Below, one piece after another: positions 1 through 64,000 of a stretch of DNA of 64,000 bases (position 1 is its first letter; the number at the start of each line of letters is the position of its first letter). A model generated the notes under the pieces. It worked only from the letters and a program-made list of their open reading frames with translations, was not told the origin of the DNA and did not search any database. The stretch comes from a virus. The translations under genes and the position numbers were made by a program. Location: IMG/VR virus record IMGVR_UViG_3300020174_000004, positions 1 through 64,000 of that record; one strand, given 5' to 3'.

Positions 1-1
1 A

Positions 2-2260
2 AAAGAACCTTTGGATCTTAATAAGTTTCACAAGGTAGTAACTTGGGCGTGTGAAGGCTTGAACAGTGTATCTGTTTCTGAGATCGAAATTCGTTCACAT
101 ATTCAATTTTATAATGGAATTAAAACTACCGATATCCAAGAAACATTAATCAAAGCGGCGGCAGACCTTATCTCAGAGGAAAACCCTGGCTATCAATATG
201 CAGCTGGATGCTTGATTAATTATCATTTAAGGAAAAAGGTATATGGGCAGTTCGATCCTATTGATCTCGGTACTCACATTAGGAATGTTATCAATATCGG
301 ATACTATGATAAAGAAATATTATCTTGGTATTCTGATGACGATATTAACATTCTTAACAATTACATTGATCATCGGAGGGATTTTAATCTAGCTTATGTA
401 GGTATGGAACAGTTCCGTGGCAAGTATCTTATTAAGAATCGTGCTACTGGACAAATCTACGAAACTCCGCAGATGTGTTACATGCTCATTGCCATGGTTC
501 TGTTTCGTAACTATAAAGAAGATAGATTGAAATGGGTAAAGGACCTATACGATGCAACGTCTAATTTTGAAATTTCGCTACCAACTCCTATTATGGCAGG
601 CCTCAGGTCTCCTCAAAAGCAATTCAGTTCGTGCGTACTTATCGAGACAGATGATTCGTTGGACTCCATCAATTCTACAAGTTCCGCAATCGTTAAGTAT
701 GTTTCTCAGAAAGCTGGTATTGGCATCGGCGCTGGTCGTATTCGTGCTATCGGCTCTCCTATTCGCATGGGTGATGCTACGCATACTGGCGTCATTCCCT
801 TTTACAAACTCTTCCAAGCATCGGTTAAGTCTTGCTCACAAGGCGGTGTTCGAGGAGGTGCAGCAACTTTGTACTACCCTATCTGGCATCTTGAAGTCGA
901 AGACCTATTGGTCCTAAAGAATAATAAAGGTACAGAAGATAATCGTATTCGCCACCTCGACTATGGCGTTCAATTTAATAAGGTAATGTATGAACGACTC
1001 CTTTCCGGTGGCGTTATTACTCTATTCTCTCCCAATGATGTTCCTGATCTGTATGATGCTTTCTTTGTTGACGTAGATAAGTTTAGAGAGTTGTATGAGA
1101 AATATGAACGCTCAACAAAAATTAGAAAGAAAACGATTCCTGCTATTGAACTATTCTCTGCTTTTATGCAGGAACGTAAGGATACAGGTCGCATCTATCT
1201 AATGAATGTAGATCATGCAAATGATCATGGTTCTTTTATTAAAGAATTAGCACCTATTAAACAGAGCAACTTGTGCTGTGAAATAGACTTACCCACAAAG
1301 CCATTGAAGGATATTAATGATGAAGAAGGTGAAATTTCGCTATGTACTTTGGCTGCAATTAACTGGGGTAAGATAAATGATCCTGCTGACTTTGATCGCC
1401 CTTGCAATCTCGCTGTTCGGGCTCTTGATGAACTTTTGGATTATCAAGAATATCCAATACGTGCTGCAAGGTCCTCCACAATGGCTCGTAGACCTTTGGG
1501 TGTTGGGATCATTAATCTTGCTTATTGGTTGGCTAAAAATGGGCTATCATACTCTAATATTGATCATGAAGGTTTAAATAAATTACATGACTTTGTTGAA
1601 GGTTGGTCTTATTATCTAATTAAAGCATCAATCGATCTAGCAAAAGAAAAGGGTGCTTGTCCTAAGTCTAATGAGACTAAGTATGGTAATGGTATCATGC
1701 CAATTGATACATATAAAAGAGATGTTGATGAACTAACTGGTAAACCAACATATCGTTTTGATTGGAAGAAACTTGCTGAGGAAGCTAAAGAGCATGGAAT
1801 TAGAAACTCAACACTTATGGCTCTCATGCCATCAGAAACATCAGCACAGATTAGCAACTCGACTAATGGCATTGAACCACCCCGCTCTTTGGTCTCGGTT
1901 AAACAAAGTAAAGACGGTGTACTCAAGCAGGTGGTCCCGGAAATCCGTAAGCTCAAAAACAAGTATGATCTCCTCTGGGATCAAGCGTCACCGGAGGGTT
2001 ATCTTAAAATCTGTGCGATCCTCCAGAAGTTCATTGACCAAGGTATTTCTGTAAACACTTCATATAATCCTACATTTTATGAAGATGATAAAATTCCAAT
2101 GTCAGAAATGCTAAAGCATATGTTGATGTTTTATAAGTACGGTGGAAAGCAACTTTACTACTTTAACACCTTCGATGGTGCTGGGGAAATCGAAGATAAT
2201 CTACCAGAACTCTCAGCTGGCGCGCCCGACGAAGAAAATTGTGAGAGCTGTACCATATGA
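2..2260 (+). CDS. nrdA: Class Ia ribonucleotide reductase, alpha subunit (5' partial)
   Basis: Large subunit of the aerobic reductase that turns ribonucleoside diphosphates into deoxy forms for phage DNA synthesis. The frame is open to the left edge, so about the first 20 residues lie outside the window compared with the roughly 750-residue T4 protein. Visible landmarks, counted from codon 11-13: the PTPIMAG-QFSSCV segment with the first redox cysteine, the active-site N-x-C-x-E triad at N420, C422 and E424 (SNLCCEI), the ISNSTNG-EPP loop, and a C-terminal CESC thiol pair that would accept electrons from glutaredoxin or thioredoxin. It overlaps the next gene by ATGA and shares an operon with nrdB; a glutaredoxin gene lies 5 kb downstream. 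The identification is certain; only the N-terminus is missing. Confidence 0.98.
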   Translation, partial: KEPLDLNKFHKVVTWACEGLNSVSVSEIEIRSHIQFYNGIKTTDIQETLIKAAADLISEENPGYQYAAGCLINYHLRKKVYGQFDPIDLGTHIRNVINIGYYDKEILSWYSDDDINILNNYIDHRRDFNLAYVGMEQFRGKYLIKNRATGQIYETPQMCYMLIAMVLFRNYKEDRLKWVKDLYDATSNFEISLPTPIMAGLRSPQKQFSSCVLIETDDSLDSINSTSSAIVKYVSQKAGIGIGAGRIRAIGSPIRMGDATHTGVIPFYKLFQASVKSCSQGGVRGGAATLYYPIWHLEVEDLLVLKNNKGTEDNRIRHLDYGVQFNKVMYERLLSGGVITLFSPNDVPDLYDAFFVDVDKFRELYEKYERSTKIRKKTIPAIELFSAFMQERKDTGRIYLMNVDHANDHGSFIKELAPIKQSNLCCEIDLPTKPLKDINDEEGEISLCTLAAINWGKINDPADFDRPCNLAVRALDELLDYQEYPIRAARSSTMARRPLGVGIINLAYWLAKNGLSYSNIDHEGLNKLHDFVEGWSYYLIKASIDLAKEKGACPKSNETKYGNGIMPIDTYKRDVDELTGKPTYRFDWKKLAEEAKEHGIRNSTLMALMPSETSAQISNSTNGIEPPRSLVSVKQSKDGVLKQVVPEIRKLKNKYDLLWDQASPEGYLKICAILQKFIDQGISVNTSYNPTFYEDDKIPMSEMLKHMLMFYKYGGKQLYYFNTFDGAGEIEDNLPELSAGAPDEENCESCTI

Positions 2261-2904
2261 GTTATATAAACGCTAATATTCCACCAATAGAAGCATTTGT
2301 AAGAACTAATTTTTTGCAAAATAGACCACACAAGTTTGCACAAAACGATGATTACTTGCCATGCCTTATTATAGGTGTGGCAAGCATACCAGGTATGGCA
2401 CCACTATTTCATTTTGTAATGGAAGATGGAGGACTTTGGTGGAGAATGCCTATTCATGCATTTTGTTCTAAAAAAGATACTCCTCAAGAAGAACTACATC
2501 AATTAGTTTTATGGGACAGTTTTAGTTATCATATTGGTGTAACAACTTTTAGTTTCCTTTCTAATAAAAAAATGGTATATTATAATAGAAATAAAGAAGA
2601 AAAATCTGGTAGATATTTGTTTACTTTAGACTGGGCTGCAGGAGATTCAAATGTTATTGATACAGGATTTTCCGAAATTCCAGGACAACATAAATGTGGA
2701 CATATTATAGAACTAGAAGATGGCAACTATGCGATTCAGCCTAATAATCGAGTTAAAGTTTTTGAACCATCATATATAACTAAATGGGGAAAGAACATTG
2801 TAGATCGTAGACTTGGTACTGAACTCTGGACAGTAGAAAATAAATCTAGATGGATTTTATCAGATGATGATCGTTACGAATATGAAATGGAAGAAAGAAA
2901 ATAA
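2257..2904 (+). CDS. Conserved phage protein between nrdA and nrdB
   Basis: A 215-residue soluble protein that I do not recognise. It starts in the ATGA overlap with nrdA and stops directly before the nrdB ATG, so it is co-translated with the reductase subunits. It has many aromatic residues (LWWRMP, ELWTVE), mixed composition, and no signal peptide or membrane segment. A paired Cys/His pattern (CLIIG, HAFC, HKCGH) could bind metal, but that is weak. Position suggests a link to dNTP supply; this is inference from context only. Confidence 0.85.
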   Translation: MSYINANIPPIEAFVRTNFLQNRPHKFAQNDDYLPCLIIGVASIPGMAPLFHFVMEDGGLWWRMPIHAFCSKKDTPQEELHQLVLWDSFSYHIGVTTFSFLSNKKMVYYNRNKEEKSGRYLFTLDWAAGDSNVIDTGFSEIPGQHKCGHIIELEDGNYAIQPNNRVKVFEPSYITKWGKNIVDRRLGTELWTVENKSRWILSDDDRYEYEMEERK

Positions 2905-3999
2905 ATGAAAGTTTTCGACTACACTAATAAAAAAGATCATACACAAGTGAAGGCATTTTTTGATGACACACCCACTATTGCAAGATATGATAGACAAAAG
3001 TATGGATGGTTGGAAAAGCTCACAGACAGGCAACTCGGTTTTTTCTGGCGTCCTGAAGAAATTGAAATTTATAAAGACGCTAAAGATTTTAAAGATTTAA
3101 CTGTACATGAACAACATATCTTCACTAGTAACCTCAAGCGACAAATCCTACTCGATTCTGTACAAGGTAGAGCACCAACAGCAGCGTTTGGTCCTATTTG
3201 TTCCCTTCCAGAACTCGAAACATGGATCACTACCTGGACATTTAGCGAAACAATACACAGTAGAAGTTATACCCACATTATTAGGAACATATATTCGAAT
3301 CCCTCTAAAGTTTTTGATGAAATAAATGATATTGAAGAGATTGTAGACTGTGCAAAAGATATTAGTAAGTACTATGATGAGTTGATTTATTTTAATAATA
3401 AAATTGATCAAGATGTAAAAATTAATTATTCTAATTATGAACATAAGAAAGCACTTTGGCTTGCACTTATGTCGGTGAATGTTTTAGAAGGTATTCGTTT
3501 CTATGTTTCTTTTGCTTGTTCATGGGCATTTGCTGAATTGAAGAAGATGGAAGGTAATGCAAAGATCATTAAGTTGATTGCACGTGATGAAAATTTACAT
3601 CTTGCTGGAACTCAGCAATTGCTTAAAGCACTAGTCAAAGAAGATAAAGACTTTGAAATGATTCGTGATGAGACTGAATATGATTGCATTAGATTATTTG
3701 TTGATGCTGTTGAACAAGAAAAGAAATGGGCTAGATATCTTTTCAAAGATGGTTCTATGATTGGTCTAAATGAAGCATTGCTAAGTGAATATATAGAATG
3801 GATAGCAAATAAGAGAATGACTTCTATTGGATTAAAGCCTCCATATAAAGGTGGTTTTAATCCATTACCATGGACTGAGAAGTGGATTTCTGGTGCTGAA
3901 GTTCAAGTGGCACCACAAGAAACAGAAATTACTTCTTACATTGTTGGTGGTGTAAAGAAAGACGTTACTGAAGATACATTTAAGGGGTTTAGTTTGTAG
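2905..3999 (+). CDS. nrdB: Class Ia ribonucleotide reductase, beta subunit
   Basis: Small, radical-generating subunit that partners NrdA. All di-iron ligands and the radical tyrosine can be placed: D84 (ILLDSVQGR), E115 and H118 (SETIHSRSY), Y122, E195 (NVLEGIRFY), E229 and H232 (RDENLHLAG). The N-terminal four fall at the same numbers as in the E. coli enzyme. Length (364 residues) is normal for the family, so the enzyme should be active. It begins one base after the preceding stop and ends TAG, with the final G reused as the first base of the next gene's GTG. Confidence 0.98.
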   Translation: MKVFDYTNKKDHTQVKAFFDDTPTIARYDRQKYGWLEKLTDRQLGFFWRPEEIEIYKDAKDFKDLTVHEQHIFTSNLKRQILLDSVQGRAPTAAFGPICSLPELETWITTWTFSETIHSRSYTHIIRNIYSNPSKVFDEINDIEEIVDCAKDISKYYDELIYFNNKIDQDVKINYSNYEHKKALWLALMSVNVLEGIRFYVSFACSWAFAELKKMEGNAKIIKLIARDENLHLAGTQQLLKALVKEDKDFEMIRDETEYDCIRLFVDAVEQEKKWARYLFKDGSMIGLNEALLSEYIEWIANKRMTSIGLKPPYKGGFNPLPWTEKWISGAEVQVAPQETEITSYIVGGVKKDVTEDTFKGFSL

Positions 4000-4217
4000 T
4001 GACTGGAAAGATTATCTTATTAGAAGATATATATGAGATAAGAAAAAGAAAAGAGCAAGAGCTTCAGTTCTATCATAATGAACTTGAGAAGTTAAGAAAC
4101 AAATTGTTCTTTGTCCAGAAAGAGATTGATCTTACAAACTATATTATAGATATTATTGAACAAGAAAAAGTTGTTGATGTAAAACAACTAATAAAGGAGA
4201 AAGCTAGTGAAAAATGA
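3999..4217 (+). CDS. Small coiled-coil protein downstream of nrdB
   Basis: A 72-residue, highly charged protein predicted as one long helix (heptads from about residue 10 to 60: IYEIRKRKEQELQFYHNELEK). The GTG start overlaps the nrdB stop by one base, which argues for translational coupling. I recognise no family. Probably a small helical adaptor; function unknown. Confidence 0.7.
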   Translation: MTGKIILLEDIYEIRKRKEQELQFYHNELEKLRNKLFFVQKEIDLTNYIIDIIEQEKVVDVKQLIKEKASEK

Positions 4218-4374
4218 AATTACATGTAATGAATGTGAAATCGAATTTGCTGTAGTTTCAGATTCAGACATGCCAGCAGAATTCTGTCCATTCTGTGGAG
4301 AAAAATTATCATATGATGATAAAGACTTAGATGAATGGCTTGAAGAAGATGAGATGAATCCTCGCGGCTGCTAA
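4207..4374 (+). CDS. Small zinc-ribbon protein (55 aa)
   Basis: Short gene starting at GTG, inside the end of the preceding coding sequence (11-base overlap), with a good Shine-Dalgarno AAGGAG at 4194-4199. The product has a CxxC near residue 7 and a second CPFC at residues 27-30, the spacing of a rubredoxin-like zinc ribbon, followed by an acidic tail (DEWLEEDEM). Such mini ribbons are common in phages as nucleic-acid or protein-binding modules. Specific role unknown. Confidence 0.7.
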   Translation: MKNEITCNECEIEFAVVSDSDMPAEFCPFCGEKLSYDDKDLDEWLEEDEMNPRGC

Positions 4375-4405
4375 TAAATATTTAGGAACAAAGGAGTTCT
4401 TGAAT

Positions 4406-4819
4406 ATGTCTTATGATAACCCGTGGCTATATAAAAACAAAATATTTGATTCCGAAGATATTGACAATTATTATGGTTATGTTTATATTATAACAAATAT
4501 GACTAATAATATGAAATATATTGGAAAAAAATTCTTTTGGTCAACAAAATATAAAACCATAAAAAAGAAAAGAAAAAGATTAAAGGTTGAATCCAATTGG
4601 AAAGAATATTATGGATCTTCTGATATTCTTAATGAAATAGTAAAAGAGATTGGAGAACATAACTTTAAAAGAGAAATACTCAGGTTATGTAAAACAAAAG
4701 GTGAATGTTCTTATTTTGAAGCCAAAGAACAATTTCAATCCGATGCAGTCATCAGTGAAGAATATTATAATAAATGGATATCTGTTAGAGTTAGGCAGAC
4801 ACATTTAAAATTGGATTAA
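4406..4819 (+). CDS. GIY-YIG nuclease-like protein
   Basis: A 137-residue protein starting at ATG 4406, preceded by AAGGAG at 4391-4396 (the upstream TTG at 4400 is too close to that site). Residues 24-27 (GYVY) and 37-40 (KYIG) form the GIY...YIG signature of the homing and repair endonuclease fold, and a WKEYYGSS segment matches the family. There is no DNA-binding C-terminal module, unlike true homing enzymes. From memory, similar stand-alone proteins with an N-terminal SYDNPW-type motif are conserved in T4-like phages, which suggests a resident phage nuclease rather than a selfish insertion. AATAAATA at 4373-4380 is a 7/8 match to a late promoter box. Confidence 0.75.
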   Translation: MSYDNPWLYKNKIFDSEDIDNYYGYVYIITNMTNNMKYIGKKFFWSTKYKTIKKKRKRLKVESNWKEYYGSSDILNEIVKEIGEHNFKREILRLCKTKGECSYFEAKEQFQSDAVISEEYYNKWISVRVRQTHLKLD

Positions 4820-4821
4820 TC

Positions 4822-5379
4822 ATGCATTTAGAAAAATATCTCGAATCAATAGTTAAGAACTATGATTTAGACGAAACATATCGTTATGTTGCTAATTTTG
4901 CTTTTTCTGCAAGACTAACTTACACTACTGAACAACCAGGTGCTATTAAGGTTGGTGATTTAAATGATGAAGCAAGAAATAATTTTTTAAATATAATAAA
5001 AAACGATATTAATATTAAAGAAAATATTGATATAATAAATTTTGCAAATGATTTTTCTCATAATGTTGGTTATGGAAAAATGTTTAATTTAAATTTAAAA
5101 AAATATTATTCCGGATATAATGAAAATCAAATATTAGATTTAAATAGATATAATATTTTACTTGATAGATATCATATTATATTAAAAAATGAAAATCAAA
5201 ATATTCATACTTTTGATGAAGGTAGTTTTGATTTAAAACAAGGTGAAATGTGGTGGTATAATATAAAAATGCATTATTCAAATCATAATGTATTTGAAAA
5301 TGAAAAAATTCATTTAATTATAGATGTTCTTCCATATAAAAATTATGATTTATTTAAATTAATAGAAAGTTATAATTAA
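4822..5379 (+). CDS. Degenerate Asp/Asn beta-hydroxylase-like protein
   Basis: A 185-residue protein homologous to its downstream neighbour: both share QPGAIK-G, DRYHI(V)(I/V)L, G-(M/I)WW(Y/F)N and IHL(I/L)IDVLP blocks, the cupin core of aspartyl/asparaginyl hydroxylases. The second iron-binding histidine region is kept (H151 in MHYSNHN), but the first (HYDPG in the partner) is replaced by hydrophobic sequence, and the 2-oxoglutarate-binding arginine appears as K162. By family knowledge it should not bind Fe(II) normally. It may be a regulatory partner of the intact copy or a decaying paralogue. The gene is extremely AT-rich and ends directly at the next start. Confidence 0.65.
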   Translation: MHLEKYLESIVKNYDLDETYRYVANFAFSARLTYTTEQPGAIKVGDLNDEARNNFLNIIKNDINIKENIDIINFANDFSHNVGYGKMFNLNLKKYYSGYNENQILDLNRYNILLDRYHIILKNENQNIHTFDEGSFDLKQGEMWWYNIKMHYSNHNVFENEKIHLIIDVLPYKNYDLFKLIESYN

Positions 5380-6122
5380 TGTATTATGATGAACAAATAA
5401 ACAAAATTATAGATTATTATGATGAAAAAGATGATTTTAGAGTATTATGTGCACAAGCTTTTTCAGACATGTTATCAAGAGGTAAATCTATAAAACAACC
5501 AGGTGCAATAAAAATTGGTAAAATACCCGATGATAAAAGAATTACACTTTTAAAAATAATTCAACCACACTGGTGGGATCTTAATAAAAGTAGACAAAAT
5601 AAATATAAAGCTCAGGTTAATACAAAAAATATAGCTTTAAGGGTTCCTGAAAAATTAAATACAGAATCGGAATCAAAAGTTTGGTCTAGAAGAAGTATTA
5701 ATTCTCCTATTACACAAAAATATTATAGAGAATTAATTCCATATTTTAATTTTCTAGAAACTTTTTGTAAAATGCTAGGAACCGGTGAACTTGGAAATGT
5801 AACAATAACCAGTTTAAATTCTCACAGCGATGTAAAAACTCATTATGATCCTGGATGTTATTATATGTTAAGAGATAGATATCATGTTGTTCTTAGTTCT
5901 GAAGGTAGTAGACAGGTTTTTGAAGAAGATGAATACTTGTTTGAAGAAGGTGATATTTGGTGGTTTAATACACGAGTAAAACATTCTGCTTATAATGATA
6001 GTGATAATCCAAGAATTCATTTATTGATAGATATTCTTCCACAAAAAAATGTAAGAATTCAAGAATCATTAAATGAAAGAATGTATGATCATGATCCAAT
6101 TTTTATTAATAAAGGCGTCTAG
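5379..6122 (+). CDS. Aspartyl/asparaginyl beta-hydroxylase-like dioxygenase
   Basis: A 247-residue putative Fe(II)/2-oxoglutarate dioxygenase. The first iron histidine is H155 (THYDPG), followed by DRYHVV at 166-171; the second is H202 (VKHSAYND), with R212 (PRIHLLID) placed to bind the 2-oxoglutarate carboxylate. This is the AspH-type arrangement, which uses two histidines and no acid. Substrate unknown: in phages such enzymes could hydroxylate a phage or host protein side chain. It starts one base before the end of the degenerate paralogue, so the pair is likely coupled in translation and arose by tandem duplication. Confidence 0.72.
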   Translation: MYYDEQINKIIDYYDEKDDFRVLCAQAFSDMLSRGKSIKQPGAIKIGKIPDDKRITLLKIIQPHWWDLNKSRQNKYKAQVNTKNIALRVPEKLNTESESKVWSRRSINSPITQKYYRELIPYFNFLETFCKMLGTGELGNVTITSLNSHSDVKTHYDPGCYYMLRDRYHVVLSSEGSRQVFEEDEYLFEEGDIWWFNTRVKHSAYNDSDNPRIHLLIDILPQKNVRIQESLNERMYDHDPIFINKGV

Positions 6123-6129
6123 ATAAATA
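6122..6129 (+). promoter_or_regulatory. Possible late promoter box (GATAAATA)
   Basis: Seven of eight bases match the T4 late box TATAAATA, about 64 bases upstream of the endolysin gene, a gene expected to be late. The gap to the endolysin (6123-6192) also holds a short GGGA...TCCC dyad near 6158-6174. Confidence 0.4.
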
Positions 6130-6192
6130 AAAAGTATTTCATTCATGGAGAATAAAAGGGACTAGGCGAATCCCATAACAAAGAGGACAAAA

Positions 6193-7104
6193 ATGAGAAT
6201 ATTCACACTAGCCATAGCAATGGCACTCGGCTTATTTTTTGCGATGCCAACACCAAGCGAAGCTAGACCAAATAGGTCTCATAGTAAAGTTGTAAAAAAG
6301 GATAAAAAGAAATTATATACATATCGTTGTAATGTATATAACAAAAAGAAGAAGTATCGCAAGTATCGTAAGTGGAAGAGATATTGCGATAGACTAAAGA
6401 AGATGGATTCGGTGCCAGCACAGACTGCTCCGAAACCAGAAAAGAAAGAAAATCAATATAGAGGTTTTTTTCAAAATTTCTTTAGTCAAAATGATAACTA
6501 TAATGAAGACAATAGTGCTGCTAGTTTCTTTGCTGCCGATAGAGCATTGATGGCATCTTTTAAAAAGAGAAATAAAGTTGTAGCAAAACCTACTAGAACT
6601 GCTCGTAAAAAGAAGGTTCGTAAGTTAAGACAGAGAACTCGTATTGTACTGTTTGAACAAAACAATAATGATGATTTTCCATTACCATTTCGTTCAATCT
6701 TTGAAAAGAATCATGTAGTAATTGCTCGTAAATATGAAGGTATGTCTGCTAGAAGAAATCGTCGTACACTTCGTACAGTTATGAAGATTGATCCTATGCG
6801 TATTCCTTGGTGTGCTGCTTTTGCTAATGCTATATTGAAGAAGGCAGGTCATGAAGGTACTGGGTCTCTAATGGCTCGTAGTTTTCTTTCTTATGGTAAG
6901 AAAACATGGAGACCTTCAAAAGGAGATATTGTAGTATTCAAGCGTGGTCGTTCTCGTAGATCAGGTCATGTTGGATTCTATATGGGCGAAACAGTTGTTC
7001 GTGGTGTTAGATATATACTAGTGTTGGGTGGTAATCAGCGTAAAGCTGTTAATGTGGCAATGTATCCAAAGAGAAAGGTTCTTGGATATCGTAGAATAGG
7101 ATAA
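6193..7104 (+). CDS. Exported NlpC/P60- or CHAP-like endolysin
   Basis: A 303-residue peptidoglycan hydrolase. Residues 1-24 form a Sec signal peptide (hydrophobic core, SEA cleavage motif), then a very basic linker rich in Lys/Arg and Tyr (about 30-165), then a TIGR02594-like catalytic domain with the nucleophile C207 (PWCAAF), H259 (SGHVGFY) and the polar third residue N281 (LGGNQ). It would cut a peptide or amide bond in murein. The signal peptide means export by the host Sec system, so lysis timing may not depend on a classical holin. The basic linker may tether the enzyme to the envelope. Strong ribosome site AAGAGGAC before the ATG. Confidence 0.85.
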   Translation: MRIFTLAIAMALGLFFAMPTPSEARPNRSHSKVVKKDKKKLYTYRCNVYNKKKKYRKYRKWKRYCDRLKKMDSVPAQTAPKPEKKENQYRGFFQNFFSQNDNYNEDNSAASFFAADRALMASFKKRNKVVAKPTRTARKKKVRKLRQRTRIVLFEQNNNDDFPLPFRSIFEKNHVVIARKYEGMSARRNRRTLRTVMKIDPMRIPWCAAFANAILKKAGHEGTGSLMARSFLSYGKKTWRPSKGDIVVFKRGRSRRSGHVGFYMGETVVRGVRYILVLGGNQRKAVNVAMYPKRKVLGYRRIG

Positions 7105-7108
7105 TGAA

Positions 7109-7276
7109 ATGCTTAATGAAGATATTGATTTTACTGAAGTAAATTTAAAATGGTGCGTAGATTGCCTAAATAAAATACAAGAAGTACTAAAGTCTGTTTC
7201 CGAACCGGAATCTAAAATTGCTTCTATTGAATGGTTGGTTAAACAGGCTTTAATAGGCACGGAAGAACGCGATTGA
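7109..7276 (+). CDS. Small acidic protein (55 aa), function unknown
   Basis: Short open frame starting at the second ATG after the endolysin stop (the ATG overlapping that stop leads to only 12 codons). The product is acidic, has a CVDC pair near residue 16, and looks helical (NKIQEVLKSV). Its TGA overlaps a TTG start of the next gene. No family recognised. Confidence 0.5.
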   Translation: MLNEDIDFTEVNLKWCVDCLNKIQEVLKSVSEPESKIASIEWLVKQALIGTEERD

Positions 7277-7488
7277 ATACTGATAGAAATACCATAAGAA
7301 AATTAGCCAGACATCATAAAGTTCTGGAAAGCATGATATATCATTGTGAATCTAAAGAAGACTTATTGATTCTGGCTACAATTCTTATGACTACTTCTAA
7401 AAATATTTTCCTTGTGAATGCTGGCAGAGACAAAACTTTAGACGCTATAGAAATTTTATTAGATGATGTTATTTCAAGAATTGATTGA
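7273..7488 (+). CDS. Small helical protein, function unknown
   Basis: A 71-residue protein on a TTG start overlapping the previous stop (TTGA). Helical, with ARHHKVLESMIYHCESKEDL followed by a hydrophobic stretch (LLILATILM) too interrupted to be a clear membrane segment. Its stop codon lies inside the -35 element of the next promoter, so the upstream unit ends here. No family recognised. Confidence 0.55.
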   Translation: MNTDRNTIRKLARHHKVLESMIYHCESKEDLLILATILMTTSKNIFLVNAGRDKTLDAIEILLDDVISRID

Positions 7489-7513
7489 CATTTTTTAGAG
7501 ACTATGATATAAT
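7485..7513 (+). promoter_or_regulatory. Consensus sigma70 promoter
   Basis: TTGACA at 7485-7490 and TATAAT at 7508-7513, both perfect, separated by exactly 17 bases. It would fire with unmodified host RNA polymerase and so serve early expression of the following unit (a 37-aa gene, glutaredoxin, DUF2693-like protein and beyond). Confidence 0.85.
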
Positions 7514-7545
7514 AATATTGTAACCTTGAAATGGAGAACACTGAA

Positions 7546-7659
7546 ATGAATTCTGATCTTGAAATTATGGTTGAAGCTGACATGATTGAAAACGGATATA
7601 ATCCAAGAATCTGGGCTGATGTTATAGAATATTGGAACGAGAAACTCAACAATGATTGA
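7546..7659 (+). CDS. Very small protein (37 aa) ahead of glutaredoxin
   Basis: First gene behind the consensus promoter. ATG at 7546 has GGAG at 7533-7536 with a 9-base spacer; an in-frame ATG at 7531 lacks a site. The product is acidic with RIWADVIEYWNEKL near the end. Its TGA overlaps the glutaredoxin ATG region by eight bases, suggesting coupling. Function unknown. Confidence 0.6.
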   Translation: MNSDLEIMVEADMIENGYNPRIWADVIEYWNEKLNND

Positions 7660-7906
7660 AATATATTCAAAGAAAGATTGTATCTTTTGTACCAAGGCAA
7701 AAATGGTTCTTGAATCAAAAGGCATTCCTTATAAGGAATTCTTGCTCGGTAAAGACTATGATCGTGAATGGATACTTTCTCATTATCCATCAGCCAGAAC
7801 ATTTCCTGTAATAGCCGAAGATGGAATGTTTCTTGGTGGGTATAATGATCTAGTAAAACAACTAAATGAACAGACTGAAACTAACACAACCCAGCTAAAT
7901 GGATAA
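7652..7906 (+). CDS. Glutaredoxin
   Basis: An 84-residue thiol-disulfide carrier of the thioredoxin fold. Redox motif C10-I-F-C13, then the cis-proline segment (TFPVI) and the GGY-ND helix start that binds glutathione. Likely the electron donor for the phage ribonucleotide reductase, as T4 NrdC is. Early promoter directly upstream. Confidence 0.92.
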   Translation: MIEIYSKKDCIFCTKAKMVLESKGIPYKEFLLGKDYDREWILSHYPSARTFPVIAEDGMFLGGYNDLVKQLNEQTETNTTQLNG

Positions 7907-7913
7907 ATAAATT

Positions 7914-8162
7914 ATGATTAATCGTGATGAGCTTGTGAATGCTCTTAGGAGCGGAATTGTTGAAGTTAACTTTACTAAGGTTAATGGTGAAGTTCGAACA
8001 ATGAAGTCTACTCTAAAAGAAGATCTTCTTCCACAACAAATTGACCTTGAAGAATCAATTTCGAAAAAGAAGAATGATAATGTAATTGCGATTTGGGAAG
8101 TTGATCTTAAATCCTGGCGTTCTTTTAGGATTGATTCTGTTAATGAGTGGAAACCTTTATGA
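7914..8162 (+). CDS. DUF2693-like SH3-barrel protein
   Basis: An 82-residue protein with the pattern VNFTKVNGEVR-M-STL and a terminal W(E)VDLKSWRSFR(I)D strand, which I associate with the DUF2693/SH3-barrel family common in T4-like phages. Role unproven; small early protein, probably binding host factors or nucleic acid. Its stop overlaps the next start (ATGA). Confidence 0.7.
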   Translation: MINRDELVNALRSGIVEVNFTKVNGEVRTMKSTLKEDLLPQQIDLEESISKKKNDNVIAIWEVDLKSWRSFRIDSVNEWKPL

Positions 8163-8809
8163 GTTATAATGATCTAGTTGAAATTAGAAAAATTGATGTT
8201 ATGGGAGAAAATGATTGGTATTGGATTAAGTCCGATACCGGTTGTTTTGGTGATGAAAATGATGGTCCAATGCGGGATTGGATCAAAGGCCATAGCATAA
8301 AGTATTTTCATTATCTGAAGAATAGAGATGTAGTTGTTACTGGCGGAACTTCATGTGGAATGCATGCTCGTTTTTATGCCAAAAAGTTTAAATATGTATA
8401 TGCATTTGAACCTGATCCACTGAGCTTTCATTGTATGGTAAACAATACGCCTTTTGATAATGTCATTAAACTTAATGCAGCAATTGGCCATGGAAACGGC
8501 ATTGTTGGATTGCAACGTCCAAGCATGGATAATGTTGGAATGCATCATGTAACTAATCCAAATGAATTTCATGTTCCTATGATGTCAATTGATTCTTTGA
8601 ATCTTGATGCGTGTGATCTTATACAACTTGATGTTGAAGGATTTGAAAAGAATGCAATTCAAGGCGCAATCAACACCATTAATAAATTTAGGCCTGTTAT
8701 TATTGGTGAACGATTTGGAACTGATGAAAATAAAGAATATATGAAGTCTATTGGCTATAAAAATGTTGATAGATCCTTTATGGATTTTATATATGTATCT
8801 GGGGAATAA
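8159..8809 (+). CDS. FkbM-family SAM-dependent methyltransferase
   Basis: Class I methyltransferase of 216 residues. The SAM-binding region VVVTGGTSCGMHARF and the following acidic strand end (AFEPDP) are clear, and DLIQLDVEGFEKNAI is the FkbM signature. ATG 8159 overlaps the previous TGA; an upstream in-frame GTG at 8147 lies inside the neighbouring gene and is unlikely. FkbM enzymes O-methylate sugars or small molecules. With the glycosyltransferase that follows, it suggests modification of a glycan, either on the host surface or on the virion. Confidence 0.85.
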   Translation: MSYNDLVEIRKIDVMGENDWYWIKSDTGCFGDENDGPMRDWIKGHSIKYFHYLKNRDVVVTGGTSCGMHARFYAKKFKYVYAFEPDPLSFHCMVNNTPFDNVIKLNAAIGHGNGIVGLQRPSMDNVGMHHVTNPNEFHVPMMSIDSLNLDACDLIQLDVEGFEKNAIQGAINTINKFRPVIIGERFGTDENKEYMKSIGYKNVDRSFMDFIYVSGE

Positions 8810-8811
8810 TT

Positions 8812-9774
8812 ATGGAAAATAATGAACTATCAAAAAATGCCATGGGTGGAACTGAACTCATGCTTAAAAAATTGCATGATTCTCTTGAACCAGAATTGAT
8901 TAATGAATGTCAGATTATTCCTTCCCGTGTTAGAGAACTTCATAATGATAAGATTAGAATCTATTGGGTTCATGACTTGGCTCTTGATCCTGAAGTTCAG
9001 CATCTTGCGAATAAGGGGTGGGAAAAGTTTCATAAGATAGTTTTTGTTTCTCATTATCAAATGAAAGATTATATTACACGATTTAATATTCCTTGGTCAA
9101 AATGTATTGTAATGCCAAATGCTATTAATCCAATTGAAGATCATCAAAAGCCTGATGATGTTATTAGACTTGTATATACATCAACACCTCATCGTGGATT
9201 AAATATTCTTTATCATGTTTTTGATAAGCTATCACAGAATCATGAAGATGTAGAACTTGATGTTTATTCATCATTTAAACTATATGGATGGCCAGAGCGT
9301 GATGAACAATTTAAAGAGCTTTTTGATCTTTTGGAACAGCATCCTAAGATTAACTATTATGGAACAAAATCAAATGAAGAAGTACGTGAAGGTTTAAAAA
9401 ACTGTCATATTTTTGCTTATCCATCAACATGGGAAGAAACATCATGCCTATGTTTAATGGAAGCAATGTCTGCTGGGTTGGTATGTGTTCATCCAAATTA
9501 TGGAGCATTGTATGAAACTGCTGCAAATTGGACTATGATGTATCACTATCATGAAGATCTAAATAAGCATGCCTCAATGTTCTATTCTATTCTTAACTCA
9601 ACAATTGCTGATTTGAAGCAAAATAAACTTTCTGATACTCTTAGAAGCCAGAAAGAATATGCAAATGTTTTCTATAATTGGGAAGCAAGAAAGCAGCAAT
9701 GGGCATCTTTGGTTCGTTCTCTTCTTAATGAACCAAGAGAAATTCCATCAGCAAAATTTGTCTACAATTACTAA
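8812..9774 (+). CDS. GT4-type glycosyltransferase
   Basis: A 320-residue GT-B fold transferase. The C-terminal half shows the nucleotide-sugar domain: YTSTPHRGLNIL, then PSTWEETSCLCLMEAMSAG, an EX7E-type motif typical of families GT1/GT4. The N-terminal half is short (WVHDLALDPEVQ, FVSHYQMKDY, MPNAI). It starts two bases after the methyltransferase. Donor and acceptor unknown; candidates are host O-antigen, phage DNA or structural proteins. Confidence 0.85.
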   Translation: MENNELSKNAMGGTELMLKKLHDSLEPELINECQIIPSRVRELHNDKIRIYWVHDLALDPEVQHLANKGWEKFHKIVFVSHYQMKDYITRFNIPWSKCIVMPNAINPIEDHQKPDDVIRLVYTSTPHRGLNILYHVFDKLSQNHEDVELDVYSSFKLYGWPERDEQFKELFDLLEQHPKINYYGTKSNEEVREGLKNCHIFAYPSTWEETSCLCLMEAMSAGLVCVHPNYGALYETAANWTMMYHYHEDLNKHASMFYSILNSTIADLKQNKLSDTLRSQKEYANVFYNWEARKQQWASLVRSLLNEPREIPSAKFVYNY

Positions 9775-9776
9775 AA

Positions 9777-9784
9777 TATAAATA
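9777..9784 (+). promoter_or_regulatory. T4-type late promoter box TATAAATA
   Basis: Exact 8/8 match to the T4 late -10 box in a short intergenic gap, 29 bases upstream of the next ATG. Expected to be read by a gp55-like sigma with gp33; no gp55 is in this window. Confidence 0.7.
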
Positions 9785-9812
9785 AAGTATGAACCACTCA
9801 TAAGAGCAATTT

Positions 9813-10181
9813 ATGGAAAGCAATAACGTAATACTATTTCCAAGTACATATAAGCACCCACCAAGAAATCTTGATGAAGTGATAAACAGCGTTGATACAA
9901 TGAAGCAAGTTCATATCCAAGAAACAATCTCAACAATTGTGCCAATTATTTTTCAATCATTGGCTGCTTCAGGTTTTGATTTTGGTATAGATGAAGAAAC
10001 CGATGATGTTCCTGAGCTAAAAGATGGAGCTCTTTTAGTTGAAGCCATGAGATCAATGCTTTGCAAGCAATATAAAATCTATCATCCTTTTCAAGATATA
10101 GCAGAAAATGCATTTTTTCTTGAAAAAGACGGTTTACTTGTTGTAAAAAATAATATACAATTATCTGAGATAAACGACTAA
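9813..10181 (+). CDS. Conserved hypothetical phage protein
   Basis: A 122-residue soluble acidic protein. It opens with NNVILFPST and has a central helix with HIQETISTIVPIIFQSLAASGFDF and a DETDDVPELKDGALL acidic segment. From memory it resembles hypothetical proteins that sit beside rnh in marine T4-like phages, which I cannot verify here. Function unknown. Confidence 0.75.
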   Translation: MESNNVILFPSTYKHPPRNLDEVINSVDTMKQVHIQETISTIVPIIFQSLAASGFDFGIDEETDDVPELKDGALLVEAMRSMLCKQYKIYHPFQDIAENAFFLEKDGLLVVKNNIQLSEIND

Positions 10182-10191
10182 AGGATATATT

Positions 10192-11052
10192 ATGATTATC
10201 GTGGACCTGAACCAGGTTATGATTTCCAATCTTCTTATGCAAATTGGTAAACATACTAATGCTCCACTTGAAGAAAGTATGGTTAGGCATATGGTTCTTA
10301 ATTCTCTTCGTTCCTATAATTCAAAGTTTAGGGATGAATATGGAGAGATGATTATTGCTTGTGATAATAAGAACTATTGGCGTAAAAAGCTATTTCCTTA
10401 TTACAAGGCAAATCGTAAGAAAAATATTCAAAAATCTGAACTTGACTGGAATGCAATCTTTGAAACGATGAATAAGATTCGTTCTGAACTTACTGAATTT
10501 TTTCCTTATCGAATTATCAATATTGAATCGGCTGAAGCTGATGATGTTATTGCAACATTGACAACTCACTTTGGATCAGATTTAAATTCTGGTGAAAAGA
10601 TTCTTATTGTTTCTGGTGATAAGGATTTTATTCAGCTTCATCGTTTTGCTAATGTAAAGCAATATGATCCTGTTAGGAAGAAGAATATTCATCATAATGA
10701 TCCTGAAACTTATCTTAAGGAGCATATTATTCGTGGTGATGCTGGTGATGGCGTTCCAAACTTTTTATCGCAGGATGATTGTTTTGTAATTGGTGTAAGG
10801 CAAACTCCAATTACATCAAAAAAGTTAGCTGATTGGGTTACAAAAGATCCTTCTGAATTTTGCGATCAGCGTATGATGAGAAATTATGTACGTAATAAGC
10901 AACTTATTGATCTTTCAATGGTTCCAGAAGAAATTAAAGAAAAGATCATGGAGGAATATACTCGCCAAGAAAATAAAGATAAGAAACATTTATTCAACTA
11001 CTTCGTAAAAAATAAATTGAAAAACTTGATTGAACATATAGGAGATTTTTAA
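10192..11052 (+). CDS. rnh: RNase H / 5'-3' exonuclease (T4 Rnh-like)
   Basis: Flap-nuclease-family enzyme (286 residues; T4 Rnh is about 305) that removes RNA primers from lagging-strand fragments. Metal-binding acids are visible in order: D5 (IIVDLNQ), D58 region (IIACDNKNYWRKKLFPYYKANRK), then ESAEADDVIA and VSGDKDFIQL, and the helix-hairpin-like GDAGDGVPNF near residue 180-190. The YYKANRK segment is the conserved arch. It overlaps the next gene by one base. Confidence 0.93.
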   Translation: MIIVDLNQVMISNLLMQIGKHTNAPLEESMVRHMVLNSLRSYNSKFRDEYGEMIIACDNKNYWRKKLFPYYKANRKKNIQKSELDWNAIFETMNKIRSELTEFFPYRIINIESAEADDVIATLTTHFGSDLNSGEKILIVSGDKDFIQLHRFANVKQYDPVRKKNIHHNDPETYLKEHIIRGDAGDGVPNFLSQDDCFVIGVRQTPITSKKLADWVTKDPSEFCDQRMMRNYVRNKQLIDLSMVPEEIKEKIMEEYTRQENKDKKHLFNYFVKNKLKNLIEHIGDF

Positions 11053-11468
11053 TGAGACTTTCGATCTCAGAAATTCTTGAGAATGCATCAAAACTGAAAA
11101 CAAAGAAGGAAAAGATCGAATATCTTAGGCAGTTTGATAATAGTGCTCTACGTAATGTGCTATTGTATGCTTTTGATCCAACGCTAAAATTCTTGTTACC
11201 AGAAGGTGCGCCACCTTTTAAGAAAAGTGAATATCATGATGGTCATGGCATTCTCTATAAGGAAGCAAGAAAACTATATCTATTTGTTGAAGGTGGAAAT
11301 CCAAATCTAACAAATGTTCGTAGAGAGCAATTGTTTATTAACCTATTAGAATCTGTAGATCCTAAAGATGCAGAACTTCTACTTAATGTAAAGGATAAGA
11401 AAATTCCTTATTCTGGAATTAATAAAGCACTAGTAAAGGAGACCTTTCCAGGTTTAATCGATGAGTAA
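11052..11468 (+). CDS. DUF6433-like conserved T4-superfamily protein
   Basis: A 138-residue protein with conserved blocks FDPTLKFLLPEG-PP, YKEARKLYLFVEGG and INLLESVDPKDAELLL that I recognise from a family typical of marine T4-like phages (DUF6433 by recollection). It sits in the replication cluster between rnh and phoH. Biochemical role unknown. Confidence 0.75.
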   Translation: MRLSISEILENASKLKTKKEKIEYLRQFDNSALRNVLLYAFDPTLKFLLPEGAPPFKKSEYHDGHGILYKEARKLYLFVEGGNPNLTNVRREQLFINLLESVDPKDAELLLNVKDKKIPYSGINKALVKETFPGLIDE

Positions 11469-11673
11469 ATCTAACTTTAAACGATTTAAGAAAAACGACT
11501 ATTCTCATGATGAAGAAGATTATGATTATAGGAAGCCAATGAGCGATGTAAATAAAAGAGAAAATAAAAGATTTGAGCGTGCTCTTAAAACTAAAGATAT
11601 AACAAGTCTTATTGATGAAGATTATGAAGATTATGAAGATACTTACTCTTCTAATGAATATAGGAAGTACTAA
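11461..11673 (+). CDS. Small charged protein, function unknown
   Basis: A 70-residue protein of low complexity. It has a basic start (SNFKRFKK), alternating Asp/Glu/Tyr (HDEEDYDYRK), a helical middle and an acidic DEDYEDYEDTY tail, so it is likely disordered. It overlaps the preceding gene by eight bases and ends on the A of the next ATG. I considered it as a gp33 candidate but a better match lies at 17433. Confidence 0.65.
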   Translation: MSKSNFKRFKKNDYSHDEEDYDYRKPMSDVNKRENKRFERALKTKDITSLIDEDYEDYEDTYSSNEYRKY

Positions 11674-11918
11674 TGCCCACCTATACATTTTTAAATACAA
11701 AGACTAAAAAGGAATTTGACATAACAATGTCAATATCAGAACGTGATAAGTACGTTTCTGAAAACCCCCACCTCCAACAAGTATTAAAAACAATGAATGT
11801 AGTCGATCCAACGAGACTTGGCATTCAAAAGCCTGATAATGGCTTTCGTGATCTTTTAAAAGATATGAAAAAGAAACACTCGGGAGGGATTACTAAATCT
11901 ACTATTAATACTTTTTAG
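11673..11918 (+). CDS. Conserved small phage protein (FmdB-like N-terminus)
   Basis: An 81-residue protein whose N-terminus MPTYTF-NT-T-K-FD resembles the first strand of FmdB-type zinc ribbons, but there is no cysteine, so no metal site. The C-terminus GFRDLLKDMKKKHSGG-TKSTINTF is a pattern I recall from T4-like phages. Role unknown. Confidence 0.7.
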   Translation: MPTYTFLNTKTKKEFDITMSISERDKYVSENPHLQQVLKTMNVVDPTRLGIQKPDNGFRDLLKDMKKKHSGGITKSTINTF

Positions 11919-11930
11919 AAAAGAGATAAC

Positions 11931-12683
11931 ATGCAGCAGACAAAAAGACTTACAAAAAGAGAAAGAAGAATATTGCGACAGCAAGGAGTCTTAGATGAAA
12001 ATAACAATGTTTCTTTTAAACTTAATTTTAGACTAAAAGATATATCACCATTAACTGCAAATCAACGTAAAACGTTTTCTGAATTTGAAAAAGGCAAAAA
12101 CATGTTATTGCATGGAATTGCCGGAACAGGAAAGAGCTTCATATCATTATATCTTTCGCTCAGAGAACTTATATCAGGTGATTCTCAATACGAAAAAATA
12201 TATATTGTTAGATCTGCTGTACCTACAAGAGACATGGGTTTTTTGCCAGGAAATAATAAAGAAAAATCAAAAGTATATGAAGCCCCATATTCTTCTATAT
12301 GTTCAGAACTATTTGGAAGAGGAGATGCTTATGAAGTACTTAAAACTAAAAACCTTATCGACTTTATTAGCACATCTTATATACGCGGGATCACTATTAA
12401 TGATTCTATCATTATTGTTGATGAAATAGCAAATCTTACTTTACATGAATTGGATTCTGTTATTACGCGTGTTGGTAAGAATTGTAGAATTATATTTTGT
12501 GGTGATTTTAGACAATCTGATTTTACCAAAGAACAAGAAAAGAATGGTCTAAAACAATTCATGCGAATTATCAATAAAATGAAATCATTTTCTTTTATTG
12601 ACTTTGATGTTGAAGATATTGTTCGATCTGACATGGTGAAGGAATATATTATTGTTAAAGATGAACTCCAAATCATCGCGTAA
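11931..12683 (+). CDS. phoH: PhoH-like P-loop ATPase
   Basis: A 250-residue ATPase with Walker A at residues 61-69 (HGIAGTGKS), Walker B at about 160-166 (IIIVDEIAN) and a later CGDFRQSD sensor motif, the arrangement of PhoH and the helicase-like proteins related to it. PhoH genes are frequent in marine phages, and their role (RNA metabolism or phosphate response) is unsettled. No Pho box was identified. Its 3' end overlaps the next gene. Confidence 0.9.
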   Translation: MQQTKRLTKRERRILRQQGVLDENNNVSFKLNFRLKDISPLTANQRKTFSEFEKGKNMLLHGIAGTGKSFISLYLSLRELISGDSQYEKIYIVRSAVPTRDMGFLPGNNKEKSKVYEAPYSSICSELFGRGDAYEVLKTKNLIDFISTSYIRGITINDSIIIVDEIANLTLHELDSVITRVGKNCRIIFCGDFRQSDFTKEQEKNGLKQFMRIINKMKSFSFIDFDVEDIVRSDMVKEYIIVKDELQIIA

Positions 12684-13329
12684 GAGTTTTGATTTTAAAC
12701 TCTTACCTAAGAATAAACTCGAGCGCCAAAATATAGATGGCGCTCGATATTATGTTTCTCCTGAAGGTGAAAAGTTTAAATCCGTAACTTCTATTTTAGG
12801 AGAAAAGATGGATAAAACATATCTTTATGAATGGAGAAAAAGAGTAGGAGAAGCAGAAGCAAATAGAATATCTACTCAAGCTGCTGTTCGTGGAACACAA
12901 TTTCATACTATTTGTGAAAAGTATTTACTTGGCGAAGATTATGTAAAAAAATCAATGCCAACTACTCTTGATATGTTTAAACAAATTCGTGGAATTTTAG
13001 ATGATAATATTGGAACCATATATGGTCTAGAACATTTCTTATATTCTCGTAGACTACAAGCGGCTGGTACTGCGGATCTAATATGTGAATATGATTCTTG
13101 GAATTCTGTTGTTGATTTTAAGACTTCTAGAAGAATAAAAAAAGAAAAAGATATTGAGAATTATTTTCTTCAAGCTACAGCATATGCTTTGATGGTTGAA
13201 GAAAGATATGGCTTCTATGTTCCTCAAATTGTTATCATTATGGCCATAGACCATGAAGAGCCTAGAGTGTTTGTAAAGCAGAAGCTACACTATTTGAAAA
13301 GAGTTAACGAAATATTTTGTTCGTTCTAA
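12661..13329 (+). CDS. PD-(D/E)XK exonuclease (RecB/Cas4-like)
   Basis: A 222-residue nuclease starting at ATG 12661, inside the end of phoH. Core motifs: RGTQFH with a motif-I-like histidine, GTADLI for the metal aspartate, VVDFKTSR for the D-x-K catalytic pair, then YFLQATAYALM with the Q-x-x-x-Y of the RecB-type nuclease. Such enzymes process DNA ends in recombination. In T4-like marine phages a similar protein sits in the replication region. Confidence 0.85.
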   Translation: MNSKSSRKSFDFKLLPKNKLERQNIDGARYYVSPEGEKFKSVTSILGEKMDKTYLYEWRKRVGEAEANRISTQAAVRGTQFHTICEKYLLGEDYVKKSMPTTLDMFKQIRGILDDNIGTIYGLEHFLYSRRLQAAGTADLICEYDSWNSVVDFKTSRRIKKEKDIENYFLQATAYALMVEERYGFYVPQIVIIMAIDHEEPRVFVKQKLHYLKRVNEIFCSF

Positions 13330-13403
13330 TCAAAAAACAGTTTACTTTTTATCAGAATATGATAGTATATAAAAGTAAGCTAACCAAATAGAGGTATTCA
13401 AAC

Positions 13404-14357
13404 ATGGCACATATGATTGAAATGGTTGATGGCAAGGCTCAGATGGCATATGCCGGCGAAGTTCCTTGGCATGGTCTTGGCACCAAGGTTCCGGCAGATC
13501 TTACTCCTGACCAGATGCTTGAAGCAGCCGGTCTTAATTGGAATGTATATAAAGTTCCAGCTTATTCTGAAATTAATGGCAAGAAGGTTTTTATTGGAAA
13601 ATCTGCTCTTGTTCGTGATCGCGATCATGAAGTTCTTGATATTGTATCAGATGATTGGAATGAAGTCCAGAATCATGAAGCATTTGAATTCTTCAATGAA
13701 TTTGTAATGTCTGGTGATATGGAAATGCATACAGCTGGTTCTCTTCGGGATGGTCAGATTGTTTGGGGACTTGCCAAGGTAAAGGATTCCTTTGAACTTT
13801 TCAAAGGTGATCGTATTGATTCTTACCTTCTCTTCTCAAACTTCCATCGTTATGGTTGTTCTACTGACGTTCGATTCACTCCAATTCGAGTAGTGTGTAA
13901 TAACACATTGACTCTATCTCTTAACTCTCGGGTTGAAAAGATGGTTCGTATTTCTCATCGTACAAAGTTCAATCCCGATGAAGTAAAAGAGATGCTTGGT
14001 ATTGCTACTGAAAAGCTCGCCAAATATAAGGAAATGGCTTCTTTCCTTGGATCTAAGAAAGCTAAGAATGAAGATATTGTAGAATATTTTCAGCGAATCT
14101 TTCCGGTTTCTAAAGCAAAAACAGAAACCAAAGAGCTTTCTCGCAATGCAAAGCTTGCAATGAGCATTCTTGATACTCAGCCTGGATCCGAATATGCGCA
14201 GGGAACGTGGTGGCAGCCATTTAATGCTGTTACATATATGACTGATCATTTGATGGGTCGTAATGATGATACCCGTATGACTTCAGCTTGGTTTGGTCCT
14301 AATCGCGCTCTTAAAACACGAGCACTTGAGACTGCACTTGAAATGGCTGATGCTTAA
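13404..14357 (+). CDS. DUF932 (TIGR03299-like) phage/plasmid protein
   Basis: A 317-residue protein with the family landmarks PWHGLGT near residue 22, DRDHEVL-IVSDDW, TDVRFTPIRVVCNNTL and a C-terminal QGTWWQPFNAVTY-TDH. DUF932 proteins are widespread on plasmids and phages with no settled function. AGAGGT ribosome site before the ATG. A weak promoter-like stretch precedes it (TTTACT at 13341 with AT-rich -10 candidates near 13363), not strong enough to list separately. Confidence 0.88.
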   Translation: MAHMIEMVDGKAQMAYAGEVPWHGLGTKVPADLTPDQMLEAAGLNWNVYKVPAYSEINGKKVFIGKSALVRDRDHEVLDIVSDDWNEVQNHEAFEFFNEFVMSGDMEMHTAGSLRDGQIVWGLAKVKDSFELFKGDRIDSYLLFSNFHRYGCSTDVRFTPIRVVCNNTLTLSLNSRVEKMVRISHRTKFNPDEVKEMLGIATEKLAKYKEMASFLGSKKAKNEDIVEYFQRIFPVSKAKTETKELSRNAKLAMSILDTQPGSEYAQGTWWQPFNAVTYMTDHLMGRNDDTRMTSAWFGPNRALKTRALETALEMADA

Positions 14358-14371
14358 TAGGAGAAGTAAAA

Positions 14372-15514
14372 ATGGCTCGTCGTACATCATTAATTCAGCG
14401 TAAACAAAAAGAAGTCCGTAAAACAAAGACCGAAAATTACCTGATTAATCTAAAGTATCTTGGCGACGAGCCATCTTTTGTTGGTGAAGTCACTTCTTCA
14501 CAGTATGGAAAAGCTCTGACATGGTATAACTATATGTGTACCACTTCAGATGCAAGAGAATATCTTGAAACTTATCTTAAGAATCAAGCTAGAACTGCAG
14601 AATTAAAAACTTTTAAGAAAGTCAAAGATACTTGGGTTCCTACAACTGCTGCTTGGGTTGCTAGACTTATTAATCGTGGATATGCATTACCAGAAGAAGC
14701 AAGGCCATTTCTTGAAAAGTCACTAAAGGAAGCACTATCTAAATCAGAAGATGATGTGCAGGAATTGGCAGAAGAAAAAAAAGAAACTGTTAATATTCAA
14801 AAGAAAATAAACGATAAGACATCTGATATTATTGCTGAAATTGAATCAATAATTGATGAACACATCTTTAAAGATGGTGATATGAAATTTTCATTATATG
14901 ATTGGCTTAAAGCAAATGATATTCCATCAGTGTATTGTCCTAGAATAGCAGAATTCTATAGACCATGGTTGGTAGAATTATGTGATGCATATATTGGAAA
15001 AGATGCAGATCTTAAAGAAGGATATTCATATCTAAGTAAAAAACAACTGAAACAAAGAGTTGACTTTTTTAATCGTCTTGTTGAAGATGCAGAACGTTAT
15101 GGTACAAATGTTAAAAAAGCTAGAGCACCACGTAAAAAGAAACCTGTTTCTATAGAGAAAAAACTAAAGAACTTTAAGTTCCAAAAAGAAGATACAAACT
15201 TTAAGATTGCATCAGTTTCTCCTGATAAAATTGTTGGATGTAATGAACTCTGGACATTCAATACAAAATATAAAACATTAACCGTGTTTAGAGCACAAGG
15301 TCCTGCAGGTCTAGATATTAATCGAACTTCTATTATTGGATATGATGAATCTAGTTCTATGACAAAAAGAACAGGTCGTAAACCAGAATATTTTATTGAC
15401 AAAGTTCTAAATGGTGGTAAAATAGTATTAAGAAAACTTATGGATGAAGCAAAAGGAGAAGCATCTCTAGCATTTAGAATAAACGAAAATACAATTCTAC
15501 TTAAAATAACATAG
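14372..15514 (+). CDS. Conserved phage protein with central coiled coil
   Basis: A 380-residue protein. The basic N-terminus (RRTSLIQRKQKEVRK) is followed by a helical segment, a charged coiled coil around residues 125-165 (ELAEEKKETVNIQKKINDK), a lysine-rich linker near 250 (RAPRKKKPVSIEKKLK) and a C-terminal beta-rich domain. I recall similar proteins next to DUF932 genes in T4-like phages, without a known function. It could bind DNA. AGGAGAAG ribosome site. Confidence 0.75.
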   Translation: MARRTSLIQRKQKEVRKTKTENYLINLKYLGDEPSFVGEVTSSQYGKALTWYNYMCTTSDAREYLETYLKNQARTAELKTFKKVKDTWVPTTAAWVARLINRGYALPEEARPFLEKSLKEALSKSEDDVQELAEEKKETVNIQKKINDKTSDIIAEIESIIDEHIFKDGDMKFSLYDWLKANDIPSVYCPRIAEFYRPWLVELCDAYIGKDADLKEGYSYLSKKQLKQRVDFFNRLVEDAERYGTNVKKARAPRKKKPVSIEKKLKNFKFQKEDTNFKIASVSPDKIVGCNELWTFNTKYKTLTVFRAQGPAGLDINRTSIIGYDESSSMTKRTGRKPEYFIDKVLNGGKIVLRKLMDEAKGEASLAFRINENTILLKIT

Positions 15515-15524
15515 GAGAATAAAA

Positions 15525-15710
15525 ATGGCTGGTGTAAAGACTCGTAAAGGTGATGTGGTAAAACAGAAAGTACGCATGTTGCATGGTAAAGTTGTAAAGC
15601 CTGTAGCATATGGTGTTAAGATGAAGATTGTTGGTGAAATTGATGGCGTTATGGTAGTTGACGCAAATGGCAAACCAATCCCCTTTAAGAGTATTGGTGA
15701 ACTGGTATAA
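15525..15710 (+). CDS. Small conserved beta-rich protein
   Basis: A 61-residue basic protein with alternating beta-type sequence (VVKPVAYGVKMKIVGEIDGVMVVDANG), possibly an SH3-like barrel. Preceded by AGGAGA. Its stop codon lies inside the TATAAATA box that precedes the tmRNA. Function unknown. Confidence 0.7.
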   Translation: MAGVKTRKGDVVKQKVRMLHGKVVKPVAYGVKMKIVGEIDGVMVVDANGKPIPFKSIGELV

Positions 15711-15713
15711 ATA
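15706..15713 (+). promoter_or_regulatory. T4-type late promoter box in front of the tmRNA
   Basis: Exact TATAAATA. A start about 12 bases downstream would fall near 15725, just before the first hairpin of the tmRNA acceptor piece. It suggests tmRNA production late in infection, though read-through from the upstream gene is also possible. Confidence 0.65.
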
Positions 15714-15729
15714 GTTTGTTATCGTTTTA

Positions 15730-15754
15730 TTATCAACGAAATGGCGGTTGATAA
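15730..15754 (+). other. Hairpin at the 5' side of the tmRNA acceptor piece
   Basis: Perfect eight-pair inverted repeat TTATCAAC (15730-15737) and GTTGATAA (15747-15754) with a nine-base loop. It could be part of the precursor or a processing signal of the acceptor RNA. Confidence 0.5.
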
Positions 15755-15911
15755 TTATATGGAAATATATAAAGTATTTGCGGACCCGGCTCTCGGATGC
15801 CGGCACCTCCACCAATAAATTTTTATGGGGGTGAAAGGGATCGACGTGGTATGTAATATATTTCAAGTCATTCGGGTGGAAACTCCGTTAACGTAACAAA
15901 AAACTATAGGT

Positions 15912-15953
15912 GCCAACGATAATGTTGCTCCTCGTTACGCTCTAGCAGCCTAG
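15912..15953 (+). other. tmRNA tag-peptide reading frame
   Basis: Thirteen codons ending in TAG that encode ANDNVAPRYALAA if GCC at 15912 is the resume codon. The ANDN start is typical of alphaproteobacterial tags, and the ALAA end is the signal read by ClpXP. The exact resume codon is inferred from this similarity. Confidence 0.88.
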
Positions 15954-16019
15954 CATGAGTTTTCGGTGGGTTTGACTTGGAAACAGAATAAACCCACCAC
16001 TTTATAAAGGATTAAGGAT

Positions 16020-16364
16020 GTGTACAAGATACTTACAGTCCTTCTACTTTTGTTTAGCACTGCGGCAATAGCAGAAGAAAAGAAAATAGAAGAACCAACA
16101 TGTGTTCCATTCGTATTTGCGTTTAACATGTTGAGAGAAGCTAAGTATGCTCCGTTCATGAGAAAACGGGGTGATACAAGAGTCGATGAAATAATATATT
16201 CCACAAAAACAAAAAGAGTGATTCATATCTGGTATTTTCAGGCAGACAAAACTGCAATGCCTATATCACTCTGTATTGGTAAAACATATGAAGGTTTCGA
16301 TATAACTTCTGATTTCATGATGGCTATTAAAGAGTTCATCATAAATCCAGAGGTGCCATTGTGA
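16020..16364 (+). CDS. Small exported protein, function unknown
   Basis: A 114-residue protein on a GTG start (the ATG two bases earlier is in a frame that stops after 17 codons), with GGAT/AAGG upstream. Residues 1-18 are a signal peptide (LTVLLLLFSTAAIA, cleavage after AIA). The mature part has two cysteines (TCVPF, LCIG) that could form a disulfide in the periplasm. First gene after the tmRNA, overlapping the next exported protein gene. No family recognised. Confidence 0.7.
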   Translation: MYKILTVLLLLFSTAAIAEEKKIEEPTCVPFVFAFNMLREAKYAPFMRKRGDTRVDEIIYSTKTKRVIHIWYFQADKTAMPISLCIGKTYEGFDITSDFMMAIKEFIINPEVPL

Positions 16365-16723
16365 AACATTTAATATTGACATTAGCTTTATTATGTGGTA
16401 TGATTATTCCATCAGTTGGTCATGAATGGTGGGGTAATGGAAAAGAGGTTGATCCAGAGACTAAAAGAAATTGCTGTGGCAGTGATGATTGCAAATTTAT
16501 TGATGAAAAGACTCTAATAAGAAAAGTAACACCACAAGGAATCTATCTTGAGTTTCCAAATCCAGTTCCTCCAATAAAAGAGCTGGAGTTCATGTATAAG
16601 AAAAAAGTAAAAGAAACGATTCCTTATCGAAGAGTAAGGCCATCGCCAGATGGTAAATATTGGGCCTGCATAAGTCCAGCAGGATATATAATATGTTATT
16701 GGGAACCACATAGTGGTGTTTAA
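16361..16723 (+). CDS. Small exported cysteine-rich protein (HEW-CC-DC type)
   Basis: A 120-residue protein on a GTG start overlapping the previous stop (GTGA). Signal peptide at 1-20 (LILTLALLCGMIIPSVG), then HEWWGNG, NCCGSDDC and near the C-terminus WACISPAGYIICYW. This pattern (HEW, CC, DC, then a late C...P.G...C) is one I associate with small periplasmic proteins of rhizobia and other alphaproteobacteria; that is recollection. It may therefore be host-derived. Function unknown. Confidence 0.72.
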   Translation: MKHLILTLALLCGMIIPSVGHEWWGNGKEVDPETKRNCCGSDDCKFIDEKTLIRKVTPQGIYLEFPNPVPPIKELEFMYKKKVKETIPYRRVRPSPDGKYWACISPAGYIICYWEPHSGV

Positions 16724-16739
16724 ACAAAAGGAGAAGTAA

Positions 16740-16862
16740 ATGATCGAAGCAGTTTGGAGTTTAGTCACCTCAACTTTTGCTTGGGGTTTTGTTGCGGGTC
16801 TAATTATTGGTTGGAATTTTCTTTCACAGCCAGCATTTATTGCCAAGTGGTTTAAGAAGTAA
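16740..16862 (+). CDS. Small single-pass membrane protein (40 aa)
   Basis: Forty residues with a strong AAGGAGAAG ribosome site. One membrane span (about residues 12-28, TFAWGFVAGLIIGWNFL) and a short basic tail (KWFKK), so probably N-out, C-in. Size and topology would fit a pinholin-like or regulatory micro-protein, but nothing proves a lysis role; the endolysin lies 10 kb away. Confidence 0.65.
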   Translation: MIEAVWSLVTSTFAWGFVAGLIIGWNFLSQPAFIAKWFKK

Positions 16863-16874
16863 TTGGAGAATATA

Positions 16875-17237
16875 ATGAAAGATACGTGGGGCTATCATCT
16901 ATTACTAGATTGTTCAAATGGTAATCTAGAAAAAATATCATCTAAGGATAACGTATACAACTTTGTAAAAGAACTTGTTGTTGCGATTGATATGAAAACA
17001 TTCGGCGAGCCATGGATCGAAAGATTCGCAACCCACGATCTTTCAAAGTCTGGCATTTCATTTTGTCAGATGATCGAAACTTCAAATATCACAGGTCATT
17101 TTGTTGATAAGAATGGAAACTTCTATATTGACGTGTTTTCATGCAAGCCATTTGATGAAAGCATTGTAGTTGATGTAGTTGATAAGTACTTCTCTCCTGA
17201 GAAGGTTAGGATTCACTTTATTTCCAGGGATGCATAA
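16875..17237 (+). CDS. S-adenosylmethionine decarboxylase-like protein
   Basis: A 120-residue protein (ATG 16875 with GGAG at 16865-16868). The frame resembles SpeD/SpeH proenzymes: YHLLLD near residue 7, the central (M)IETSNITGHF at 67-76 in place of the ESH-S-IHTWPE cleavage region, and YIDVFSCKPF at 84-93 matching the DVFTCG strand. The canonical Glu-Ser serine that becomes the pyruvoyl group is not at its usual place; E68 is followed by Thr-Ser. It may therefore be an altered or inactive polyamine enzyme. Phages often carry proteins annotated this way. Confidence 0.65.
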   Translation: MKDTWGYHLLLDCSNGNLEKISSKDNVYNFVKELVVAIDMKTFGEPWIERFATHDLSKSGISFCQMIETSNITGHFVDKNGNFYIDVFSCKPFDESIVVDVVDKYFSPEKVRIHFISRDA

Positions 17238-17238
17238 T

Positions 17239-17436
17239 ATGCTTAATAAAGAACTCTATACGGATTCAATGCCATTTAATGGTTATTCCATAGATTTCCT
17301 AATTAAAACAATTTTTGAATATGAACTTAAAAACAATTTGACTATCAAACATATTGAAGGTAATGATAATGAAACAAATGTTGTCATTACCTATTTTGAA
17401 CAAAGAATTAAAGAAATAAAGGAAAATTATTCATGA
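17239..17436 (+). CDS. Small hypothetical protein
   Basis: A 65-residue acidic helical protein (FLIKTIFEYELKNNLT, FEQRIKEIKENYS). ATG 17239 follows the SpeD-like stop by one base, with AGGGA upstream. It overlaps the gp33 start by four bases (ATGA). No family recognised. Confidence 0.65.
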   Translation: MLNKELYTDSMPFNGYSIDFLIKTIFEYELKNNLTIKHIEGNDNETNVVITYFEQRIKEIKENYS

Positions 17437-17672
17437 GTAATGTGATTGATTTCTTTAGTTCCAGTACAACTTTTGCACAAGATATTGAAAAACTTAATAA
17501 GGATTCCGGTATTGAATATATTGATGCAATTGTTCAATGGTGTGAAAAGCACCAATTGGAAGTAGAGTATGCAGCAAATATGATTAAAAAGGATCCAGTA
17601 CTTAAAGCAAAGGTTCAAGTAGAAGCAGAAAATCTAAATTTCATCAAGAGGCCAAGTCGCCTACCAATTTAA
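17433..17672 (+). CDS. 33: Late transcription co-activator gp33
   Basis: A 79-residue homologue of T4 gp33, which links RNA polymerase (beta flap) to the sliding clamp for late transcription. The core IEYIDAIVQWCEKHQLEVEYAA and the KAKVQVEAENLN-I-RPS segment line up with T4 gp33 (MSYLEA-TAFLEEN, EKIQSEAIDENLLRPS). The protein is shorter than T4 gp33 (112 residues) and ends at SRLPI, lacking the hydrophobic clamp-binding tail. Its place before an SprT gene, gp59 and gp32 keeps the T4 order 33-59-32. Identification rests on this alignment by eye plus synteny. Confidence 0.8.
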   Translation: MSNVIDFFSSSTTFAQDIEKLNKDSGIEYIDAIVQWCEKHQLEVEYAANMIKKDPVLKAKVQVEAENLNFIKRPSRLPI

Positions 17673-17691
17673 AACCGCCATGGGAGGTCAA

Positions 17692-18168
17692 ATGAAGATA
17701 ATAACAAGAGGCCAACCAACTAAAGTAAACAGAAGTTTATGTAAAAAAGCTATCAAATGGTATGCTGAAAAGTTAATACCAGAAAGAAAGCTTAAGAATA
17801 AAATTATAAGAGTTCAATTTGAAAAAGAGCTCTTAAAAAAGCATGGTATATTTGGTGAATGCTTTGATGATGATCAAGAAAAACATACATATGATATTAT
17901 TATGGATTCCGCACTTCCAAAAACTCAAATGCTTACAGCATTAGCGCACGAAGTAACTCATATAAAACAATTCATTAATGGTGAACTTAAAAATATGAGT
18001 GGCGCATTCTGTAAATGGAATGGTATTAAAGTTAATTATGAAGAAATTGAGTACTGGGATCATCCATGGGAAATTGATGCTCATGGGAGAGAAAAAGGTC
18101 TTTACTATAGATTTTTAGATTCTTTAAAGAGAAAGAAGAATGATGTCAGCGTTCGAGTGTTATCGTGA
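17692..18168 (+). CDS. SprT-like zinc metalloprotease
   Basis: A 158-residue protein; ATG 17692 is chosen because GGGAGG (17682-17687) sits just upstream, whereas the ATG at 17680 precedes it. The HEVTH zinc-binding helix is at residues 86-90, with a likely third ligand in HPWEIDAHG (124-132). SprT/Spartan proteases cut DNA-bound proteins. Between gp33 and gp59 it may clear protein-DNA blocks during replication; that part is inference. Confidence 0.78.
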   Translation: MKIITRGQPTKVNRSLCKKAIKWYAEKLIPERKLKNKIIRVQFEKELLKKHGIFGECFDDDQEKHTYDIIMDSALPKTQMLTALAHEVTHIKQFINGELKNMSGAFCKWNGIKVNYEEIEYWDHPWEIDAHGREKGLYYRFLDSLKRKKNDVSVRVLS

Positions 18169-18721
18169 ATACATTGCATTGAAACAACACTTCACACAAA
18201 AGAATTATGACTATATCAAATATAATGGAAAAGTAAAAACAGCAACGGAGAAGAGCTTTAACGCTAGACGTGATAAGCTCTTCTTTATGAAACTCGCTAA
18301 ACATCAGGATCCAAAAAACTTCTTGATTGCTAATATGATCGAGACTTCCAAGACTTGGATTGGTGAACTTGCATATAATGAAGAAGCTCAAAAAAGATAT
18401 ATTGATTGGTCTAAACGAATTCAATCTTTGACATATAATTTCAAGATTGATATAAATAAGTTAAATGAGAATTTTGATTCTAATTTTGTAATTGAAGATT
18501 ACTCTCATCCTTATGCGTTGAAGTTATATCTTCAAAAAGAAATTAGTCTTGAAACACTAGTAATCCTTTTGGATCTAGTGCGTTGTTTCAAATATTGGAA
18601 CAACAAAATGGATGGAGACCCGATCTGGGATGAAATATCATTAAGGATCTTAAAGTACCGTCCATTTTTAAACTATGATGTTAATAAACTAAAGCAAATG
18701 GTTATTGACAAATTTGAATAA
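18140..18721 (+). CDS. 59: Helicase loader gp59
   Basis: A 193-residue homologue of T4 gp59, which loads the replicative helicase gp41 on gp32-coated forks. Shared features: ECYREYIALKQHF, YDYIKYNGKV, an RRDKLFFMKLA motif near residue 43, and a C-terminal ISLRILKYRPFLNYD. It overlaps the SprT gene by 29 bases. The next gene, gp32, has its own promoter, whose -35 lies in the last codons of this gene. Confidence 0.88.
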   Translation: MMSAFECYREYIALKQHFTQKNYDYIKYNGKVKTATEKSFNARRDKLFFMKLAKHQDPKNFLIANMIETSKTWIGELAYNEEAQKRYIDWSKRIQSLTYNFKIDINKLNENFDSNFVIEDYSHPYALKLYLQKEISLETLVILLDLVRCFKYWNNKMDGDPIWDEISLRILKYRPFLNYDVNKLKQMVIDKFE

Positions 18722-18733
18722 ACCTGATATATT
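18705..18733 (+). promoter_or_regulatory. Sigma70-type promoter of gene 32
   Basis: TTGACA (18705-18710, perfect), 17-base spacer, TATATT (18728-18733, 5/6). It lies at the end of gp59, 54 bases upstream of the gp32 ATG, so gp32 can be made early in excess over gp59. The leader (about 45 bases) is long enough for an autoregulatory site; none was identified. Confidence 0.75.
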
Positions 18734-18786
18734 AATATGGTATCTGTGGATAAAACGCAAATACATCGCTTATACGGAGAAAATAA

Positions 18787-19674
18787 ATGAATTCATTCGC
18801 ACAGCTAAAAACATCTAAAAATTCTATGGAGAAGCTCCTTGACCAAATGAAGAAGGAGAATCCATCTGCAGGAAAGAAGGTCGGAGATGACCGATTCTGG
18901 ACTCCAACAGTTGATAAGGCAGGTAATGGTTCAGCCATTATTCGTTTTCTTCCACCATCAAATGGTGAAGATACTCCTTTTGTTCGACTCTGGGATCATG
19001 GGTTCCAAGGCCCAACCGGTCTTTGGTACATCGAAAATTCTCTAACATCAATTGGTAAGCCTGATCCAGTTTCTGAGTATAATTCTCAGCTTTGGAATTC
19101 TGGTATTGAATCCAACAAGGATATTGTTCGCAAGCAAAAGCGACGTTTGTATTTTGTTGCTAATATCTATGTTGTAACAGATCCAGGTAACCCAGATAAT
19201 GAAGGTAAGATATTCCTTTATAAGTTTGGTAAGAAGATCTTTGATAAGATGAAGGATGTAATGGAACCTTCATTTGAAGATGAAGAACCAATGAATCCTT
19301 TTGACTTCTGGGAAGGCGCAAATTTCCGTCTACGTATTCGAAATGTAGAAGGTTATCGTAATTATGATAAGTCAGATTTTGGTAAGTCTGGTCCATTGCT
19401 TGACGATGATGAAAAGCTTGAAGAGATCTGGAAGACTCAGTATCCTTTACAGCCTTTTGTTAATGCAAGTAACTTTAAGAGCTATGAAGATCTAAAGAAG
19501 AAGCTTGAAAAAGTACTTGGCCTTGATGGGACTGGTCGTGCGCCAATGAAGGCTGAAGAATATGATGAGGATCCTGCGCCAACATTTAAGGCTAAGGAAC
19601 CAGCCATGTCTATGGCATCATCTAATGATGAGGATGACGGTCTTGAATTCTTTAAGAATCTAGCCAATCGCTAA
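18787..19674 (+). CDS. 32: Single-stranded DNA-binding protein gp32
   Basis: A 295-residue T4 gp32 homologue that coats ssDNA in replication and recombination. The basic B-domain-like N-terminus (MNSFAQLKTSKNSMEKL) is for cooperativity, the OB core holds FWTPTVDKAGNGSAIIRFLP and RRLYFVANIYVVTDP, and the acidic C-tail (SSNDEDDGLEFF) recruits partners. The histidine of the T4 zinc site is present (WDHGF), but the region that carries three cysteines in T4 reads ENSLTSIGKPDPVSEYN, so zinc is not bound there. GGAG ribosome site. Confidence 0.95.
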   Translation: MNSFAQLKTSKNSMEKLLDQMKKENPSAGKKVGDDRFWTPTVDKAGNGSAIIRFLPPSNGEDTPFVRLWDHGFQGPTGLWYIENSLTSIGKPDPVSEYNSQLWNSGIESNKDIVRKQKRRLYFVANIYVVTDPGNPDNEGKIFLYKFGKKIFDKMKDVMEPSFEDEEPMNPFDFWEGANFRLRIRNVEGYRNYDKSDFGKSGPLLDDDEKLEEIWKTQYPLQPFVNASNFKSYEDLKKKLEKVLGLDGTGRAPMKAEEYDEDPAPTFKAKEPAMSMASSNDEDDGLEFFKNLANR

Positions 19675-19681
19675 AAGATTA

Positions 19682-19706
19682 AGGGAGGCTTAAGCCTCCC
19701 TTTTTA
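19682..19706 (+). terminator. Rho-independent terminator after gene 32
   Basis: Perfect palindrome AGGGAGGCTTAAGCCTCCCT (19682-19701) ending in a T run (TTTTTATTT). It separates the plus-strand replication unit from the convergent minus-strand tail unit. The minus-strand T run is weaker. Confidence 0.92.
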
Positions 19707-19707
19707 T

Positions 19708-22700
19708 TTAATTATTTTTACCCACTGTTAAACTAAATGATGATGACAAATCTCCTTCATTGGGTGGTACGTTTGACATTCCTCTTGCAATAGATGGAGC
19801 AATATCAATTGAAAAAGGTAATGAAGTTTGTGGTTTAACAGATTGTTCAGAACCAGGTAATTGTTTTTGATCTATTAAATTACGATCCATTATACCAGGA
19901 TTAGGTAAATTTTGGATTACAGGTCTTGGTTGTTCTGGTGGAATTTTAGGTGGAGCTTTTGGCATCATTTCATATGGGCTCACTTGAGCTGAACCTACAT
20001 TAGTATCTTGACCTGTTTCAATTTTAGCAAGTGATTCATTTGTTAAAACTCCTGGTAGTTTGCCAGGTAATTCTGGTGGCGGAAGTTGAGCTTGAACTGC
20101 TCTTGCCATTCTAGCATCTTCCATCGCTGCAATTGCATCAAATCTTTTTGCTTTTCCAGTTGTTCTTGCTGTTACATTATTTTTTTCAGCAAGTTGTGCT
20201 GGTGTTCCTTCTTGTTTTGGTGCTTCTTTTCTTGCTTTTTCAATAGCCGCTCTTTTTGCATCTTTTGCCATTTCAGAATCAAAATCAAAATAATCTAAAG
20301 CAGAAGGATCTTTTTCTGCCGTTTTTAAAACCCCACGCATATCCAAACGTTCAAAAGGACTTTTTTCTCTTAATCCATATTTAGAAAGTGATTCTGCATC
20401 TAAACCGCCTGGTTCATTTACACCTTCAAAATCCGGTCTTACCGGTGGTAATGGCATACCACCAGTTCTTCCACCTGATCTGCCTCTTTTTGTTGATACT
20501 CTTTTAGCAGCTTCTCTTTGCGGAGTTCGATCTCCACCTTTAGCTTGCCATTGTTTCATAAGAGCATCAGCTCTAATCATATCTGCTGGATTTCCAGATT
20601 CATTATATTTTTCCCATGATGCTGTGACATCAGCTTTAGTTATTCCACTGCCACCTGCTCCAACACTACCAGTAGTTCCACGCCCAACACCTGAAGCACC
20701 ACCAGGAGACATGCCAGTCGCGCGAAGAATATTTTGTAATGCGCCGGGAAGTGTTCCACCACCAGTTTCAGTAGAGCCTCTTGCCGGCATATTTGCTGAT
20801 CCAGCACCAGCGCCAGTGCCAGTTCCAGCAGTTCTAGCATCAGCAGTATTACCAATATTTGTTTGACCTTTACGTCCAGCAGCCCATGCTTCTCTAATCC
20901 ATTGTGAACCACCCCAAACAGCAGCTTTACCAAATCCAACATGAATTCTAGATGGACCCATATAACCGTTTCCATGGCCAACGCCAGTAGCACCTAATGA
21001 AACAGCAGTAGCTACGAATTTTGCCATAATAGCACGATCTTGTGGATTGTTTGCTGAAAGTCTTCTTCCACCAACAAAAAGATCTAAATCAGCAGCATTT
21101 CCTTGATCATGTCTATGAGAACCAACAGCACCTGGTGCACCTGGCATTCTTTGTCCACCAGAATAAACTTTTACTGTTACACCTGCTGCATTAGCTGCTT
21201 GTTGTAGGATACTAACAAGTCTTTGACTTAAAGTGCCTCTTCTTGTTCCAGCAGCTTTTCCTTGCAATTGCATAACACTTCCAGAATCAGTACCCGTTGC
21301 AGTTCCAACGCCTGCTCCACCACCTGGTGCTGACTGTGTATTTGTGTATGACATTGCGCCGCCACCCATTATTCCAGATGGAGTACTTGCAATTGATGGT
21401 GTTGACATATTGCTCATATTAATGCCAGCAGCACCAAGTATTCCGCTTAAAGCTGCTTGTGGTGTAGTTACTGAACCACCAGCAGATGAAGTTGACGCTG
21501 GAGCAGCATTTGAAATAAATGTTGGAGCAACTCCAGCATTTGCTGTAGCGCCACCCATAAATCTTTGGTATGTGCCTGATTTATAAACAGACCATGCATT
21601 AAATCCTTGCTGCCTATAAACTCTATAAGCAGCTTTGGCATTTACTCTTGGATCAAATAATTGTTCATTGGCATTTATACCAAATTCTCTTCTACGAGCC
21701 GGACCTAAACGCCCAATCATATTGATTTGCCATAATCCATATGAATTATCACCAGTTGATGCATTTGGATTATGAGCGTCAGATCTTCCACTAGATTCAG
21801 CCATAGCAATTGCTGCCATAGTAACTGATTCTTGTTGATTAAATCCCGCACCTTTTGCTAAAGAAACAAGTTCAGCAAAACCTAATTTTCTTGAAGTTAT
21901 GGCTGGAGCTCTAGCTCTTTGTGAAGATGAAGAAGTAGTAGTCGGAGCTCCTATACCTAAAGAATCTGCTACAGGATCAATGTTTCTAACCAATGATCTA
22001 GCAGGATCATTAGATATTCTTGAACCTATATCAATTTTTTCACCAGTTTTTTTAACTGTTATAATTCTTTTTAACTTATCATATGTAACATCTCTAGAAC
22101 TTAAATTTCTTTTTTTCATTTCTTCTTGAATAAGCTTCATAGCTTCATTTCTAGAAGTATCACCAGCTCTTCTAATATTAGAAGCAGCCGAATCTCTCAT
22201 TGCTTTTTTAGTTTCAGTTTGTTCTTCTTTTGAACGAGGCCCTTGTCTAAATGCTTCAAATGCAGCAATTGCTAGTCCTAAAGGGCCTGCTAATCTACCT
22301 ACCAATTTAAGTGCTGGAAGTAATGAAGCAATACCTGCGGCAAGACCAGCAGTTTCTGCTATTCCAGATCCTCCTCCACCTTTTCCTAAATTATCAGCAA
22401 TGCCTAATAATATTTTATTAGTATTGCTTTGATGTTTTACCTGTGTTGCTAATAAATCATTAGAAATAGCAACTGCTGAAGCAACTTGTCCTAGTAACTG
22501 GTTTGATCTTTCAATTCCTTTGGCCAATCCTGATATAGTAGGTTCTACAGACATTGTGCCACCAGATGATCTTGTAGCTTTTTTAGCATCTGCTGGAGAA
22601 TCATCTAATGAACCAAGTCTACTTCTAAAAGCTGACATTAATCCACCAGCAACAGCGGCAGCACCTACTCCTGCCGCTGTAGCTCCAGTCCCGCCAACTT

Positions 22701-22716
22701 TTGGTACTTTAACCAT
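19708..22716 (-). CDS. Large tail protein with transglycosylase and M15-like peptidase domains
   Basis: A 1002-residue protein in the tape-measure/hub position right after the tail chaperones. Residues 1-270 are Ala/Gly-rich and helical, with a hydrophobic segment near 110-150. About 275-390 is a lytic transglycosylase domain with the likely catalytic E307 (AMAESSGRSD) and SYGLWQINMIG. About 480-610 is a D,D-peptidase domain of M15/VanY type with H536-xx-G-xxx-D543 (HDQGNAADLD) and H592 (RIHVGFG) as zinc ligands. The rest is Pro/Gly/Ala-rich linker. The protein would cleave both glycan and peptide parts of murein during DNA entry. Start overlaps the upstream stop (TAATG). Confidence 0.82.
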   Translation of the reverse strand: MVKVPKVGGTGATAAGVGAAAVAGGLMSAFRSRLGSLDDSPADAKKATRSSGGTMSVEPTISGLAKGIERSNQLLGQVASAVAISNDLLATQVKHQSNTNKILLGIADNLGKGGGGSGIAETAGLAAGIASLLPALKLVGRLAGPLGLAIAAFEAFRQGPRSKEEQTETKKAMRDSAASNIRRAGDTSRNEAMKLIQEEMKKRNLSSRDVTYDKLKRIITVKKTGEKIDIGSRISNDPARSLVRNIDPVADSLGIGAPTTTSSSSQRARAPAITSRKLGFAELVSLAKGAGFNQQESVTMAAIAMAESSGRSDAHNPNASTGDNSYGLWQINMIGRLGPARRREFGINANEQLFDPRVNAKAAYRVYRQQGFNAWSVYKSGTYQRFMGGATANAGVAPTFISNAAPASTSSAGGSVTTPQAALSGILGAAGINMSNMSTPSIASTPSGIMGGGAMSYTNTQSAPGGGAGVGTATGTDSGSVMQLQGKAAGTRRGTLSQRLVSILQQAANAAGVTVKVYSGGQRMPGAPGAVGSHRHDQGNAADLDLFVGGRRLSANNPQDRAIMAKFVATAVSLGATGVGHGNGYMGPSRIHVGFGKAAVWGGSQWIREAWAAGRKGQTNIGNTADARTAGTGTGAGAGSANMPARGSTETGGGTLPGALQNILRATGMSPGGASGVGRGTTGSVGAGGSGITKADVTASWEKYNESGNPADMIRADALMKQWQAKGGDRTPQREAAKRVSTKRGRSGGRTGGMPLPPVRPDFEGVNEPGGLDAESLSKYGLREKSPFERLDMRGVLKTAEKDPSALDYFDFDSEMAKDAKRAAIEKARKEAPKQEGTPAQLAEKNNVTARTTGKAKRFDAIAAMEDARMARAVQAQLPPPELPGKLPGVLTNESLAKIETGQDTNVGSAQVSPYEMMPKAPPKIPPEQPRPVIQNLPNPGIMDRNLIDQKQLPGSEQSVKPQTSLPFSIDIAPSIARGMSNVPPNEGDLSSSFSLTVGKNN

Positions 22717-22898
22717 TATTGATTATTCCTTGTTGCTTCTTCTTGTTCTGTCATATGTTTATTAAGCAAATCAATATATAAATCTCTTTCAAATGGTATA
22801 AGGTTTTCAATTTCACTAATAGAATATTTATGGTGCTGAGCCAGTATGAATATACTCATATAGTATGATTCAAGATTGTTGTGGCTCAGCGCAACATA
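22716..22898 (-). CDS. Frameshift extension of the tail-assembly chaperone (GpT-like)
   Basis: Open frame in -1 relative to gp26, entered after the heptamer T TTT TTT at 22904-22898. It adds 60 residues, giving a 295-residue fusion with the 235 residues before the slip. The frame has no stop between the slippery site and its end. An internal ATG at 22859 could give a 47-residue protein, but no Shine-Dalgarno is seen there. The sequence KYSISEIENLIPFERDLYIDLLNKH resembles the second part of tail chaperones upstream of tape-measure genes (lambda G/GT logic). The stop overlaps the next start. Confidence 0.8.
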   Translation of the reverse strand, partial: YVALSHNNLESYYMSIFILAQHHKYSISEIENLIPFERDLYIDLLNKHMTEQEEATRNNQ

Positions 22899-22904
22899 AA
22901 AAAA
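22835..22904 (-). promoter_or_regulatory. Programmed -1 ribosomal frameshift signal
   Basis: Reading the minus strand: heptamer T TTT TTT (22904-22898) in phase with the gp26 codons (gaT TTT TTT), a seven-base spacer, then a perfect nine-pair stem GCTGAGCCA (22890-22882) and TGGCTCAGC (22843-22835). The loop can fold further (ATACT with AGTAT). Slippery site, spacer and stem all meet the textbook requirements. The zero frame stops nine bases after the heptamer. Confidence 0.85.
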
Positions 22905-23602
22905 TCATTTAAAGTTCTCAAATAAATTTTTCTTTCACTTCCTAATGAATTTTTATATTCAATAGCATGTTCCATATGTGGAATATTTCCTAAAAAATCT
23001 CCAAGTTTATCAAGAATTTTAATACCTAGACTATTCAAAAATTCATCTAATTCTTTATTATCAAAATCTTTTGTTGTATAATTTTTTTCTTTATCATAAA
23101 TTCTATCAACGCACTTTGCAATGAGTGGAATAAATGAATCTTCAACTTTTGATTTATTTAAAAATTCTTTATCTGATAAGATTGAAACTGTAGGATATTT
23201 TAATATAATTCCCATATCATCATTAATCTTAATATTCATTTCTTCTTTTTCAGGATATTTTAATTTTACATTTTTAAGTTCAATTTTAAAATCATATTCT
23301 TTTTCATCTTCATTATCAATATATTTTAATTCAATTACATCTTGAATAGAATTTGCTCTAATCATAAGAAAGAAATATTCCATATCAAAAATTGGAATTG
23401 ATTCCACATCAAATCCATCTTCCAAACAACAATTTTGAACAATTTGTTTTACTGATAACATAATATCAGCATCATCTTCAGAAGCTTTACCCATAAGAAG
23501 AATCTTTTCTTCTTTAACAAGCATAGGTCTAAATTTTAATAATTTTTTATTTGAAGGCGCTTCAATTGTAAAAATAGGATAATCAATTTTAGGTAATGGC
23601 AT
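22886..23602 (-). CDS. 26: gp26-like baseplate hub / tail-assembly chaperone
   Basis: A 238-residue protein matching T4 gp26: PLPKIDYPIFTIEAPSNKKLLKFRP, VKEEKILLMGK, QNCCLEDGFDVESIPIFDMEYFFLMIRANS. ATG 23602 is chosen because GGAG lies eight bases before it; the in-frame GTG at 23611 touches that site. Its last codons contain the T7 slippery run, so a fraction of ribosomes should make a longer fusion. In this position (before the tape measure) the pair behaves like lambda GpG/GpGT chaperones. Confidence 0.85.
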   Translation of the reverse strand: MPLPKIDYPIFTIEAPSNKKLLKFRPMLVKEEKILLMGKASEDDADIMLSVKQIVQNCCLEDGFDVESIPIFDMEYFFLMIRANSIQDVIELKYIDNEDEKEYDFKIELKNVKLKYPEKEEMNIKINDDMGIILKYPTVSILSDKEFLNKSKVEDSFIPLIAKCVDRIYDKEKNYTTKDFDNKELDEFLNSLGIKILDKLGDFLGNIPHMEHAIEYKNSLGSERKIYLRTLNDFFMLR

Positions 23603-23617
23603 AGATTTCACTCCATT

Positions 23618-24406
23618 TTAAAATGCTGTTGAGCCAGCTCCATATGTATTTGCTGGTGTTGGTATATTAGCTTGACTTGTGGTAGGTTTAATGGTATTTG
23701 TTAAAGATTGAAGAACACCATTAGAAGAAATTGTGTTTTGTGGAACATTAACATTAGCCATAGCATTAACATTTACATTATCAAGTTTCCATTCTTTATA
23801 CGTAAAGTTAACATTTAATCTCATTAAAGAACTTCTATTTGACCATGATAAATCAATTTCTGATAATGAAATAGGAAAAGCTTTTAATAGTCTAAATATT
23901 TGAACGGGATTTTCTCCAGAATCATCATAGATAATTATCTCAATATCAGAAGCATAATAATTTTTATATGTTAATTCATATGATGCTAAACCGGAATTTT
24001 GAGTATTTTTATTTGGTGCATTATTATTTGATCCAGGAGAAAAATTAAAAATATAATTCATCCATGAATAAAAGAAAGAATAAAGATCACCATTTTTATC
24101 TGCAATAAATGAAATTCCTATATCAGAAAAAGTAGCATTAAATGGTTTCTTTTCAGAAGGCCCAATTCCATATCTAAAAATATTAGCTGATGCAAATGCA
24201 ATACCAGGAGTACGAATTCTATCTCCTCTAAATGTAATTAGATCAGAAAGTTGCCTTCCAAAATTTTGTACAGTTGCTCCATTATTATCAACATTACCGC
24301 CAAGTAATCCAGGAGGAGTTACTATATTAACTAGATACTTGGAACTATTTAAAGTTCCAGTAGCATTAATATGTGATTTGAAGTTATTAATATTAAATCC
24401 TGGCAT
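23618..24406 (-). CDS. Baseplate tail-tube initiator-like protein (gp54/gp3 fold)
   Basis: A 262-residue tube-fold protein. The pattern of a (R)TPGI strand, FNATFSDIGISFIADKNGDLYSFFYSWMNYI and the later IEIIIYDDSG...FPISLSEIDLSW...LNVNFTYKEW is shared by T4 gp19, gp3 and gp54. Proximity to gp26, gp48 and gp4 favours gp54 (tail-tube initiator), but the gp3 tail terminator remains possible. The Ser/Thr/Pro-rich tail after residue 210 looks disordered. It follows the upstream gene with a one-base overlap. Confidence 0.7.
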   Translation of the reverse strand: MPGFNINNFKSHINATGTLNSSKYLVNIVTPPGLLGGNVDNNGATVQNFGRQLSDLITFRGDRIRTPGIAFASANIFRYGIGPSEKKPFNATFSDIGISFIADKNGDLYSFFYSWMNYIFNFSPGSNNNAPNKNTQNSGLASYELTYKNYYASDIEIIIYDDSGENPVQIFRLLKAFPISLSEIDLSWSNRSSLMRLNVNFTYKEWKLDNVNVNAMANVNVPQNTISSNGVLQSLTNTIKPTTSQANIPTPANTYGAGSTAF

Positions 24407-24975
24407 TATACTTTCCTAATAGAATCTGCATAAACTTTAGATTCATTGGTTTTTTGAAAACTTTGTGTTGGTAATAATATAGCTTTAGTCCAATCATTGG
24501 GTTCAATTTCTTTAAAACCAGAACGAATATGAGAAAATAAATATCTTTTTACACATGGCTGAAAATATCTAAATTTTGTTGCTCCTTTTAGAACATCATA
24601 TGATATTTTTAACTTTGTTGTTTCATCGAAATTCTTATTATTTATTGTATCATAAAGAGCATCTAATAATCTTGCTCTTAGTATTGGTGGAAGATAATGA
24701 AAATTAATTCCAAGAAAACCATCACCATATGATTCAATTGGAAATACTAATGGAAATTTATCATAATATGGAAGTTTATCTTTTGTTTTTGGATCATAAG
24801 AAAAAAGATACATTCTTCCAATTTCAATTCTATTTCTAGAACCAACTATTCTTTTTATTTCTTTTAAAAATGTCATGGATGTATCACGAAACCATTGATT
24901 GGCATCGCTAATATTGGTTTTTATGTTTGATCTTGTCAAACCAAATTTTATTAAATCTGAAAATAAAGTTGCCAT
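24406..24975 (-). CDS. Conserved tail/baseplate protein, function unknown
   Basis: A 189-residue protein with GRMYLFSYDPKTKDKLPYYDKFPLVFPIESYGDGFLGINFHYLPP and a C-terminal FRYFQPCVKRYLFSHIRSGFKEI. I recall related proteins in marine T4-like phages next to gp4, without a firm T4 name. Location between the head-completion gene and the tube initiator supports a virion or assembly role. Confidence 0.72.
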   Translation of the reverse strand: MATLFSDLIKFGLTRSNIKTNISDANQWFRDTSMTFLKEIKRIVGSRNRIEIGRMYLFSYDPKTKDKLPYYDKFPLVFPIESYGDGFLGINFHYLPPILRARLLDALYDTINNKNFDETTKLKISYDVLKGATKFRYFQPCVKRYLFSHIRSGFKEIEPNDWTKAILLPTQSFQKTNESKVYADSIRKV

Positions 24976-24977
24976 GT

Positions 24978-25415
24978 TTAAAACTTTATGTTAAGTTCTT
25001 TTTCTGTCATTATCTTAAATTTCCATCCTCGATCTTTACAGAATTCTTGGGCTCTTTCCCACTTAGAACTATTTATTCCCCAAGTCATAACCTCTTGAAT
25101 ATATCTTTTAGATTTCTTATTTTGATCAGGCGGTTGTGTTTGCTTAAAAGGTTTAACCTCAATAATTAGTACTTCAATTTTACCGGTTTTATCTTTTCTT
25201 TTTACATAAAAATCTGGAAAATATCGATGGATTTTATTATCAATCGGAGATCGATATGGTATAAAGAATTCTTCACTTGACCATTCAATAACATCCGGAT
25301 GCGCATCAAGATATGTCATGAGTTTAAGTTCCCATCTTGATCTATAAATAATATTTGATGGGTCGCCTTTGTATTTCTTATAGTTTTTAGGTTTAAAAAA
25401 TCCCTTATATGCCAT
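24978..25415 (-). CDS. 4: Head completion protein gp4 (nuclease fold)
   Basis: A 145-residue homologue of T4 gp4 (gp50), required to finish DNA-filled heads. Shared blocks: AYKGFFKPKNYKKYKGDPSNI-YRS-WE, EEFFIPYRSP, YFPDFYVKRKD, IIEVKPFKQTQPP and a C-terminal KWERAQEFCKDRGWKFKIMTEKEL. D-(x)n-E-x-K in PDFY...IEVKP resembles a PD-(D/E)XK nuclease site. Start set at ATG 25415, which aligns with the T4 N-terminus; an upstream in-frame TTG at 25427 is less likely. Confidence 0.92.
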   Translation of the reverse strand: MAYKGFFKPKNYKKYKGDPSNIIYRSRWELKLMTYLDAHPDVIEWSSEEFFIPYRSPIDNKIHRYFPDFYVKRKDKTGKIEVLIIEVKPFKQTQPPDQNKKSKRYIQEVMTWGINSSKWERAQEFCKDRGWKFKIMTEKELNIKF

Positions 25416-25435
25416 ATTTTCTTTCAAATTAATGT

Positions 25436-25443
25436 AATAAATA
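25436..25443 (+). promoter_or_regulatory. Possible late promoter box for the rightward baseplate operon
   Basis: AATAAATA, 7/8 match to the late box, 28 bases before the gp48 ATG. The rightward operon has no better candidate in this gap. Confidence 0.45.
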
Positions 25444-25451
25444 ATAAAAAA

Positions 25452-25459
25452 TATTTATA
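25452..25459 (-). promoter_or_regulatory. T4-type late promoter box for the minus-strand tail operon
   Basis: TATTTATA on the plus strand reads TATAAATA leftward, 37 bases before the gp4 ATG. Exact 8/8 match, in the divergent gap between gp4 and gp48. Confidence 0.72.
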
Positions 25460-25470
25460 AAGGTTTTTAA

Positions 25471-26379
25471 ATGGCTGGATTAGGAAAAATAGCAACTTGG
25501 TTTGGATTGGGAGCTGCGGGTGGAGCAGTTGCTGGTGCTGCAGGAACTGCTGCTGGTATTGCAGCGGTAACTGCAATAAACAAACTTGCTAGTGCTAGTT
25601 CTTTTAATCTTTCTGGTGATTCACATTTTCCTCAAGATTTAGAAAATTATAAACATTATATATCTTTTCAATTTTCAGAATATAAAAGACGATCTATATT
25701 TGATAGAGCATTTTATAACGGAATTGGCTCAATTAGACTTCCAATGCCTGCAAATCTTGTAGATCAACAAAAAGTTGATTACGAAACACAAGGCAATTTA
25801 TTAGTTGGGGCAGGTGTTGAATATGGTTTAAAACAAGGAAGCCAAGCAACAGCCGCAACGGGCGCCTTAAGTGGACAAATTGCTGGCGCTGTTCCACTTG
25901 TAGGCAGTGCGCAATCTCTTCTTAGTAGTTCTGGAGGTGCACAGGCTTTACAAGTATATGGACTAGCAGTAAATCCATTTTTAACTGTTTTATTTAAATC
26001 TCCTACTTTTAAAAGACATTCTTTTGCATGGAGATTATCTCCAAATGATCCTAAAGAATCTACTTTAATAAACAATATATTAACAAAATTTAGATATCAT
26101 ATGCTTCCAGCAAAAGCCGATTCAGTAGTAGGAGCTATTTTAAAATATCCAGATATATGTAATGTAAAATTACACCCAGATGATAATTGGCTTTATAAAT
26201 TTAAACCCTGTGTTGTAGAAAGCATATCAATTAATTTTTCACCAAATGGTAATCCAGCTTTTTATTCTCAAACAAATGCTCCTTCAGATGTTCAATTTAC
26301 TATAAATCTTTTAGAAATTGAATACTGGTTAAAAGAAGATTTTGCCGGTGGTCCACTTGGGTTTGGAGTAGGATTCTAA
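25471..26379 (+). CDS. 48: Baseplate tail-tube cap gp48
   Basis: A 302-residue homologue of T4 gp48, which with gp54 forms the platform on which the tail tube grows. It has a Gly/Ala-rich N-terminus (GAAGGAVAGAAGTAAG), SFQFSEYKRRSIFD, a second hydrophobic Gly/Ala region near 125-160, and the typical FKRHSFAWRLSPNDPKES and CVVESISINFSPNG-PAF blocks. First gene of the rightward baseplate operon; overlaps gp53 by one base. Confidence 0.82.
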   Translation: MAGLGKIATWFGLGAAGGAVAGAAGTAAGIAAVTAINKLASASSFNLSGDSHFPQDLENYKHYISFQFSEYKRRSIFDRAFYNGIGSIRLPMPANLVDQQKVDYETQGNLLVGAGVEYGLKQGSQATAATGALSGQIAGAVPLVGSAQSLLSSSGGAQALQVYGLAVNPFLTVLFKSPTFKRHSFAWRLSPNDPKESTLINNILTKFRYHMLPAKADSVVGAILKYPDICNVKLHPDDNWLYKFKPCVVESISINFSPNGNPAFYSQTNAPSDVQFTINLLEIEYWLKEDFAGGPLGFGVGF

Positions 26380-27251
26380 TGGCTTATAATTCTTATTTTA
26401 CCAAATTTCCACTTATATCCTATAATGATAAAGCGGCAATAGATATAACAAGAAAAGTAAAATTTGTTCAGTCAGTTAGACAGAATCCATATATTTTCTT
26501 TCCATATACAATTCATAATAGTGAAAGATCTGATCAAATTGCTGATAGATTATATGAGGATCCTTATTATGATTGGATGGTTTATCTCTCTAATGAAATA
26601 ACAGATCCTTACTTTGAATATTATTTGACTGAAGAACAATTTAAATTATTTTTACTTAAAAAGTATGGATCAATTGAAAATTCTCAAGAAAAAGTTATTT
26701 CATGGAGAAATAATTGGGAAATTTCTGATGATATTACTATATCAGCATATAATGCATTAGTTCCAGAAAGAAAAAAGTATTGGGTTCCTTTATATAGAGA
26801 AGATAATAAAGGTGTTATATTAGCATATACTAGAAAAAGAAATGATTGGTCACATAGAACTAATCGTCTTGTAAAATATGTTATATCTGGATCTCATACA
26901 TTCAAAGAAGATGAAATGGTAACTATTAAAAATGGAAGTACAATTGTTGGACAAGGTGAAATTGAATATGCTAATGGAACAAATATTATATTAAAAAATG
27001 TTCAAAATGATTATAACTTCATTGGAACAATGACAAGCAGAACAACAAATAATTCAGTTACTATTGTTTCTTCAGTAGACATATCTGGTTGTGGAATTAA
27101 TACATTAGAATTATCATATTATTCTCCTTTTAGCGCTTATGATTATGAGCAAGAGAAAAATGAATATAATAAAACATTAATTCTTTTACGTCAAGACCAT
27201 GTTTATGATGTTAATGAAGAAATAACTAATTTGTTAGAAGTTAATCAATAA
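26379..27251 (+). CDS. 53: Baseplate wedge protein gp53
   Basis: A 290-residue protein. The N-terminal half is T4 gp53: YFTKFPLISYN, IADRLYEDPYYDWMVYLSN-ITDPYFEYYLTEEQF. gp53 joins wedges around the hub. The C-terminal part, beta-rich (about 160-230), is absent from the 196-residue T4 protein and resembles the small beta modules seen in the later baseplate genes. It overlaps the next gene by one base. Confidence 0.88.
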   Translation: MAYNSYFTKFPLISYNDKAAIDITRKVKFVQSVRQNPYIFFPYTIHNSERSDQIADRLYEDPYYDWMVYLSNEITDPYFEYYLTEEQFKLFLLKKYGSIENSQEKVISWRNNWEISDDITISAYNALVPERKKYWVPLYREDNKGVILAYTRKRNDWSHRTNRLVKYVISGSHTFKEDEMVTIKNGSTIVGQGEIEYANGTNIILKNVQNDYNFIGTMTSRTTNNSVTIVSSVDISGCGINTLELSYYSPFSAYDYEQEKNEYNKTLILLRQDHVYDVNEEITNLLEVNQ

Positions 27252-28480
27252 TGGCAACAAGTCAAAGACCAGGCGACGTATTAATACCAAAAGTAGAATT
27301 GCAGGGAGAAGGTGGAAACATTAGATTTCCTGCAGAATCTATTTTGTGTGCAAATATTTATGAAAACATGATGAGCCTTGGAACCTTTGTAAAATTTTCA
27401 ATTACAGATACAAACGATTCTCTTGGTAATTTGAATTTAAGAAAAGGAGCATGGAAAGGCAAATTTCATTTTAATGCTCCTGGATCTACAATAAAAAAGC
27501 TAGATGATCTTAGATTAGAATCTATTAAAAAGGTTCAAGATATGGGATCTAATGGAGCAAAAGCATATGAGTTGACTTTATATTCTGCTCCACTATTAAC
27601 AAACCTTTCCAAACTTATTCAGAAAAAATACAATAAAACTATAGGAAATATAGTTAAAGACGTTGGTAAAGAAATTGGAATAACTAAATGGGAAGAATTT
27701 GAAGATACCAAAGGTGTTCAAGAATACTGGGCTTCAAATTTTAATGGTGATTATATTTTACACCAATTAAATAGAAGAGCAGTTTCAAATAACTCTAAGA
27801 GTTCTCTTTATTTTACTTTTGCTAATTATAAAGATGGAAAAGAAGTTTATAACTTTGTTACTATTGAAAAATTATTCAAACAAGAATCATTTAGAAAAAT
27901 GATTCATGAAAATGCTGGTGGTTCAAATTTAAGATATGAAGAAGAGAATGATGGCAGAATAATAAACTATGTTTATCCAAAAGTAAATTCATTATCACAA
28001 TTAATTATGGGTAACAGAAAACAGGAAACAAGAGAATCTGGACCTGGTAATCATCGTAATGAAAAGAAAGATTATACAAAAAAAGATACTGATTATACTT
28101 CAGGTGGAAATAAAACCAAACTTGGAAACATGAATGAGTATACTAAAAATATAGGTACAGCACATACAATTCCATCTGATAAATCATATTTACCTGATGA
28201 TTATCTAACAAAAGCATTTCCTGATAAACAATCTTATCTTTCATTTATTACTGATAATTGCTTAAATATTCAGGTGTATGGCGATTCTCAATATACAGCT
28301 GGAAAAATATTAGATATTAAAATTAATAGAAATGAAGGAACCACTGGACCACAAGAACCAGATCCACAACTTAATGGTAAAATGGTTATTGTTGGTGTGA
28401 ATCATGAGATAAGAGGAAATAGAACTTCTCCTAGGTATATATGTCACATGGATTGTTTAAAAGGCAGCCATCAAAAGTAG
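27251..28480 (+). CDS. 27: Baseplate hub protein gp27-like
   Basis: A 409-residue protein in the position of the T4 hub trimer gp27. N-terminal beta domain (IYENMMSLGTFVKFSITDTNDSLG), central helices (LSKLIQKKYNKTIGNIVKDVGKEIGI), GDYILHQLNRRA, and a C-terminal domain ending VGVNHEIRGNRTSPRY-CHMDCLKG. The features fit the phage hub/VgrG gp27 fold. Assignment by synteny with gp53 and gp5 plus fold pattern, not by strong sequence identity. Confidence 0.7.
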   Translation: MATSQRPGDVLIPKVELQGEGGNIRFPAESILCANIYENMMSLGTFVKFSITDTNDSLGNLNLRKGAWKGKFHFNAPGSTIKKLDDLRLESIKKVQDMGSNGAKAYELTLYSAPLLTNLSKLIQKKYNKTIGNIVKDVGKEIGITKWEEFEDTKGVQEYWASNFNGDYILHQLNRRAVSNNSKSSLYFTFANYKDGKEVYNFVTIEKLFKQESFRKMIHENAGGSNLRYEEENDGRIINYVYPKVNSLSQLIMGNRKQETRESGPGNHRNEKKDYTKKDTDYTSGGNKTKLGNMNEYTKNIGTAHTIPSDKSYLPDDYLTKAFPDKQSYLSFITDNCLNIQVYGDSQYTAGKILDIKINRNEGTTGPQEPDPQLNGKMVIVGVNHEIRGNRTSPRYICHMDCLKGSHQK

Positions 28481-28488
28481 GATTATAA

Positions 28489-29874
28489 ATGGCGAGAATA
28501 GGCGAAAAATGGGTATGGTTTGATGCAAAAGTTATAAACGTCAAGGATCCACATAAATCCGGGCGGGTGCAGATTCGTGTCAAAGGTTATCATGATGATG
28601 AAACTAAGATTCCTGATAAGGATCTTCCATGGGCCCAAGTATTAATGCCTGTTACTTCAGCATCAATAAATAAGGTTGGTGGTTCTCCAACGGGGCTTTT
28701 ACCCAATTCTAGAGTAATTGGTTTTTGGTATGATGCTAATGATATGAGAATTCCATTTGTTATGGGATCTTATGTAAGTGCTGGTGAATTAGATAATAAT
28801 GGAAAAACACAAGGTGGAAAAACGCCTCCTAAAGAAAAAACTAATTCTGGAAATCCTTTAAATCGACCAAAAGGAAAAGATGATGCTGGCGGCGATAGAA
28901 ATCCAAAACCTTTACCAAATGCAATAGAAAAAAATAATGATCGTAAAGATGATACTTCTCTTGAAAAGAAAAGTATAACTAAAGTTGCTGCTGAAGGATT
29001 AAAAGCTCTAGATCTTAAAACAATTGGATCATTGGCTGGTGGTTTAAAAAAAGATGTACTTAATACAATTTCCAGTATTGATCCTTCAAATATAAGTGGG
29101 TCAATACCCAAAGCATTAACATCATTATTAAAAATTGATGCTTTATCTTCTCTTGGAAATGCAGCCGGTATATTTAATATGGCATCAACCGCTTTACAGG
29201 GGTTAATGTCTCAAGCAATTAATGATAAAGGTGGAACACAAAATGCCATAAATAATGTACTTAAAACTTTATTAACATTTATTGAATCAGAAGAATTTGA
29301 AAAATTAACTGAAGAAAATAAATTAATTGCATTAAAAGCAATAGAACAATTAACAAATAATCCAACAACATCACCTATTGATTCTACAATAAATTCAACA
29401 CAGATTTTAAGTTCTCTTACTAATGGAATTTCTAGTTCTAGTAATCCAAGTCAAGTAATTGATGCAGTTATAGAGCAAGGAATGAATCAAATATCATCAA
29501 GTTTTTTAAATATTCTTAATGGTAGAAATTTAACTGGTAATGTAATGAATACTTTGATTGGTAATCTTAATTCTATGTTATCATCTACTGGGCTTCAAGC
29601 AATGCTTGGTTCCGGTTTAAATGTTAATAATATACTTTCAGAAGCAACTAAGTTACTTGGTTCTACTGGAAGTAATATGATAAAAATAGTAACATCAAAT
29701 TTACCATCAACGGTTTTAGATGAAAATAAAATTAAAAAACCAATAGAAGATGCATTAAAAAATTTTGCAAGAGTAAAAAAGAAACAAGAACAAAACCCAA
29801 TGGCTACTAGTTTAAGTGAAAACATACAAAATGCTATAACAGCAATTACTGATTCATTTGCACAATTAGATTAG
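28489..29874 (+). CDS. 5: Baseplate hub gp5-like, OB-fold portion without lysozyme
   Basis: A 461-residue protein. Residues 1-100 are the gp5 OB domain (FDAKVINVKDPHKSGRVQIRVKGYHDD, LPWAQVLMPVTS, PNSRVIGFWYDANDMRIPFVMGSY). A charged Pro/Lys linker and a long, mostly helical, Ser/Asn-rich region follow. No T4-type lysozyme domain is seen and the beta-helix spike is in the next gene. The murein-cutting role seems moved to the 1002-residue tail protein. In T4 one gp5 chain carries all three parts. Confidence 0.8.
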   Translation: MARIGEKWVWFDAKVINVKDPHKSGRVQIRVKGYHDDETKIPDKDLPWAQVLMPVTSASINKVGGSPTGLLPNSRVIGFWYDANDMRIPFVMGSYVSAGELDNNGKTQGGKTPPKEKTNSGNPLNRPKGKDDAGGDRNPKPLPNAIEKNNDRKDDTSLEKKSITKVAAEGLKALDLKTIGSLAGGLKKDVLNTISSIDPSNISGSIPKALTSLLKIDALSSLGNAAGIFNMASTALQGLMSQAINDKGGTQNAINNVLKTLLTFIESEEFEKLTEENKLIALKAIEQLTNNPTTSPIDSTINSTQILSSLTNGISSSSNPSQVIDAVIEQGMNQISSSFLNILNGRNLTGNVMNTLIGNLNSMLSSTGLQAMLGSGLNVNNILSEATKLLGSTGSNMIKIVTSNLPSTVLDENKIKKPIEDALKNFARVKKKQEQNPMATSLSENIQNAITAITDSFAQLD

Positions 29875-29882
29875 GATTTATA

Positions 29883-30695
29883 ATGACTACAAAAGAAGAT
29901 GATCCTAGAAAACCAGAAACCACGTTTGATGGGGAATATCCACATATTCAATCTTTTCAAACATGGGGTGGACATACTTTAATATTTGATAACACACCCG
30001 GAAAAGAAACTATTCGCTTATCACACGGTGGAAACACCAACCCAGGTTCATATATAGAGTGGTCTGTTAATGGCAAAAAAGTAGAAGTTGTTAGAGATAA
30101 TTCTTTTAATTATACAAAAGGTGGTCAAACAACTTCTATTGATGGCGCAACTGATACTAAAGTAGCAAGCCATAGTAGAACAAGTGTAAGTGGCGGATCT
30201 CATAAAGAAGTAGCTGGAAAAGAGTCAAAAGCTGTTAAAGAAGGATCTACAGTACTAGCGGGTGGAACACAATCAACTGGGACTTTATCAGCATCGCCTG
30301 GTGGTGAGCATGATGATTTTACTTCAGGCAATAAAACTTCTGTTCATTCTGGTAATATGAATACCATGATTGAAGGTGATAATGTTTTAGTAGTTAATGG
30401 CAATCAAGTCTTTCAAAATAAAGGTGAAAGACTTGATACAATTCAAGATGGTAATTATTCAATATCAGTTGATGATGGAAACTTTAAAATAAAGTGTAAG
30501 AAATTTATTATTGAAGCTGAAGAAATTGTTTTTGGTGCAACACAAAAGAATATAACATTAGACAGTCAAAAAGCTCAGGTTATAATAAAATCTAAAAAAG
30601 GTATTATTACTAAGAGCGATATATTTGGAACATCCCTTGAAAAGAATCCTCCAGTTTTACCTGGTGGAAAAGACGGCAACGAGCCATTAAAATAA
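29883..30695 (+). CDS. Central spike protein (gp5 C-terminal beta-helix-like)
   Basis: A 270-residue protein that looks like the spike half of gp5/VgrG. The N-terminus has WGGHTLIFDNTPGKETIRLSH, typical of the start of the triple-stranded beta-helix. Short repeats with Gly/Ser/Thr and alternating hydrophobics follow (TSVSGGSHKEVAGKESKAVKEGS, NTMIEGDNVLVVNGNQVFQNKG). The end has CKKFIIEAEEIVFGATQKNITL. It probably trimerises below the gp5-like OB protein as the membrane-piercing needle. No PAAR-like tip is visible in this chain. Confidence 0.75.
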   Translation: MTTKEDDPRKPETTFDGEYPHIQSFQTWGGHTLIFDNTPGKETIRLSHGGNTNPGSYIEWSVNGKKVEVVRDNSFNYTKGGQTTSIDGATDTKVASHSRTSVSGGSHKEVAGKESKAVKEGSTVLAGGTQSTGTLSASPGGEHDDFTSGNKTSVHSGNMNTMIEGDNVLVVNGNQVFQNKGERLDTIQDGNYSISVDDGNFKIKCKKFIIEAEEIVFGATQKNITLDSQKAQVIIKSKKGIITKSDIFGTSLEKNPPVLPGGKDGNEPLK

Positions 30696-30707
30696 TAGGA
30701 GAGTAAT

Positions 30708-31139
30708 ATGGCTAGTAGAGCCGATTTTTTAACAGAAATTATAAAAAAGAAAGAAATATATTCTGATCTTCCTACCAATTTTGATCCAGATCCAAGAACA
30801 CAATCTCTTTCTAAAGTTACTAATGAAGATGCAGTTAAAAGATCATTAAAAAATCTTATTCTAACTCAGTTTGGCGAAAGATTTTTTCAACCAGAAATAG
30901 GTTCTAGAGTTCGTGAATTATTATTCGAAAATGCAACAAACACTGGAAATTTTTTATTAGAAAAACTTGATTCTGAAATAAGAAGAACAATAGAACAAAA
31001 AGAACCAAGAGTTCAATTAATAGATGTGCAAGTAAAATCATATCCTGATGATTATGGTTTGATAGTAAACATCATTTTTTCACTAATAAATAGTACGGAA
31101 CCAATTAATTTAGATGTAATTCTTAGAAGAGTAAGATAA
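30708..31139 (+). CDS. 25: Baseplate wedge protein gp25
   Basis: A 143-residue homologue of T4 gp25/TssE, which nucleates sheath assembly. Typical blocks: DL(P)TNFDPDPRTQSLSKVTNEDAVKRSLKNLILTQFGERFFQPEIGSRVRELLFE and the signature IEQKEPRVQLIDV containing the conserved EPR core motif. GGAG ribosome site; overlaps gp6 by one base. Confidence 0.95.
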   Translation: MASRADFLTEIIKKKEIYSDLPTNFDPDPRTQSLSKVTNEDAVKRSLKNLILTQFGERFFQPEIGSRVRELLFENATNTGNFLLEKLDSEIRRTIEQKEPRVQLIDVQVKSYPDDYGLIVNIIFSLINSTEPINLDVILRRVR

Positions 31140-32959
31140 TGGCCAACACTACTCTAGGTCTAACAACTTTAGACTTTAATACATTAAAAGATAGTTTTAA
31201 AACTTACTTGAGGTCTCAAGAGAAGTATAAGGATTATGACTTTGAGTCATCAAACTTTAATGTTCTTTTGGATGTTCTTTCATACAATACATATATGAAT
31301 TCATTTTATCTTAATATGGTAAATTCTGAAATGTTTCTTGATTCAGCGCAATTAAGAAATTCCATTATATCACATGCAAAAGAATTAAATTATCTTCCAA
31401 GATCAAAAAGAAGTGCCAAGGCAACTCTAGATTTAGAGATTCCAACCGTTGGTATTGATACATTTACCATTCCAAAAGGCACAAGATTTAATGCTTCTTC
31501 TGGTTATGATAATTATGTTTTTACTACTGAAGAAGCTATAACATATCGTTCTTCAAATAATTATTTTGTTATTAGCAATCTTGATGTTTATGAAGGAAAT
31601 TATGTAGATCCAGCTGATACCTTTGTTATGGATTATAGAAAAGAAAATCCAATATTTACATTATCAAATGTTGGTGTTGATACTGAAAGTGTTAATGTTC
31701 TTGTATCAGAAGATAATGGTGTTACATATACAGAATATACATATGCTGAAACTCTGTTTAATTTAACGGATCAATCAAAAGTTTTCTTTATTCAAGGAGC
31801 TGATGATAATAAGTATTCAATATTCTTTGGTGATAATGTAATGTCATATAAACCAGCAGATGGTTCTATTGTGGTAGTTACATATAGAGTATCAAGTGGA
31901 TTGATTCCAACTGGAACTTACAATTTTAATCTTGATGATGATCTAGCATCATTTAATGAAGGAAATTATGGAGAAGGTGGTATCACTATTACAGTAGTTG
32001 ATCAACCAACTGGTGGTAGCGACGAAGAATCAAATGAATCAATTAGATTTAATGCACCAAGACATTTTCAAACTCAAGAACGCGCAATTACAAATGATGA
32101 TTATAGAATATTGGTTTTAAATAATTTTCCTGAAGTAAAAGCCGTTAATGTTTATGGTGGTGAATCAGTTACGGACACAGTTCAATTTGGTAAGGTATTT
32201 ATTATTCCTTCTACTTTTTCAGGAACTACTCTTACTGATTCGAAGAAAGCTGATATTGTTGAATTTTTAACAAATAGATCTTCTCTTAGTATTGAACCTG
32301 TTATAATTAATCCGGATTATCTGTATGTAACACTTAATACTAAAGTGTATGTAGATTTTTCAAGCACTGTATATTCCGGTGTACAAATAGAAAATCTAGT
32401 AAGAAGTGCTATTATAACATATAATGATGATTATCTTGAAGATTTTAATGTTGCTTTTAGATATTCAAGATTAACAGAATCAATATTAGATTCAACTGAT
32501 GGTATTATTAGTACTGAATCTGTTTTTCTAATGAAAAAAATAACAACACCTGTTCTTAATCAATCATTTGTTACTTCATTTTCCTTTAATAATCAGGTTG
32601 ATTCTGATGAACCAGTTCAATCTTCAAGATTTTCTTCTGCTGGAAAAACATATTATATCACCAATCAAGTAATAGATCCAACAACAAATAATATTTTGGA
32701 TTTAAATCCAAATACTTTATATAAAGTTGAAGTGACTGCTTCCGGTGTATTGGTTTATGAAACAGCTGGAACTATTAATTATATTACCGGCGATGTATCA
32801 CTCAATTCAATGATAATTAATTCATATCAAAATAATCCTGGATTGGTATTTACAGCTAAATCAATATCAGAAGATATCTATTCTAGAAAGAATGATATTA
32901 TTCTAATAAATACTTCAACAGATCTTAATGTAGAAATTACAGATTATAATAATCAATGA
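31139..32959 (+). CDS. 6: Baseplate wedge protein gp6
   Basis: A 606-residue homologue of T4 gp6/TssF-type ring protein. Conserved N-terminus TLDFNTLKDSFKTYLRSQEKYKDYDFESSN and NVLLDVLSYNTYMNSFYLNMV-SEMFLDSAQLR, followed by RFNAPRHFQTQERAITNDDYR of the J-type domain near residue 300. It forms the inner ring of the baseplate with gp53 and gp7. Stop overlaps the next start (ATGA). Confidence 0.93.
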   Translation: MANTTLGLTTLDFNTLKDSFKTYLRSQEKYKDYDFESSNFNVLLDVLSYNTYMNSFYLNMVNSEMFLDSAQLRNSIISHAKELNYLPRSKRSAKATLDLEIPTVGIDTFTIPKGTRFNASSGYDNYVFTTEEAITYRSSNNYFVISNLDVYEGNYVDPADTFVMDYRKENPIFTLSNVGVDTESVNVLVSEDNGVTYTEYTYAETLFNLTDQSKVFFIQGADDNKYSIFFGDNVMSYKPADGSIVVVTYRVSSGLIPTGTYNFNLDDDLASFNEGNYGEGGITITVVDQPTGGSDEESNESIRFNAPRHFQTQERAITNDDYRILVLNNFPEVKAVNVYGGESVTDTVQFGKVFIIPSTFSGTTLTDSKKADIVEFLTNRSSLSIEPVIINPDYLYVTLNTKVYVDFSSTVYSGVQIENLVRSAIITYNDDYLEDFNVAFRYSRLTESILDSTDGIISTESVFLMKKITTPVLNQSFVTSFSFNNQVDSDEPVQSSRFSSAGKTYYITNQVIDPTTNNILDLNPNTLYKVEVTASGVLVYETAGTINYITGDVSLNSMIINSYQNNPGLVFTAKSISEDIYSRKNDIILINTSTDLNVEITDYNNQ

Positions 32960-35900
32960 CCATTCAAAAAAATATATCACAATTCATAGAATCACAATTT
33001 CCAGCCTTTTATCAAGAAGAAGGGCCAGAATTTATTGCTTTTGTTAAGGCTTATTATGAATGGCTAGAAGGACAACAGAGATATAGATTAAATTTTGCTC
33101 CAAATTCTCATACATTAAAGCTTGAGAAAAAAGTAATAAAATTAACTGATCCAACATATAATCCATATATTGTTGAAACAAATAAAGTATATGTTGATGT
33201 ATTTGGTGAAATGAATTTTGAAGCTGAAGATACGCTATATCAAATTGATATCGAAACAGAATTTGATACTACAGTATCTATAACATCATCAAGTAAGAAT
33301 GTTGTTGGAGGTGCTGGAACTAAATTTCTATCTGATTTTACAACAAATGACTATATTAAAATTGGAAATACTGTAAAGCGGATAGATAGAATTATAACAA
33401 ATCAGCTTTTAGTTGTCAATAGCAACTGGGATGAAAATTTAACAAATGTTGAATATATTAAGTATAAATTATCAAACTCATTTGTAGTAAAAAGAGTTAT
33501 TAACAATCCCAATCCTATTGGAAAATCCAGAAATCTTTTAGAGTATAGAGACGTTGACAATACTTTAGAATTTTTTATAATGGATTTTAAGAAAAAATAC
33601 TTACATAGCATTCCTAATGATATTCTTGTTGATAAAAGATTTTTAACAAAACATATACTGGATCTTTATAGAACTAAAGGTACCAAAAGAGCATATGAAC
33701 TTCTTTTTAAAATATTATTTGATGAGGATATAGAACTTTATATTCCAGGTAATAATCTTTTTAAACCATCAGAAGCATCTTGGTTTGTTCCAAAATATAT
33801 TGAGGTAAATGATAATCCATTTATATCTCAATTAGTTGGCAAGGAAATATATGGTACAACTTCAAATGCACGAGCTGTTGTAGAATCTGTATTTAGAAAG
33901 ATTGTTAATCGCTCGGTTTATAATATTATAAATTTAAGCAATTTAAGAGGAAATTTTGTTTATGGTGAAATAGTTATTTCTCCAGAAATTTCTGGAATGA
34001 ATGCAGCAAACTCACCAAGAATTATTGGATCTTTATCTTCAGTATCAATTACCAGCGGCGGCGCTAATTACGAAATTGGTGATCTATTAAATATTGAAGG
34101 ATCTGGAACTGGCGGTATTGCAAGAGTTGCAGGAACTAAAGATGAAAATGGTAAAGTTACATTTACATTAATTAATGGTGGATCTGGTTTTTCAGTAAAT
34201 GCTAATGTTATTGTTGAAGGCGGTGGTGGAGCAGATGCAACTTTTCAAATTGGTGGTTTGGTAGATAAAGAAATTATTTCTATTTCTTTGGATGGTATTA
34301 ATGATTATGATGAAGCCGATCTTGAAGAAATGTTTTCCGGAGTTGATCTTGCTGTAACTGATGCGAATGAATTAGCAAATGCCGATTATGTATATGCTTC
34401 AGTTAATGTATATACAATTGATGTTGATCCAGTTCAAACATTAACTATTGGTGAAAAAGTTAATATAACAGGAAATACAGCAAATGCAATTGTTAACGAG
34501 TCATTTGGTAGTTATTTAACTTTAACTGATGTTCAAGGTACAATTTCATTAGGTGATACATTAACAGGAAATATTTCCGGTAATTATGTTGTTGTTAAAG
34601 CAAACTATGGAGAAAGTACCATTGAAGCAAACGGTACTATGGAATCAGCAAACACATCAAATAATGTAGTAAGATCTAATACCATTTACAGTTTTACAAC
34701 AACTAATATTATTGATGCTATAACAGTGTCAGATGGTGGTACTGGTTATATTAATTCTGAATCAGTAACATTTACAGGTGGCGGTGGATCTGGTGGTTTA
34801 GGTTATCTAACAACTGATTCTAATGGCACAATTATTGCTGTTGATTTAACTGAAGTTGGTTCTGGATATACTTCAGCACCAAGTGTTGATTTATCAAATA
34901 CTTCTGGATCTTCAGCAACGCTATTAGTTACAGTTATTAGAGAAGCAGGAAGATTTTTACCAAATACAACTGTGTATGGGTTATACGCAAATGGAGATGC
35001 TACCGGTGGATCTACAACTATTGAATCTATTCAAAGATTAACAGATTGGGAATTTGACGCATTAAATATTCCAGATGATGAAAATCTAGATACTACGCTT
35101 GAAAATACTTTAAGATATAGAACACTTGAAATTGGAACTATTTCATATCTTAAAAATATTAATCCAGGTGAAGGATATTCTTCAGACCCAACAGTTACTA
35201 TAATTGAACCTGATGTATATGATTTCAGAATTGATGATAATTTTGGCAATTCACCAGTAACATATAAAGGTTACAATGCAACTGTTACTGCTGATGCAGG
35301 AACTGCTAATGGTATAGTAACATCTATAGCTATTGTTGACTCTGGTGTTGGATATCAAAGACTTGAAGAAGTTTATCTATCTTCACCAAATAATCAAATA
35401 TCAGTTTATGGTAGAAGCATTATTGATAAGAATGGTGTTGGATCTGGTTATTGGAAAAATACAAAAAGCTTTACTTCGCATGACCAATATTTACAAGATT
35501 CAGATTATTATCAAGAATATTCATATGATATTATATCATCAAAAGCTAAAGCAACTTATGAAAAACTTGTAAAATCATTAATACATCCATCTGGTGTAAA
35601 ACTATTTGGTAGATTTAGAAACTCAAAATATATTGATACTGATGCATCAATCATATCAAATACGCATTATCAAAATGAAATAATTGAATTTAATGCTAAC
35701 ACTGATGTCGATAGTACTAATAATTTTATAACAATATCATCAAACCCATTTGTTAATAATGATTTAGTTTTATATACTTCAAGAGAATTAGATTATACAA
35801 ATACATCTCATTATGAAGTAACATTTAATGCTAACTCAGCTATTGATAATGCAAATGATTTTATAACTATATCCTCTAATCAATTGGTAAATAATAATAT

Positions 35901-36231
35901 AGTGTTTTATTCTACAAAATTAGATGGAACTGTGATATCTGGATTATCAAATGCTAATTATTATTATGTTGTTTCGGCTAATTCTACAGGAATAAAACTA
36001 TCTTCTACATATAATGGAAGTGTTATTAATATAACAAAAGGATTAACCGAAGAGCATATTATTATACAAAAACATCCTAGTGCAATAGATAGTTTAACTG
36101 ATGGCGATGAATATTATGTTGTTTCGGCTAATTCTACAGGAATAAAACTATCTGAAACAAGCAATGGTGATGTAATAGATATAACATCAGGGTTTAACGA
36201 GATTCACACTCTTTCAAAGATAACGGTGTAA
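32956..36231 (+). CDS. Baseplate wedge protein, gp7-like position, with GGxGY beta repeats
   Basis: A 1091-residue structural protein. The N-terminal 280 residues (FPAFYQEEGPEFIAFVKAYYEWLE, LHSIPNDILVDKRFLTKHILDLYRTKGT-RAYELLFKILFDEDIELYIP) are the conserved wedge part. From about 360 on it carries repeated beta modules with GG(A/S/T)(N/G)(Y/F) motifs (GGANYEIGD, GGSGFSVNAN, GGTGYINSES, GSGYTSAPS, GEGYSSDP, GVGYQRLEE). The last 180 residues contain two near-identical YYVVSANSTGIKLS segments. Its position after gp6 suggests gp7; sequence alone does not prove it. Confidence 0.7.
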   Translation: MTIQKNISQFIESQFPAFYQEEGPEFIAFVKAYYEWLEGQQRYRLNFAPNSHTLKLEKKVIKLTDPTYNPYIVETNKVYVDVFGEMNFEAEDTLYQIDIETEFDTTVSITSSSKNVVGGAGTKFLSDFTTNDYIKIGNTVKRIDRIITNQLLVVNSNWDENLTNVEYIKYKLSNSFVVKRVINNPNPIGKSRNLLEYRDVDNTLEFFIMDFKKKYLHSIPNDILVDKRFLTKHILDLYRTKGTKRAYELLFKILFDEDIELYIPGNNLFKPSEASWFVPKYIEVNDNPFISQLVGKEIYGTTSNARAVVESVFRKIVNRSVYNIINLSNLRGNFVYGEIVISPEISGMNAANSPRIIGSLSSVSITSGGANYEIGDLLNIEGSGTGGIARVAGTKDENGKVTFTLINGGSGFSVNANVIVEGGGGADATFQIGGLVDKEIISISLDGINDYDEADLEEMFSGVDLAVTDANELANADYVYASVNVYTIDVDPVQTLTIGEKVNITGNTANAIVNESFGSYLTLTDVQGTISLGDTLTGNISGNYVVVKANYGESTIEANGTMESANTSNNVVRSNTIYSFTTTNIIDAITVSDGGTGYINSESVTFTGGGGSGGLGYLTTDSNGTIIAVDLTEVGSGYTSAPSVDLSNTSGSSATLLVTVIREAGRFLPNTTVYGLYANGDATGGSTTIESIQRLTDWEFDALNIPDDENLDTTLENTLRYRTLEIGTISYLKNINPGEGYSSDPTVTIIEPDVYDFRIDDNFGNSPVTYKGYNATVTADAGTANGIVTSIAIVDSGVGYQRLEEVYLSSPNNQISVYGRSIIDKNGVGSGYWKNTKSFTSHDQYLQDSDYYQEYSYDIISSKAKATYEKLVKSLIHPSGVKLFGRFRNSKYIDTDASIISNTHYQNEIIEFNANTDVDSTNNFITISSNPFVNNDLVLYTSRELDYTNTSHYEVTFNANSAIDNANDFITISSNQLVNNNIVFYSTKLDGTVISGLSNANYYYVVSANSTGIKLSSTYNGSVINITKGLTEEHIIIQKHPSAIDSLTDGDEYYVVSANSTGIKLSETSNGDVIDITSGFNEIHTLSKITV
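35955..36156 (+). repeat. Direct repeat of about 45 bases within the wedge gene
   Basis: The stretch reading TATTATGTTGTTTCGGCTAA and onward occurs at about 35961-36002 and again at about 36115-36156 with near-complete identity, encoding YYVVSANSTGIKLS twice. Such recent duplication supports modular growth of the protein. Confidence 0.7.
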
Positions 36232-36234
36232 TAA

Positions 36235-39200
36235 ATGGCAGTCTTAACTATAAAACATGGTGTAAATCAAGCACAAGATTTTATTGATCATGTGTCAGCG
36301 CCAAATAATGCTCTTTATGTTTTTGTTGGCAAACCAACAGAATGGTCAAATGAACCAACACCTGATGTTGCAAATAATGATGTAAATCAGTTTGAACAAA
36401 AAATTTATCATGATATTGTTTTTGGAAAGAGAATAGAATCTACTGATGCAAAATCAATGATTAGAAGAATTAACTGGACTTCTAATACTGTTTATGATGA
36501 ATATAATCATTTGGATGGCGATTTATATACTAAAAACTTTTTTGTCATAACAAATGAAAATCTTGTTTTTAAATGCATTCATAATAATGAAGATGCTAAA
36601 TCAACTATAAAACCAAATCTAACAACAACATCAGGAACCTTTAAAACTACTGATGGTTATATTTGGAAATATATGTTTACCATTGATAGCGATTCCATGA
36701 ATAGATTTGCAACAAAGGATTATATTCCTGTTATTGCAAATACAATAGTAGAAGATAATGCAACTCCTGGATCAATTGATCATATTAATATAGTTAATGG
36801 TGGCACTAATTATCAAATATATGAAGTAGGCCAGGTTCAGAGATTAGCAAATAGTCAGGCCATAGTAATTTCTTCTGATGCTTCTGAAAATGATAACATT
36901 TATAATCTATCTTCAATTTACTTGAGTTCCGGTCTTGGTGGTAATCAAATTAGAAAAATTAAATCATATGATGGTTTGAATAAAATTATTATTCCATATG
37001 AAAAATTTGATACCTTTGTTAATATTAAGTTATCTAATATTTCTGATACATCAGAATTTTTGGTTGGTGAAAATATTTCTCAAGATATAACAAAGCTTAA
37101 TTATGTTTATTATACTGGGTATTTTACCGAAGGTGATGAAATTAAGCAAACTGATACTGATGCTCTTGGTTCTTTAATTATAGCAAACTCAAGCGTGTTT
37201 CAACTTTTTAGAAGCGGTGATACAGAATTTAATGCAACAGGTGATTATCCAGTATTTAATACGGCTACATCTGGACTTGAAACATCCAAAACTGGTACGG
37301 CCAGTATAACTGCTGCTTGCACGGTTATAACAGGCGTTGGCACATCTTTTGATACCGAATATGCAAATGACGAATTTATTAGAGTTGGGCATGCAAACAC
37401 AAATGCAAATATTAGAAGAATTAATGAAGTAACAAATTCAACACAAATTATAGTAAGTTTTGCTTTTGCTAATACACTATCTGCAAATGCACATTATAAA
37501 TTAGCTGATGCTTTTAGCATTGAAAGCAAATCAATTTTAAGTTCAAATGGTGAAATTGTTTATCGCAATCTTGATGGTGTCAGATTAACATATAATAATT
37601 CTATTACTTCATCTTCTGATTTTGTATTAGGTGAAACTATTGATATGGTTGATTCATCTAATAATAATCAATATGCAAATGGTATTATTTCATCAATTGA
37701 TGCAAATACAATTATTGTTTCTGATGTTAGTGGTGTATTTCAAGCATCAAATAATACAGTAGATTTATATGTAAAAGGAAAGACATCATTATCTAGAGCT
37801 CAAATTGATGATGTTGAAGATTATAAAAATATTACAATTATAGCAGATGATAGAAGTCTTGTTAATGGACAGAAAATTTTCTCTGATGGCGGCGCAAATG
37901 CTGTAGTAGAATCTACATTTTTTATTCCCAATGAGCAAACACAATATATAATCTCACCAACTGTTGCTATTACTGGTGATGGTTCAAATGCTCTTGCATA
38001 TTCAGTTGTTAATACTGGAGCAACATCAACAAATTCTGTTTACCAAATTGTTATGATAGATCCGGGATCTGGATATACTAACGCCACTATTACAATAACA
38101 AGTAATAGTGAATTTGGAAATGGAGCATCCGCTGAAGCATTTATTAGCCCAATACTTGGCCATGGCGCAAATGCACAAATTGAACTAGGTGCTGATAGAG
38201 TTGGAATTAGTACTAAGATAGGAACATTTTCTGAAGAACAATATAAAATATTACCCTATGGTGATTATAGAAAAATTGGTATAATTAGAAATCCATTATA
38301 TTCAACAACAAGTAATCCTACTCTTTGGCTACATTTAACTGATCTTGATAGAGTTAAATTGTTTATTGAAAATAGAAGTGATATTTTTACAACTGGTGAA
38401 ACAGTTTTACAGACATCATCAAATGCTACAGGAACTATTGTTTATAGTAATTCAACATATATGGAACTTAAAAACATAGTTGGCTCATTTGATGCTAATA
38501 CTGCTAATGATGATATAACTGGATTAGCATCCGGTGAAACCGCAAATGTTATTGCTGCTAATTCTTCATTGTTTACTGCTTCAGCTAATTCTATTTTTTA
38601 TCAGCAAGTAGTTGATAATAATGGACTCGGTGTCTATGGCGCTAATGGAATAATTACTCAAGTAGTTTCAAATACTTTAATTCGTGTATCAGATGTTGCT
38701 GGTAGATTGCAAAGTTCTCAACAAATAATTGAACCTTCAACTAATGCATATGCTACAGTTGAATATATCTATACTGCAAATAATTCACAAGATATAACCA
38801 ATAACTATGGCAAGTGGTTTAATCAAACTTCAAGAATTGGCATAAATAGTCAAACAGGTAATTATATTCTTTTTGAAAAGGTAATTCAAGAAACATCAAA
38901 TGCTTCTGGTATTATTATAAATTTGACTAATGAGCTTGATTTTACTCTTTCTTCAAACACTGGTGCTTTTATTGTAGGAGAAAGAATTGATAATACTACT
39001 ACAAGTGGAAATGCTGTGATTTTATTTGCCAATTCAACATATATAAAATTATCAGATGTTCAAGGAACATTTGAAGCCGGCGATGGATTTGATGGTCAAA
39101 GTTCTGGTGAGTCTGGTGTTGTGGATGAAGCATTTCCGGTTATTGTTGTTAATGATATTGAAAATAGATTCCAGAATGGTGATAACTTAATTATTGGTCA

Positions 39201-39357
39201 AACATCAAATACACAAGGAACTAGTGCATTAGCAAATACCATTACATATCCAGATCTAGTTAGAGAAAGTGGTGATGTTATCTATATTGAAAACATAGAA
39301 CCATTTGAAAAGACAATAAATAGTAGAGAAGACATTCGTCTAATTGTAAAATTTTAA
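36235..39357 (+). CDS. 8: Baseplate wedge protein, gp8-like N-terminus with added beta modules
   Basis: A 1040-residue protein. Residues 1-190 match the T4 gp8 outline: ALYVFVGKPTEWSNEPTPD, DIVFGKRI, the acidic-aromatic DGYIWKYMFTID and NRFATKDYIPV. The rest (T4 gp8 has only 334 residues) is built from repeated 40-60-residue beta modules with (V/L)GE-(I/V), ANA-(V/I)-S and (L/I)SDVQG-F motifs. It lies next to the gp7-like gene, as in T4. Confidence 0.75.
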   Translation: MAVLTIKHGVNQAQDFIDHVSAPNNALYVFVGKPTEWSNEPTPDVANNDVNQFEQKIYHDIVFGKRIESTDAKSMIRRINWTSNTVYDEYNHLDGDLYTKNFFVITNENLVFKCIHNNEDAKSTIKPNLTTTSGTFKTTDGYIWKYMFTIDSDSMNRFATKDYIPVIANTIVEDNATPGSIDHINIVNGGTNYQIYEVGQVQRLANSQAIVISSDASENDNIYNLSSIYLSSGLGGNQIRKIKSYDGLNKIIIPYEKFDTFVNIKLSNISDTSEFLVGENISQDITKLNYVYYTGYFTEGDEIKQTDTDALGSLIIANSSVFQLFRSGDTEFNATGDYPVFNTATSGLETSKTGTASITAACTVITGVGTSFDTEYANDEFIRVGHANTNANIRRINEVTNSTQIIVSFAFANTLSANAHYKLADAFSIESKSILSSNGEIVYRNLDGVRLTYNNSITSSSDFVLGETIDMVDSSNNNQYANGIISSIDANTIIVSDVSGVFQASNNTVDLYVKGKTSLSRAQIDDVEDYKNITIIADDRSLVNGQKIFSDGGANAVVESTFFIPNEQTQYIISPTVAITGDGSNALAYSVVNTGATSTNSVYQIVMIDPGSGYTNATITITSNSEFGNGASAEAFISPILGHGANAQIELGADRVGISTKIGTFSEEQYKILPYGDYRKIGIIRNPLYSTTSNPTLWLHLTDLDRVKLFIENRSDIFTTGETVLQTSSNATGTIVYSNSTYMELKNIVGSFDANTANDDITGLASGETANVIAANSSLFTASANSIFYQQVVDNNGLGVYGANGIITQVVSNTLIRVSDVAGRLQSSQQIIEPSTNAYATVEYIYTANNSQDITNNYGKWFNQTSRIGINSQTGNYILFEKVIQETSNASGIIINLTNELDFTLSSNTGAFIVGERIDNTTTSGNAVILFANSTYIKLSDVQGTFEAGDGFDGQSSGESGVVDEAFPVIVVNDIENRFQNGDNLIIGQTSNTQGTSALANTITYPDLVRESGDVIYIENIEPFEKTINSREDIRLIVKF

Positions 39358-39366
39358 GAGGAAAAG

Positions 39367-42300
39367 ATGGCGATCACAACAGATCTTTCACGTAGACCAT
39401 ATTTTGACGAGTTTGATGCTAATGATAACTTTCATAGAGTTTTATTTAGACCATCAACAGCAGTTCAAACACGTGAACTTAATGAAATGCAATCTATATT
39501 GCAGGATCAGGTAGATAAATTTGGTCGTCATATTTTTAAAAATGGGTCTGTTGTTGAAGGGTGCTCATTTACATTTGATAGAAAATATAACTTTGTAAAA
39601 ATCAATGATACATACACAAATAACTTTGCTATCTCAACAACTTCAGACTTTGTTGGAAACTATATTGAAAATGAAAATGGATTGCAGGCTTTAATTATTA
39701 ATTCAGCGGATGGTCTAGAATCAGCAGCTCCAGATTTTAATACTTTATATGTTTCTTATTTAAATTCTGCTGCATATGCAAATGGTGATCCACAAAAAAG
39801 TTTTGATAAAGGTGATGCATTAACATTATATACAACGGCAAATGTTCAAATTGGTAATTCAACTATTGAAGTTGCAACTCCTGCAAATACTTCAGAAGCT
39901 TCTGTTGGTTTTGGTTATGCTTTTACTACAACCGAAGGCGTAATTTTTAAAGATGGATATTTTGTAAGAGTTCCAACACAAACTATACTTGTCAGTAAGT
40001 ATGATAATACTCCTAATAATGTTTCTATTGGATTTAAACTTGATGAATCAATCATAACACCAGAAGCAGATACCACGCTACTTGATAATGCGGCTGGTTC
40101 TCCAAACTTTTCAGCACCTGGCGCGCATAGACTTAAATTAGTACCAACATTAGAAAAAAGAACTACATCAAATATTGATACTAATATATTCTTTTCATTA
40201 TGTGATTTTAAAAATGGTTATCCAGTCACTATTAAGAATGATGCTCAGTACGCTGCTCTTGGAGCAGAACAAGCAAGAAGAACATATGAAACAAATGGCG
40301 ACTTTGTTGTAAAACCATTTCTATTAAATACTGAAACACATGCTTCAAATGCTGAGCTTTTAAATCTTGTTGTTTCACAAGGTCTTGGATATGCCAAAGG
40401 ATATAGAGTTGAATATCTTAATAATAATATTTTAGATTTGCGTAAAGGAACAGATTATGCTAATTCTGAAGTAACAATTACTTCAAATTATGAAAATTAT
40501 TTTATTGTTGATGATTATGTTGGCGAATTTGATACAGATCAATTAATTGAAGTTGAATTACATAATGCATTCAAAAATGCATTAACAGATCGTGGTTTTC
40601 TAGGAACTGCAGCTGGATCAACACAAATTGGTACAGCTAAAATTAGAAGTGTACTTCATGAATCCGGAACACCTGGTACTTCTGATGCGCAATATAAATT
40701 ATACATATTTGATATTGTAATGAATGCTGGCTATTCAACATCTGATGTTAAATCTGTAATGTATACTTCAGGTGGTTCAACTGTTGCATGCGCTGATATT
40801 GTTCAAATTTATAATGCTTCTCTTGGCGCTAATACAACAAGACTTGAAGGAGATTCTCAAAGAACATTATTATTTAGACTTGGTCCAAAGGCTTTAACTA
40901 CAAATGGATTTGGATCTTCAGCTTCATTTTCATATAGAAATAAAGAGTCCGGCACTATTCTAGCAAATGGTCAAATAACCATTACTCTTTCTTCTGATAC
41001 GTTTCCTTATTCTGGAACACTATCAACTTCGCAAAAACAAGAATTTATTCTTATTCCAACAGCCAATCAGGTTTCTACTAAAACAGGAACCGTAAACACT
41101 TATTCAAATTCAACAGTTACGGGTGTTGGAACCAGCTTTACTTCAGAATATAGTGCTGGTGATTATGTAACTATTGATGGTTATACTAGAAGAATTACAC
41201 AAGTATCAAATAATACACATATGAAAATAGATGCAAATGCATCTTATAGCAATACTGGAGCAACACATAAAAAGATTTTTATCAATGGTGTACCAATTCC
41301 ATTAGATAGATCTGCAAGAAGTGTTATTGTTAATTCAACTACTGAAACAGAAATTAATCTTAATGAAACTTTTGATTCTTCTGGTACTCTTGCTGCTGTT
41401 GTGTATCATAAAGCAAAAAGATCTTCTGCACAACCAATTCAAAAAGACATTAAGAAAGCTCGTTATGTTAAGATAGATTGTTCAAATTCTTCTTATGGAA
41501 CTTCTGGACCATGGCCTTTTGGTTTCTCTGATGTTCATAAAATTAATGCTGTTTATATTGGCACTGGTGGTGTATATTCCAACACTGGAACTGATTATAA
41601 AAATTATTTTACTCTTGATAATGGTCAGAAAGATTCATATTATGCAATATCTACTTTAAAAACTAAAACAAATTCTTTATTAAGTAATACTTCAACTATT
41701 CTTGTTGAATTTGATTATTTTGATCACGATGAATCAGCCGGTAAAGGTTTCTTTACTGCTGCTTCTTATCCTGTTTATGCCAATGATTATATAGATTCAA
41801 CACATATCTCCATTAAAGATATTCCACTATATACTTCTTCAAAAGGCCAGGTATATGATTTACGTGATCATGTAGATTTTAGACCATATGCTGCAAATAC
41901 AGCAGTTGATACAGGAACAGTTGCAAGCGCAACAGTTAATCCTATAGCAACTATATCATGGGATTTACCAGTTGAAGGTTCTTATATCCCTGTTCCCGAT
42001 TCAGAATTTACAACTGATCTGGCATATTATCTACCACGTGTTGATAGAGTTATGATGACTACTGGGGGACAGATAAGAATTATTGAAGGTGAATCATCAT
42101 TAACACCCGTGCCTCCTCTTGCTAAAGAAGATATGATGAATCTTGGAACTGTTAGAGTTACACAATATCCAACTTTAACACCATATGAAGCAAAATTAGC
42201 CAATCGTTATGATTATTCAGTTACTGTTGATATTAAACAAAACAAAAGATATACAATGAGAGATATTGCCGGTATTGAGTCAAGAATTAATGTTCTTGAA

Positions 42301-43566
42301 TATTATACTGCTTTAAACCTTCTTGAAAAAAATGCTAATGATTTATTAGTAAGAAGTGATTCAACAGGTCTTAATAGATTTAAAAATGGATTTATGGTTG
42401 ATAACTTTGATACATTTGCAGTTACCAATACTTTACATCCAAAGTTTAATATTTCTCTTGATAAAAAGAAATCAGAATTAAGACCAAAATTTAAAGTTAG
42501 AAGATTTACTTTGGATTTTGATTCTTCTAAGAGTTCAAATGTTGTTAAAAAAGGTAAATCAATATTATTAACTCATACTTCTTCACTTTTAACAAGACAA
42601 AATTTTGCTACAAAATATAGAAATTGTATTGAAGGCAATATATATAATCATATTGGAAGAATAGAAATTCCGTTAGAAGGATCAATTGAACCATGTTATG
42701 ATACTTTACCGGATGTTGTATCAAACCTTGATTTATCACAGAACTGGATAACTTTAGCAAATGCATGGGAAACTGAATGGGGTACATGGGAAACACAAAG
42801 CACTAGACAAACTGGCACTTCGAGTTCAAGTACATCATCTACATCATCTGCATGGGATTATTATGGTGGTGAAACTGTTACTACTACTACTTATACAACT
42901 ACAGTTGATACGTTTGCCGAACAACAAAAAAGAATTGGTCAAGATTTAGTTACAACAAATAATAATACTTCTATAAATTTAGGTCAATATATACAAAGCA
43001 TTAATATATTACCATATATTAATGCTCAAACTGTACAATTTTATGCTTATGATTTAAAACCTAATACTAGAGTATATCTTTATTTTAATGATATTCTTTT
43101 AAGTTATAGTACAAGATTGGATAATAATAGTTATGTTAGAAGATTAGATACTTCAACTAATGCTTCAAATATATTTCAAAACTCTGATGAAATAACATAT
43201 CAATTAAAAGAAGAACTTATTACTGATTCTAAAGGACGTGTATTTGGCGTAATTAATATACCACCAAATACATTTAAACAAGAACAATCGTTAATTAAAA
43301 TTTTAGATATAGATGATTTAACACAAGGTGAAGATGCTATAACTACTTCAGCTATTAAAGAATTTTATGCATCTAAATTACATGTTAACTATGCAAGTTC
43401 TATTTTAAATGTAAAATCGCCATTATTAGAATGGAGTGAAGTAGATGCAAATAGAACTATAACATATACAGAAACAGGAACGAATGTTGTAAGAACATCA
43501 ATATATATAGAGCCACCACCACCGCCAGAAGACGAGTATTACTTTGAATGTGCTTCTTGTCCATAA
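39367..43566 (+). CDS. Very large baseplate/virion structural protein (DUF4815-like)
   Basis: A 1399-residue protein in the gp10 position. The N-terminus SRRPYFDEFDANDNFHRVLFRPSTAVQTRELNEMQSILQDQVDKFGRHIFKNGSVV is the DUF4815 signature known from marine T4-like phages. A GVGTSFTSEYSAGDYVTIDG beta module appears near 590. The last part has a helix (RIGQDLVTTNNNTS), a poly-Pro-Glu run (EPPPPPEDE) and a terminal CASCP, which might cross-link. Probably an outer wedge/tail-pin component that holds fibres. Confidence 0.78.
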   Translation: MAITTDLSRRPYFDEFDANDNFHRVLFRPSTAVQTRELNEMQSILQDQVDKFGRHIFKNGSVVEGCSFTFDRKYNFVKINDTYTNNFAISTTSDFVGNYIENENGLQALIINSADGLESAAPDFNTLYVSYLNSAAYANGDPQKSFDKGDALTLYTTANVQIGNSTIEVATPANTSEASVGFGYAFTTTEGVIFKDGYFVRVPTQTILVSKYDNTPNNVSIGFKLDESIITPEADTTLLDNAAGSPNFSAPGAHRLKLVPTLEKRTTSNIDTNIFFSLCDFKNGYPVTIKNDAQYAALGAEQARRTYETNGDFVVKPFLLNTETHASNAELLNLVVSQGLGYAKGYRVEYLNNNILDLRKGTDYANSEVTITSNYENYFIVDDYVGEFDTDQLIEVELHNAFKNALTDRGFLGTAAGSTQIGTAKIRSVLHESGTPGTSDAQYKLYIFDIVMNAGYSTSDVKSVMYTSGGSTVACADIVQIYNASLGANTTRLEGDSQRTLLFRLGPKALTTNGFGSSASFSYRNKESGTILANGQITITLSSDTFPYSGTLSTSQKQEFILIPTANQVSTKTGTVNTYSNSTVTGVGTSFTSEYSAGDYVTIDGYTRRITQVSNNTHMKIDANASYSNTGATHKKIFINGVPIPLDRSARSVIVNSTTETEINLNETFDSSGTLAAVVYHKAKRSSAQPIQKDIKKARYVKIDCSNSSYGTSGPWPFGFSDVHKINAVYIGTGGVYSNTGTDYKNYFTLDNGQKDSYYAISTLKTKTNSLLSNTSTILVEFDYFDHDESAGKGFFTAASYPVYANDYIDSTHISIKDIPLYTSSKGQVYDLRDHVDFRPYAANTAVDTGTVASATVNPIATISWDLPVEGSYIPVPDSEFTTDLAYYLPRVDRVMMTTGGQIRIIEGESSLTPVPPLAKEDMMNLGTVRVTQYPTLTPYEAKLANRYDYSVTVDIKQNKRYTMRDIAGIESRINVLEYYTALNLLEKNANDLLVRSDSTGLNRFKNGFMVDNFDTFAVTNTLHPKFNISLDKKKSELRPKFKVRRFTLDFDSSKSSNVVKKGKSILLTHTSSLLTRQNFATKYRNCIEGNIYNHIGRIEIPLEGSIEPCYDTLPDVVSNLDLSQNWITLANAWETEWGTWETQSTRQTGTSSSSTSSTSSAWDYYGGETVTTTTYTTTVDTFAEQQKRIGQDLVTTNNNTSINLGQYIQSINILPYINAQTVQFYAYDLKPNTRVYLYFNDILLSYSTRLDNNSYVRRLDTSTNASNIFQNSDEITYQLKEELITDSKGRVFGVINIPPNTFKQEQSLIKILDIDDLTQGEDAITTSAIKEFYASKLHVNYASSILNVKSPLLEWSEVDANRTITYTETGTNVVRTSIYIEPPPPPEDEYYFECASCP

Positions 43567-43584
43567 AAATCAAGGAAATAATAA

Positions 43585-46101
43585 ATGAAACCAATTGGTC
43601 AAACGTTTTTTGTATCAAAACCGCAAAATGGAACGGCTGGTATTTATCTATATAAAATAGATGTATATTTTAAATCTATTGATCCTGATAAAGGTATAGT
43701 TTTACAATTAAGAGAAACTGATAATGGATACCCTACTTCTATAGTTATACCAAATAGTGAATGTTTCGCTTTTCCTGACGGTGATTATCAAGATGCTATA
43801 GCAAATCCAGATGATTATGGTGGGCTTTGGGATGATCAACCCACACATAATATTGCATATGCATCAGATGATGCTAGTGCTGCTACTAGTTTTACTTTTA
43901 AACAACCACCATATTTAGAAGCAAATAAATCATATGCATTTGTTTTAATACCCGGAGGTGGAACCGATAAATATGAAGTTTGGACTTCAGAAATTGGACA
44001 AACTGATGTATTAACAAATAATTTAGTAAGTAAAAATAATGACACAGGAACTTTGTTTATATCATCAAACGATATTCAATGGACTCCTATACAAACTGAA
44101 GATATAAAATTTTCAATACATCAAGCTAGTTTTACTAACACTTCTGGTAGCGCAATATTAAATGTAGCAAATACAGATTCTTTTTATATAAAAGATACTG
44201 TTGGAACTTTTCGAAAAGGTGAAACTGCATATGTTAGTAATGCAGTGTTTGATATTTCAAGATTAGTTATTGCTTCCAATTCTGCTGCATTTACAACATC
44301 AGAAACAGTTTATCAGAGCAATGGAACAGCAAATATTGCATTTGGTACTTTAACTTTTGCTAATACAACTAATCTTGTTGTTGCAAATACCAGAGGTGTA
44401 TTTGATGCTTCATATGAAGTAAAAGGAATCACTTCAACAGCAAATGCTTCACTTTCTTCAGTTGTAGATGATACTACTTTCTCCAGTGGTTCAAATACTA
44501 TAACAGTGCCATATTCAGGTGTTTTTTCTAATGGTGATTATATTTTTGTAGCTAAAAGTTCTTTAGCCAATGGGCTTTTTAGAAGAATTACTTCTATAAA
44601 TTCAAATACGGAGATTCGAGTTAATACTAATATGCCTTATACCGAATCAACTGGCGCATTTATAGCAAGATATGATAATATTGGAGGATTGATTAACACA
44701 CAAGAAATTTATGATCAAAATAAACAATCTATAGTATTAATTTTTCAAAAATCTTTTACTTCTTCAAGAAATCATTCTGGATCTAAAATATATAATGAAT
44801 ATGTGTTTGGACTTTCTTCTAAATCAGCAGCAAAAATAGATTCACAAAGTGAAATTCAATATAATTCAATAACTCCTTTAATTTTAGAATTTGAACCAAA
44901 AGATACGTCATTAACATATTCATTTAAAGGCTTAGATGATGATGGAAATTATACATCTGATGATTCTTCATATTTAAATTTAAAAAATAAAATTGCTGCC
45001 GAATTATATGATAAACAAAGAATTTTAGCTAATTATAGTAATGAATTGGAAAATAGATCAGGTTCTGCAAATACTTCTTTAAGAATTAAAGTAGATTTTG
45101 CAACTGGAAATAATGAAATTTCTCCTAATATTGATATGATGTCAAGATACATTACTTTAACAGAAAATATTCTTGTATCAGATGAAAATTTAACTGGTTA
45201 TTATTTAACTCTTAATAAAACTCTTGATAACCAATTGGATGTTCCAGCTGTAGGTTCAACTGTTACGCTTGGATCTAATACAGCAGAAGTAGCATATGCT
45301 AATACTACATTTGTTAGAGTAATTAATAATTCAGGAAAATTTCCATCAAATCCGGGTAATATGACATTTGATACATTTACAGCAAATGTTTCAATTGCTG
45401 AATACTATTCAGAAAGTTTGGATAATGGATTTGATGATGTGGCAAGATATATTTCTAAAAGCACATCACTCGCTCCAAATCAAGAAGCCGATGATGCAAT
45501 AACATATTTAACTGCATATAGACCAGCAAACACCGGCATATATGTTTATATTAAGGCTCTTGGTGTAAATGATTCTAGTGATTTTGAAAATAGAGTTTGG
45601 TCACAAATGCCAGAAAAAAATTCTATTGGATTATTAAGCAGTAAGGCTAATATTAATGACTATGTTGAATTAGAATATAATCTTCCAACAAGTAAAGGTC
45701 TTTTTGCTGATTCTGGAAGTTGTGGATCTACCTCAGCAAATGTTGGAATGTTTAATACAGAAACTCTTTCTGTTGGTGATTTTATATATGTTAAGGATAA
45801 TGCAAACTCAACATTCACTGTAAGAGAAGTTATATCCGTAACAAATTCAAGTTCAGTTGTTGTATCAAGTAATGTAGGTTTTACATCTTCAAATGCGGCA
45901 ATTGGTGTTATACCAGACCTATCACATGAAAATGGCGTATTTAAATATCATGATAATGAATATATTTCTAAATATGTAAATAGTTCTGGTGATGTCCATG
46001 ATACAATCAAACAATTTGCTATTAAGATAATACTAACCGGTGATAATCATTATATTATTCCACGTGTTGCTGATATGAGAACTCTAGCATTACAGAACTA
46101 A
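43585..46101 (+). CDS. Virion structural protein, baseplate periphery
   Basis: An 838-residue protein. The N-terminus PIGQTFFVSKPQNGTAGIYLYKIDVYFKSID and YPTSIVIPNSE resemble structural proteins that follow DUF4815 genes in marine T4-like phages. The middle (about 190-370) holds several beta modules of the type seen in the gp7/gp8-like proteins (VFSNGDYIFVAKSS...FRRITSINSNTEIRVN). The end, IKQFAIKIILTGDNHYIIPRVADMR, looks like a capping domain. Specific T4 counterpart not assigned. Confidence 0.72.
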   Translation: MKPIGQTFFVSKPQNGTAGIYLYKIDVYFKSIDPDKGIVLQLRETDNGYPTSIVIPNSECFAFPDGDYQDAIANPDDYGGLWDDQPTHNIAYASDDASAATSFTFKQPPYLEANKSYAFVLIPGGGTDKYEVWTSEIGQTDVLTNNLVSKNNDTGTLFISSNDIQWTPIQTEDIKFSIHQASFTNTSGSAILNVANTDSFYIKDTVGTFRKGETAYVSNAVFDISRLVIASNSAAFTTSETVYQSNGTANIAFGTLTFANTTNLVVANTRGVFDASYEVKGITSTANASLSSVVDDTTFSSGSNTITVPYSGVFSNGDYIFVAKSSLANGLFRRITSINSNTEIRVNTNMPYTESTGAFIARYDNIGGLINTQEIYDQNKQSIVLIFQKSFTSSRNHSGSKIYNEYVFGLSSKSAAKIDSQSEIQYNSITPLILEFEPKDTSLTYSFKGLDDDGNYTSDDSSYLNLKNKIAAELYDKQRILANYSNELENRSGSANTSLRIKVDFATGNNEISPNIDMMSRYITLTENILVSDENLTGYYLTLNKTLDNQLDVPAVGSTVTLGSNTAEVAYANTTFVRVINNSGKFPSNPGNMTFDTFTANVSIAEYYSESLDNGFDDVARYISKSTSLAPNQEADDAITYLTAYRPANTGIYVYIKALGVNDSSDFENRVWSQMPEKNSIGLLSSKANINDYVELEYNLPTSKGLFADSGSCGSTSANVGMFNTETLSVGDFIYVKDNANSTFTVREVISVTNSSSVVVSSNVGFTSSNAAIGVIPDLSHENGVFKYHDNEYISKYVNSSGDVHDTIKQFAIKIILTGDNHYIIPRVADMRTLALQN

Positions 46102-46102
46102 G

Positions 46103-46327
46103 ATGGCAGAAAATTATTTAAAAGTAATAGATAATAAAAATCTTCTTAGACATGCTAGTTCTCGTGGAATAGTAAACACAGATGATGATGGACTAAAAAA
46201 ATATCGTGAAGAACGTGATCGAGCAAAGAAACTAAATAATATTGTAGAAGAACAGGATAAAATTAATCAAGAACTTAATGATATTAAGTCTTTGTTATCA
46301 CAAATTTTAAATAAGATAGAGAAGTAA
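46103..46327 (+). CDS. Small coiled-coil protein
   Basis: A 74-residue protein with a short N-terminal segment (NLLRHASSRGIVNTDDDGLKKY) and a C-terminal coiled coil (residues 45-74, EEQDKINQELNDIKSLLSQI). It sits among fibre genes and may help trimerise or attach fibres, but this is only a guess from shape and place. Confidence 0.65.
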   Translation: MAENYLKVIDNKNLLRHASSRGIVNTDDDGLKKYREERDRAKKLNNIVEEQDKINQELNDIKSLLSQILNKIEK

Positions 46328-47293
46328 ATGACAATATCAGTATCACCAGTTACTAATACTCAAACCTTTGGTGTTTGGTTATCAAGATCAAACCAGGTGT
46401 ATAAAATCATAAGTAACAATGCAGTGACATGTGATTTAACATCCGACGGTTCTTTAACTACAGGTAATGGTCATGTAAATGGTTATTTTTCAGCGGTAGT
46501 ATTAGCAGCAAATTCTTATATTAGAGGTGGCGATGTTAATACTGTAAACACTTTATATGTTGCTTCAAATACAATATTTCAGCCAAATGGTTCTTCGCAA
46601 CCAAACACTCTTTATATTACTGCTAATTCTACTGTATCGCAGACACAAGTAACGTCTGTAGTAACCAATATTACTTCTACAAATACAGCCGTTTCTGGTT
46701 CTAGATTAGATGTTAGTTCAACATTAGCAAATGTTACTTCAACTAATTTTAATGTTACATCAATATCAACATTTAGTGGTAATACAACATTTAAGTATTC
46801 AACAACAGATCTTGTTAGTTTAACTGGAAATAGTACAGTTACAGCTCTTGTAGCAAATGTTGCAAATCTTCATGTTACAGGAACACAATCAAATCTAAAT
46901 GCAACATATGTTGGAATTAATTCTCAAAGAACAGTAATAACTGGAAACACTGAAGTTTACGCTCTTAAAGTTGATACTATTTCTTATACAGATACAGCAA
47001 CACATACAACTTCAAGCACAAGTGCAGAAACAGTTGACACATTTGCTTTAGCGACATTTAGATCTGCAGAATATACTGTTTCAATTACATCAGGAAGCGA
47101 TTATCAATCTTCAAAATTATTAGTACTTCATGATGGAACAACTGCTTCTGTTACAGAATTTGGAACTTTAAGAACAGGATCAAATCTTGTTACTTTTGAG
47201 GCTGATATTTCAGGATCCGATGTTAGACTTAGAGGAACTTCTGCTTCTTCAGGTGCTGTTATAAATATTCATAGAGTAGCAATGTACGTCTGA
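46328..47293 (+). CDS. Fibre-like virion structural protein
   Basis: A 321-residue protein rich in Ser, Thr, Asn and Val with beta-repeat character (ANSTVSQTQVTSVVTNITSTNTAVSGS). The C-terminal 90 residues (TFRSAEYTVSITSGSDYQSSKLLVLHDGTTASVTEFGTL, then FEADISGSDVRLRGT) form a compact beta domain that I recall from structural proteins of marine myoviruses. It begins directly after the previous stop. Likely part of the fibre network. Confidence 0.7.
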   Translation: MTISVSPVTNTQTFGVWLSRSNQVYKIISNNAVTCDLTSDGSLTTGNGHVNGYFSAVVLAANSYIRGGDVNTVNTLYVASNTIFQPNGSSQPNTLYITANSTVSQTQVTSVVTNITSTNTAVSGSRLDVSSTLANVTSTNFNVTSISTFSGNTTFKYSTTDLVSLTGNSTVTALVANVANLHVTGTQSNLNATYVGINSQRTVITGNTEVYALKVDTISYTDTATHTTSSTSAETVDTFALATFRSAEYTVSITSGSDYQSSKLLVLHDGTTASVTEFGTLRTGSNLVTFEADISGSDVRLRGTSASSGAVINIHRVAMYV

Positions 47294-47301
47294 GGATAAA
47301 A

Positions 47302-47625
47302 ATGGCATCAAAAGCAAATTTAATTATAGATCAAGGCTCTACATTCTCAGCAACCATTAATCTAGATGATTCAAATGGTGATGATTTGGTTGTTACAGGT
47401 TACACATCAAGATCTCAGATGCGAAAGCATTATACATCCTCAAATTCAGTTACCATTACTACAGCTCTTGAAGACGGTCTTTTAACATTGTCATTAACCG
47501 ATTCTCAAACTGCTAATATAGTAGCAGGAAGATATGTTTATGATGTAGAATTAATTGATTCTTCCAATAATGTTACTCGAATTATTGAAGGTATTATAAC
47601 TGTTACACCAGAGGTAACAAGATAA
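47302..47625 (+). CDS. Small Ig-like structural protein
   Basis: A 107-residue all-beta protein (IIDQGSTFSATINLDDSNGDDLVVTGYTSRSQMRKHYTSS, ending GRYVYDVELIDSSNNVTRIIEGIITVTPEVTR). The layout resembles the N-terminal BppU/immunoglobulin-like adaptor domains found in phage baseplates. It overlaps the next gene by one base. Confidence 0.7.
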   Translation: MASKANLIIDQGSTFSATINLDDSNGDDLVVTGYTSRSQMRKHYTSSNSVTITTALEDGLLTLSLTDSQTANIVAGRYVYDVELIDSSNNVTRIIEGIITVTPEVTR

Positions 47626-47897
47626 TGGCTGTTGTAGCTACATTAACTAGAACAAGACCAACGGTATCTGTTAAAGTAAATCAAGAAGGTGTAATTCGTT
47701 CTAATGCACCAGTTACAATAAAATCATCTATTGAAGCAAGAACTAATAGGCTTGATCTTCTTGAAGATGTAGTAGAACAAGTCGGTTCTATTTCTAATGG
47801 TCATACATTAGTTTATAATTCAGATACAGATAAATATGTAGTAAAAGCTTTAAATCTAGGGGATGTATCAGGCACTCTTGACGGCGGTACTTTTTAA
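47625..47897 (+). CDS. Small fibre-associated protein
   Basis: A 90-residue protein with a beta start (VVATLTRTRPTVSVKVNQEGV), a helix and a C-terminal DKYVVKALNLGDVSGTLDGGTF. The terminal LDGG(T/S)F is also the end of the 493-residue fibre that follows, suggesting a shared attachment or trimer-cap motif. Role unknown. Confidence 0.68.
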   Translation: MAVVATLTRTRPTVSVKVNQEGVIRSNAPVTIKSSIEARTNRLDLLEDVVEQVGSISNGHTLVYNSDTDKYVVKALNLGDVSGTLDGGTF

Positions 47898-47927
47898 TAT
47901 GGCCTTAAATAAACAGGATAAAAATAA

Positions 47928-49409
47928 ATGGCCAATTTAATTCAAATTAAACGTTCAATAAATACAGCAACTCCAGGTTCATTGGCCAATGGTGAATTGG
48001 CATATACCGCTAATGGTGATGTTCTTTATATTGGTTCAGCTGGCACTGTAGAACCAATTTCTGGCAAACGATATCCTGGTACTCTTACAGCTAACCAGGC
48101 TCTAGTTGCTAACTCAACAAGTTATTTAGATGTAATTAAGACAGCAAATCTTTATATTGGTTCAGCATCTGTTAATCAGATTAATGCAACTGCAAATACA
48201 ACACATCTTGGTGCAGCGGCTAATAATGAACTTCCTACTACATTTGCTGTTAAGACATATGTAGATTCATCTATTGCATATACAGTAACAAATAATAGTT
48301 CAAATACTCAGGTTCTATTTAATGATTCTGGTGTTGTTGCTGGTGATGCTGGAATGACATATAATGCAGCATCTGATACTTTAACTGTTACTAATTTTTC
48401 TGGTGATGGTGCTTTAGTTACTAGTGTTGATGCTGCAACTGTAGGTGGTAATACCGCTTCTACTCTCAGAACTTATTCTGATACAACTGCTGCTACAGCG
48501 TATACCAATGCTACTTCTTACACAGACACGTCTTCCAGTACAGCATACTCAAATGCAATGTCAGATACACTTTCTAGAAGTGGTACATATACTGGTAATA
48601 ATACTTTTGGTGGTACAGAAACAATTATTAATTCATTATTAACTGTAACTGCTAATGCTGTTATTGGTGATTCAGTAAATGATAAAATTGAATTCACATC
48701 AAGAGTTGGTTCAAATTTAAATCCTTCAGCAAATGTTACTTATAGCTTAGGTACAAATGATCTTCGCTGGAATGAGATTCATGCTTCTAATGTTCATTCA
48801 GTAACAGGTTATTTTGATGGTGATCTATCAGTAAGCGGTGATCTAACTGTTTCTGGCAATGTTACATATGTATCAGCTTCTGAATTGAGCATAGTTGACC
48901 CTCTAATTCATTTAGCTGCTAACAATGAAACTTCTGATACTCTCGATATTGGTTTTATAGGTCACTATTCTCCTGATGGTGGTTCTACAAAAGCTCATAC
49001 TGGTTTTTATCGTGATGCTGGAGATGATTCATATTATCTATTTACTGGCTCAGAGCAAGCAAATCTTGATTCTGGCGCAACTACAGTAGATACTGGTGCT
49101 ACTGGTTATACACAAGCACTACTACATGCTTATATTAATACTGGTGCATTAGTATCAAATTCAACAGTTACTAATATTACTGCTAATTCTACAATATCAG
49201 TAGGAATTACAGCTAATACATTAGCATTATCAACTGCTCTTGCAGGAACATCTGGTGGTACTGGCCTAGCGTCATATACCGCTGAAGATATTCTAGTTGC
49301 TAACTCTTCAAATGGATTTAGAAAACTAGGACTTGGTACTTTAGGATATGTTCTACAGTCAAATGGAACTGCTCTTGTTTATGACTCTCTTGATGGCGGA
49401 TCATTTTAA
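47928..49409 (+). CDS. Tail fibre protein
   Basis: A 493-residue fibre. N-terminal module IQIKRSINTATPGSLANGELAYTANGDVLYIGSAG resembles the attachment domain of phage fibres and receptor-binding proteins that start with IQ(I/L)KRS; the gene at 50739 begins the same way. The middle is beta-repeat with helical TAATAYTNATSYTDTSSSTAY. Near 300-390 is a conserved block with ELSIVDPLIHLAANNETSDTLDIGF. The end repeats the LDGGSF motif. Target receptor unknown. Confidence 0.8.
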   Translation: MANLIQIKRSINTATPGSLANGELAYTANGDVLYIGSAGTVEPISGKRYPGTLTANQALVANSTSYLDVIKTANLYIGSASVNQINATANTTHLGAAANNELPTTFAVKTYVDSSIAYTVTNNSSNTQVLFNDSGVVAGDAGMTYNAASDTLTVTNFSGDGALVTSVDAATVGGNTASTLRTYSDTTAATAYTNATSYTDTSSSTAYSNAMSDTLSRSGTYTGNNTFGGTETIINSLLTVTANAVIGDSVNDKIEFTSRVGSNLNPSANVTYSLGTNDLRWNEIHASNVHSVTGYFDGDLSVSGDLTVSGNVTYVSASELSIVDPLIHLAANNETSDTLDIGFIGHYSPDGGSTKAHTGFYRDAGDDSYYLFTGSEQANLDSGATTVDTGATGYTQALLHAYINTGALVSNSTVTNITANSTISVGITANTLALSTALAGTSGGTGLASYTAEDILVANSSNGFRKLGLGTLGYVLQSNGTALVYDSLDGGSF

Positions 49410-49424
49410 AAATAAAAAAATACT

Positions 49425-49459
49425 AAATACTCCTAGAGATAACATCAAAGGGAGTATTT
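49425..49459 (+). promoter_or_regulatory. Hairpin that buries the homing-endonuclease ribosome site
   Basis: AAATACTCC (49425-49432/33) pairs over nine bases with GGAGTATTT (49451-49459), loop of 17 bases. The GGGAG at 49450-49454 is the only Shine-Dalgarno for the ATG at 49463, so the stem would block translation. The T run after the stem could also make it act as a terminator for the fibre gene. ACTAAATA (49422-49429) in the ascending arm is a 6/8 match to the late box. Confidence 0.65.
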
Positions 49460-49462
49460 TTT

Positions 49463-50185
49463 ATGGAGAAATATGGTTTCATTTACATATGGTTTGATCG
49501 AAAACACAAGAGATATTATCTAGGTAGACATTGGGGTTATGAGAACGACTGTTATATTTGTTCTTCTACAAACATGAGAAACAATTATAATAACAGACCT
49601 TCAGACTTTAAAAGAAGAGTGATTAAAAGAATATACACAAACATGGATGATTTAGTCATTGAAGAACAAAGATGGCTTGATATGATTACTCCTGTAGAAT
49701 GTAATTCGAAATATTATAATAAATCTTTAAGTTCTTCTACGCCTTCTACTAGAGGTTATAAACATTCTACAGAAACTCGCCAAAAAATTGCAGCTGCCAA
49801 CAAAGGCAAATTTGTATCCGAAGAAACCAAACAAAAACTTCGCAAGGCTAACAAAAAACAATTTGAAGATCAGCAGCAAATTAATCTGAGAAAGAAAAAA
49901 TCTAAGGATTTATGGTCTGATCCTGAATATATTGAAAAACAAAATAAAGCTAGATCAAAGGTAGGATTTTATAAAGGCAACACCAAACCGCATTCGGAAA
50001 AAACTAAACAGCATTTGAGAAATATAAAGTTAGGGGTTCAAGTTCATAATGAAGAATCTAAGAAAAGAATATCAGAATTTTTTTCAAATCTTATTTGGAT
50101 TACCAATGGCAAAGACAATAAAAGAATAAATAGATTAGAATCAATACCAGATGGATACCGTCAAGGTAGAACTCGTAAGACATAA
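49463..50185 (+). CDS. GIY-YIG homing endonuclease with NUMOD3 repeats
   Basis: A 240-residue mobile nuclease. Residues 5-8 and 18-21 (GFIY ... YYLG) form the GIY-YIG pair, with the catalytic arginine in GRH. Four NUMOD3-like DNA-binding repeats follow (HSTETRQKIAAANKGK, SEETKQKLRKANK, HSEKTKQHLRNIKLG, NEESKKRISE), then a C-terminal WITNGKDNKRI...IPDGYRQGR module seen in phage homing enzymes. It is free-standing between fibre genes, not inside an intron. Expression seems tightly limited by the upstream hairpin. Confidence 0.9.
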   Translation: MEKYGFIYIWFDRKHKRYYLGRHWGYENDCYICSSTNMRNNYNNRPSDFKRRVIKRIYTNMDDLVIEEQRWLDMITPVECNSKYYNKSLSSSTPSTRGYKHSTETRQKIAAANKGKFVSEETKQKLRKANKKQFEDQQQINLRKKKSKDLWSDPEYIEKQNKARSKVGFYKGNTKPHSEKTKQHLRNIKLGVQVHNEESKKRISEFFSNLIWITNGKDNKRINRLESIPDGYRQGRTRKT

Positions 50186-50199
50186 CTTAGGATTTTATA

Positions 50200-50706
50200 A
50201 TGTCTGAAACTGAACAAAATGATTATACTAGGCTTTATGTATTGCGTCAAGAGCAAATATTATTTGATCAAATAAGAAAAACCATAGACGCTGAAATTAA
50301 AGCGTCTATGGCAATCAAATCCTCCTCAGAAATTCAAGGCAAATATGATGAGTCTCAGAAACAGGTCGAGACTCAAAATGAAATGATGCAGCAAGCTGCA
50401 AATTCTATTGAAGAACTTACTAATAGAAATAAAAAATTAGAACTTGATAAACAGTCTGAGAGAGATAGATTTGTAGAACTCAATAAAAAATATAATGAGG
50501 CAAATGAAGAGAGAAATAATCTTCGTGCCAGAAATACATCATTACAAAAAGAAGTTGAAAGACTTAATGTTGAAGTGAATGATGTAGCAAAGAATATTAC
50601 TGAGTTAGAGAAAAATCAAAAACCAAAACAAATAAATAATAAAAAGAAAGAAGAGAAGCCTGTAGATACAGTTGCTGAACTTCCTGTAGAAGAAAACACA
50701 TTCTGA
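50200..50706 (+). CDS. Long coiled-coil protein
   Basis: A 168-residue, mostly helical protein with heptads from about residue 40 to 140 (QKQVETQNEMMQQAANSIEEL, RNTSLQKEVERLNVEVNDVAKNITELEK) and a Lys/Glu/Pro tail. No enzyme motif. Among fibre genes it might be a structural linker or an assembly chaperone; unproven. Confidence 0.7.
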   Translation: MSETEQNDYTRLYVLRQEQILFDQIRKTIDAEIKASMAIKSSSEIQGKYDESQKQVETQNEMMQQAANSIEELTNRNKKLELDKQSERDRFVELNKKYNEANEERNNLRARNTSLQKEVERLNVEVNDVAKNITELEKNQKPKQINNKKKEEKPVDTVAELPVEENTF

Positions 50707-50708
50707 CC

Positions 50709-50722
50709 TCGGTATATACCGA
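50709..50722. repeat. Perfect 14-base palindrome between genes
   Basis: TCGGTATATACCGA lies in the 32-base gap between the coiled-coil gene and the next fibre gene. There is no T run, so it is not a typical terminator; it could be an operator or an mRNA hairpin near the GGGG ribosome site. Confidence 0.6.
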
Positions 50723-50738
50723 ATAAGGGGATAGCCAT

Positions 50739-51830
50739 ATGGCAAACACAACGATTCAGCTAAAGCGTTCTTCAGTTGCAGGTAAGCAGCCGAACACATC
50801 AACCATTAGTGTTGGTGAACTTGCTATTAACCTCACGGATAAGAAGTTATATTCTTCTGATGGTTCTAATATTTTTGAACCAGCTGCTAATGTTACAAAT
50901 CTTAATGTAACTGCTAATGCTACCATTTCTGCTATTGTTGCTGATGGTTCACTTGGTATTTCTGGACAAGTTTTAACAACAAATAGTACTGGTATATATT
51001 GGGGGTCTACTGTAACATCAGTAGATTCTGGTGATGGTTTGTCAGGAGGGCCAATAACAGATTCAGGTACAATTTCGGTATTAGCTAATAATGGTATATC
51101 TGCTAATTCAACTGGTGTTTTTGTTGTACAAGGAACAGGTGCAGTTGTAAATGCTACTGGTGTACATGTTAATTCAGTTTATATTGGAACCTTAGCAGCT
51201 AATTCAGCAACATACTTAGGTGGTAATACTGCATCAGATTTAAGGTCATATTCTGATACAATAGCAGGAACGGCGTATTCAAATGCTGTATCCTACGCAG
51301 CAACAATAGCTGGAACTGCTTATAGTAATGCAATATCTTATGCTGCTTCTAATACATATGTAAATTCTACATTTGCACCTAAAGCCGATCCAACATTTAC
51401 TGGTAATGCTACTTTTGATACTTCAACTTTATTTGTTGATGGTACTAATAATAGAGTTGGTATTGGGACGAGTTCGCCTGCATATACACTTGACGTAAAT
51501 GGTAATATAAACGCCGACGGTACTGTTTATGCAACACACTTTGATAACGTATCTGACATTTCACTTAAAGAAAATATCATAACAATATCTTCACCAAAAG
51601 ATATAATTGATAATCTAAATCCCGTATCATTCAATTGGAAAGATACTGGTGAAAAGTCGTTTGGATTTATTGCTCAAGAAGTAGAAAAGATTTTACCTGA
51701 GATTGTTCACACAAAAACAGACAATACTAAAACAGTTTCATATATACAATTGATACCTTTTCTGATTCAGATCATAAAGGAACAGCAACAACAAATTGAT
51801 GATATAAATAATAAGTTAAACAATGCCTAG
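50739..51830 (+). CDS. Tail fibre with C-terminal S74 intramolecular chaperone
   Basis: A 363-residue fibre. N-terminal IQLKRSSVAGKQPNTSTISVGELAINLTDKKLY attachment module; beta-repeat shaft; a VGIGTSSPAYTLDVNGNI collar; then the chaperone domain from about 270. The Ser-Lys dyad for self-cleavage is S272 and K277 (SDISLK), followed by FGFIAQEVEKILPEIV and a final helix (FLIQIIKEQQQQIDDIN). The domain trimerises the fibre and is then cut off. Confidence 0.88.
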   Translation: MANTTIQLKRSSVAGKQPNTSTISVGELAINLTDKKLYSSDGSNIFEPAANVTNLNVTANATISAIVADGSLGISGQVLTTNSTGIYWGSTVTSVDSGDGLSGGPITDSGTISVLANNGISANSTGVFVVQGTGAVVNATGVHVNSVYIGTLAANSATYLGGNTASDLRSYSDTIAGTAYSNAVSYAATIAGTAYSNAISYAASNTYVNSTFAPKADPTFTGNATFDTSTLFVDGTNNRVGIGTSSPAYTLDVNGNINADGTVYATHFDNVSDISLKENIITISSPKDIIDNLNPVSFNWKDTGEKSFGFIAQEVEKILPEIVHTKTDNTKTVSYIQLIPFLIQIIKEQQQQIDDINNKLNNA

Positions 51831-51850
51831 TAATCTAAAGGAGGTCGAAG

Positions 51851-52168
51851 ATGGCAAAGTACCCTGCAACTAAAACACTAAAGAAAGCAACCCCAACTGT
51901 AAGAACTGGCGACAATATCGTTAAGTCTTGGGAAATTGAAGTTATCTATACACACACTCGTGATGATGATACGACATGGTCTCGTGCATATCCTCATACA
52001 GAAGATGTTGAATATCTCAGCAAAGAAACATCTGGTTTCACAAAAGCTGAGTTGATTGGTTTCATGCCTTCAAATATGGATGTTATTTTTGATGCTCATT
52101 ATGAAGCGCATAATACACTACCAACTGAAGAAAAGGTTTCTAACTTCAACTTGAATGACCTCGCTTAA
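51851..52168 (+). CDS. Small conserved phage protein
   Basis: A 105-residue protein with SWEIEVIYTHTRDDDTTWSRAYPHTEDVEYL and ELIGFMPSNMDVIFDAHYEAHNT. It has an AAGGAGG ribosome site. I recall similar small proteins near fibre genes of marine myoviruses; no function known. Confidence 0.68.
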   Translation: MAKYPATKTLKKATPTVRTGDNIVKSWEIEVIYTHTRDDDTTWSRAYPHTEDVEYLSKETSGFTKAELIGFMPSNMDVIFDAHYEAHNTLPTEEKVSNFNLNDLA

Positions 52169-52189
52169 TTATAACAATGGAGTAATATT

Positions 52190-52879
52190 ATGGAAAATGA
52201 AGTAGCTGATGAACAGCAGAAAATGAGAACTGTGCTTCTTGGAGCACCTTCACATGATGGTAAGATTTCAGTCTGGCACGCAGCAGCATTAGCTGAAACG
52301 TGTAAGATTGGTCTTGCTAATGGAATCAATGTCCTTCCACTTTATATGTCATTTGATTCTCTAGTACAGAGAGCAAGAAATGATCTTGTCAAAGCAGCAG
52401 TTGATTCTGAAGTTGATGATCTTGTTTTCATCGATTGTGATCAAGACTGGAACCCAGCAGATTTCTTCAAATTGTTAAGTCATGACGTTGATGTTGTGGC
52501 TGCACCAGTTGTAAAGAAGTCTGATTTTGAACAGTACAATGTTAAGTTAACTCGTGAGTTCAAGGTAGAAGAAAATGGGCTTGTTGAAGTTGATGGTGTT
52601 GGAACTGGATTTATGCGTATTCGTAAAGATGCATTGAAGAAGATTTATGATGCATCTGAAGAATATAAAGAACCACATAAGCCAGAACCAATTCGAATGG
52701 TTTTCAATGTTGAAATTTTAGATGGTGAACTTTGTTCAGAAGATATTGTTTTCTGTCGCAAGTGGACTGAAATGGGTGGTAAAGTTTATATCGATCCAAT
52801 GATTAATTCAGGACATTCTGGTGAAAAGAGATGGGTGGGTAATTTTTATGAATGGATAAAGTTAGTAGCTAAAAGGTAA
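52190..52879 (+). CDS. GT-A type glycosyltransferase-like protein
   Basis: A 229-residue protein with a nucleotide-sugar transferase outline: LLGAPSHDGKISVWHAAAL, RNDLVKAAVDSEVDDLVFIDCDQDW with a DxD-type metal motif near 85-90, then APVVKK, VGTGFMRIRKDAL, and SEDIVFCRKWTEMGGKVYIDP ending in an SGHSG loop. Similar proteins are often encoded beside tail fibres and could glycosylate them. Donor and target unknown. Confidence 0.78.
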   Translation: MENEVADEQQKMRTVLLGAPSHDGKISVWHAAALAETCKIGLANGINVLPLYMSFDSLVQRARNDLVKAAVDSEVDDLVFIDCDQDWNPADFFKLLSHDVDVVAAPVVKKSDFEQYNVKLTREFKVEENGLVEVDGVGTGFMRIRKDALKKIYDASEEYKEPHKPEPIRMVFNVEILDGELCSEDIVFCRKWTEMGGKVYIDPMINSGHSGEKRWVGNFYEWIKLVAKR

Positions 52880-52894
52880 TATTAAGGGGCACCA

Positions 52895-55231
52895 ATGGCA
52901 ATTAAAATTCAAGGCACAGTAGTATTAGACTATGATGGCGCCAGTTACTCAAGTACAAATATTGCCGTTGGTGCTGATGCTCTTTCTTCATTAACAACAG
53001 GCATTAATAATGTTGGTGTTGGATTTCAGTCATTAGTATCCAACACAACAGGTAATTATAATGTTGGTGTTGGATATCAATCATTATATCTCAACACAAT
53101 AGGTTATAGTAATGTTGGTGTTGGATATGCTGCATTATTTTCCAACACAATAGGTACTAGTAATACTGCTCTTGGAACTACTGCATTATACTCCAACACA
53201 ACAGGTACTAATAATGTTGGTGTTGGATATGCTGCATTATTTTCCAACACAATAGGTACTTCCAATACTGGTGTTGGGATGCAATCATTATACTCCAACA
53301 CAACAGGTATTAATAATGTTGGTGTTGGAATCTATGCTCTATACAATAACACAACAGGTACTAATAATACTGGTGTTGGTTATCAAGCATTATACTCCAA
53401 CACAATAGGTAATTATAATACTGGTCTTGGGCATCAGTCATTATACGCCAACACAACCGGTAATTATAATGTTGGTCTTGGGCTTCAGTCATTACGAAAC
53501 AACACAACAGGTTCTAATAATGTTGGTGTTGGTGTGAATGCATTATACAACAACACAACAGGTTATAATAATACTGTTGTTGGATATGCTGCATTATACT
53601 CCAACACAATAGGTAATAATAATACTGCTCTTGGCCATCGAGCATTATATCTCAACACAACAGGTACTAGTAATGTTGGTCTTGGTGTGAATGCATTATA
53701 CAACAACACAACAGGTTATAATAATACTGTTGTTGGTTATACTGCATTACAAAACAACACAACAGGTATTAATAATACTGGTATTGGATATGGATCATTA
53801 CAAACCAACACAATAGGTAATTATAATGTTGGTCTTGGATATCAATCATTATATTCCAACACAATAGGTACTAATAATACTGCTCTCGGTCCATTTTCAT
53901 TATACAACAACACAACAGGTGTTAATAATACTGCTGTTGGATATATTGCATTACGAAACAACACAACAGGTACTAATAATACTGGTGTTGGTATGAATGC
54001 ATTATACAGCAACACAACAGGTATTTATAATACTGGTGTTGGAACGTTCTCATTATATTTTAACACAATAGGTACTAATAATACTGCTCTCGGTCCATTT
54101 TCATTATACTCCAACACAACAGGTACTAATAATACTGCCGTTGGATATGCTGCATTATATTACAATACAATAGGTACTAATAATACTGGTGTTGGTTATC
54201 AAGCATTATTATCCAACACAACAGGTACTAGTAATGTTGGTCTTGGGCGTCAGTCATTATACTCCAACACAACCGGTGCTAATAATACTGGTATTGGCTA
54301 TCAAGCATTATATCTCAACACAACAGGTGTTAGTAATGTTGGTGTTGGATATCAATCATTATATGCCAACACAATAGGTACTAATAATACTGCTCTTGGC
54401 TATCGTGCATTATTTTTCAACACAACAGGCATTGGTAATGTTGGTGTTGGATATCAATCATTATACAACAACACAACAGGTACTAATAATGTTGGTGTTG
54501 GTTATTTTGCATTATACTCCAACACAACAGGTAACCATAACACAGGTGTTGGTTATCAAGCACTTTATGACCAAACTACTGGAGTTTATAACACAGCACT
54601 TGGCTACAATACTGGTCGTGGGATTACGACTGGTTCTTATAACACGATCATTGGCGCACAAGTAACAGGTTTATCCGCTACACTGAACAACACTGTTATC
54701 ATTGCTGATGGTGCTGGTAATCAAAGAATATATGTTGATAGTAGCGGCAACGTCGGAATTGGGACGGCGGCTCCTACGGAAAAACTTGATGTTGTTGGTA
54801 ATGTAACGATCAGCGGATCAATCACCAAAGGCAGCGGATCGTTCAAGATTGACCATCCTCTAAAACCCGACACGCACCACCTCGTCCATTCATTTGTCGA
54901 GGCTCCAACGGCTGACAACATCTATCGCGGTCGCGTTGATCTGGTTGATGGTGTAGCAACGGTTGACATCGATGAGGCTGCACGGCTGTCTGGCGGAACA
55001 TTTGTCGCGCTCAACACAAACACTGATTGCTGGGTCAACAACAAAACTGGCTGGGCTGCTGTTCGTGCGTCAGTCAGCGGATCGATATTGAGCATTGAGG
55101 CTCAGGACAACTCATGCACTGACACTGTGTCGTGGCTGGTGATTGGCGAGCGTCACGATCAAACAATAATCGATGCTACTTGGACAGACGAAGCTGGTCG
55201 CGTAATCACTGAACCTCAGAAGGATCATTAA
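52895..55231 (+). CDS. Tail fibre made of 17-residue repeats
   Basis: A 778-residue fibre. After a 30-residue start, about 33 tandem units of 17 residues follow, consensus NTTGxNNxGVGYxALYx, ending near residue 590. The repeats should fold into a trimeric beta-prism or beta-helix shaft. Then come a VGIGTAAPTEKLDVVGNVTISGS collar and a C-terminal domain (FKIDHPLKPDTHHLVHSFVEAP to the end) that should be the receptor-binding or capping tip. The last 600 bases are clearly richer in G and C than the rest of the window. Confidence 0.85.
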   Translation: MAIKIQGTVVLDYDGASYSSTNIAVGADALSSLTTGINNVGVGFQSLVSNTTGNYNVGVGYQSLYLNTIGYSNVGVGYAALFSNTIGTSNTALGTTALYSNTTGTNNVGVGYAALFSNTIGTSNTGVGMQSLYSNTTGINNVGVGIYALYNNTTGTNNTGVGYQALYSNTIGNYNTGLGHQSLYANTTGNYNVGLGLQSLRNNTTGSNNVGVGVNALYNNTTGYNNTVVGYAALYSNTIGNNNTALGHRALYLNTTGTSNVGLGVNALYNNTTGYNNTVVGYTALQNNTTGINNTGIGYGSLQTNTIGNYNVGLGYQSLYSNTIGTNNTALGPFSLYNNTTGVNNTAVGYIALRNNTTGTNNTGVGMNALYSNTTGIYNTGVGTFSLYFNTIGTNNTALGPFSLYSNTTGTNNTAVGYAALYYNTIGTNNTGVGYQALLSNTTGTSNVGLGRQSLYSNTTGANNTGIGYQALYLNTTGVSNVGVGYQSLYANTIGTNNTALGYRALFFNTTGIGNVGVGYQSLYNNTTGTNNVGVGYFALYSNTTGNHNTGVGYQALYDQTTGVYNTALGYNTGRGITTGSYNTIIGAQVTGLSATLNNTVIIADGAGNQRIYVDSSGNVGIGTAAPTEKLDVVGNVTISGSITKGSGSFKIDHPLKPDTHHLVHSFVEAPTADNIYRGRVDLVDGVATVDIDEAARLSGGTFVALNTNTDCWVNNKTGWAAVRASVSGSILSIEAQDNSCTDTVSWLVIGERHDQTIIDATWTDEAGRVITEPQKDH
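52990..54665 (+). repeat. Tandem 51-base coding repeats (about 33 copies)
   Basis: Units of exactly 51 bases with a core like AATAATACTGGTGTTGG, TATCAAGCATTATA and CCAACACAACAGGTACT. Neighbouring units alternate between ACAACAGGT and ACAATAGGT, giving NTTG or NTIG. The copies are diverged, but several pairs are nearly identical, so length change by recombination is likely. Confidence 0.9.
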
Positions 55232-55232
55232 A

Positions 55233-55289
55233 ATGATTACAAACATTTGGGTCATCAAGCAGATGGACTGCTACCCCATATATAAATAA
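55233..55289 (+). pseudogene. Stub of a fibre-associated gene
   Basis: Directly after the fibre stop an ATG opens an 18-codon frame (MITNIWVIKQMDCYPIYK) whose first 14 residues look like the conserved N-terminus of small proteins encoded after fibre tips in other phages (recollection, unverified). It is cut short exactly where the TATAAATA box (55281-55288) begins. It probably came in with the GC-rich fibre tip by recombination. Confidence 0.45.
55281..55288 (+). promoter_or_regulatory. T4-type late promoter box TATAAATA
   Basis: Exact match, 32 bases before the ATG at 55320. It restarts late transcription for the small gene and the 1164-residue fibre after the presumed recombination junction. 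Confidence 0.72.
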
Positions 55290-55319
55290 ACATGTCTACC
55301 CTTAACAATGGAGTTTAAA

Positions 55320-55517
55320 ATGGAAAAGATACTAAAGTTTGAGTTTACGGTTGAACAGACAAATATCGTACTAGCTGCTCTTGGTCGTATGCCATATGAA
55401 GCAGTAGCACCAATGATTGATGAAGTTCAGAAGCAGGCACAGGCTCAGGTTGGTAATCAGCCACGTGATATGCCAGTTCCTCCCTCTGAAGCAGAAAAGG
55501 CAGAACTGGTTAATTAA
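55320..55517 (+). CDS. Small conserved protein ahead of the long fibre
   Basis: A 65-residue protein: KILKFEFTVEQTNIVLAALGRMPYEAVAPMIDEVQKQAQAQ, then a Pro-rich tail. ATG 55320 is chosen because TGGAG lies just upstream (the ATG at 55308 overlaps that site). The pattern EQTN-ILAALG-MPYE-V is one I recall from many phages, of unknown function. Confidence 0.75.
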   Translation: MEKILKFEFTVEQTNIVLAALGRMPYEAVAPMIDEVQKQAQAQVGNQPRDMPVPPSEAEKAELVN

Positions 55518-55548
55518 AACCAATTAAACATCAGGGGAAAGGGAACCG

Positions 55549-58500
55549 ATGGCAGATAAAGATTTTGTAGTCAAAAATGGCCTAGTAGTTAATACCGATT
55601 TAATTGTAGCAAATACAGATTCAAATCGTGTTGGTATTAATACCTCTTCCCCTGATTCTACTTTAACGGTTTCTGGTACAGCAAATGTATCTGGAAATGT
55701 TGTATTTAGTGATAAAGTTTCAGTCGGAAATACAATTTCTGTTGGTAGCAATGCAACAATAAGCGGCCATATAAATGTTGCTTCTACGGCCAATGTTGGC
55801 GGTGCTACTACTCTACGTGGATCATTAACAGTTAATGGTGCTACTATTGTAGCTAATACTTTATCTGCTGGTAATACTTCTTTAGCCAATACTAATATCA
55901 CTGGTTATATTAATACTACTTCTACAGCAAATATAGGTGGAGCTACTACTTTACGTGGATCATTAACAGTTAATGGTGCTACTATTGTAGCTAATACTAT
56001 TTCTACAGGCAATAACACAATAACTGGATTTATTAATGTATCTTCTACAGCTAATGTAGGTGGTGCTACTACTTTAAGAAGTACATTAGATGTAACTGGT
56101 GCTACTACTTTAAATAATACTTTATCTGCTGGTAATACTTCTTTAGCTAATACTAATATCACCGGCTATATTAATACAACCTCAACTGCCAACGTTGGAG
56201 GAGCTACTACTTTAAGAAGTACATTAGATGTAACTGGTGCTACTACTTTAAATAATACTTTATCTGCTGGTAATACTTCTTTAGCTAATACTAATATTAC
56301 AGGATTTATCAATGCATCATCAACTGCCAACATTGGTGGGGCTACTACTTTAAGAAGTACATTAGATGTAACTGGTGCTACTACTTTAAATAATACACTG
56401 GCCGTAGGAAATACTAGTGTAACCGGGTTTATAACAGCAACAACAAATTCTACTTTTTCCGGCGATACAACAACAGTAAAAGGAATCAGATTTTCTACTG
56501 ATTCATCTTATACAGTAGGCAATACATCTCATAGACCATTAAAAATTTGGTCTGATGACATTGAAACTGAAAATATAACAATAACAGGATTTATTACAGG
56601 AACAATTGCGCCTGCTAGTAGTATTATTCCAACAACAAATTTGTCAGCAGATCTTGGTAGTTCAGAAAAATGGTTTGATGAATTATTTGTTGGTTCTATC
56701 ACAACAAACACATTTACTGTTTCTGATGGTGGTGATGGTGTTTCAATAACATCAAACACTCAGTCATTTAAATCTAATTCTTCAATTACTGCAATTAGTA
56801 TTAGAGCAAATACTACCAGTTCAAATACAACTCTTTCCGGTAATTTAGTTACTATTACTTCTAATACAAATGTTTCTGTTGCTAATCTTACAGTAACAAA
56901 TGGAACATTTATATCAACAAATGGTTCAGTAACTACTACAGTCAATAATTCTACTATTCAAATCGGTGGTGGTGCAACTGTAAATTCAACAATTTTTACT
57001 GGGGCATCAAATAATTCTACATATCTCAATGGCCAGTTAGCTTCTTATTACACAAATGCAACTAATTTATCTACTGGAACTGTTGCATCTGCTAGAATTG
57101 CTGGTTCATATACAGGTATAACAGGTGTTGGCACTATATCAACTGGTACTTGGCAAGGAAGCCAAATATCTACAACATATACACAAGCTAAAATCACGTC
57201 AATATCTGGTGGTAATGGTTTAACAGGAACAGTTACAACATCAGGATCCATTTCTGTATTAGCTAATACTGGTATTGTAGCTAATGGCACTGGCACTTAT
57301 GTAAATACTGCTTATATTGCAACCATAAATGCCAATAATGCAACATATTTTAATGGACAAGCTGCTTCTTATTATACAGGATATTCAGATACAAAAGCAG
57401 AAGCCGCTTATTCTAATGCTGTATCCTATGCTGGAACAATAGCAGGTACTGCTTATTCTAATGCAATTAGCTATGCTGGAACAATAGCAGGTACTGCTTA
57501 TTCTAATGCTGTATCCTATGCTGGAACAATAGCAGGTACTGCTTATTCTAATGCTACTACATTTTCCGCAAATGCATCAAATCTTGGAAATGGTACAGTA
57601 CCTAGTGGAAGAATCAATGGTTCATACACAGGCATAACTGGTGTTGGTACTATATCAACTGGCACTTGGCAAGGAAGCCAAATTTCTACAACATATACAC
57701 AAGCTAAAGTTACATCAGTTTCTGGTGGCAATGGTTTAACAGGAACAGTTACAACATCAGGATCCATTTCTGTATTAGCTAATACTGGTATTGTAGCTAA
57801 TGGCACTGGATTATATGTTAATTCGAGTTATATTGGAACTCTAAGTTCTAACAATGCAACATATTTTAATGGGCAAGCTGCTTCTTATTATACAGGATAT
57901 TCAGATACAAAAGCAGCAACAGCTTACTCTAATGCTATTTCTTATGCTACTAATGCAAGCAACATATCTTCGGGCACTCTAAATGCTGCTAGACTACCGT
58001 ACACAATCAATCAAAATTTAGGAACATCAAACGCTCCAACATTTGATGGCTTATATTTAACTGGTGGCTTAAGTTTAACTGGAGATATCACAACTTATCG
58101 TTCTGATGCTGTCACAACAGGTGTTATATTTTTAGGAAATTCGGGATCAAACTATCTTTATTATAATGGTTCATATTACGACATGCCAGGAGCCGAATTA
58201 TACGTAAATGGATATCAAGTAGTTAAAAATACAGGAACATGGGGTATTAGTGTCACTGGCAATGCAGCAACAGCCACTAAATGGGCAACTGCTCGTACAC
58301 TCAGCCTAACAGGTGCAGTTACAGGTAGCGCAAGTGTTGATGGTTCTGGTAATATATCACTAGCAACAATTGCAACATCAGATCCGACATTAACATTGTC
58401 CGGTGATGCTAGTGGTTCAGCAACATTTACTAACTTAGGTAATGCTACACTATCAGTAACAGTAGCCGATGATAGTCATACTCATGATGGCAGATACTAT

Positions 58501-59043
58501 ACTGAAACAGAATCAAATACATTATATATGAAAAGAACGGCTAATGATACTGTTACAGCAAATACACTATGGCAAGATAGTAAGCAAATTCAATTAGGAA
58601 CCGGCGGGGATTTAAAAATTTATCATGATGGAACAAATGCCGTTTTAAATAATGATACTGGTAGTTTTTTATTTTATGAGGTAACAGGCGGAAGTTATAT
58701 ATGGCATGTTGCAGGCGCTAATAAGTTACAACTTGATTCTTCCGGAAATTTAACAGCAGCTGGAAATATAACTGCTTATTCTGATGTTAGATTAAAGAAA
58801 GAAATAAAAACAATTGATAATGCATTAAATAAAGTAACAAGCCTTCGTGGTGTAAACTTTATTAAAGATGAAGAATATCAAATGGGTGTAATTGCACAAG
58901 AAGTTGAAGAAATTATTCCGGAAGTTATATTAACAAATAATGAAGGAATTAAAAGTGTTGCATATGGAAATATGGTTGGTCTTTTAATTGAAGCTATTAA
59001 AGAATTAAAAATGGAAATAGAAGAATTAAAAGGTAAAAAATAA
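55549..59043 (+). CDS. Long tail fibre with S74 intramolecular chaperone
   Basis: An 1164-residue fibre. N-terminal DKDFVVKNGLVVNTDLIVANTDSNRVGINTSSPDSTLTVSG attachment/collar; a shaft of repeated modules (TANVGGATTLRSTLDVTGATTLNNTLSAGNTSLANTNITG, three to four times); two copies of a YTGITGVGTISTGTWQGSQISTTYTQAK module near 520 and 690; then a collar and the chaperone with dyad S1078/K1083 (SDVRLK) and MGVIAQEVEEIIPEV. Auto-cleavage would release the last 87 residues. Probably the long receptor-binding fibre. Confidence 0.88.
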   Translation: MADKDFVVKNGLVVNTDLIVANTDSNRVGINTSSPDSTLTVSGTANVSGNVVFSDKVSVGNTISVGSNATISGHINVASTANVGGATTLRGSLTVNGATIVANTLSAGNTSLANTNITGYINTTSTANIGGATTLRGSLTVNGATIVANTISTGNNTITGFINVSSTANVGGATTLRSTLDVTGATTLNNTLSAGNTSLANTNITGYINTTSTANVGGATTLRSTLDVTGATTLNNTLSAGNTSLANTNITGFINASSTANIGGATTLRSTLDVTGATTLNNTLAVGNTSVTGFITATTNSTFSGDTTTVKGIRFSTDSSYTVGNTSHRPLKIWSDDIETENITITGFITGTIAPASSIIPTTNLSADLGSSEKWFDELFVGSITTNTFTVSDGGDGVSITSNTQSFKSNSSITAISIRANTTSSNTTLSGNLVTITSNTNVSVANLTVTNGTFISTNGSVTTTVNNSTIQIGGGATVNSTIFTGASNNSTYLNGQLASYYTNATNLSTGTVASARIAGSYTGITGVGTISTGTWQGSQISTTYTQAKITSISGGNGLTGTVTTSGSISVLANTGIVANGTGTYVNTAYIATINANNATYFNGQAASYYTGYSDTKAEAAYSNAVSYAGTIAGTAYSNAISYAGTIAGTAYSNAVSYAGTIAGTAYSNATTFSANASNLGNGTVPSGRINGSYTGITGVGTISTGTWQGSQISTTYTQAKVTSVSGGNGLTGTVTTSGSISVLANTGIVANGTGLYVNSSYIGTLSSNNATYFNGQAASYYTGYSDTKAATAYSNAISYATNASNISSGTLNAARLPYTINQNLGTSNAPTFDGLYLTGGLSLTGDITTYRSDAVTTGVIFLGNSGSNYLYYNGSYYDMPGAELYVNGYQVVKNTGTWGISVTGNAATATKWATARTLSLTGAVTGSASVDGSGNISLATIATSDPTLTLSGDASGSATFTNLGNATLSVTVADDSHTHDGRYYTETESNTLYMKRTANDTVTANTLWQDSKQIQLGTGGDLKIYHDGTNAVLNNDTGSFLFYEVTGGSYIWHVAGANKLQLDSSGNLTAAGNITAYSDVRLKKEIKTIDNALNKVTSLRGVNFIKDEEYQMGVIAQEVEEIIPEVILTNNEGIKSVAYGNMVGLLIEAIKELKMEIEELKGKK
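55790..56400 (+). repeat. Near-identical fibre shaft modules
   Basis: A cassette of about 117-120 bases (GGTGCTACTACTTTAAGAAG ... TTTAGCTAATACTAATAT) occurs four to five times, the last three almost identical. A second duplication pairs about 57090-57290 with about 57620-57820. Recent unequal recombination is likely. Confidence 0.8.
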
Positions 59044-59834
59044 TGGCAAATGAAGACGTAAATTCATCTGTTAATTATTGGAATGCAAATTATTCTGGTT
59101 ATGGCACTATGAGCAAGAATTTTTTGTCTATGCGTACAATTCTTAATAATAACTCTGCTTATTCTGCTTATGATCTACAAGGAATGTATAATGCAATATA
59201 TGCCTTTACACCACCAGTTGTTAAATGTTTTTCAAGAACATCAGCAGTTCTCATGTCTGATCTTTCATGGAAATGGATACACGAATTAGAAACTGGCGAT
59301 ATGATTTTTACATCAGATGGTCCTTCTGCTTTATCTCACTTACATATAACTAAACTTGGATTTAGAAGAATGTATGAGATGTATGATGGAAGTCTTTCAT
59401 TTTCTTCTGATCATTGCTTATGGGTTAGAAGAAATGAAGGTGATTATTTTTGGGTGATGGATAAAAATGATTTACAAACTTCTTGCTCCATTGCCAATAG
59501 TCCAGTTATTAACAATATTGATAATGCCTTTATTGGTTCTGTTGATAGAGAAGAACAATTTGCACATGTAACTGGATGGAAAACTAATAAACCGGTTCTT
59601 ACTGGAATAACTGCTCCCGATTATACTTTATACTCACCTGTTGTAGAAAATAAAGGTTTAATAGTTGTGAATGGTTATCTTGTAGATTCCGATTCAAACG
59701 AATCAACTAATAATTATAATTTTAATTGGGATGATATTATAAACAATGATATATCCAATTCAATGGATAGTTTACCAGAATTATTATCACAATATATCAA
59801 ATATAGGACAGAAAATCCAAACGAAATTCCATGA
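59043..59834 (+). CDS. Hint (intein/hedgehog-type) domain protein
   Basis: A 263-residue protein. After a 60-residue leader, C62 begins a Hint-like domain: KCFSRTSAVLMSDLSWKWIHELETGD, the block-B histidine H124 (SSDHCLWVRR), and a C-terminal strand GLIVVNGYLVDS near 205-216. There is no clear His-Asn plus nucleophile at the end and 47 residues follow, so it is not a full intein but resembles stand-alone Hint proteins. It starts in overlap with the long fibre stop, which suggests a fibre-linked role such as self-cleavage or cross-linking. Confidence 0.75.
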   Translation: MANEDVNSSVNYWNANYSGYGTMSKNFLSMRTILNNNSAYSAYDLQGMYNAIYAFTPPVVKCFSRTSAVLMSDLSWKWIHELETGDMIFTSDGPSALSHLHITKLGFRRMYEMYDGSLSFSSDHCLWVRRNEGDYFWVMDKNDLQTSCSIANSPVINNIDNAFIGSVDREEQFAHVTGWKTNKPVLTGITAPDYTLYSPVVENKGLIVVNGYLVDSDSNESTNNYNFNWDDIINNDISNSMDSLPELLSQYIKYRTENPNEIP

Positions 59835-59842
59835 GGTGTTTT

Positions 59843-60676
59843 ATGATTAAATTTATTATGATTTTTACTATGTTATTTTCATCTATTGCAATTGCAAGTG
59901 ATAAAGAAAAAGTGAATGTTTATAACAAGTATAGAATGGGTGGACCTCCTGGTGTTACTCTAAAAATTCTATTAGATACTATGAATCATTATGATAGTAA
60001 ACATACTTATGTTTATTCTCAGATTACTGGTGCTAAAGGTGAAGCAGCAATTTCTAGAGGATTTATTGCAAAAGAAAAATCTCTAATATATGGTGCAAGT
60101 TCAGATTTTACATTTAATAGAATTACAAAAACAAAAACAAAGTATGACAAAAGTAAAGATTTTACTATAATATATGGTACTTCTGGTGTATATTGGAGTT
60201 TAATGATTGATAAGAAATCAAATATTAAAACAGTAAAAGATTTAATTAATAATATTAAAACTGGTGATAGTAAATTTTATGCAGATTATACAAGTAGTGC
60301 TGCAAGTAAATTTTTAACTGAAAGATTTTTAAAAAATAATAATATTTTTGGTTTAATGAAACCTGTTTTATACACTAAAATGTCTGATATTAATAGATCG
60401 ATTGCAAGTGGAGAAACTAATTTTATTTTTCTGCCAGCAGCATCAGTCAAAGTTGGAAAATCTTTATTAAAAACTGATATGATGAGTATATCAATATTTT
60501 TTAGTAGTAAAAGACATGAAAAATTTGCTATGTCTATTATTCCTATTTTAGAAAAAGTATGTAGTGATTCGATATATAAAGCAGTATTAAAAAGATTTGG
60601 TCGTGAAGATAGATGTTATGACACAAAATATGTGAATGAGTATATTAATAATGAATGGAAATCTATACAACCCTAA
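59843..60676 (+). CDS. Exported TctC/Bug-like substrate-binding protein
   Basis: A 277-residue protein; ATG 59843 is preferred for its GAGG site at 59833-59836 (an ATG at 59831 overlaps the previous stop and is also possible). Signal peptide 1-19 (IMIFTMLFSSIAIAS). Mature part shows a GGPPGVTLKILLDTM loop, TGAKGEAAI, ASSDFTFN and a second domain after YGTSGVYWSLMID, the outline of tricarboxylate-transporter binding proteins, but diverged. A phage periplasmic binding protein is unusual; it might block or feed host uptake. Fold assignment is tentative. Confidence 0.55.
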   Translation: MIKFIMIFTMLFSSIAIASDKEKVNVYNKYRMGGPPGVTLKILLDTMNHYDSKHTYVYSQITGAKGEAAISRGFIAKEKSLIYGASSDFTFNRITKTKTKYDKSKDFTIIYGTSGVYWSLMIDKKSNIKTVKDLINNIKTGDSKFYADYTSSAASKFLTERFLKNNNIFGLMKPVLYTKMSDINRSIASGETNFIFLPAASVKVGKSLLKTDMMSISIFFSSKRHEKFAMSIIPILEKVCSDSIYKAVLKRFGREDRCYDTKYVNEYINNEWKSIQP

Positions 60677-61865
60677 GTTTGGTTATTATCAGTATAATAA
60701 TCAAATATTTTCTACTAAAGAAGATATGTTTGATTATATTTTAGAAAACTGTAATGATGAACAAATAAAAAATATTCCAAATACATTATATAATTTTCAT
60801 AATGAAGTCTTTCAATCTATAGATTGGAGGATAAATCCTACATTTTCAATAAACGAATTATATAAGATAAGAGCGCAACAATTAAGAGATGAATATGATT
60901 ATCTCATATTACTTTTTTCTGGCGGTGCTGATTCCACTCAAGTTTTAAATACATTTCTAGAAAATGATATATTCATTGATGAGATACAAAATTATAATTA
61001 TGATAAGGCACTAAAGAGTGTTGATAGAGATATTTTTAATAAATTTCCAAGTATTAAGATATTATTAGAATATGAATATGCTGCTAAACCAATTTTAAAA
61101 AAAGTTAAGCAAAAAAGTCCTAATACAAAAATAACATTTGTAGATACATCAGATTATGCGTATGATCAAATTGTTAATAAGAAATTTGATTTTCTTGGAA
61201 ACAAATATCATAATAGCCATACATTGCTATCAAAAGCATATAGATCATTTACACCTTATACTGCAATATACAATCAACAGAATAATAATAAAAATAAAGT
61301 TGCTTTAATAAGAGGAAATGAAAAACCAAATCTAAGAATGGACAGAGAATGGAATCTTTATTTTACATTTCAAGATTTTTTATATCCAAATGTAAAATTA
61401 TCAAGAATGGGGTACACTGATCCAAATATAGAAATTGAAGATTTTTATTGGTCTAAAGATATGCCTCTAATACCAGTAAAACAGTCTCATTTAATATTAG
61501 ATAAGATGAAAAATGATAATGAATATTTGAAAACTGTATTATCTTTTTTTGTTGGTGGGAAGAGTCCAATTCAACAAAATTTTGATATGCATAATAAAAC
61601 TGTATTTTTTAAAAGAAATTATATTGATCCTGTAATATATCCAAATTGGCAAAAGACATTTTCCGCAGAAAAAATTGGCAATGTAAATCCAGAATTTGAA
61701 ATTTTTAAAAATTTAAATTATATAGTGTATGGATATGATCAAATGAAATCTCACGGAGAATATATTCGTGAAAAATATAAAAGATTACCAATTAAATTTA
61801 TTGGCGGTTTGTTAGAGACACAGAACTATCTAATAGGTAATTTAAAAAGTCTTATCTTCAAGTAG
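60636..61865 (+). CDS. PP-loop ATPase (asparagine-synthase/QueC-like)
   Basis: A 409-residue protein overlapping the binding-protein gene by 41 bases (an ATG at 60651 is an alternative start). The PP-loop YDYLILLFSGGADSTQV has S95-G-G-A-D-S100, the signature of N-type ATP pyrophosphatases that adenylate a substrate. No glutaminase domain is present. The rest (about 110-400) matches nothing I know. Neighbours give no pathway; amide or nucleoside modification are possible. Confidence 0.7.
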   Translation: MSILIMNGNLYNPKFGYYQYNNQIFSTKEDMFDYILENCNDEQIKNIPNTLYNFHNEVFQSIDWRINPTFSINELYKIRAQQLRDEYDYLILLFSGGADSTQVLNTFLENDIFIDEIQNYNYDKALKSVDRDIFNKFPSIKILLEYEYAAKPILKKVKQKSPNTKITFVDTSDYAYDQIVNKKFDFLGNKYHNSHTLLSKAYRSFTPYTAIYNQQNNNKNKVALIRGNEKPNLRMDREWNLYFTFQDFLYPNVKLSRMGYTDPNIEIEDFYWSKDMPLIPVKQSHLILDKMKNDNEYLKTVLSFFVGGKSPIQQNFDMHNKTVFFKRNYIDPVIYPNWQKTFSAEKIGNVNPEFEIFKNLNYIVYGYDQMKSHGEYIREKYKRLPIKFIGGLLETQNYLIGNLKSLIFK

Positions 61866-62216
61866 TTCTATCATATTTCTATTTTGAAATATTTCTTTCG
61901 TTACTCTATTATAATTTGATGTGTTTTTTGATCTTAAAAGATTATAATATGGTGTTTTCACATTAGTTTGATTTGTATTTGGGTCTCTGAAGTTATTCAA
62001 ACTTTTAGCATCATCGATTGTTTCTATATTTGAATATGTTAATACGGTAATAGAATCGTTTGATGTGTATGAAGTTGTATAGTTTTTTATAGAAAGGTAA
62101 TAGTTTAGTTGCCCATTAAAAGATTTTGATACCTCTTTTTCAGATTCGGACCATTCAGATAATGGCACTATTGAAGAATTTGAGTTTAAGTATCTGGTAA
62201 TAACTAAATCGTACAT
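61842..62216 (-). CDS. Minus-strand hypothetical protein
   Basis: A 124-residue soluble protein (LVITRYLNSNSSIVPLSEWSESEKEVSKSFNGQLNYYLSI, then many Asn/Ser/Thr and a C-terminal helix EIFQNRNMIELLEDK). Its 3' end overlaps the PP-loop gene by 24 bases, tail to tail. It is divergent from the neck operon and has its own late boxes. No family recognised; the only minus-strand gene in the right half. Confidence 0.65.
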   Translation of the reverse strand: MYDLVITRYLNSNSSIVPLSEWSESEKEVSKSFNGQLNYYLSIKNYTTSYTSNDSITVLTYSNIETIDDAKSLNNFRDPNTNQTNVKTPYYNLLRSKNTSNYNRVTKEIFQNRNMIELLEDKTF

Positions 62217-62253
62217 TTAGACCCCTATAAATATCTTACAATATCAATTTTTA

Positions 62254-62261
62254 TATTTATA
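62254..62261 (-). promoter_or_regulatory. Late promoter box for the leftward gene
   Basis: TATTTATA on the plus strand reads TATAAATA leftward, 37 bases before the ATG at 62216, the same distance as for the gp4 operon at 25.4 kb. Confidence 0.7.
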
Positions 62262-62265
62262 AATA
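62258..62265 (+). promoter_or_regulatory. Late promoter box for the neck operon
   Basis: Exact TATAAATA, 33 bases before the gp13 ATG, the best-placed of the two rightward boxes. Confidence 0.72.
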
Positions 62266-62298
62266 GATAAAACACATAACTATTTATAGGGGTTTCTA

Positions 62299-63039
62299 AT
62301 GGCCGTACCTACATCCAGAGCAGAATTTAAGGAATATTGCCTTAGAAATCTAGGCAAGCCTGTTATAGAAATCAATGTTGATGATGATCAAGTAGATGAT
62401 CGCATTGATGAGGCTTTAAAATACTACTGGGACTATCATTTTGATGGTTCAGAAAAAACATATTATAAGCATGTTATAACGGCTGATGATAAAACCAACA
62501 AATATATAACTATGCCAGAAAATATAATTGGTGTAGTAAATTTATTTGATATTGGAAATAATGTTGGAACAAATAATCTTTTTAATATTCGTTATCAAAT
62601 TGCTTTAAATGATTTATATACACTCACTTCTGTATCTATGATTCCTTATTTTATGGCAATGCAGCATATTCAATTTTTAGAATATATGCTAGTTGGAAAA
62701 CAGCCATTAAGATATAATAGACATAGAGACATTCTTCATATTGATATGGATTGGGATAAGGTAGATGTTGGTCAATATTTAATAGTTGAAGCATATCAAG
62801 TAGTAGATCCTGATATCTATACCGATGCATGGGGTGATAGATGGCTAGCCAGATATTGTACTGCTCTTGTAAAAAGACAATGGGGTAATAATTTAAAGAA
62901 ATATAATGGAATGCAACTTCCTGGTGGTCTAACTTTTAATGGTCAACAGATCTATAACGAATCAATTGATGAAATCAATGAATTAGAAAAAGAAATGATT
63001 TCATCATTTAGCTTACCGGTTACGGATATGATAGGATAA
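62299..63039 (+). CDS. 13: Neck protein gp13
   Basis: A 246-residue homologue of T4 gp13, which with gp14 closes the head after packaging. Typical blocks: SRAEFKEYCLRNLGKPVIEINVDDDQVDDRIDEALKYYWDYHFDG, HIQFLEYMLVGKQPLRYNRH, VEAYQVVDPDIYTDAWGDRWLARYCTALVKRQWG and LPGGLTFNGQQIY. The ribosome site is weak (AGGGG), within the inverted repeat. Confidence 0.95.
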   Translation: MAVPTSRAEFKEYCLRNLGKPVIEINVDDDQVDDRIDEALKYYWDYHFDGSEKTYYKHVITADDKTNKYITMPENIIGVVNLFDIGNNVGTNNLFNIRYQIALNDLYTLTSVSMIPYFMAMQHIQFLEYMLVGKQPLRYNRHRDILHIDMDWDKVDVGQYLIVEAYQVVDPDIYTDAWGDRWLARYCTALVKRQWGNNLKKYNGMQLPGGLTFNGQQIYNESIDEINELEKEMISSFSLPVTDMIG

Positions 63040-63050
63040 AATGTATACAT

Positions 63051-63776
63051 ATGGCTACAAATTTTTTCTTTAATAATTTTAAAAATAGTCAAGAGCAATT
63101 ACTTCTCGAAAATTTGGTTATCGAGTCAATAAAAATTTATGGTGAAGATATGTATTATCTTCCTAGAACACTTGTAGATCAAGATCCAATTTATCAATCA
63201 GATTCTATTTCACAATATAATTCTGCTTATATGATTGAAATGTATATTAAGAGTGTAAATGGATTTTCTGGAGATGGTGTTTTCATGTCTAAGTTTGGTC
63301 TTGAAATTAGAGATCAAGTAACATTCTCTGTAGCTCAGAGAGTATTTAATGATGAAGTACAAACATTTACTAATATATTAAGACCAAATGAAGGTGATTT
63401 AATATATTTTCCACTTAATAAAAAAGCATTTGAAATTAAATATGTTGAAAATAAAGAATTCTTTTATCAGCTTGGAGCTCTTCAAACATATGAATTAACA
63501 TGTGAACTATTTGAATATTCATCAGAAGTATTTAATACTGGAATAGAAGAAATTGATCAAATCCAAACCAAGTTTAGTCTTAACATATTTGATTGGGCTA
63601 TACTTGATGAAAATGGTGATAGATTGCTCGATGAAAATGCTGACTATATAGTAGTAGAAGGTTATTCAGCAGGCCAAATTGATGCTTTAGCTGATAATGA
63701 AGATATTCAAACCGAGTCTGATAATTTCTTAGACTTTACAGAAAGAGATCCATTCTCAGAGGGTGGTACATATTAA
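63051..63776 (+). CDS. 14: Neck protein gp14
   Basis: A 241-residue homologue of T4 gp14. Blocks: FFFNNFKNSQEQLLLENLVIESIKIYGEDMYYLPRT, FSGDGVFMSKFGLEIRDQVTFSVAQRVF, RPNEGDLIYFPLNKKAFEIKYVE and QLGALQTYELTCELFEYSSE. It docks gp13 to the tail. Ends one base into the gp15 start (TAATG). Confidence 0.95.
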   Translation: MATNFFFNNFKNSQEQLLLENLVIESIKIYGEDMYYLPRTLVDQDPIYQSDSISQYNSAYMIEMYIKSVNGFSGDGVFMSKFGLEIRDQVTFSVAQRVFNDEVQTFTNILRPNEGDLIYFPLNKKAFEIKYVENKEFFYQLGALQTYELTCELFEYSSEVFNTGIEEIDQIQTKFSLNIFDWAILDENGDRLLDENADYIVVEGYSAGQIDALADNEDIQTESDNFLDFTERDPFSEGGTY

Positions 63777-64000
63777 TGTTCGGTAACACATTTTATTTCA
63801 GCACAATTAGAAAATATGTAATATTATTTGGAACTTTATTTAATGATATTCATATTACCAGAACTAACGCTGCTGGTACAACAGTTCAATTATTAAAAGT
63901 TCCATTATCATATGCACCAAAGGAAAAAGTTCTTACCAGAATAGCTGCTGATCCAGAAATTGATAGACAAGCCGCCATTTTACTTCCAAGAATGTCATTT
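63776..64000 (+). CDS. 15: Tail terminator/sheath stabiliser gp15 (3' partial)
   Basis: The first 75 codons lie in the window; the gene runs off the right edge. The start MFGNTFYFSTIRKYVILFGTLFNDIHITR and LKVPLSYAPKEKVLTRI correspond to T4 gp15 (MFGYFYNSSFRRYATLMGDLFSNI, VPITYASKE). In T4 it caps the contracted or extended sheath at the head end. Confidence 0.92.
   Translation, partial: MFGNTFYFSTIRKYVILFGTLFNDIHITRTNAAGTTVQLLKVPLSYAPKEKVLTRIAADPEIDRQAAILLPRMSF

Follow-up and report, generated by a model that had tools for sequence, protein, structure and literature searches.

A circularly permuted two-piece tmRNA gene in a T4-like phage and the viral tmRNA lineage to which it appears to belong

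The stretch of viral DNA analysed here, hereafter referred to as the window, comprises 64,000 nt (positions 1 to 64,000) of the 99,673-bp IMG/VR virus record IMGVR_UViG_3300020174_000004. A tmRNA gene with its parts in circularly permuted order is located in this window, which raises the questions of whether it encodes a working RNA, whether it was taken from a host or is maintained by phages, and what it may contribute during infection. The T4 core genes present include gp32 (PF08804), gp59 (PF08993/PF08994) and relatives of the baseplate wedge protein gp6. The baseplate wedge protein is nearest to those of Stenotrophomonas phage DLP_6, Sinorhizobium phages phiM12 and phiN3, Caulobacter phage Cr30, Pelagibacter phage HTVC008M and Melnitz, all at below 60% identity. 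Judged by its genes, the window phage is T4-like and without a close isolate. The same tmRNA gene and the same neighbouring proteins are, furthermore, found at 99-100% identity on an 11-kb contig.

Two covariance models match the gene end to end on the plus strand, each at approximately twice its cut-off (cmscan), namely tmRNA_permuted (RF04321; positions 15750-15953; 113 bits; cut-off: 47; E: 2.9e-21) and alpha_tmRNA (RF01849; positions 15681-15998; 95.3 bits; cut-off: 50; E: 1.1e-24). The latter search had been proposed in a first-pass annotation made from the letters alone, which assigned the gene to a T4-like phage and read it as a permuted two-piece tmRNA of alphaproteobacterial type. This reading is borne out by both models and by the T4 core genes, and every tmRNA part which it named was located by coordinate at its place. 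Its start at position 15726 is to be revised, as a start near 15719 is likelier if transcription begins at the TATAAATA box, with the pieces then predicted at 96 and 173 nt. ARAGORN reported no tmRNA in the window although the gene is present, and as such its silence is not evidence of absence. The features of the gene and its locus are as follows:

11931..13329 (+): PhoH and exonuclease genes, marking the upstream side of the conserved locus
15703..15713 (+): predicted promoter element TGG-TATAAATA; T4-type late box at 15706-15713, also an extended sigma70 -10
15719-15999 (+): circularly permuted two-piece tmRNA gene (RF04321, RF01849, element-by-element coordinates)
15719..15814 (+): acceptor piece, ~96 nt, CCA encoded at 15812-15814 (RF04321/RF01849; 5' end predicted from the promoter box)
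15730..15754 (+): acceptor-piece 5' hairpin, TTATCAAC/GTTGATAA (coordinates; the alpha_tmRNA model has a hairpin here)
15762..15781 (+): 5' strands of the interpiece helix, 9 + 3 + 3 bp, with partners at 15846-15864 (model match, coordinates)
15786..15803 (+): T-arm, 5-bp stem and atypical 8-nt loop TCTCGGAT (coordinates, comparison with phage copies)
15804..15814 (+): acceptor 3' strand CACCTCC (15804-15810, with U70), then ACCA (15811-15814), the discriminator A and CCA
15815..15826 (+): intervening sequence (IVS) ATAAATTTTTAT, 12 nt, predicted to be lost from the mature RNA
15827..15999 (+): coding piece, ~173 nt, with predicted processing (model matches, coordinates)
15827-15833 (+): acceptor 5' strand GGGGGTG, start of the coding piece
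15837-15846 (+): D-region GGGATCGACG, within the coding piece
15846-15864 (+): 3' strands of the interpiece helix, within the coding piece
15912..15953 (+): tag reading frame GCC...GCC TAG, peptide ANDNVAPRYALAA, with Ala resume codon, ALAA end and stop
15965..15998 (+): 3' hairpin GGTGGGTTT/AAACCCACC (arms 15965-15973/15990-15998), with conserved loop motif TTGGAAACAGAA
17433..19674 (+): gp33-like, metallopeptidase-like, gp59 and gp32 genes, marking the downstream side of the conserved locus

The acceptor 3' strand with its CCA thus precedes the IVS, which is followed by the acceptor 5' strand and the tag, this being the permuted order. All seven acceptor pairs are formed, the single G-U among them being G3:U70, the alanine identity pair of tmRNA. 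The nine-pair segment of the interpiece helix joins GAAATATAT (15762-15770) to ATATATTTC (15856-15864), and when all 44 canonical pairs are enforced, the two-piece complex reaches -78.2 kcal/mol, as compared to an unconstrained minimum of -78.7 kcal/mol. When partners were swapped among copies, the interpiece helix proved weakly specific, with 24% of the natives beating 95% of the swaps. The eight-nucleotide T-loop belongs to neither common class.

A permuted tmRNA of this type had been considered little described in T4-like phages. However, a two-piece alpha-type tmRNA was already reported for the T4-like methylophage Melnitz by Buchholz et al. in 2022, in a study where 402 tmRNA phages with 133 unique structures were counted, 53 of which were suggested to be two-piece and 50 of these marine or aquatic (PMC9004378), while a 2025 tmRNA database holds 79 unique phage sequences (PMC11915505). 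Matches to RF04321 were further obtained in HTVC008M, Mosig, DLP_6 and RHph_I1_18, but not in Cr30, phiM12, P-SSM2 or Sf-CH8, while the permuted gene is present in more than 200 IMG/VR viral contigs. The window gene is therefore a further case of a group already known in marine T4-like phages. Melnitz, HTVC008M and Mosig share with it the permuted order, the alpha_tmRNA match, the ALAA tag end and the T4-like genome, and in Melnitz the gene likewise lies between the exonuclease gene and gp33-gp59-gp32. The window copy differs from these three in its weak -35, its tRNA-like domain and its tag, and its IVS is 12 nt in length as compared to 142 nt in Melnitz and 44 nt in Mosig. A glutamine riboswitch adjoining the Melnitz tmRNA (L001 6111-6159; 52.8 bits) was confirmed, and is absent from the window and its tmRNA locus. 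One-piece tmRNAs are known from mycobacteriophages such as Bxz1; these are likewise phage-borne and presumed to act in ribosome rescue, but, unlike the window copy, consist of one molecule and are not permuted.

For comparison, viral loci (L numbers) were gathered in three ways, using the tag pattern, the phrog_11903 protein encoded nearby or the motif of the 3' loop, while host copies were obtained by a pattern scan and as a class-level sample found by covariance model alone. The phrog_11903 protein and a DUF932 protein are also among the upstream neighbours in the window, where the gp33-like assignment is based on similarity to a Melnitz gene in the same place. A canonical order, in which PhoH/exonuclease precede and gp33/gp59/gp32 follow the tmRNA on one strand, is found in 167 of the 177 viral loci with T4 genes within reach (228 loci parsed), where loci that include one side only were also counted. 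In 22/30 records with the neighbouring phrog_11903 gene a tmRNA scores above the cut-off, and four further such records contain complete tmRNA genes with a 520-nt IVS. The latter had been taken for decayed copies at 28 bits, a reading which was rejected as the low score is due to the length of the IVS.

Nearly all of the parsed phage copies have a fully paired acceptor stem (7/7), many compensated variants being among them; this rate is conditional on the second parser, which demanded at least six acceptor pairs and was passed by 108/119 tag-pattern loci. The G3:U70 pair was not among the demands of this parser, and is retained in 107/108, 26/26 and 93/94 of the parsed phage copies. Similarly, the 3' hairpin stem is at least 6 bp in length in 152/159 phage copies, formed by 77 distinct stems. 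A short-spaced form of the 3' end was considered as a phage-specific compact form and rejected, as many alphaproteobacteria in the unbiased host sample show the same short spacing. Short-spaced phage and alphaproteobacterial copies differ in the loop letters alone, and a scan of bacterial genomes for the phage-like short spacing together with the TTGGAAACAGAA loop gave 0 matches. Separately, one bacterial genome was observed to carry two genes for permuted tmRNAs (L530; G131:C5:288354-289012), the second of which looks phage-like (acceptor GGGCCGG; tag ANDNSPVAMAA; short 3' spacing).

The promoter region is likewise shared among the phages. T4 late promoters consist of an 8-bp TATA box located approximately one turn before the start (PMC2988020), with the consensus TATAAATA (PMC5587285). 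This motif lies upstream of the acceptor strand in 111 of 149 distinct phage copies, as compared to ~1/149 control windows and 0/85 hosts, and NATAAATA is found upstream in 130/160 phage copies. The distance from TATAAATA to the acceptor strand has a median of 65 nt and is nearly always 61-71 nt, with the window an outlier at 98 nt. Across the window the motif is not enriched (13 found, 15.75 expected), and its support is thus comparative. A -35 with at least a 5/6 match to TTGACA is located 15-19 nt upstream in 76% of the 129 boxed phage copies (control: 2.6%), the spacing being 17 nt in nearly all of the best copies shown. The composite TTGACA-N17-TATAAATA is common to most of the phage permuted tmRNA genes (e.g. 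L188, L303 and L260), and an initial reading of the promoter as purely late was revised on its account. As TATAAATA is both the T4 late consensus and a sigma70 -10 form, it can be read as both, and the composite promoter is apparently built for the host sigma70 and the phage late polymerase at once. Late reading of the box would be by the gp55/gp33/gp45 system. The composite reading covers the late motif as well as the description of the Melnitz tmRNA promoter as early, which was derived from a sigma70 predictor (Buchholz et al., PMC9004378). In the window, the TGG-TATAAATA box is retained and the -35 matches at 4/6 positions only, and mainly late expression would thus be expected there.

What the sequence itself shows is the gene with its structure, its conservation, its locus and a promoter motif, and with good confidence we read these as a working two-piece tmRNA gene of an old, virus-maintained permuted lineage in T4-like phages. 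This reading draws on the full-length model matches, the formation of all canonical pairs and the closeness of the enforced fold to the minimum (within 0.5 kcal/mol), as well as on the retention of G3:U70, the compensated acceptor stems and the 77 different 3' stems, the co-occurrence with phrog_11903, the fixed locus and the phage-specific promoter. It is further supported by the near-invariance of the tag and 3' hairpin between the window and its relatives L123 and L217. The tag is identical in 41/42 nt and the 3' hairpin in 44-45/45 nt, while a neighbouring protein shares 75-78% identity with those of the relatives. Counted against it are the T-loop, the missing -35, the lack of SmpB in the record and the weakly specific helix.

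A rival reading is that the window copy is decaying or weakened, heading for loss and no longer charged or used. The 8-nt T-loop occurs in no other copy, the -35 is weak and the IVS is very short at 12 nt, as compared to 78 and 87 nt in close relatives. However, the seven acceptor pairs, five T-stem pairs, G3:U70, CCA, tag frame and 3' hairpin are all intact, the window score lies inside the range of the other phage copies and the near-identical gene on the 11-kb contig retains its neighbours, so that decay appears improbable. In the acceptor piece and at the beginning of the coding piece, identity to L123 and L217 falls to ~50-60%, and the simplest reading of this mosaic is that a tRNA-like domain was exchanged between phages; fast change of the tRNA-like domain alone is the alternative.

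For the transcription, processing, charging, partners, protease and benefit of a working tmRNA in this phage, we infer the following course. Transcription would start near 15719 from the TATAAATA box, by the phage-modified late polymerase and possibly by host sigma70 too. Cleavage by host tRNA-processing enzymes at the CCA end and directly before GGGGGTG would release the 12-nt IVS, which is discarded, and leave two pieces that remain associated through the acceptor stem and the interpiece helix (9+3+3 bp). The tmRNA may then be charged by host AlaRS via G3:U70, whereupon host SmpB and EF-Tu would deliver it to stalled ribosomes and translation would resume at GCC. No SmpB gene is found in the 99.7-kb record, itself a fragment, and host SmpB would therefore be needed. 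The ANDNVAPRYALAA tag would direct the product to ClpXP-type proteases, and the benefit to the phage may be that ribosomes are kept free while mRNAs are cut during infection. Control of ribosome rescue by the phage via its own tmRNA, as suggested in the first-pass annotation, would be plausible.

The same RNA might instead act as a decoy or inhibitor of host trans-translation, in the manner of mycobacteriophage DS6A, whose tmRNA-like RNA has no tag and inhibits tmRNA in E. coli (PMC11915505), and a phage SmpB would be unnecessary for this role. A decoy has no need of a tag, however, while the tag frame here is complete, ends in ALAA and a stop, and is strongly conserved, which makes inhibition a very unlikely function of the window RNA.

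The window gene resembles the alphaproteobacterial tmRNAs of RF01849 in its gene order, G3:U70 acceptor stem, ANDN-type tag and 3' hairpin with AACAGAA loop. The phage copies form separate clusters from these, with the TATAAATA promoter and an on average longer IVS, and the group of the window has GGAAACAGAA where the alphaproteobacterial hosts have GCAACAGAA. On a 255-sequence tree, phage and host labels change three times, as compared to 72.9 changes expected by shuffling; in a subset not chosen by tmRNA sequence a single change is observed (18.2 expected), and four changes are observed in the same type of subset under purine/pyrimidine coding (18.3 expected). These trees contain 72-87 host copies and are based on a short alignment (223-232 columns) with AT-rich phages, such that the separation of labels is robust and the deep branches are unresolved. 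The permuted tmRNAs of T4-like phages thus form their own, apparently virus-maintained lineage apart from the host copies. Recent capture of a host ssrA, and with it the earlier suggestion that the gene marks the host group, is largely refuted by this separation, by the same locus in many T4-like phages and by the phage-specific promoter, despite the resemblance to alphaproteobacterial tmRNA and the mostly proteobacterial hosts, several of them alphaproteobacteria, of the closest isolates. Melnitz carries an alpha-type tmRNA and infects a gammaproteobacterial host (PMC9004378), which, together with the separate clustering, argues that the gene does not point to the host.

In the phages the IVS ranges from ~6 to >500 nt, with medians of ~78-85 nt as compared to 31 nt in the host class sample, and ends in TGAT in 121/150 copies. 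A closing helix of at least 6 bp is formed in 130/150 phage copies, as compared to 41/132 when the halves are swapped between phages. HNH homing-endonuclease ORFs are located inside at least five distinct IVSs, in tmRNA genes that are intact apart from them (L059, L271, L280, L293 and the L134 group, comprising L134, L135, L136 and L149, and also L532-L536), and a LAGLIDADG ORF inside that of L306, the endonuclease-bearing IVSs being ~480-520 nt in size. Three of the HNH ORFs were tested and match Pfam HNH at 21.0-23.1 bits (cut-off: 21.4) and the homing endonuclease family phrog_655 (E: ~2e-11 to 7e-14). Each of the five HNH ORFs has a hairpin before its start codon that contains a TAAATA motif, with a Shine-Dalgarno sequence located in the 3' arm of this hairpin or adjoining it. 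A search with the L134 protein identified 28 relatives, six of which lie in the IVS of a tmRNA gene (L539 and five of a single type) and one adjacent to it (L538), the remainder being elsewhere or cut. Filled and empty IVSs of close relatives look unrelated except for the closing helix, which fits whole-cassette exchange better than simple insertion. The IVS calls for L017/L099/L085, L090, L115, L044 and L297 are doubtful or parsing errors and were left uncounted.

Homing endonucleases such as I-TevI lie inside T4 introns, and the T4 intron endonuclease ORFs are preceded by a hairpin with the ribosome-binding site and a late-promoter motif within. The HNH ORFs of the IVSs resemble these in the late-type motif in a hairpin before the start codon. 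LAGLIDADG genes occur in group I introns of tmRNA genes, while a tRNA-Ala gene and a repetitive element have been reported within permuted tmRNA IVSs (PMC11915505). As in both types of intron, the endonuclease ORF is placed in a stretch that is removed from a functional RNA. In contrast to the introns, the stretch is here the IVS of a permuted tmRNA, which would be removed by tRNA-type processing rather than splicing, and such ORFs are observed in the relatives and not in the window copy. The IVS, cut out by tRNA-processing enzymes, would thus act as an intron without splicing. No earlier report of endonuclease ORFs in a permuted tmRNA IVS was found in the open-licence literature, and these would represent a new type of refuge for mobile genes, in which tRNA maturation replaces splicing. 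It seems likely that the IVS serves as a gene dock in a long-lived viral tmRNA lineage, with the window, its tRNA-like domain exchanged, representing the empty, minimal-IVS state. Through the comparison, hitherto scattered reports become a testable picture of a common, positionally fixed and separately evolving gene of T4-like phages, which allows for a direct test of whether, and when, phages need their own ribosome rescue.

Other ORFs were also observed in the IVSs. A family of membrane-type ORFs of 38-45 aa is present in the IVSs of 13 loci (L013, L034, L035, L038, L043, L052, L054, L061, L084, L100, L101, L110 and L300), one of which was tested and has no Pfam or PHROGs match. An ORF is also found in the IVS of Melnitz (L001 5797-5973). 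By eye, the L008 IVS ORF is similar to the gene that immediately precedes the tmRNA in Melnitz (L001 5493-5693), and the secreted-type L077 IVS ORF resembles that at window positions 16020-16364, such that these two IVSs hold genes lying beside the tmRNA in other phages.

Elsewhere in the window, an ORF at 59043-59834 resembles a Hint (intein/hedgehog-type) domain protein by eye, without a Pfam match at E 0.01. The ORF at 49463-50185, located amid the tail-fibre genes, contains a NUMOD3 motif (33.4 bits) and probably encodes a homing endonuclease. A CHAP-domain protein with a signal-like start, encoded at 6193-7104, is a candidate lysin, and similar ORFs are found near some other phage tmRNAs.

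What the first reader, a model, noticed from the sequence alone, without database searches (positions are those of the whole stretch)
22835..22904. Complete -1 programmed frameshift cassette joins gp26 to a hidden GpT-like extension
At the end of the gp26-like gene stand an in-phase T7 slippery heptamer, a seven-base spacer and a perfect nine-pair stem. The -1 frame stays open for 60 codons to the start of the large tail protein, while the downstream frame has no ribosome site of its own. This is the lambda G/GT chaperone logic in a T4-type tail operon, and it would be missed by ordinary gene calling. It also predicts that T4 gp26 relatives are tail-assembly chaperones.
Basis: partly seen in the sequence, partly recalled or inferred. 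Interest (0 to 1): 0.88.

Follow-up and report, generated by a model that had tools for sequence, protein, structure and literature searches.

The report
Frameshift-made tail chaperone in T4-like phage
In this T4-like virus a ribosome slip at the end of one tail gene very probably makes a second, longer version of a tail-building helper protein; the signal is real and conserved in well over a hundred related viruses, but the trick and its presence in T4-like phages have been published before.

Summary
On the minus strand the gp26-like gene ends with an in-phase T TTT TTT (22904-22898), a 7-nt spacer and a perfect 9-bp stem (22890-22882 with 22843-22835) that contains the zero-frame stop. The -1 frame runs 60 codons to a TAA that overlaps the ATG of the next, tape-measure-like gene. 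It is not chance. In 164 of 166 relatives that cover the site an in-phase T TTT TTY leads into the same -1 extension; the other two have T TTT TTG and one imperfect run. The stem covaries (about 15 compensatory changes on a tree) and exceeds a synonymous-codon null, but only in part of the family: it is absent from most T TTT TTC cyanophages. The extension is the "gp51 / baseplate hub assembly catalyst" of cyanophage records. gp26 has a tail-assembly-chaperone-like N-terminal fold (HK97 chaperone, Z 7.9). T4 gp51 is a whole gp26 domain plus this extension, so T4 encodes separately what this phage makes by slippage. That reading of T4-like chaperones, including poly-T slippery sites, was published by Vladimirov, Gautam and Davidson (Virology 2022). 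This is a well-supported new member of a known kind; the covarying stem may be the only addition.

The parts
22886..23602 (-). gp26-like gene (TAC-N, short chaperone), 238 aa; upstream SD-like GGAG
   Evidence: ORF and codons; PF12322 T4_baseplate E 4.9e-48; phrog_150 E 8.3e-52; AlphaFold2 pLDDT 88.9, residues 1-86 match HK97 tail assembly chaperone 2ob9 Z 7.9
22898..22904 (-). slippery heptamer T TTT TTT, in phase with gp26 codons (GAT TTT TTT ATG)
   Evidence: in-phase T TTT TTY in 164 of 166 relatives covering the site
22891..22897 (-). 7-nt spacer
   Evidence: where the stem is present the 5' arm starts 7 nt after the heptamer
22882..22890 (-). 5' arm of the 9-bp stem, GCTGAGCCA; contains the zero-frame stop TGA
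   Evidence: fold z -3.9; covariation; synonymous null
22886..22888 (-). zero-frame stop codon TGA of gp26, inside the stem
22844..22881 (-). 38-nt loop, predicted to hold a small inner hairpin; contains an in-frame ATG (22859-22857) of the extension, no SD
22835..22843 (-). 3' arm of the stem, TGGCTCAGC
22716..22898 (-). -1 frame extension (TAC-C, gp51-like), 60 codons plus TAA; fusion product would be 235 + 60 = 295 aa
   Evidence: phrog_634 baseplate hub assembly catalyst E 3.7e-21; 566 phage records match at E up to 10; single copy in own contig
19708..22716 (-). downstream 1002-aa protein with SLT lysozyme-like domain, probable tape measure (client of the chaperone); ATG overlaps the extension's TAA
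   Evidence: a gene just downstream of the extension is called tail tape measure protein in Caulobacter phage Cr30 and tape-measure-like in phiM12

Best explanation
This is a -1 programmed ribosomal frameshift that makes two forms of a tail assembly chaperone in a T4-like phage. Most ribosomes stop at the UGA and give gp26 (TAC-N, 238 aa). A minority slip back one base on U UUU UUU, helped by a 9-bp hairpin 7 nt downstream, and read 60 more codons to give a 295-aa gp26-gp51 fusion (TAC-NC). By analogy with lambda G and GT, the short form would coat, and the long form would recruit tube subunits to, the tape measure protein encoded by the next gene. Shown by computation: sequence, phase, conservation, covariation of the stem in part of the family, TAC-like fold of the N-terminal domain, and domain architecture of T4 gp51. 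Inferred: that slippage occurs, its efficiency, and the chaperone action.
For: In-phase T TTT TTT, 7-nt spacer, 9-bp stem and open -1 frame. In-phase T TTT TTY with a -1 frame encoding the same extension in 164 of 166 relatives covering the site, one more with T TTT TTG. Covariation in the T7/stop+9 group: 83.8% of cells paired against 19-36% when slid, 39 cells changed on both sides against 14 in shuffles; about 15 compensatory changes by parsimony; excess pairing beyond the protein constraint in 43 of 67. The extension lacks a ribosome site. It matches phrog_634 and the C-terminus of T4 gp51, whose first 201 residues match the gp26 Pfam family. gp26 N-terminal domain resembles HK97 tail assembly chaperone (Z 7.9), 3fgx (8.4) and YqbN (6.7), above unrelated rows at 2.9 or less. 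Next gene is tape-measure-like. Matching published model for T4-like phages.
Against: No protein or reporter data. The stem is missing or different in most T TTT TTC members (2 of 36 keep 8 or more pairs) and in about a third of the T7/stop+9 group, so it cannot be essential everywhere. RNAalifold found no consensus structure over all 61 sequences. One relative (L159) has only GTTTTC. Foldseek E-values to HK97 chaperone are not significant (2.3), and Z about 8 is at the level the tool's note calls middling.
Confidence: 0.92

Rival explanations
1. The extension is a separate small gene (gp51), started on its own ATG at 22859 by translational coupling or re-initiation, as annotated in cyanophage genomes; the T-run is codon usage for Phe-Phe.
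For: Cultured relatives annotate gp51 as its own CDS. The window has an in-frame ATG at 22859. Coupled genes can lack an SD, and the downstream gene mostly lacks a strong one too (30 of 121).
Against: 43 of 129 relatives have no ATG in extension codons 3-28, and 1 of 129 has an SD-like motif before any start there. The extension is conserved from the codon after FF, upstream of any usual start. The heptamer keeps its phase nearly everywhere. T4 gp51 is a gp26-like domain fused to this extension.
Confidence: 0.06
2. Slippage is real but the stem does something else, for example masks the ATG at 22859 or controls the downstream gene or mRNA decay.
For: The stem is absent in much of the family while the heptamer is constant; the ATG lies in the loop.
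Against: Fixed 7-nt distance to the heptamer wherever the stem exists, the usual place of a frameshift stimulator; the ATG is not conserved while the stem is.
Confidence: 0.12
3. A compositional accident: runs of T and chance open frames in an AT-rich genome.
For: Other in-phase heptamers near stops with some open -1 frame exist in the window (4 besides this one among 120 long stop-to-stop frames).
Against: Conservation across loci down to about 31% gp26 identity, covariation and homology of the extension.
Confidence: 0.01

Closest known systems
Tail assembly chaperones of T4-like phages: gp26 (TAC-N) and gp51 (TAC-NC), Vladimirov, Gautam and Davidson, Virology 2022, 566:9-15
   Same: Same protein family (PF12322), same C-terminal extension, poly-T slippery site near the end of TAC-N, position before the tape measure gene.
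   Different: T4 itself encodes the two forms as two separate genes, 26 and 51, on opposite strands; here one gene plus slippage. The covarying hairpin could not be checked against that paper, which is not held.
Lambda G / GT frameshift (Xu, Hendrix and Duda 2004 family of tail chaperone frameshifts)
   Same: Short form and -1 frameshift long form, just upstream of the tape measure gene; chaperone logic.
   Different: Lambda slips on G GGA AAG (own knowledge); sequence homology between gp26 and gpG or the extension and gpT was not tested here.
Vandenendeviridae tail assembly chaperone frameshift (phage Adele, PMC12846349)
   Same: Conserved -1 frameshift at a poly-T run joining TAC-N to a downstream ORF usually annotated as a separate hypothetical gene.
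   Different: GTTTTT motif and different virus family.

Membership tests
-1 programmed ribosomal frameshift | In-phase X XXY YYZ heptamer near the zero-frame stop | tested here: met
   T TTT TTT at 22904-22898, phase checked; conserved
-1 programmed ribosomal frameshift | Conserved -1 frame coding sequence continuing past the stop | tested here: met
   Extension in the -1 phase in all 166 relatives covering the site; from a T TTT TTN run in 165, without a perfect run in L159
-1 programmed ribosomal frameshift | Stimulatory structure 5-9 nt downstream | tested here: met
   9-bp stem at 7 nt; z -3.9; covariation. Only part of the family has it
-1 programmed ribosomal frameshift | Fusion protein actually made | not testable with these tools
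   needs reporter or mass spectrometry
Tail assembly chaperone of T4-like phages (gp26/gp51) | TAC-N homologous to gp26 (PF12322) | tested here: met
   E 4.9e-48, 164 bits against cut-off 24.5
Tail assembly chaperone of T4-like phages (gp26/gp51) | TAC-C extension homologous to the end of gp51 | tested here: met
   phrog_634 hit by both the extension (E 3.7e-21) and T4 gp51 residues 147-246 (E 1.2e-23); alignment
Tail assembly chaperone of T4-like phages (gp26/gp51) | Lies directly upstream of the tape measure gene | tested here: inconclusive
   Next gene is 1002 aa with an SLT domain; a gene in about this slot is called tape measure in Cr30 and phiM12, but no profile names the window protein a tape measure
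Lambda-type TAC fold (HK97 tail assembly chaperone-like) | Fold of TAC-N | tested here: met
   VIA-align Z 7.9, 84 residues, rmsd 3.5 to 2ob9; 8.4 to 3fgx, 6.7 to 3klu; next unrelated row 2.9. Foldseek E not significant, so moderate
Lambda-type TAC (G/GT) | Long form binds tail tube protein, short form binds tape measure | not testable with these tools
   biochemistry needed

The most novel reading that the evidence does not exclude
The gp26/gp51 frameshift site of a large part of the uncultured T4-like phages has a so far undescribed covarying hairpin stimulator whose 5' arm contains the zero-frame stop codon, and it was lost or replaced in the T TTT TTC cyanophages, so two ways of tuning the short/long chaperone ratio exist in one family.
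Probability: 0.4. Interest if true: 0.4.

Novelty: new member of a known kind. Interest (0 to 1): 0.33.

Why it matters
It indicates that the frameshift-made tail chaperone is the rule in the sampled T4-like phages outside the T4 group, and that the small gp51 genes in the cultured records checked are very probably not genes of their own but the second half of a frameshift product. It also makes the old question of what T4 gp26 and gp51 do directly testable: gp51 looks like the permanently fused long form.

Tried and rejected
RNAalifold on all 61 T7/stop+9 sequences gave no consensus structure, because lineages without the stem are mixed in; the named-structure count was used instead. A stem at the same place in the T TTT TTC cyanophages (S-PM2, S-RSM4, P-TIM68) was looked for and not found. 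PDB sequence search with the gp26 profile gave only chance matches (E 0.02, capping enzymes). The paper by Vladimirov et al. is not held and was seen only through citing papers. A comparison with lambda G and T sequences was not made. The bait sequence was written by hand to resemble the gp26 family; every locus it returned was confirmed by tblastn and inspected for its own slippery site, but the set is not an unbiased sample. Other in-phase heptamers in the window were set aside; the one at 4804 precedes an ordinary next gene starting at 4822.

Full report
Observation. The finding lies on the minus strand. The gp26-like gene (ATG 23602 to TGA 22886, 238 aa) ends AAT GAT TTT TTT ATG TTG CGC TGA. 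The heptamer T TTT TTT (22904-22898) is in the phase required for a -1 slip, the spacer is 7 nt, and GCTGAGCCA (22890-22882) pairs perfectly with TGGCTCAGC (22843-22835) around a 38-nt loop. The zero-frame stop is inside the 5' arm. After the slip the frame encodes YVALSHNNLESYYMSIFILAQHHKYSISEIENLIPFERDLYIDLLNKHMTEQEEATRNNQ and ends in TAA 22718-22716, one base of which is shared with the ATG of the next gene. The 73 nt after the heptamer fold at -21.8 kcal/mol, z -3.9.

Conservation. tblastn with gp26 found 556 phage records and with the extension 566 (loose E limit). 154 loci from uncultured viruses and 14 from cultured phages were read. Two contigs end before the site. Of the 166 others, 164 have an in-phase T TTT TTT or T TTT TTC followed by a -1 frame encoding the same extension; Rhizobium phage RHph_Y68 has T TTT TTG and one contig (L159) only GTTTTC. 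In the script the site of L085 was first misassigned and then set to its T7 at 1495. L002 and L003 are 100% identical to the window in gp26 and not independent of it. The search used a hand-written family-like bait, so the sample is not unbiased.

The stem. In 129 distinct sequences the two arm positions were compared without gaps. All 9 pairs are kept in 41 and 8 or more in 57. They concentrate in the T TTT TTT members whose stop lies 9 nt after the heptamer (46 of 67 with 8 or more), and only 2 of 36 T TTT TTC members have it. In 61 sequences of the T7/stop+9 group, chosen without regard to the stem, 83.8% of cells pair against 19-36% for slid controls, six pairs have changes on both sides and 39 cells are changed on both sides against 14 in shuffles. 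On a gp26 tree parsimony gives about 15 compensatory changes, 28 one-sided changes that keep pairing, and 58 breaks. With the extension protein fixed and codons redrawn from gp26 usage, pairing exceeds the null at p < 0.05 in 43 of 67; this null ignores the zero-frame constraint on the last codons before the stop. The stem is therefore a real RNA feature of part of the family and not a universal one.

Separate gene or fusion? In all 14 cultured records read, the extension or most of it is annotated as a separate small CDS, mostly called gp51 or baseplate hub assembly catalyst, and none is annotated as joined. But the coding signal starts right after the Phe-Phe of the slip, 43 of 129 relatives have no ATG in codons 3-28, and an SD-like motif before any start there occurs in 1 of 129, against 115 of 129 for gp26 and 13 of 387 in background stretches. 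The downstream gene also often lacks a strong SD (30 of 121), so absence of SD alone is not decisive; the phase and the upstream conservation are.

What the proteins are. gp26 matches PF12322 and phrog_150; the extension matches phrog_634. T4 gp26 and T4 gp51 both match PF12322, and gp51 residues 147-246 also match phrog_634. So T4 gp51 is a gp26-like domain with the extension fused in frame. T4 genes 26 and 51 are on opposite strands, so no frameshift can join them. The AlphaFold2 model of the window's gp26 (pLDDT 88.9) has its first 86-95 residues matched by 3fgx (Z 8.4), HK97 tail assembly chaperone 2ob9 (7.9) and YqbN 3klu (6.7), well above unrelated rows; Foldseek alone is not significant. 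The own contig has one PF12322 gene and one extension. The next gene carries an SLT domain; in Cr30 and phiM12 a gene just downstream, after one small ORF, is annotated as tape measure or tape-measure-like.

What is known. PRFect (PMC10274946) cites Vladimirov, Gautam and Davidson (Virology 2022) for T4-like phages that carry a short and a fused long chaperone gene instead of a frameshift. Phage Adele (PMC12846349) cites the same work for poly-T frameshift sites in TAC-N genes of T4-like phages. That paper is not held; from memory its abstract names T4 genes 26 and 51 and says that frameshifting is conserved in several T4-like groups. A 2010 review lists both T4 proteins as hub assembly chaperones (PMC3004832). 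The covarying hairpin may be undescribed; this could not be checked.

Verdict. A real, well-supported -1 frameshift site making the two forms of a T4-like tail assembly chaperone; new member of a known kind. Slippage and chaperone action remain inferred.

Noticed in passing
window 28489-30695 (+): The gp5-like hub/spike appears split into two adjacent ORFs: 28489-29874 matches the N-terminal part and 29883-30695 a later part of phrog_430, with the profile's middle part matched by neither, while an SLT lysozyme-like domain sits in the tape-measure-like protein 19708-22716.
   Followed up: partly
window 19708-22716 (-): Besides the SLT domain, the tape-measure-like protein holds a motif SHRHDQGNAADLDLF that looks like a peptidase M15-type metal site; Pfam did not call it.
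   Followed up: no
window 23618-24406 (-): A tail-tube-like protein (phrog_45, Phage_TTP_2) lies directly upstream of gp26, next to DNA end protector and head closure genes, separate from the divergent baseplate operon at 25471 onward.
   Followed up: partly
window 4822-6122 (+): Two adjacent ORFs (185 and 247 aa) share a similar layout (QPGAIKxG ... DRYHxxL ... WWxN), possibly a tandem duplication.
   Followed up: no
L009, L010, L015, just after the heptamer: These relatives have an alternative stem, GCTAACNCA with TGCGTTAGC, starting at the same 7-nt spacing but with the 3' arm 5 nt earlier: a possible shifted version of the hairpin.
   Followed up: no
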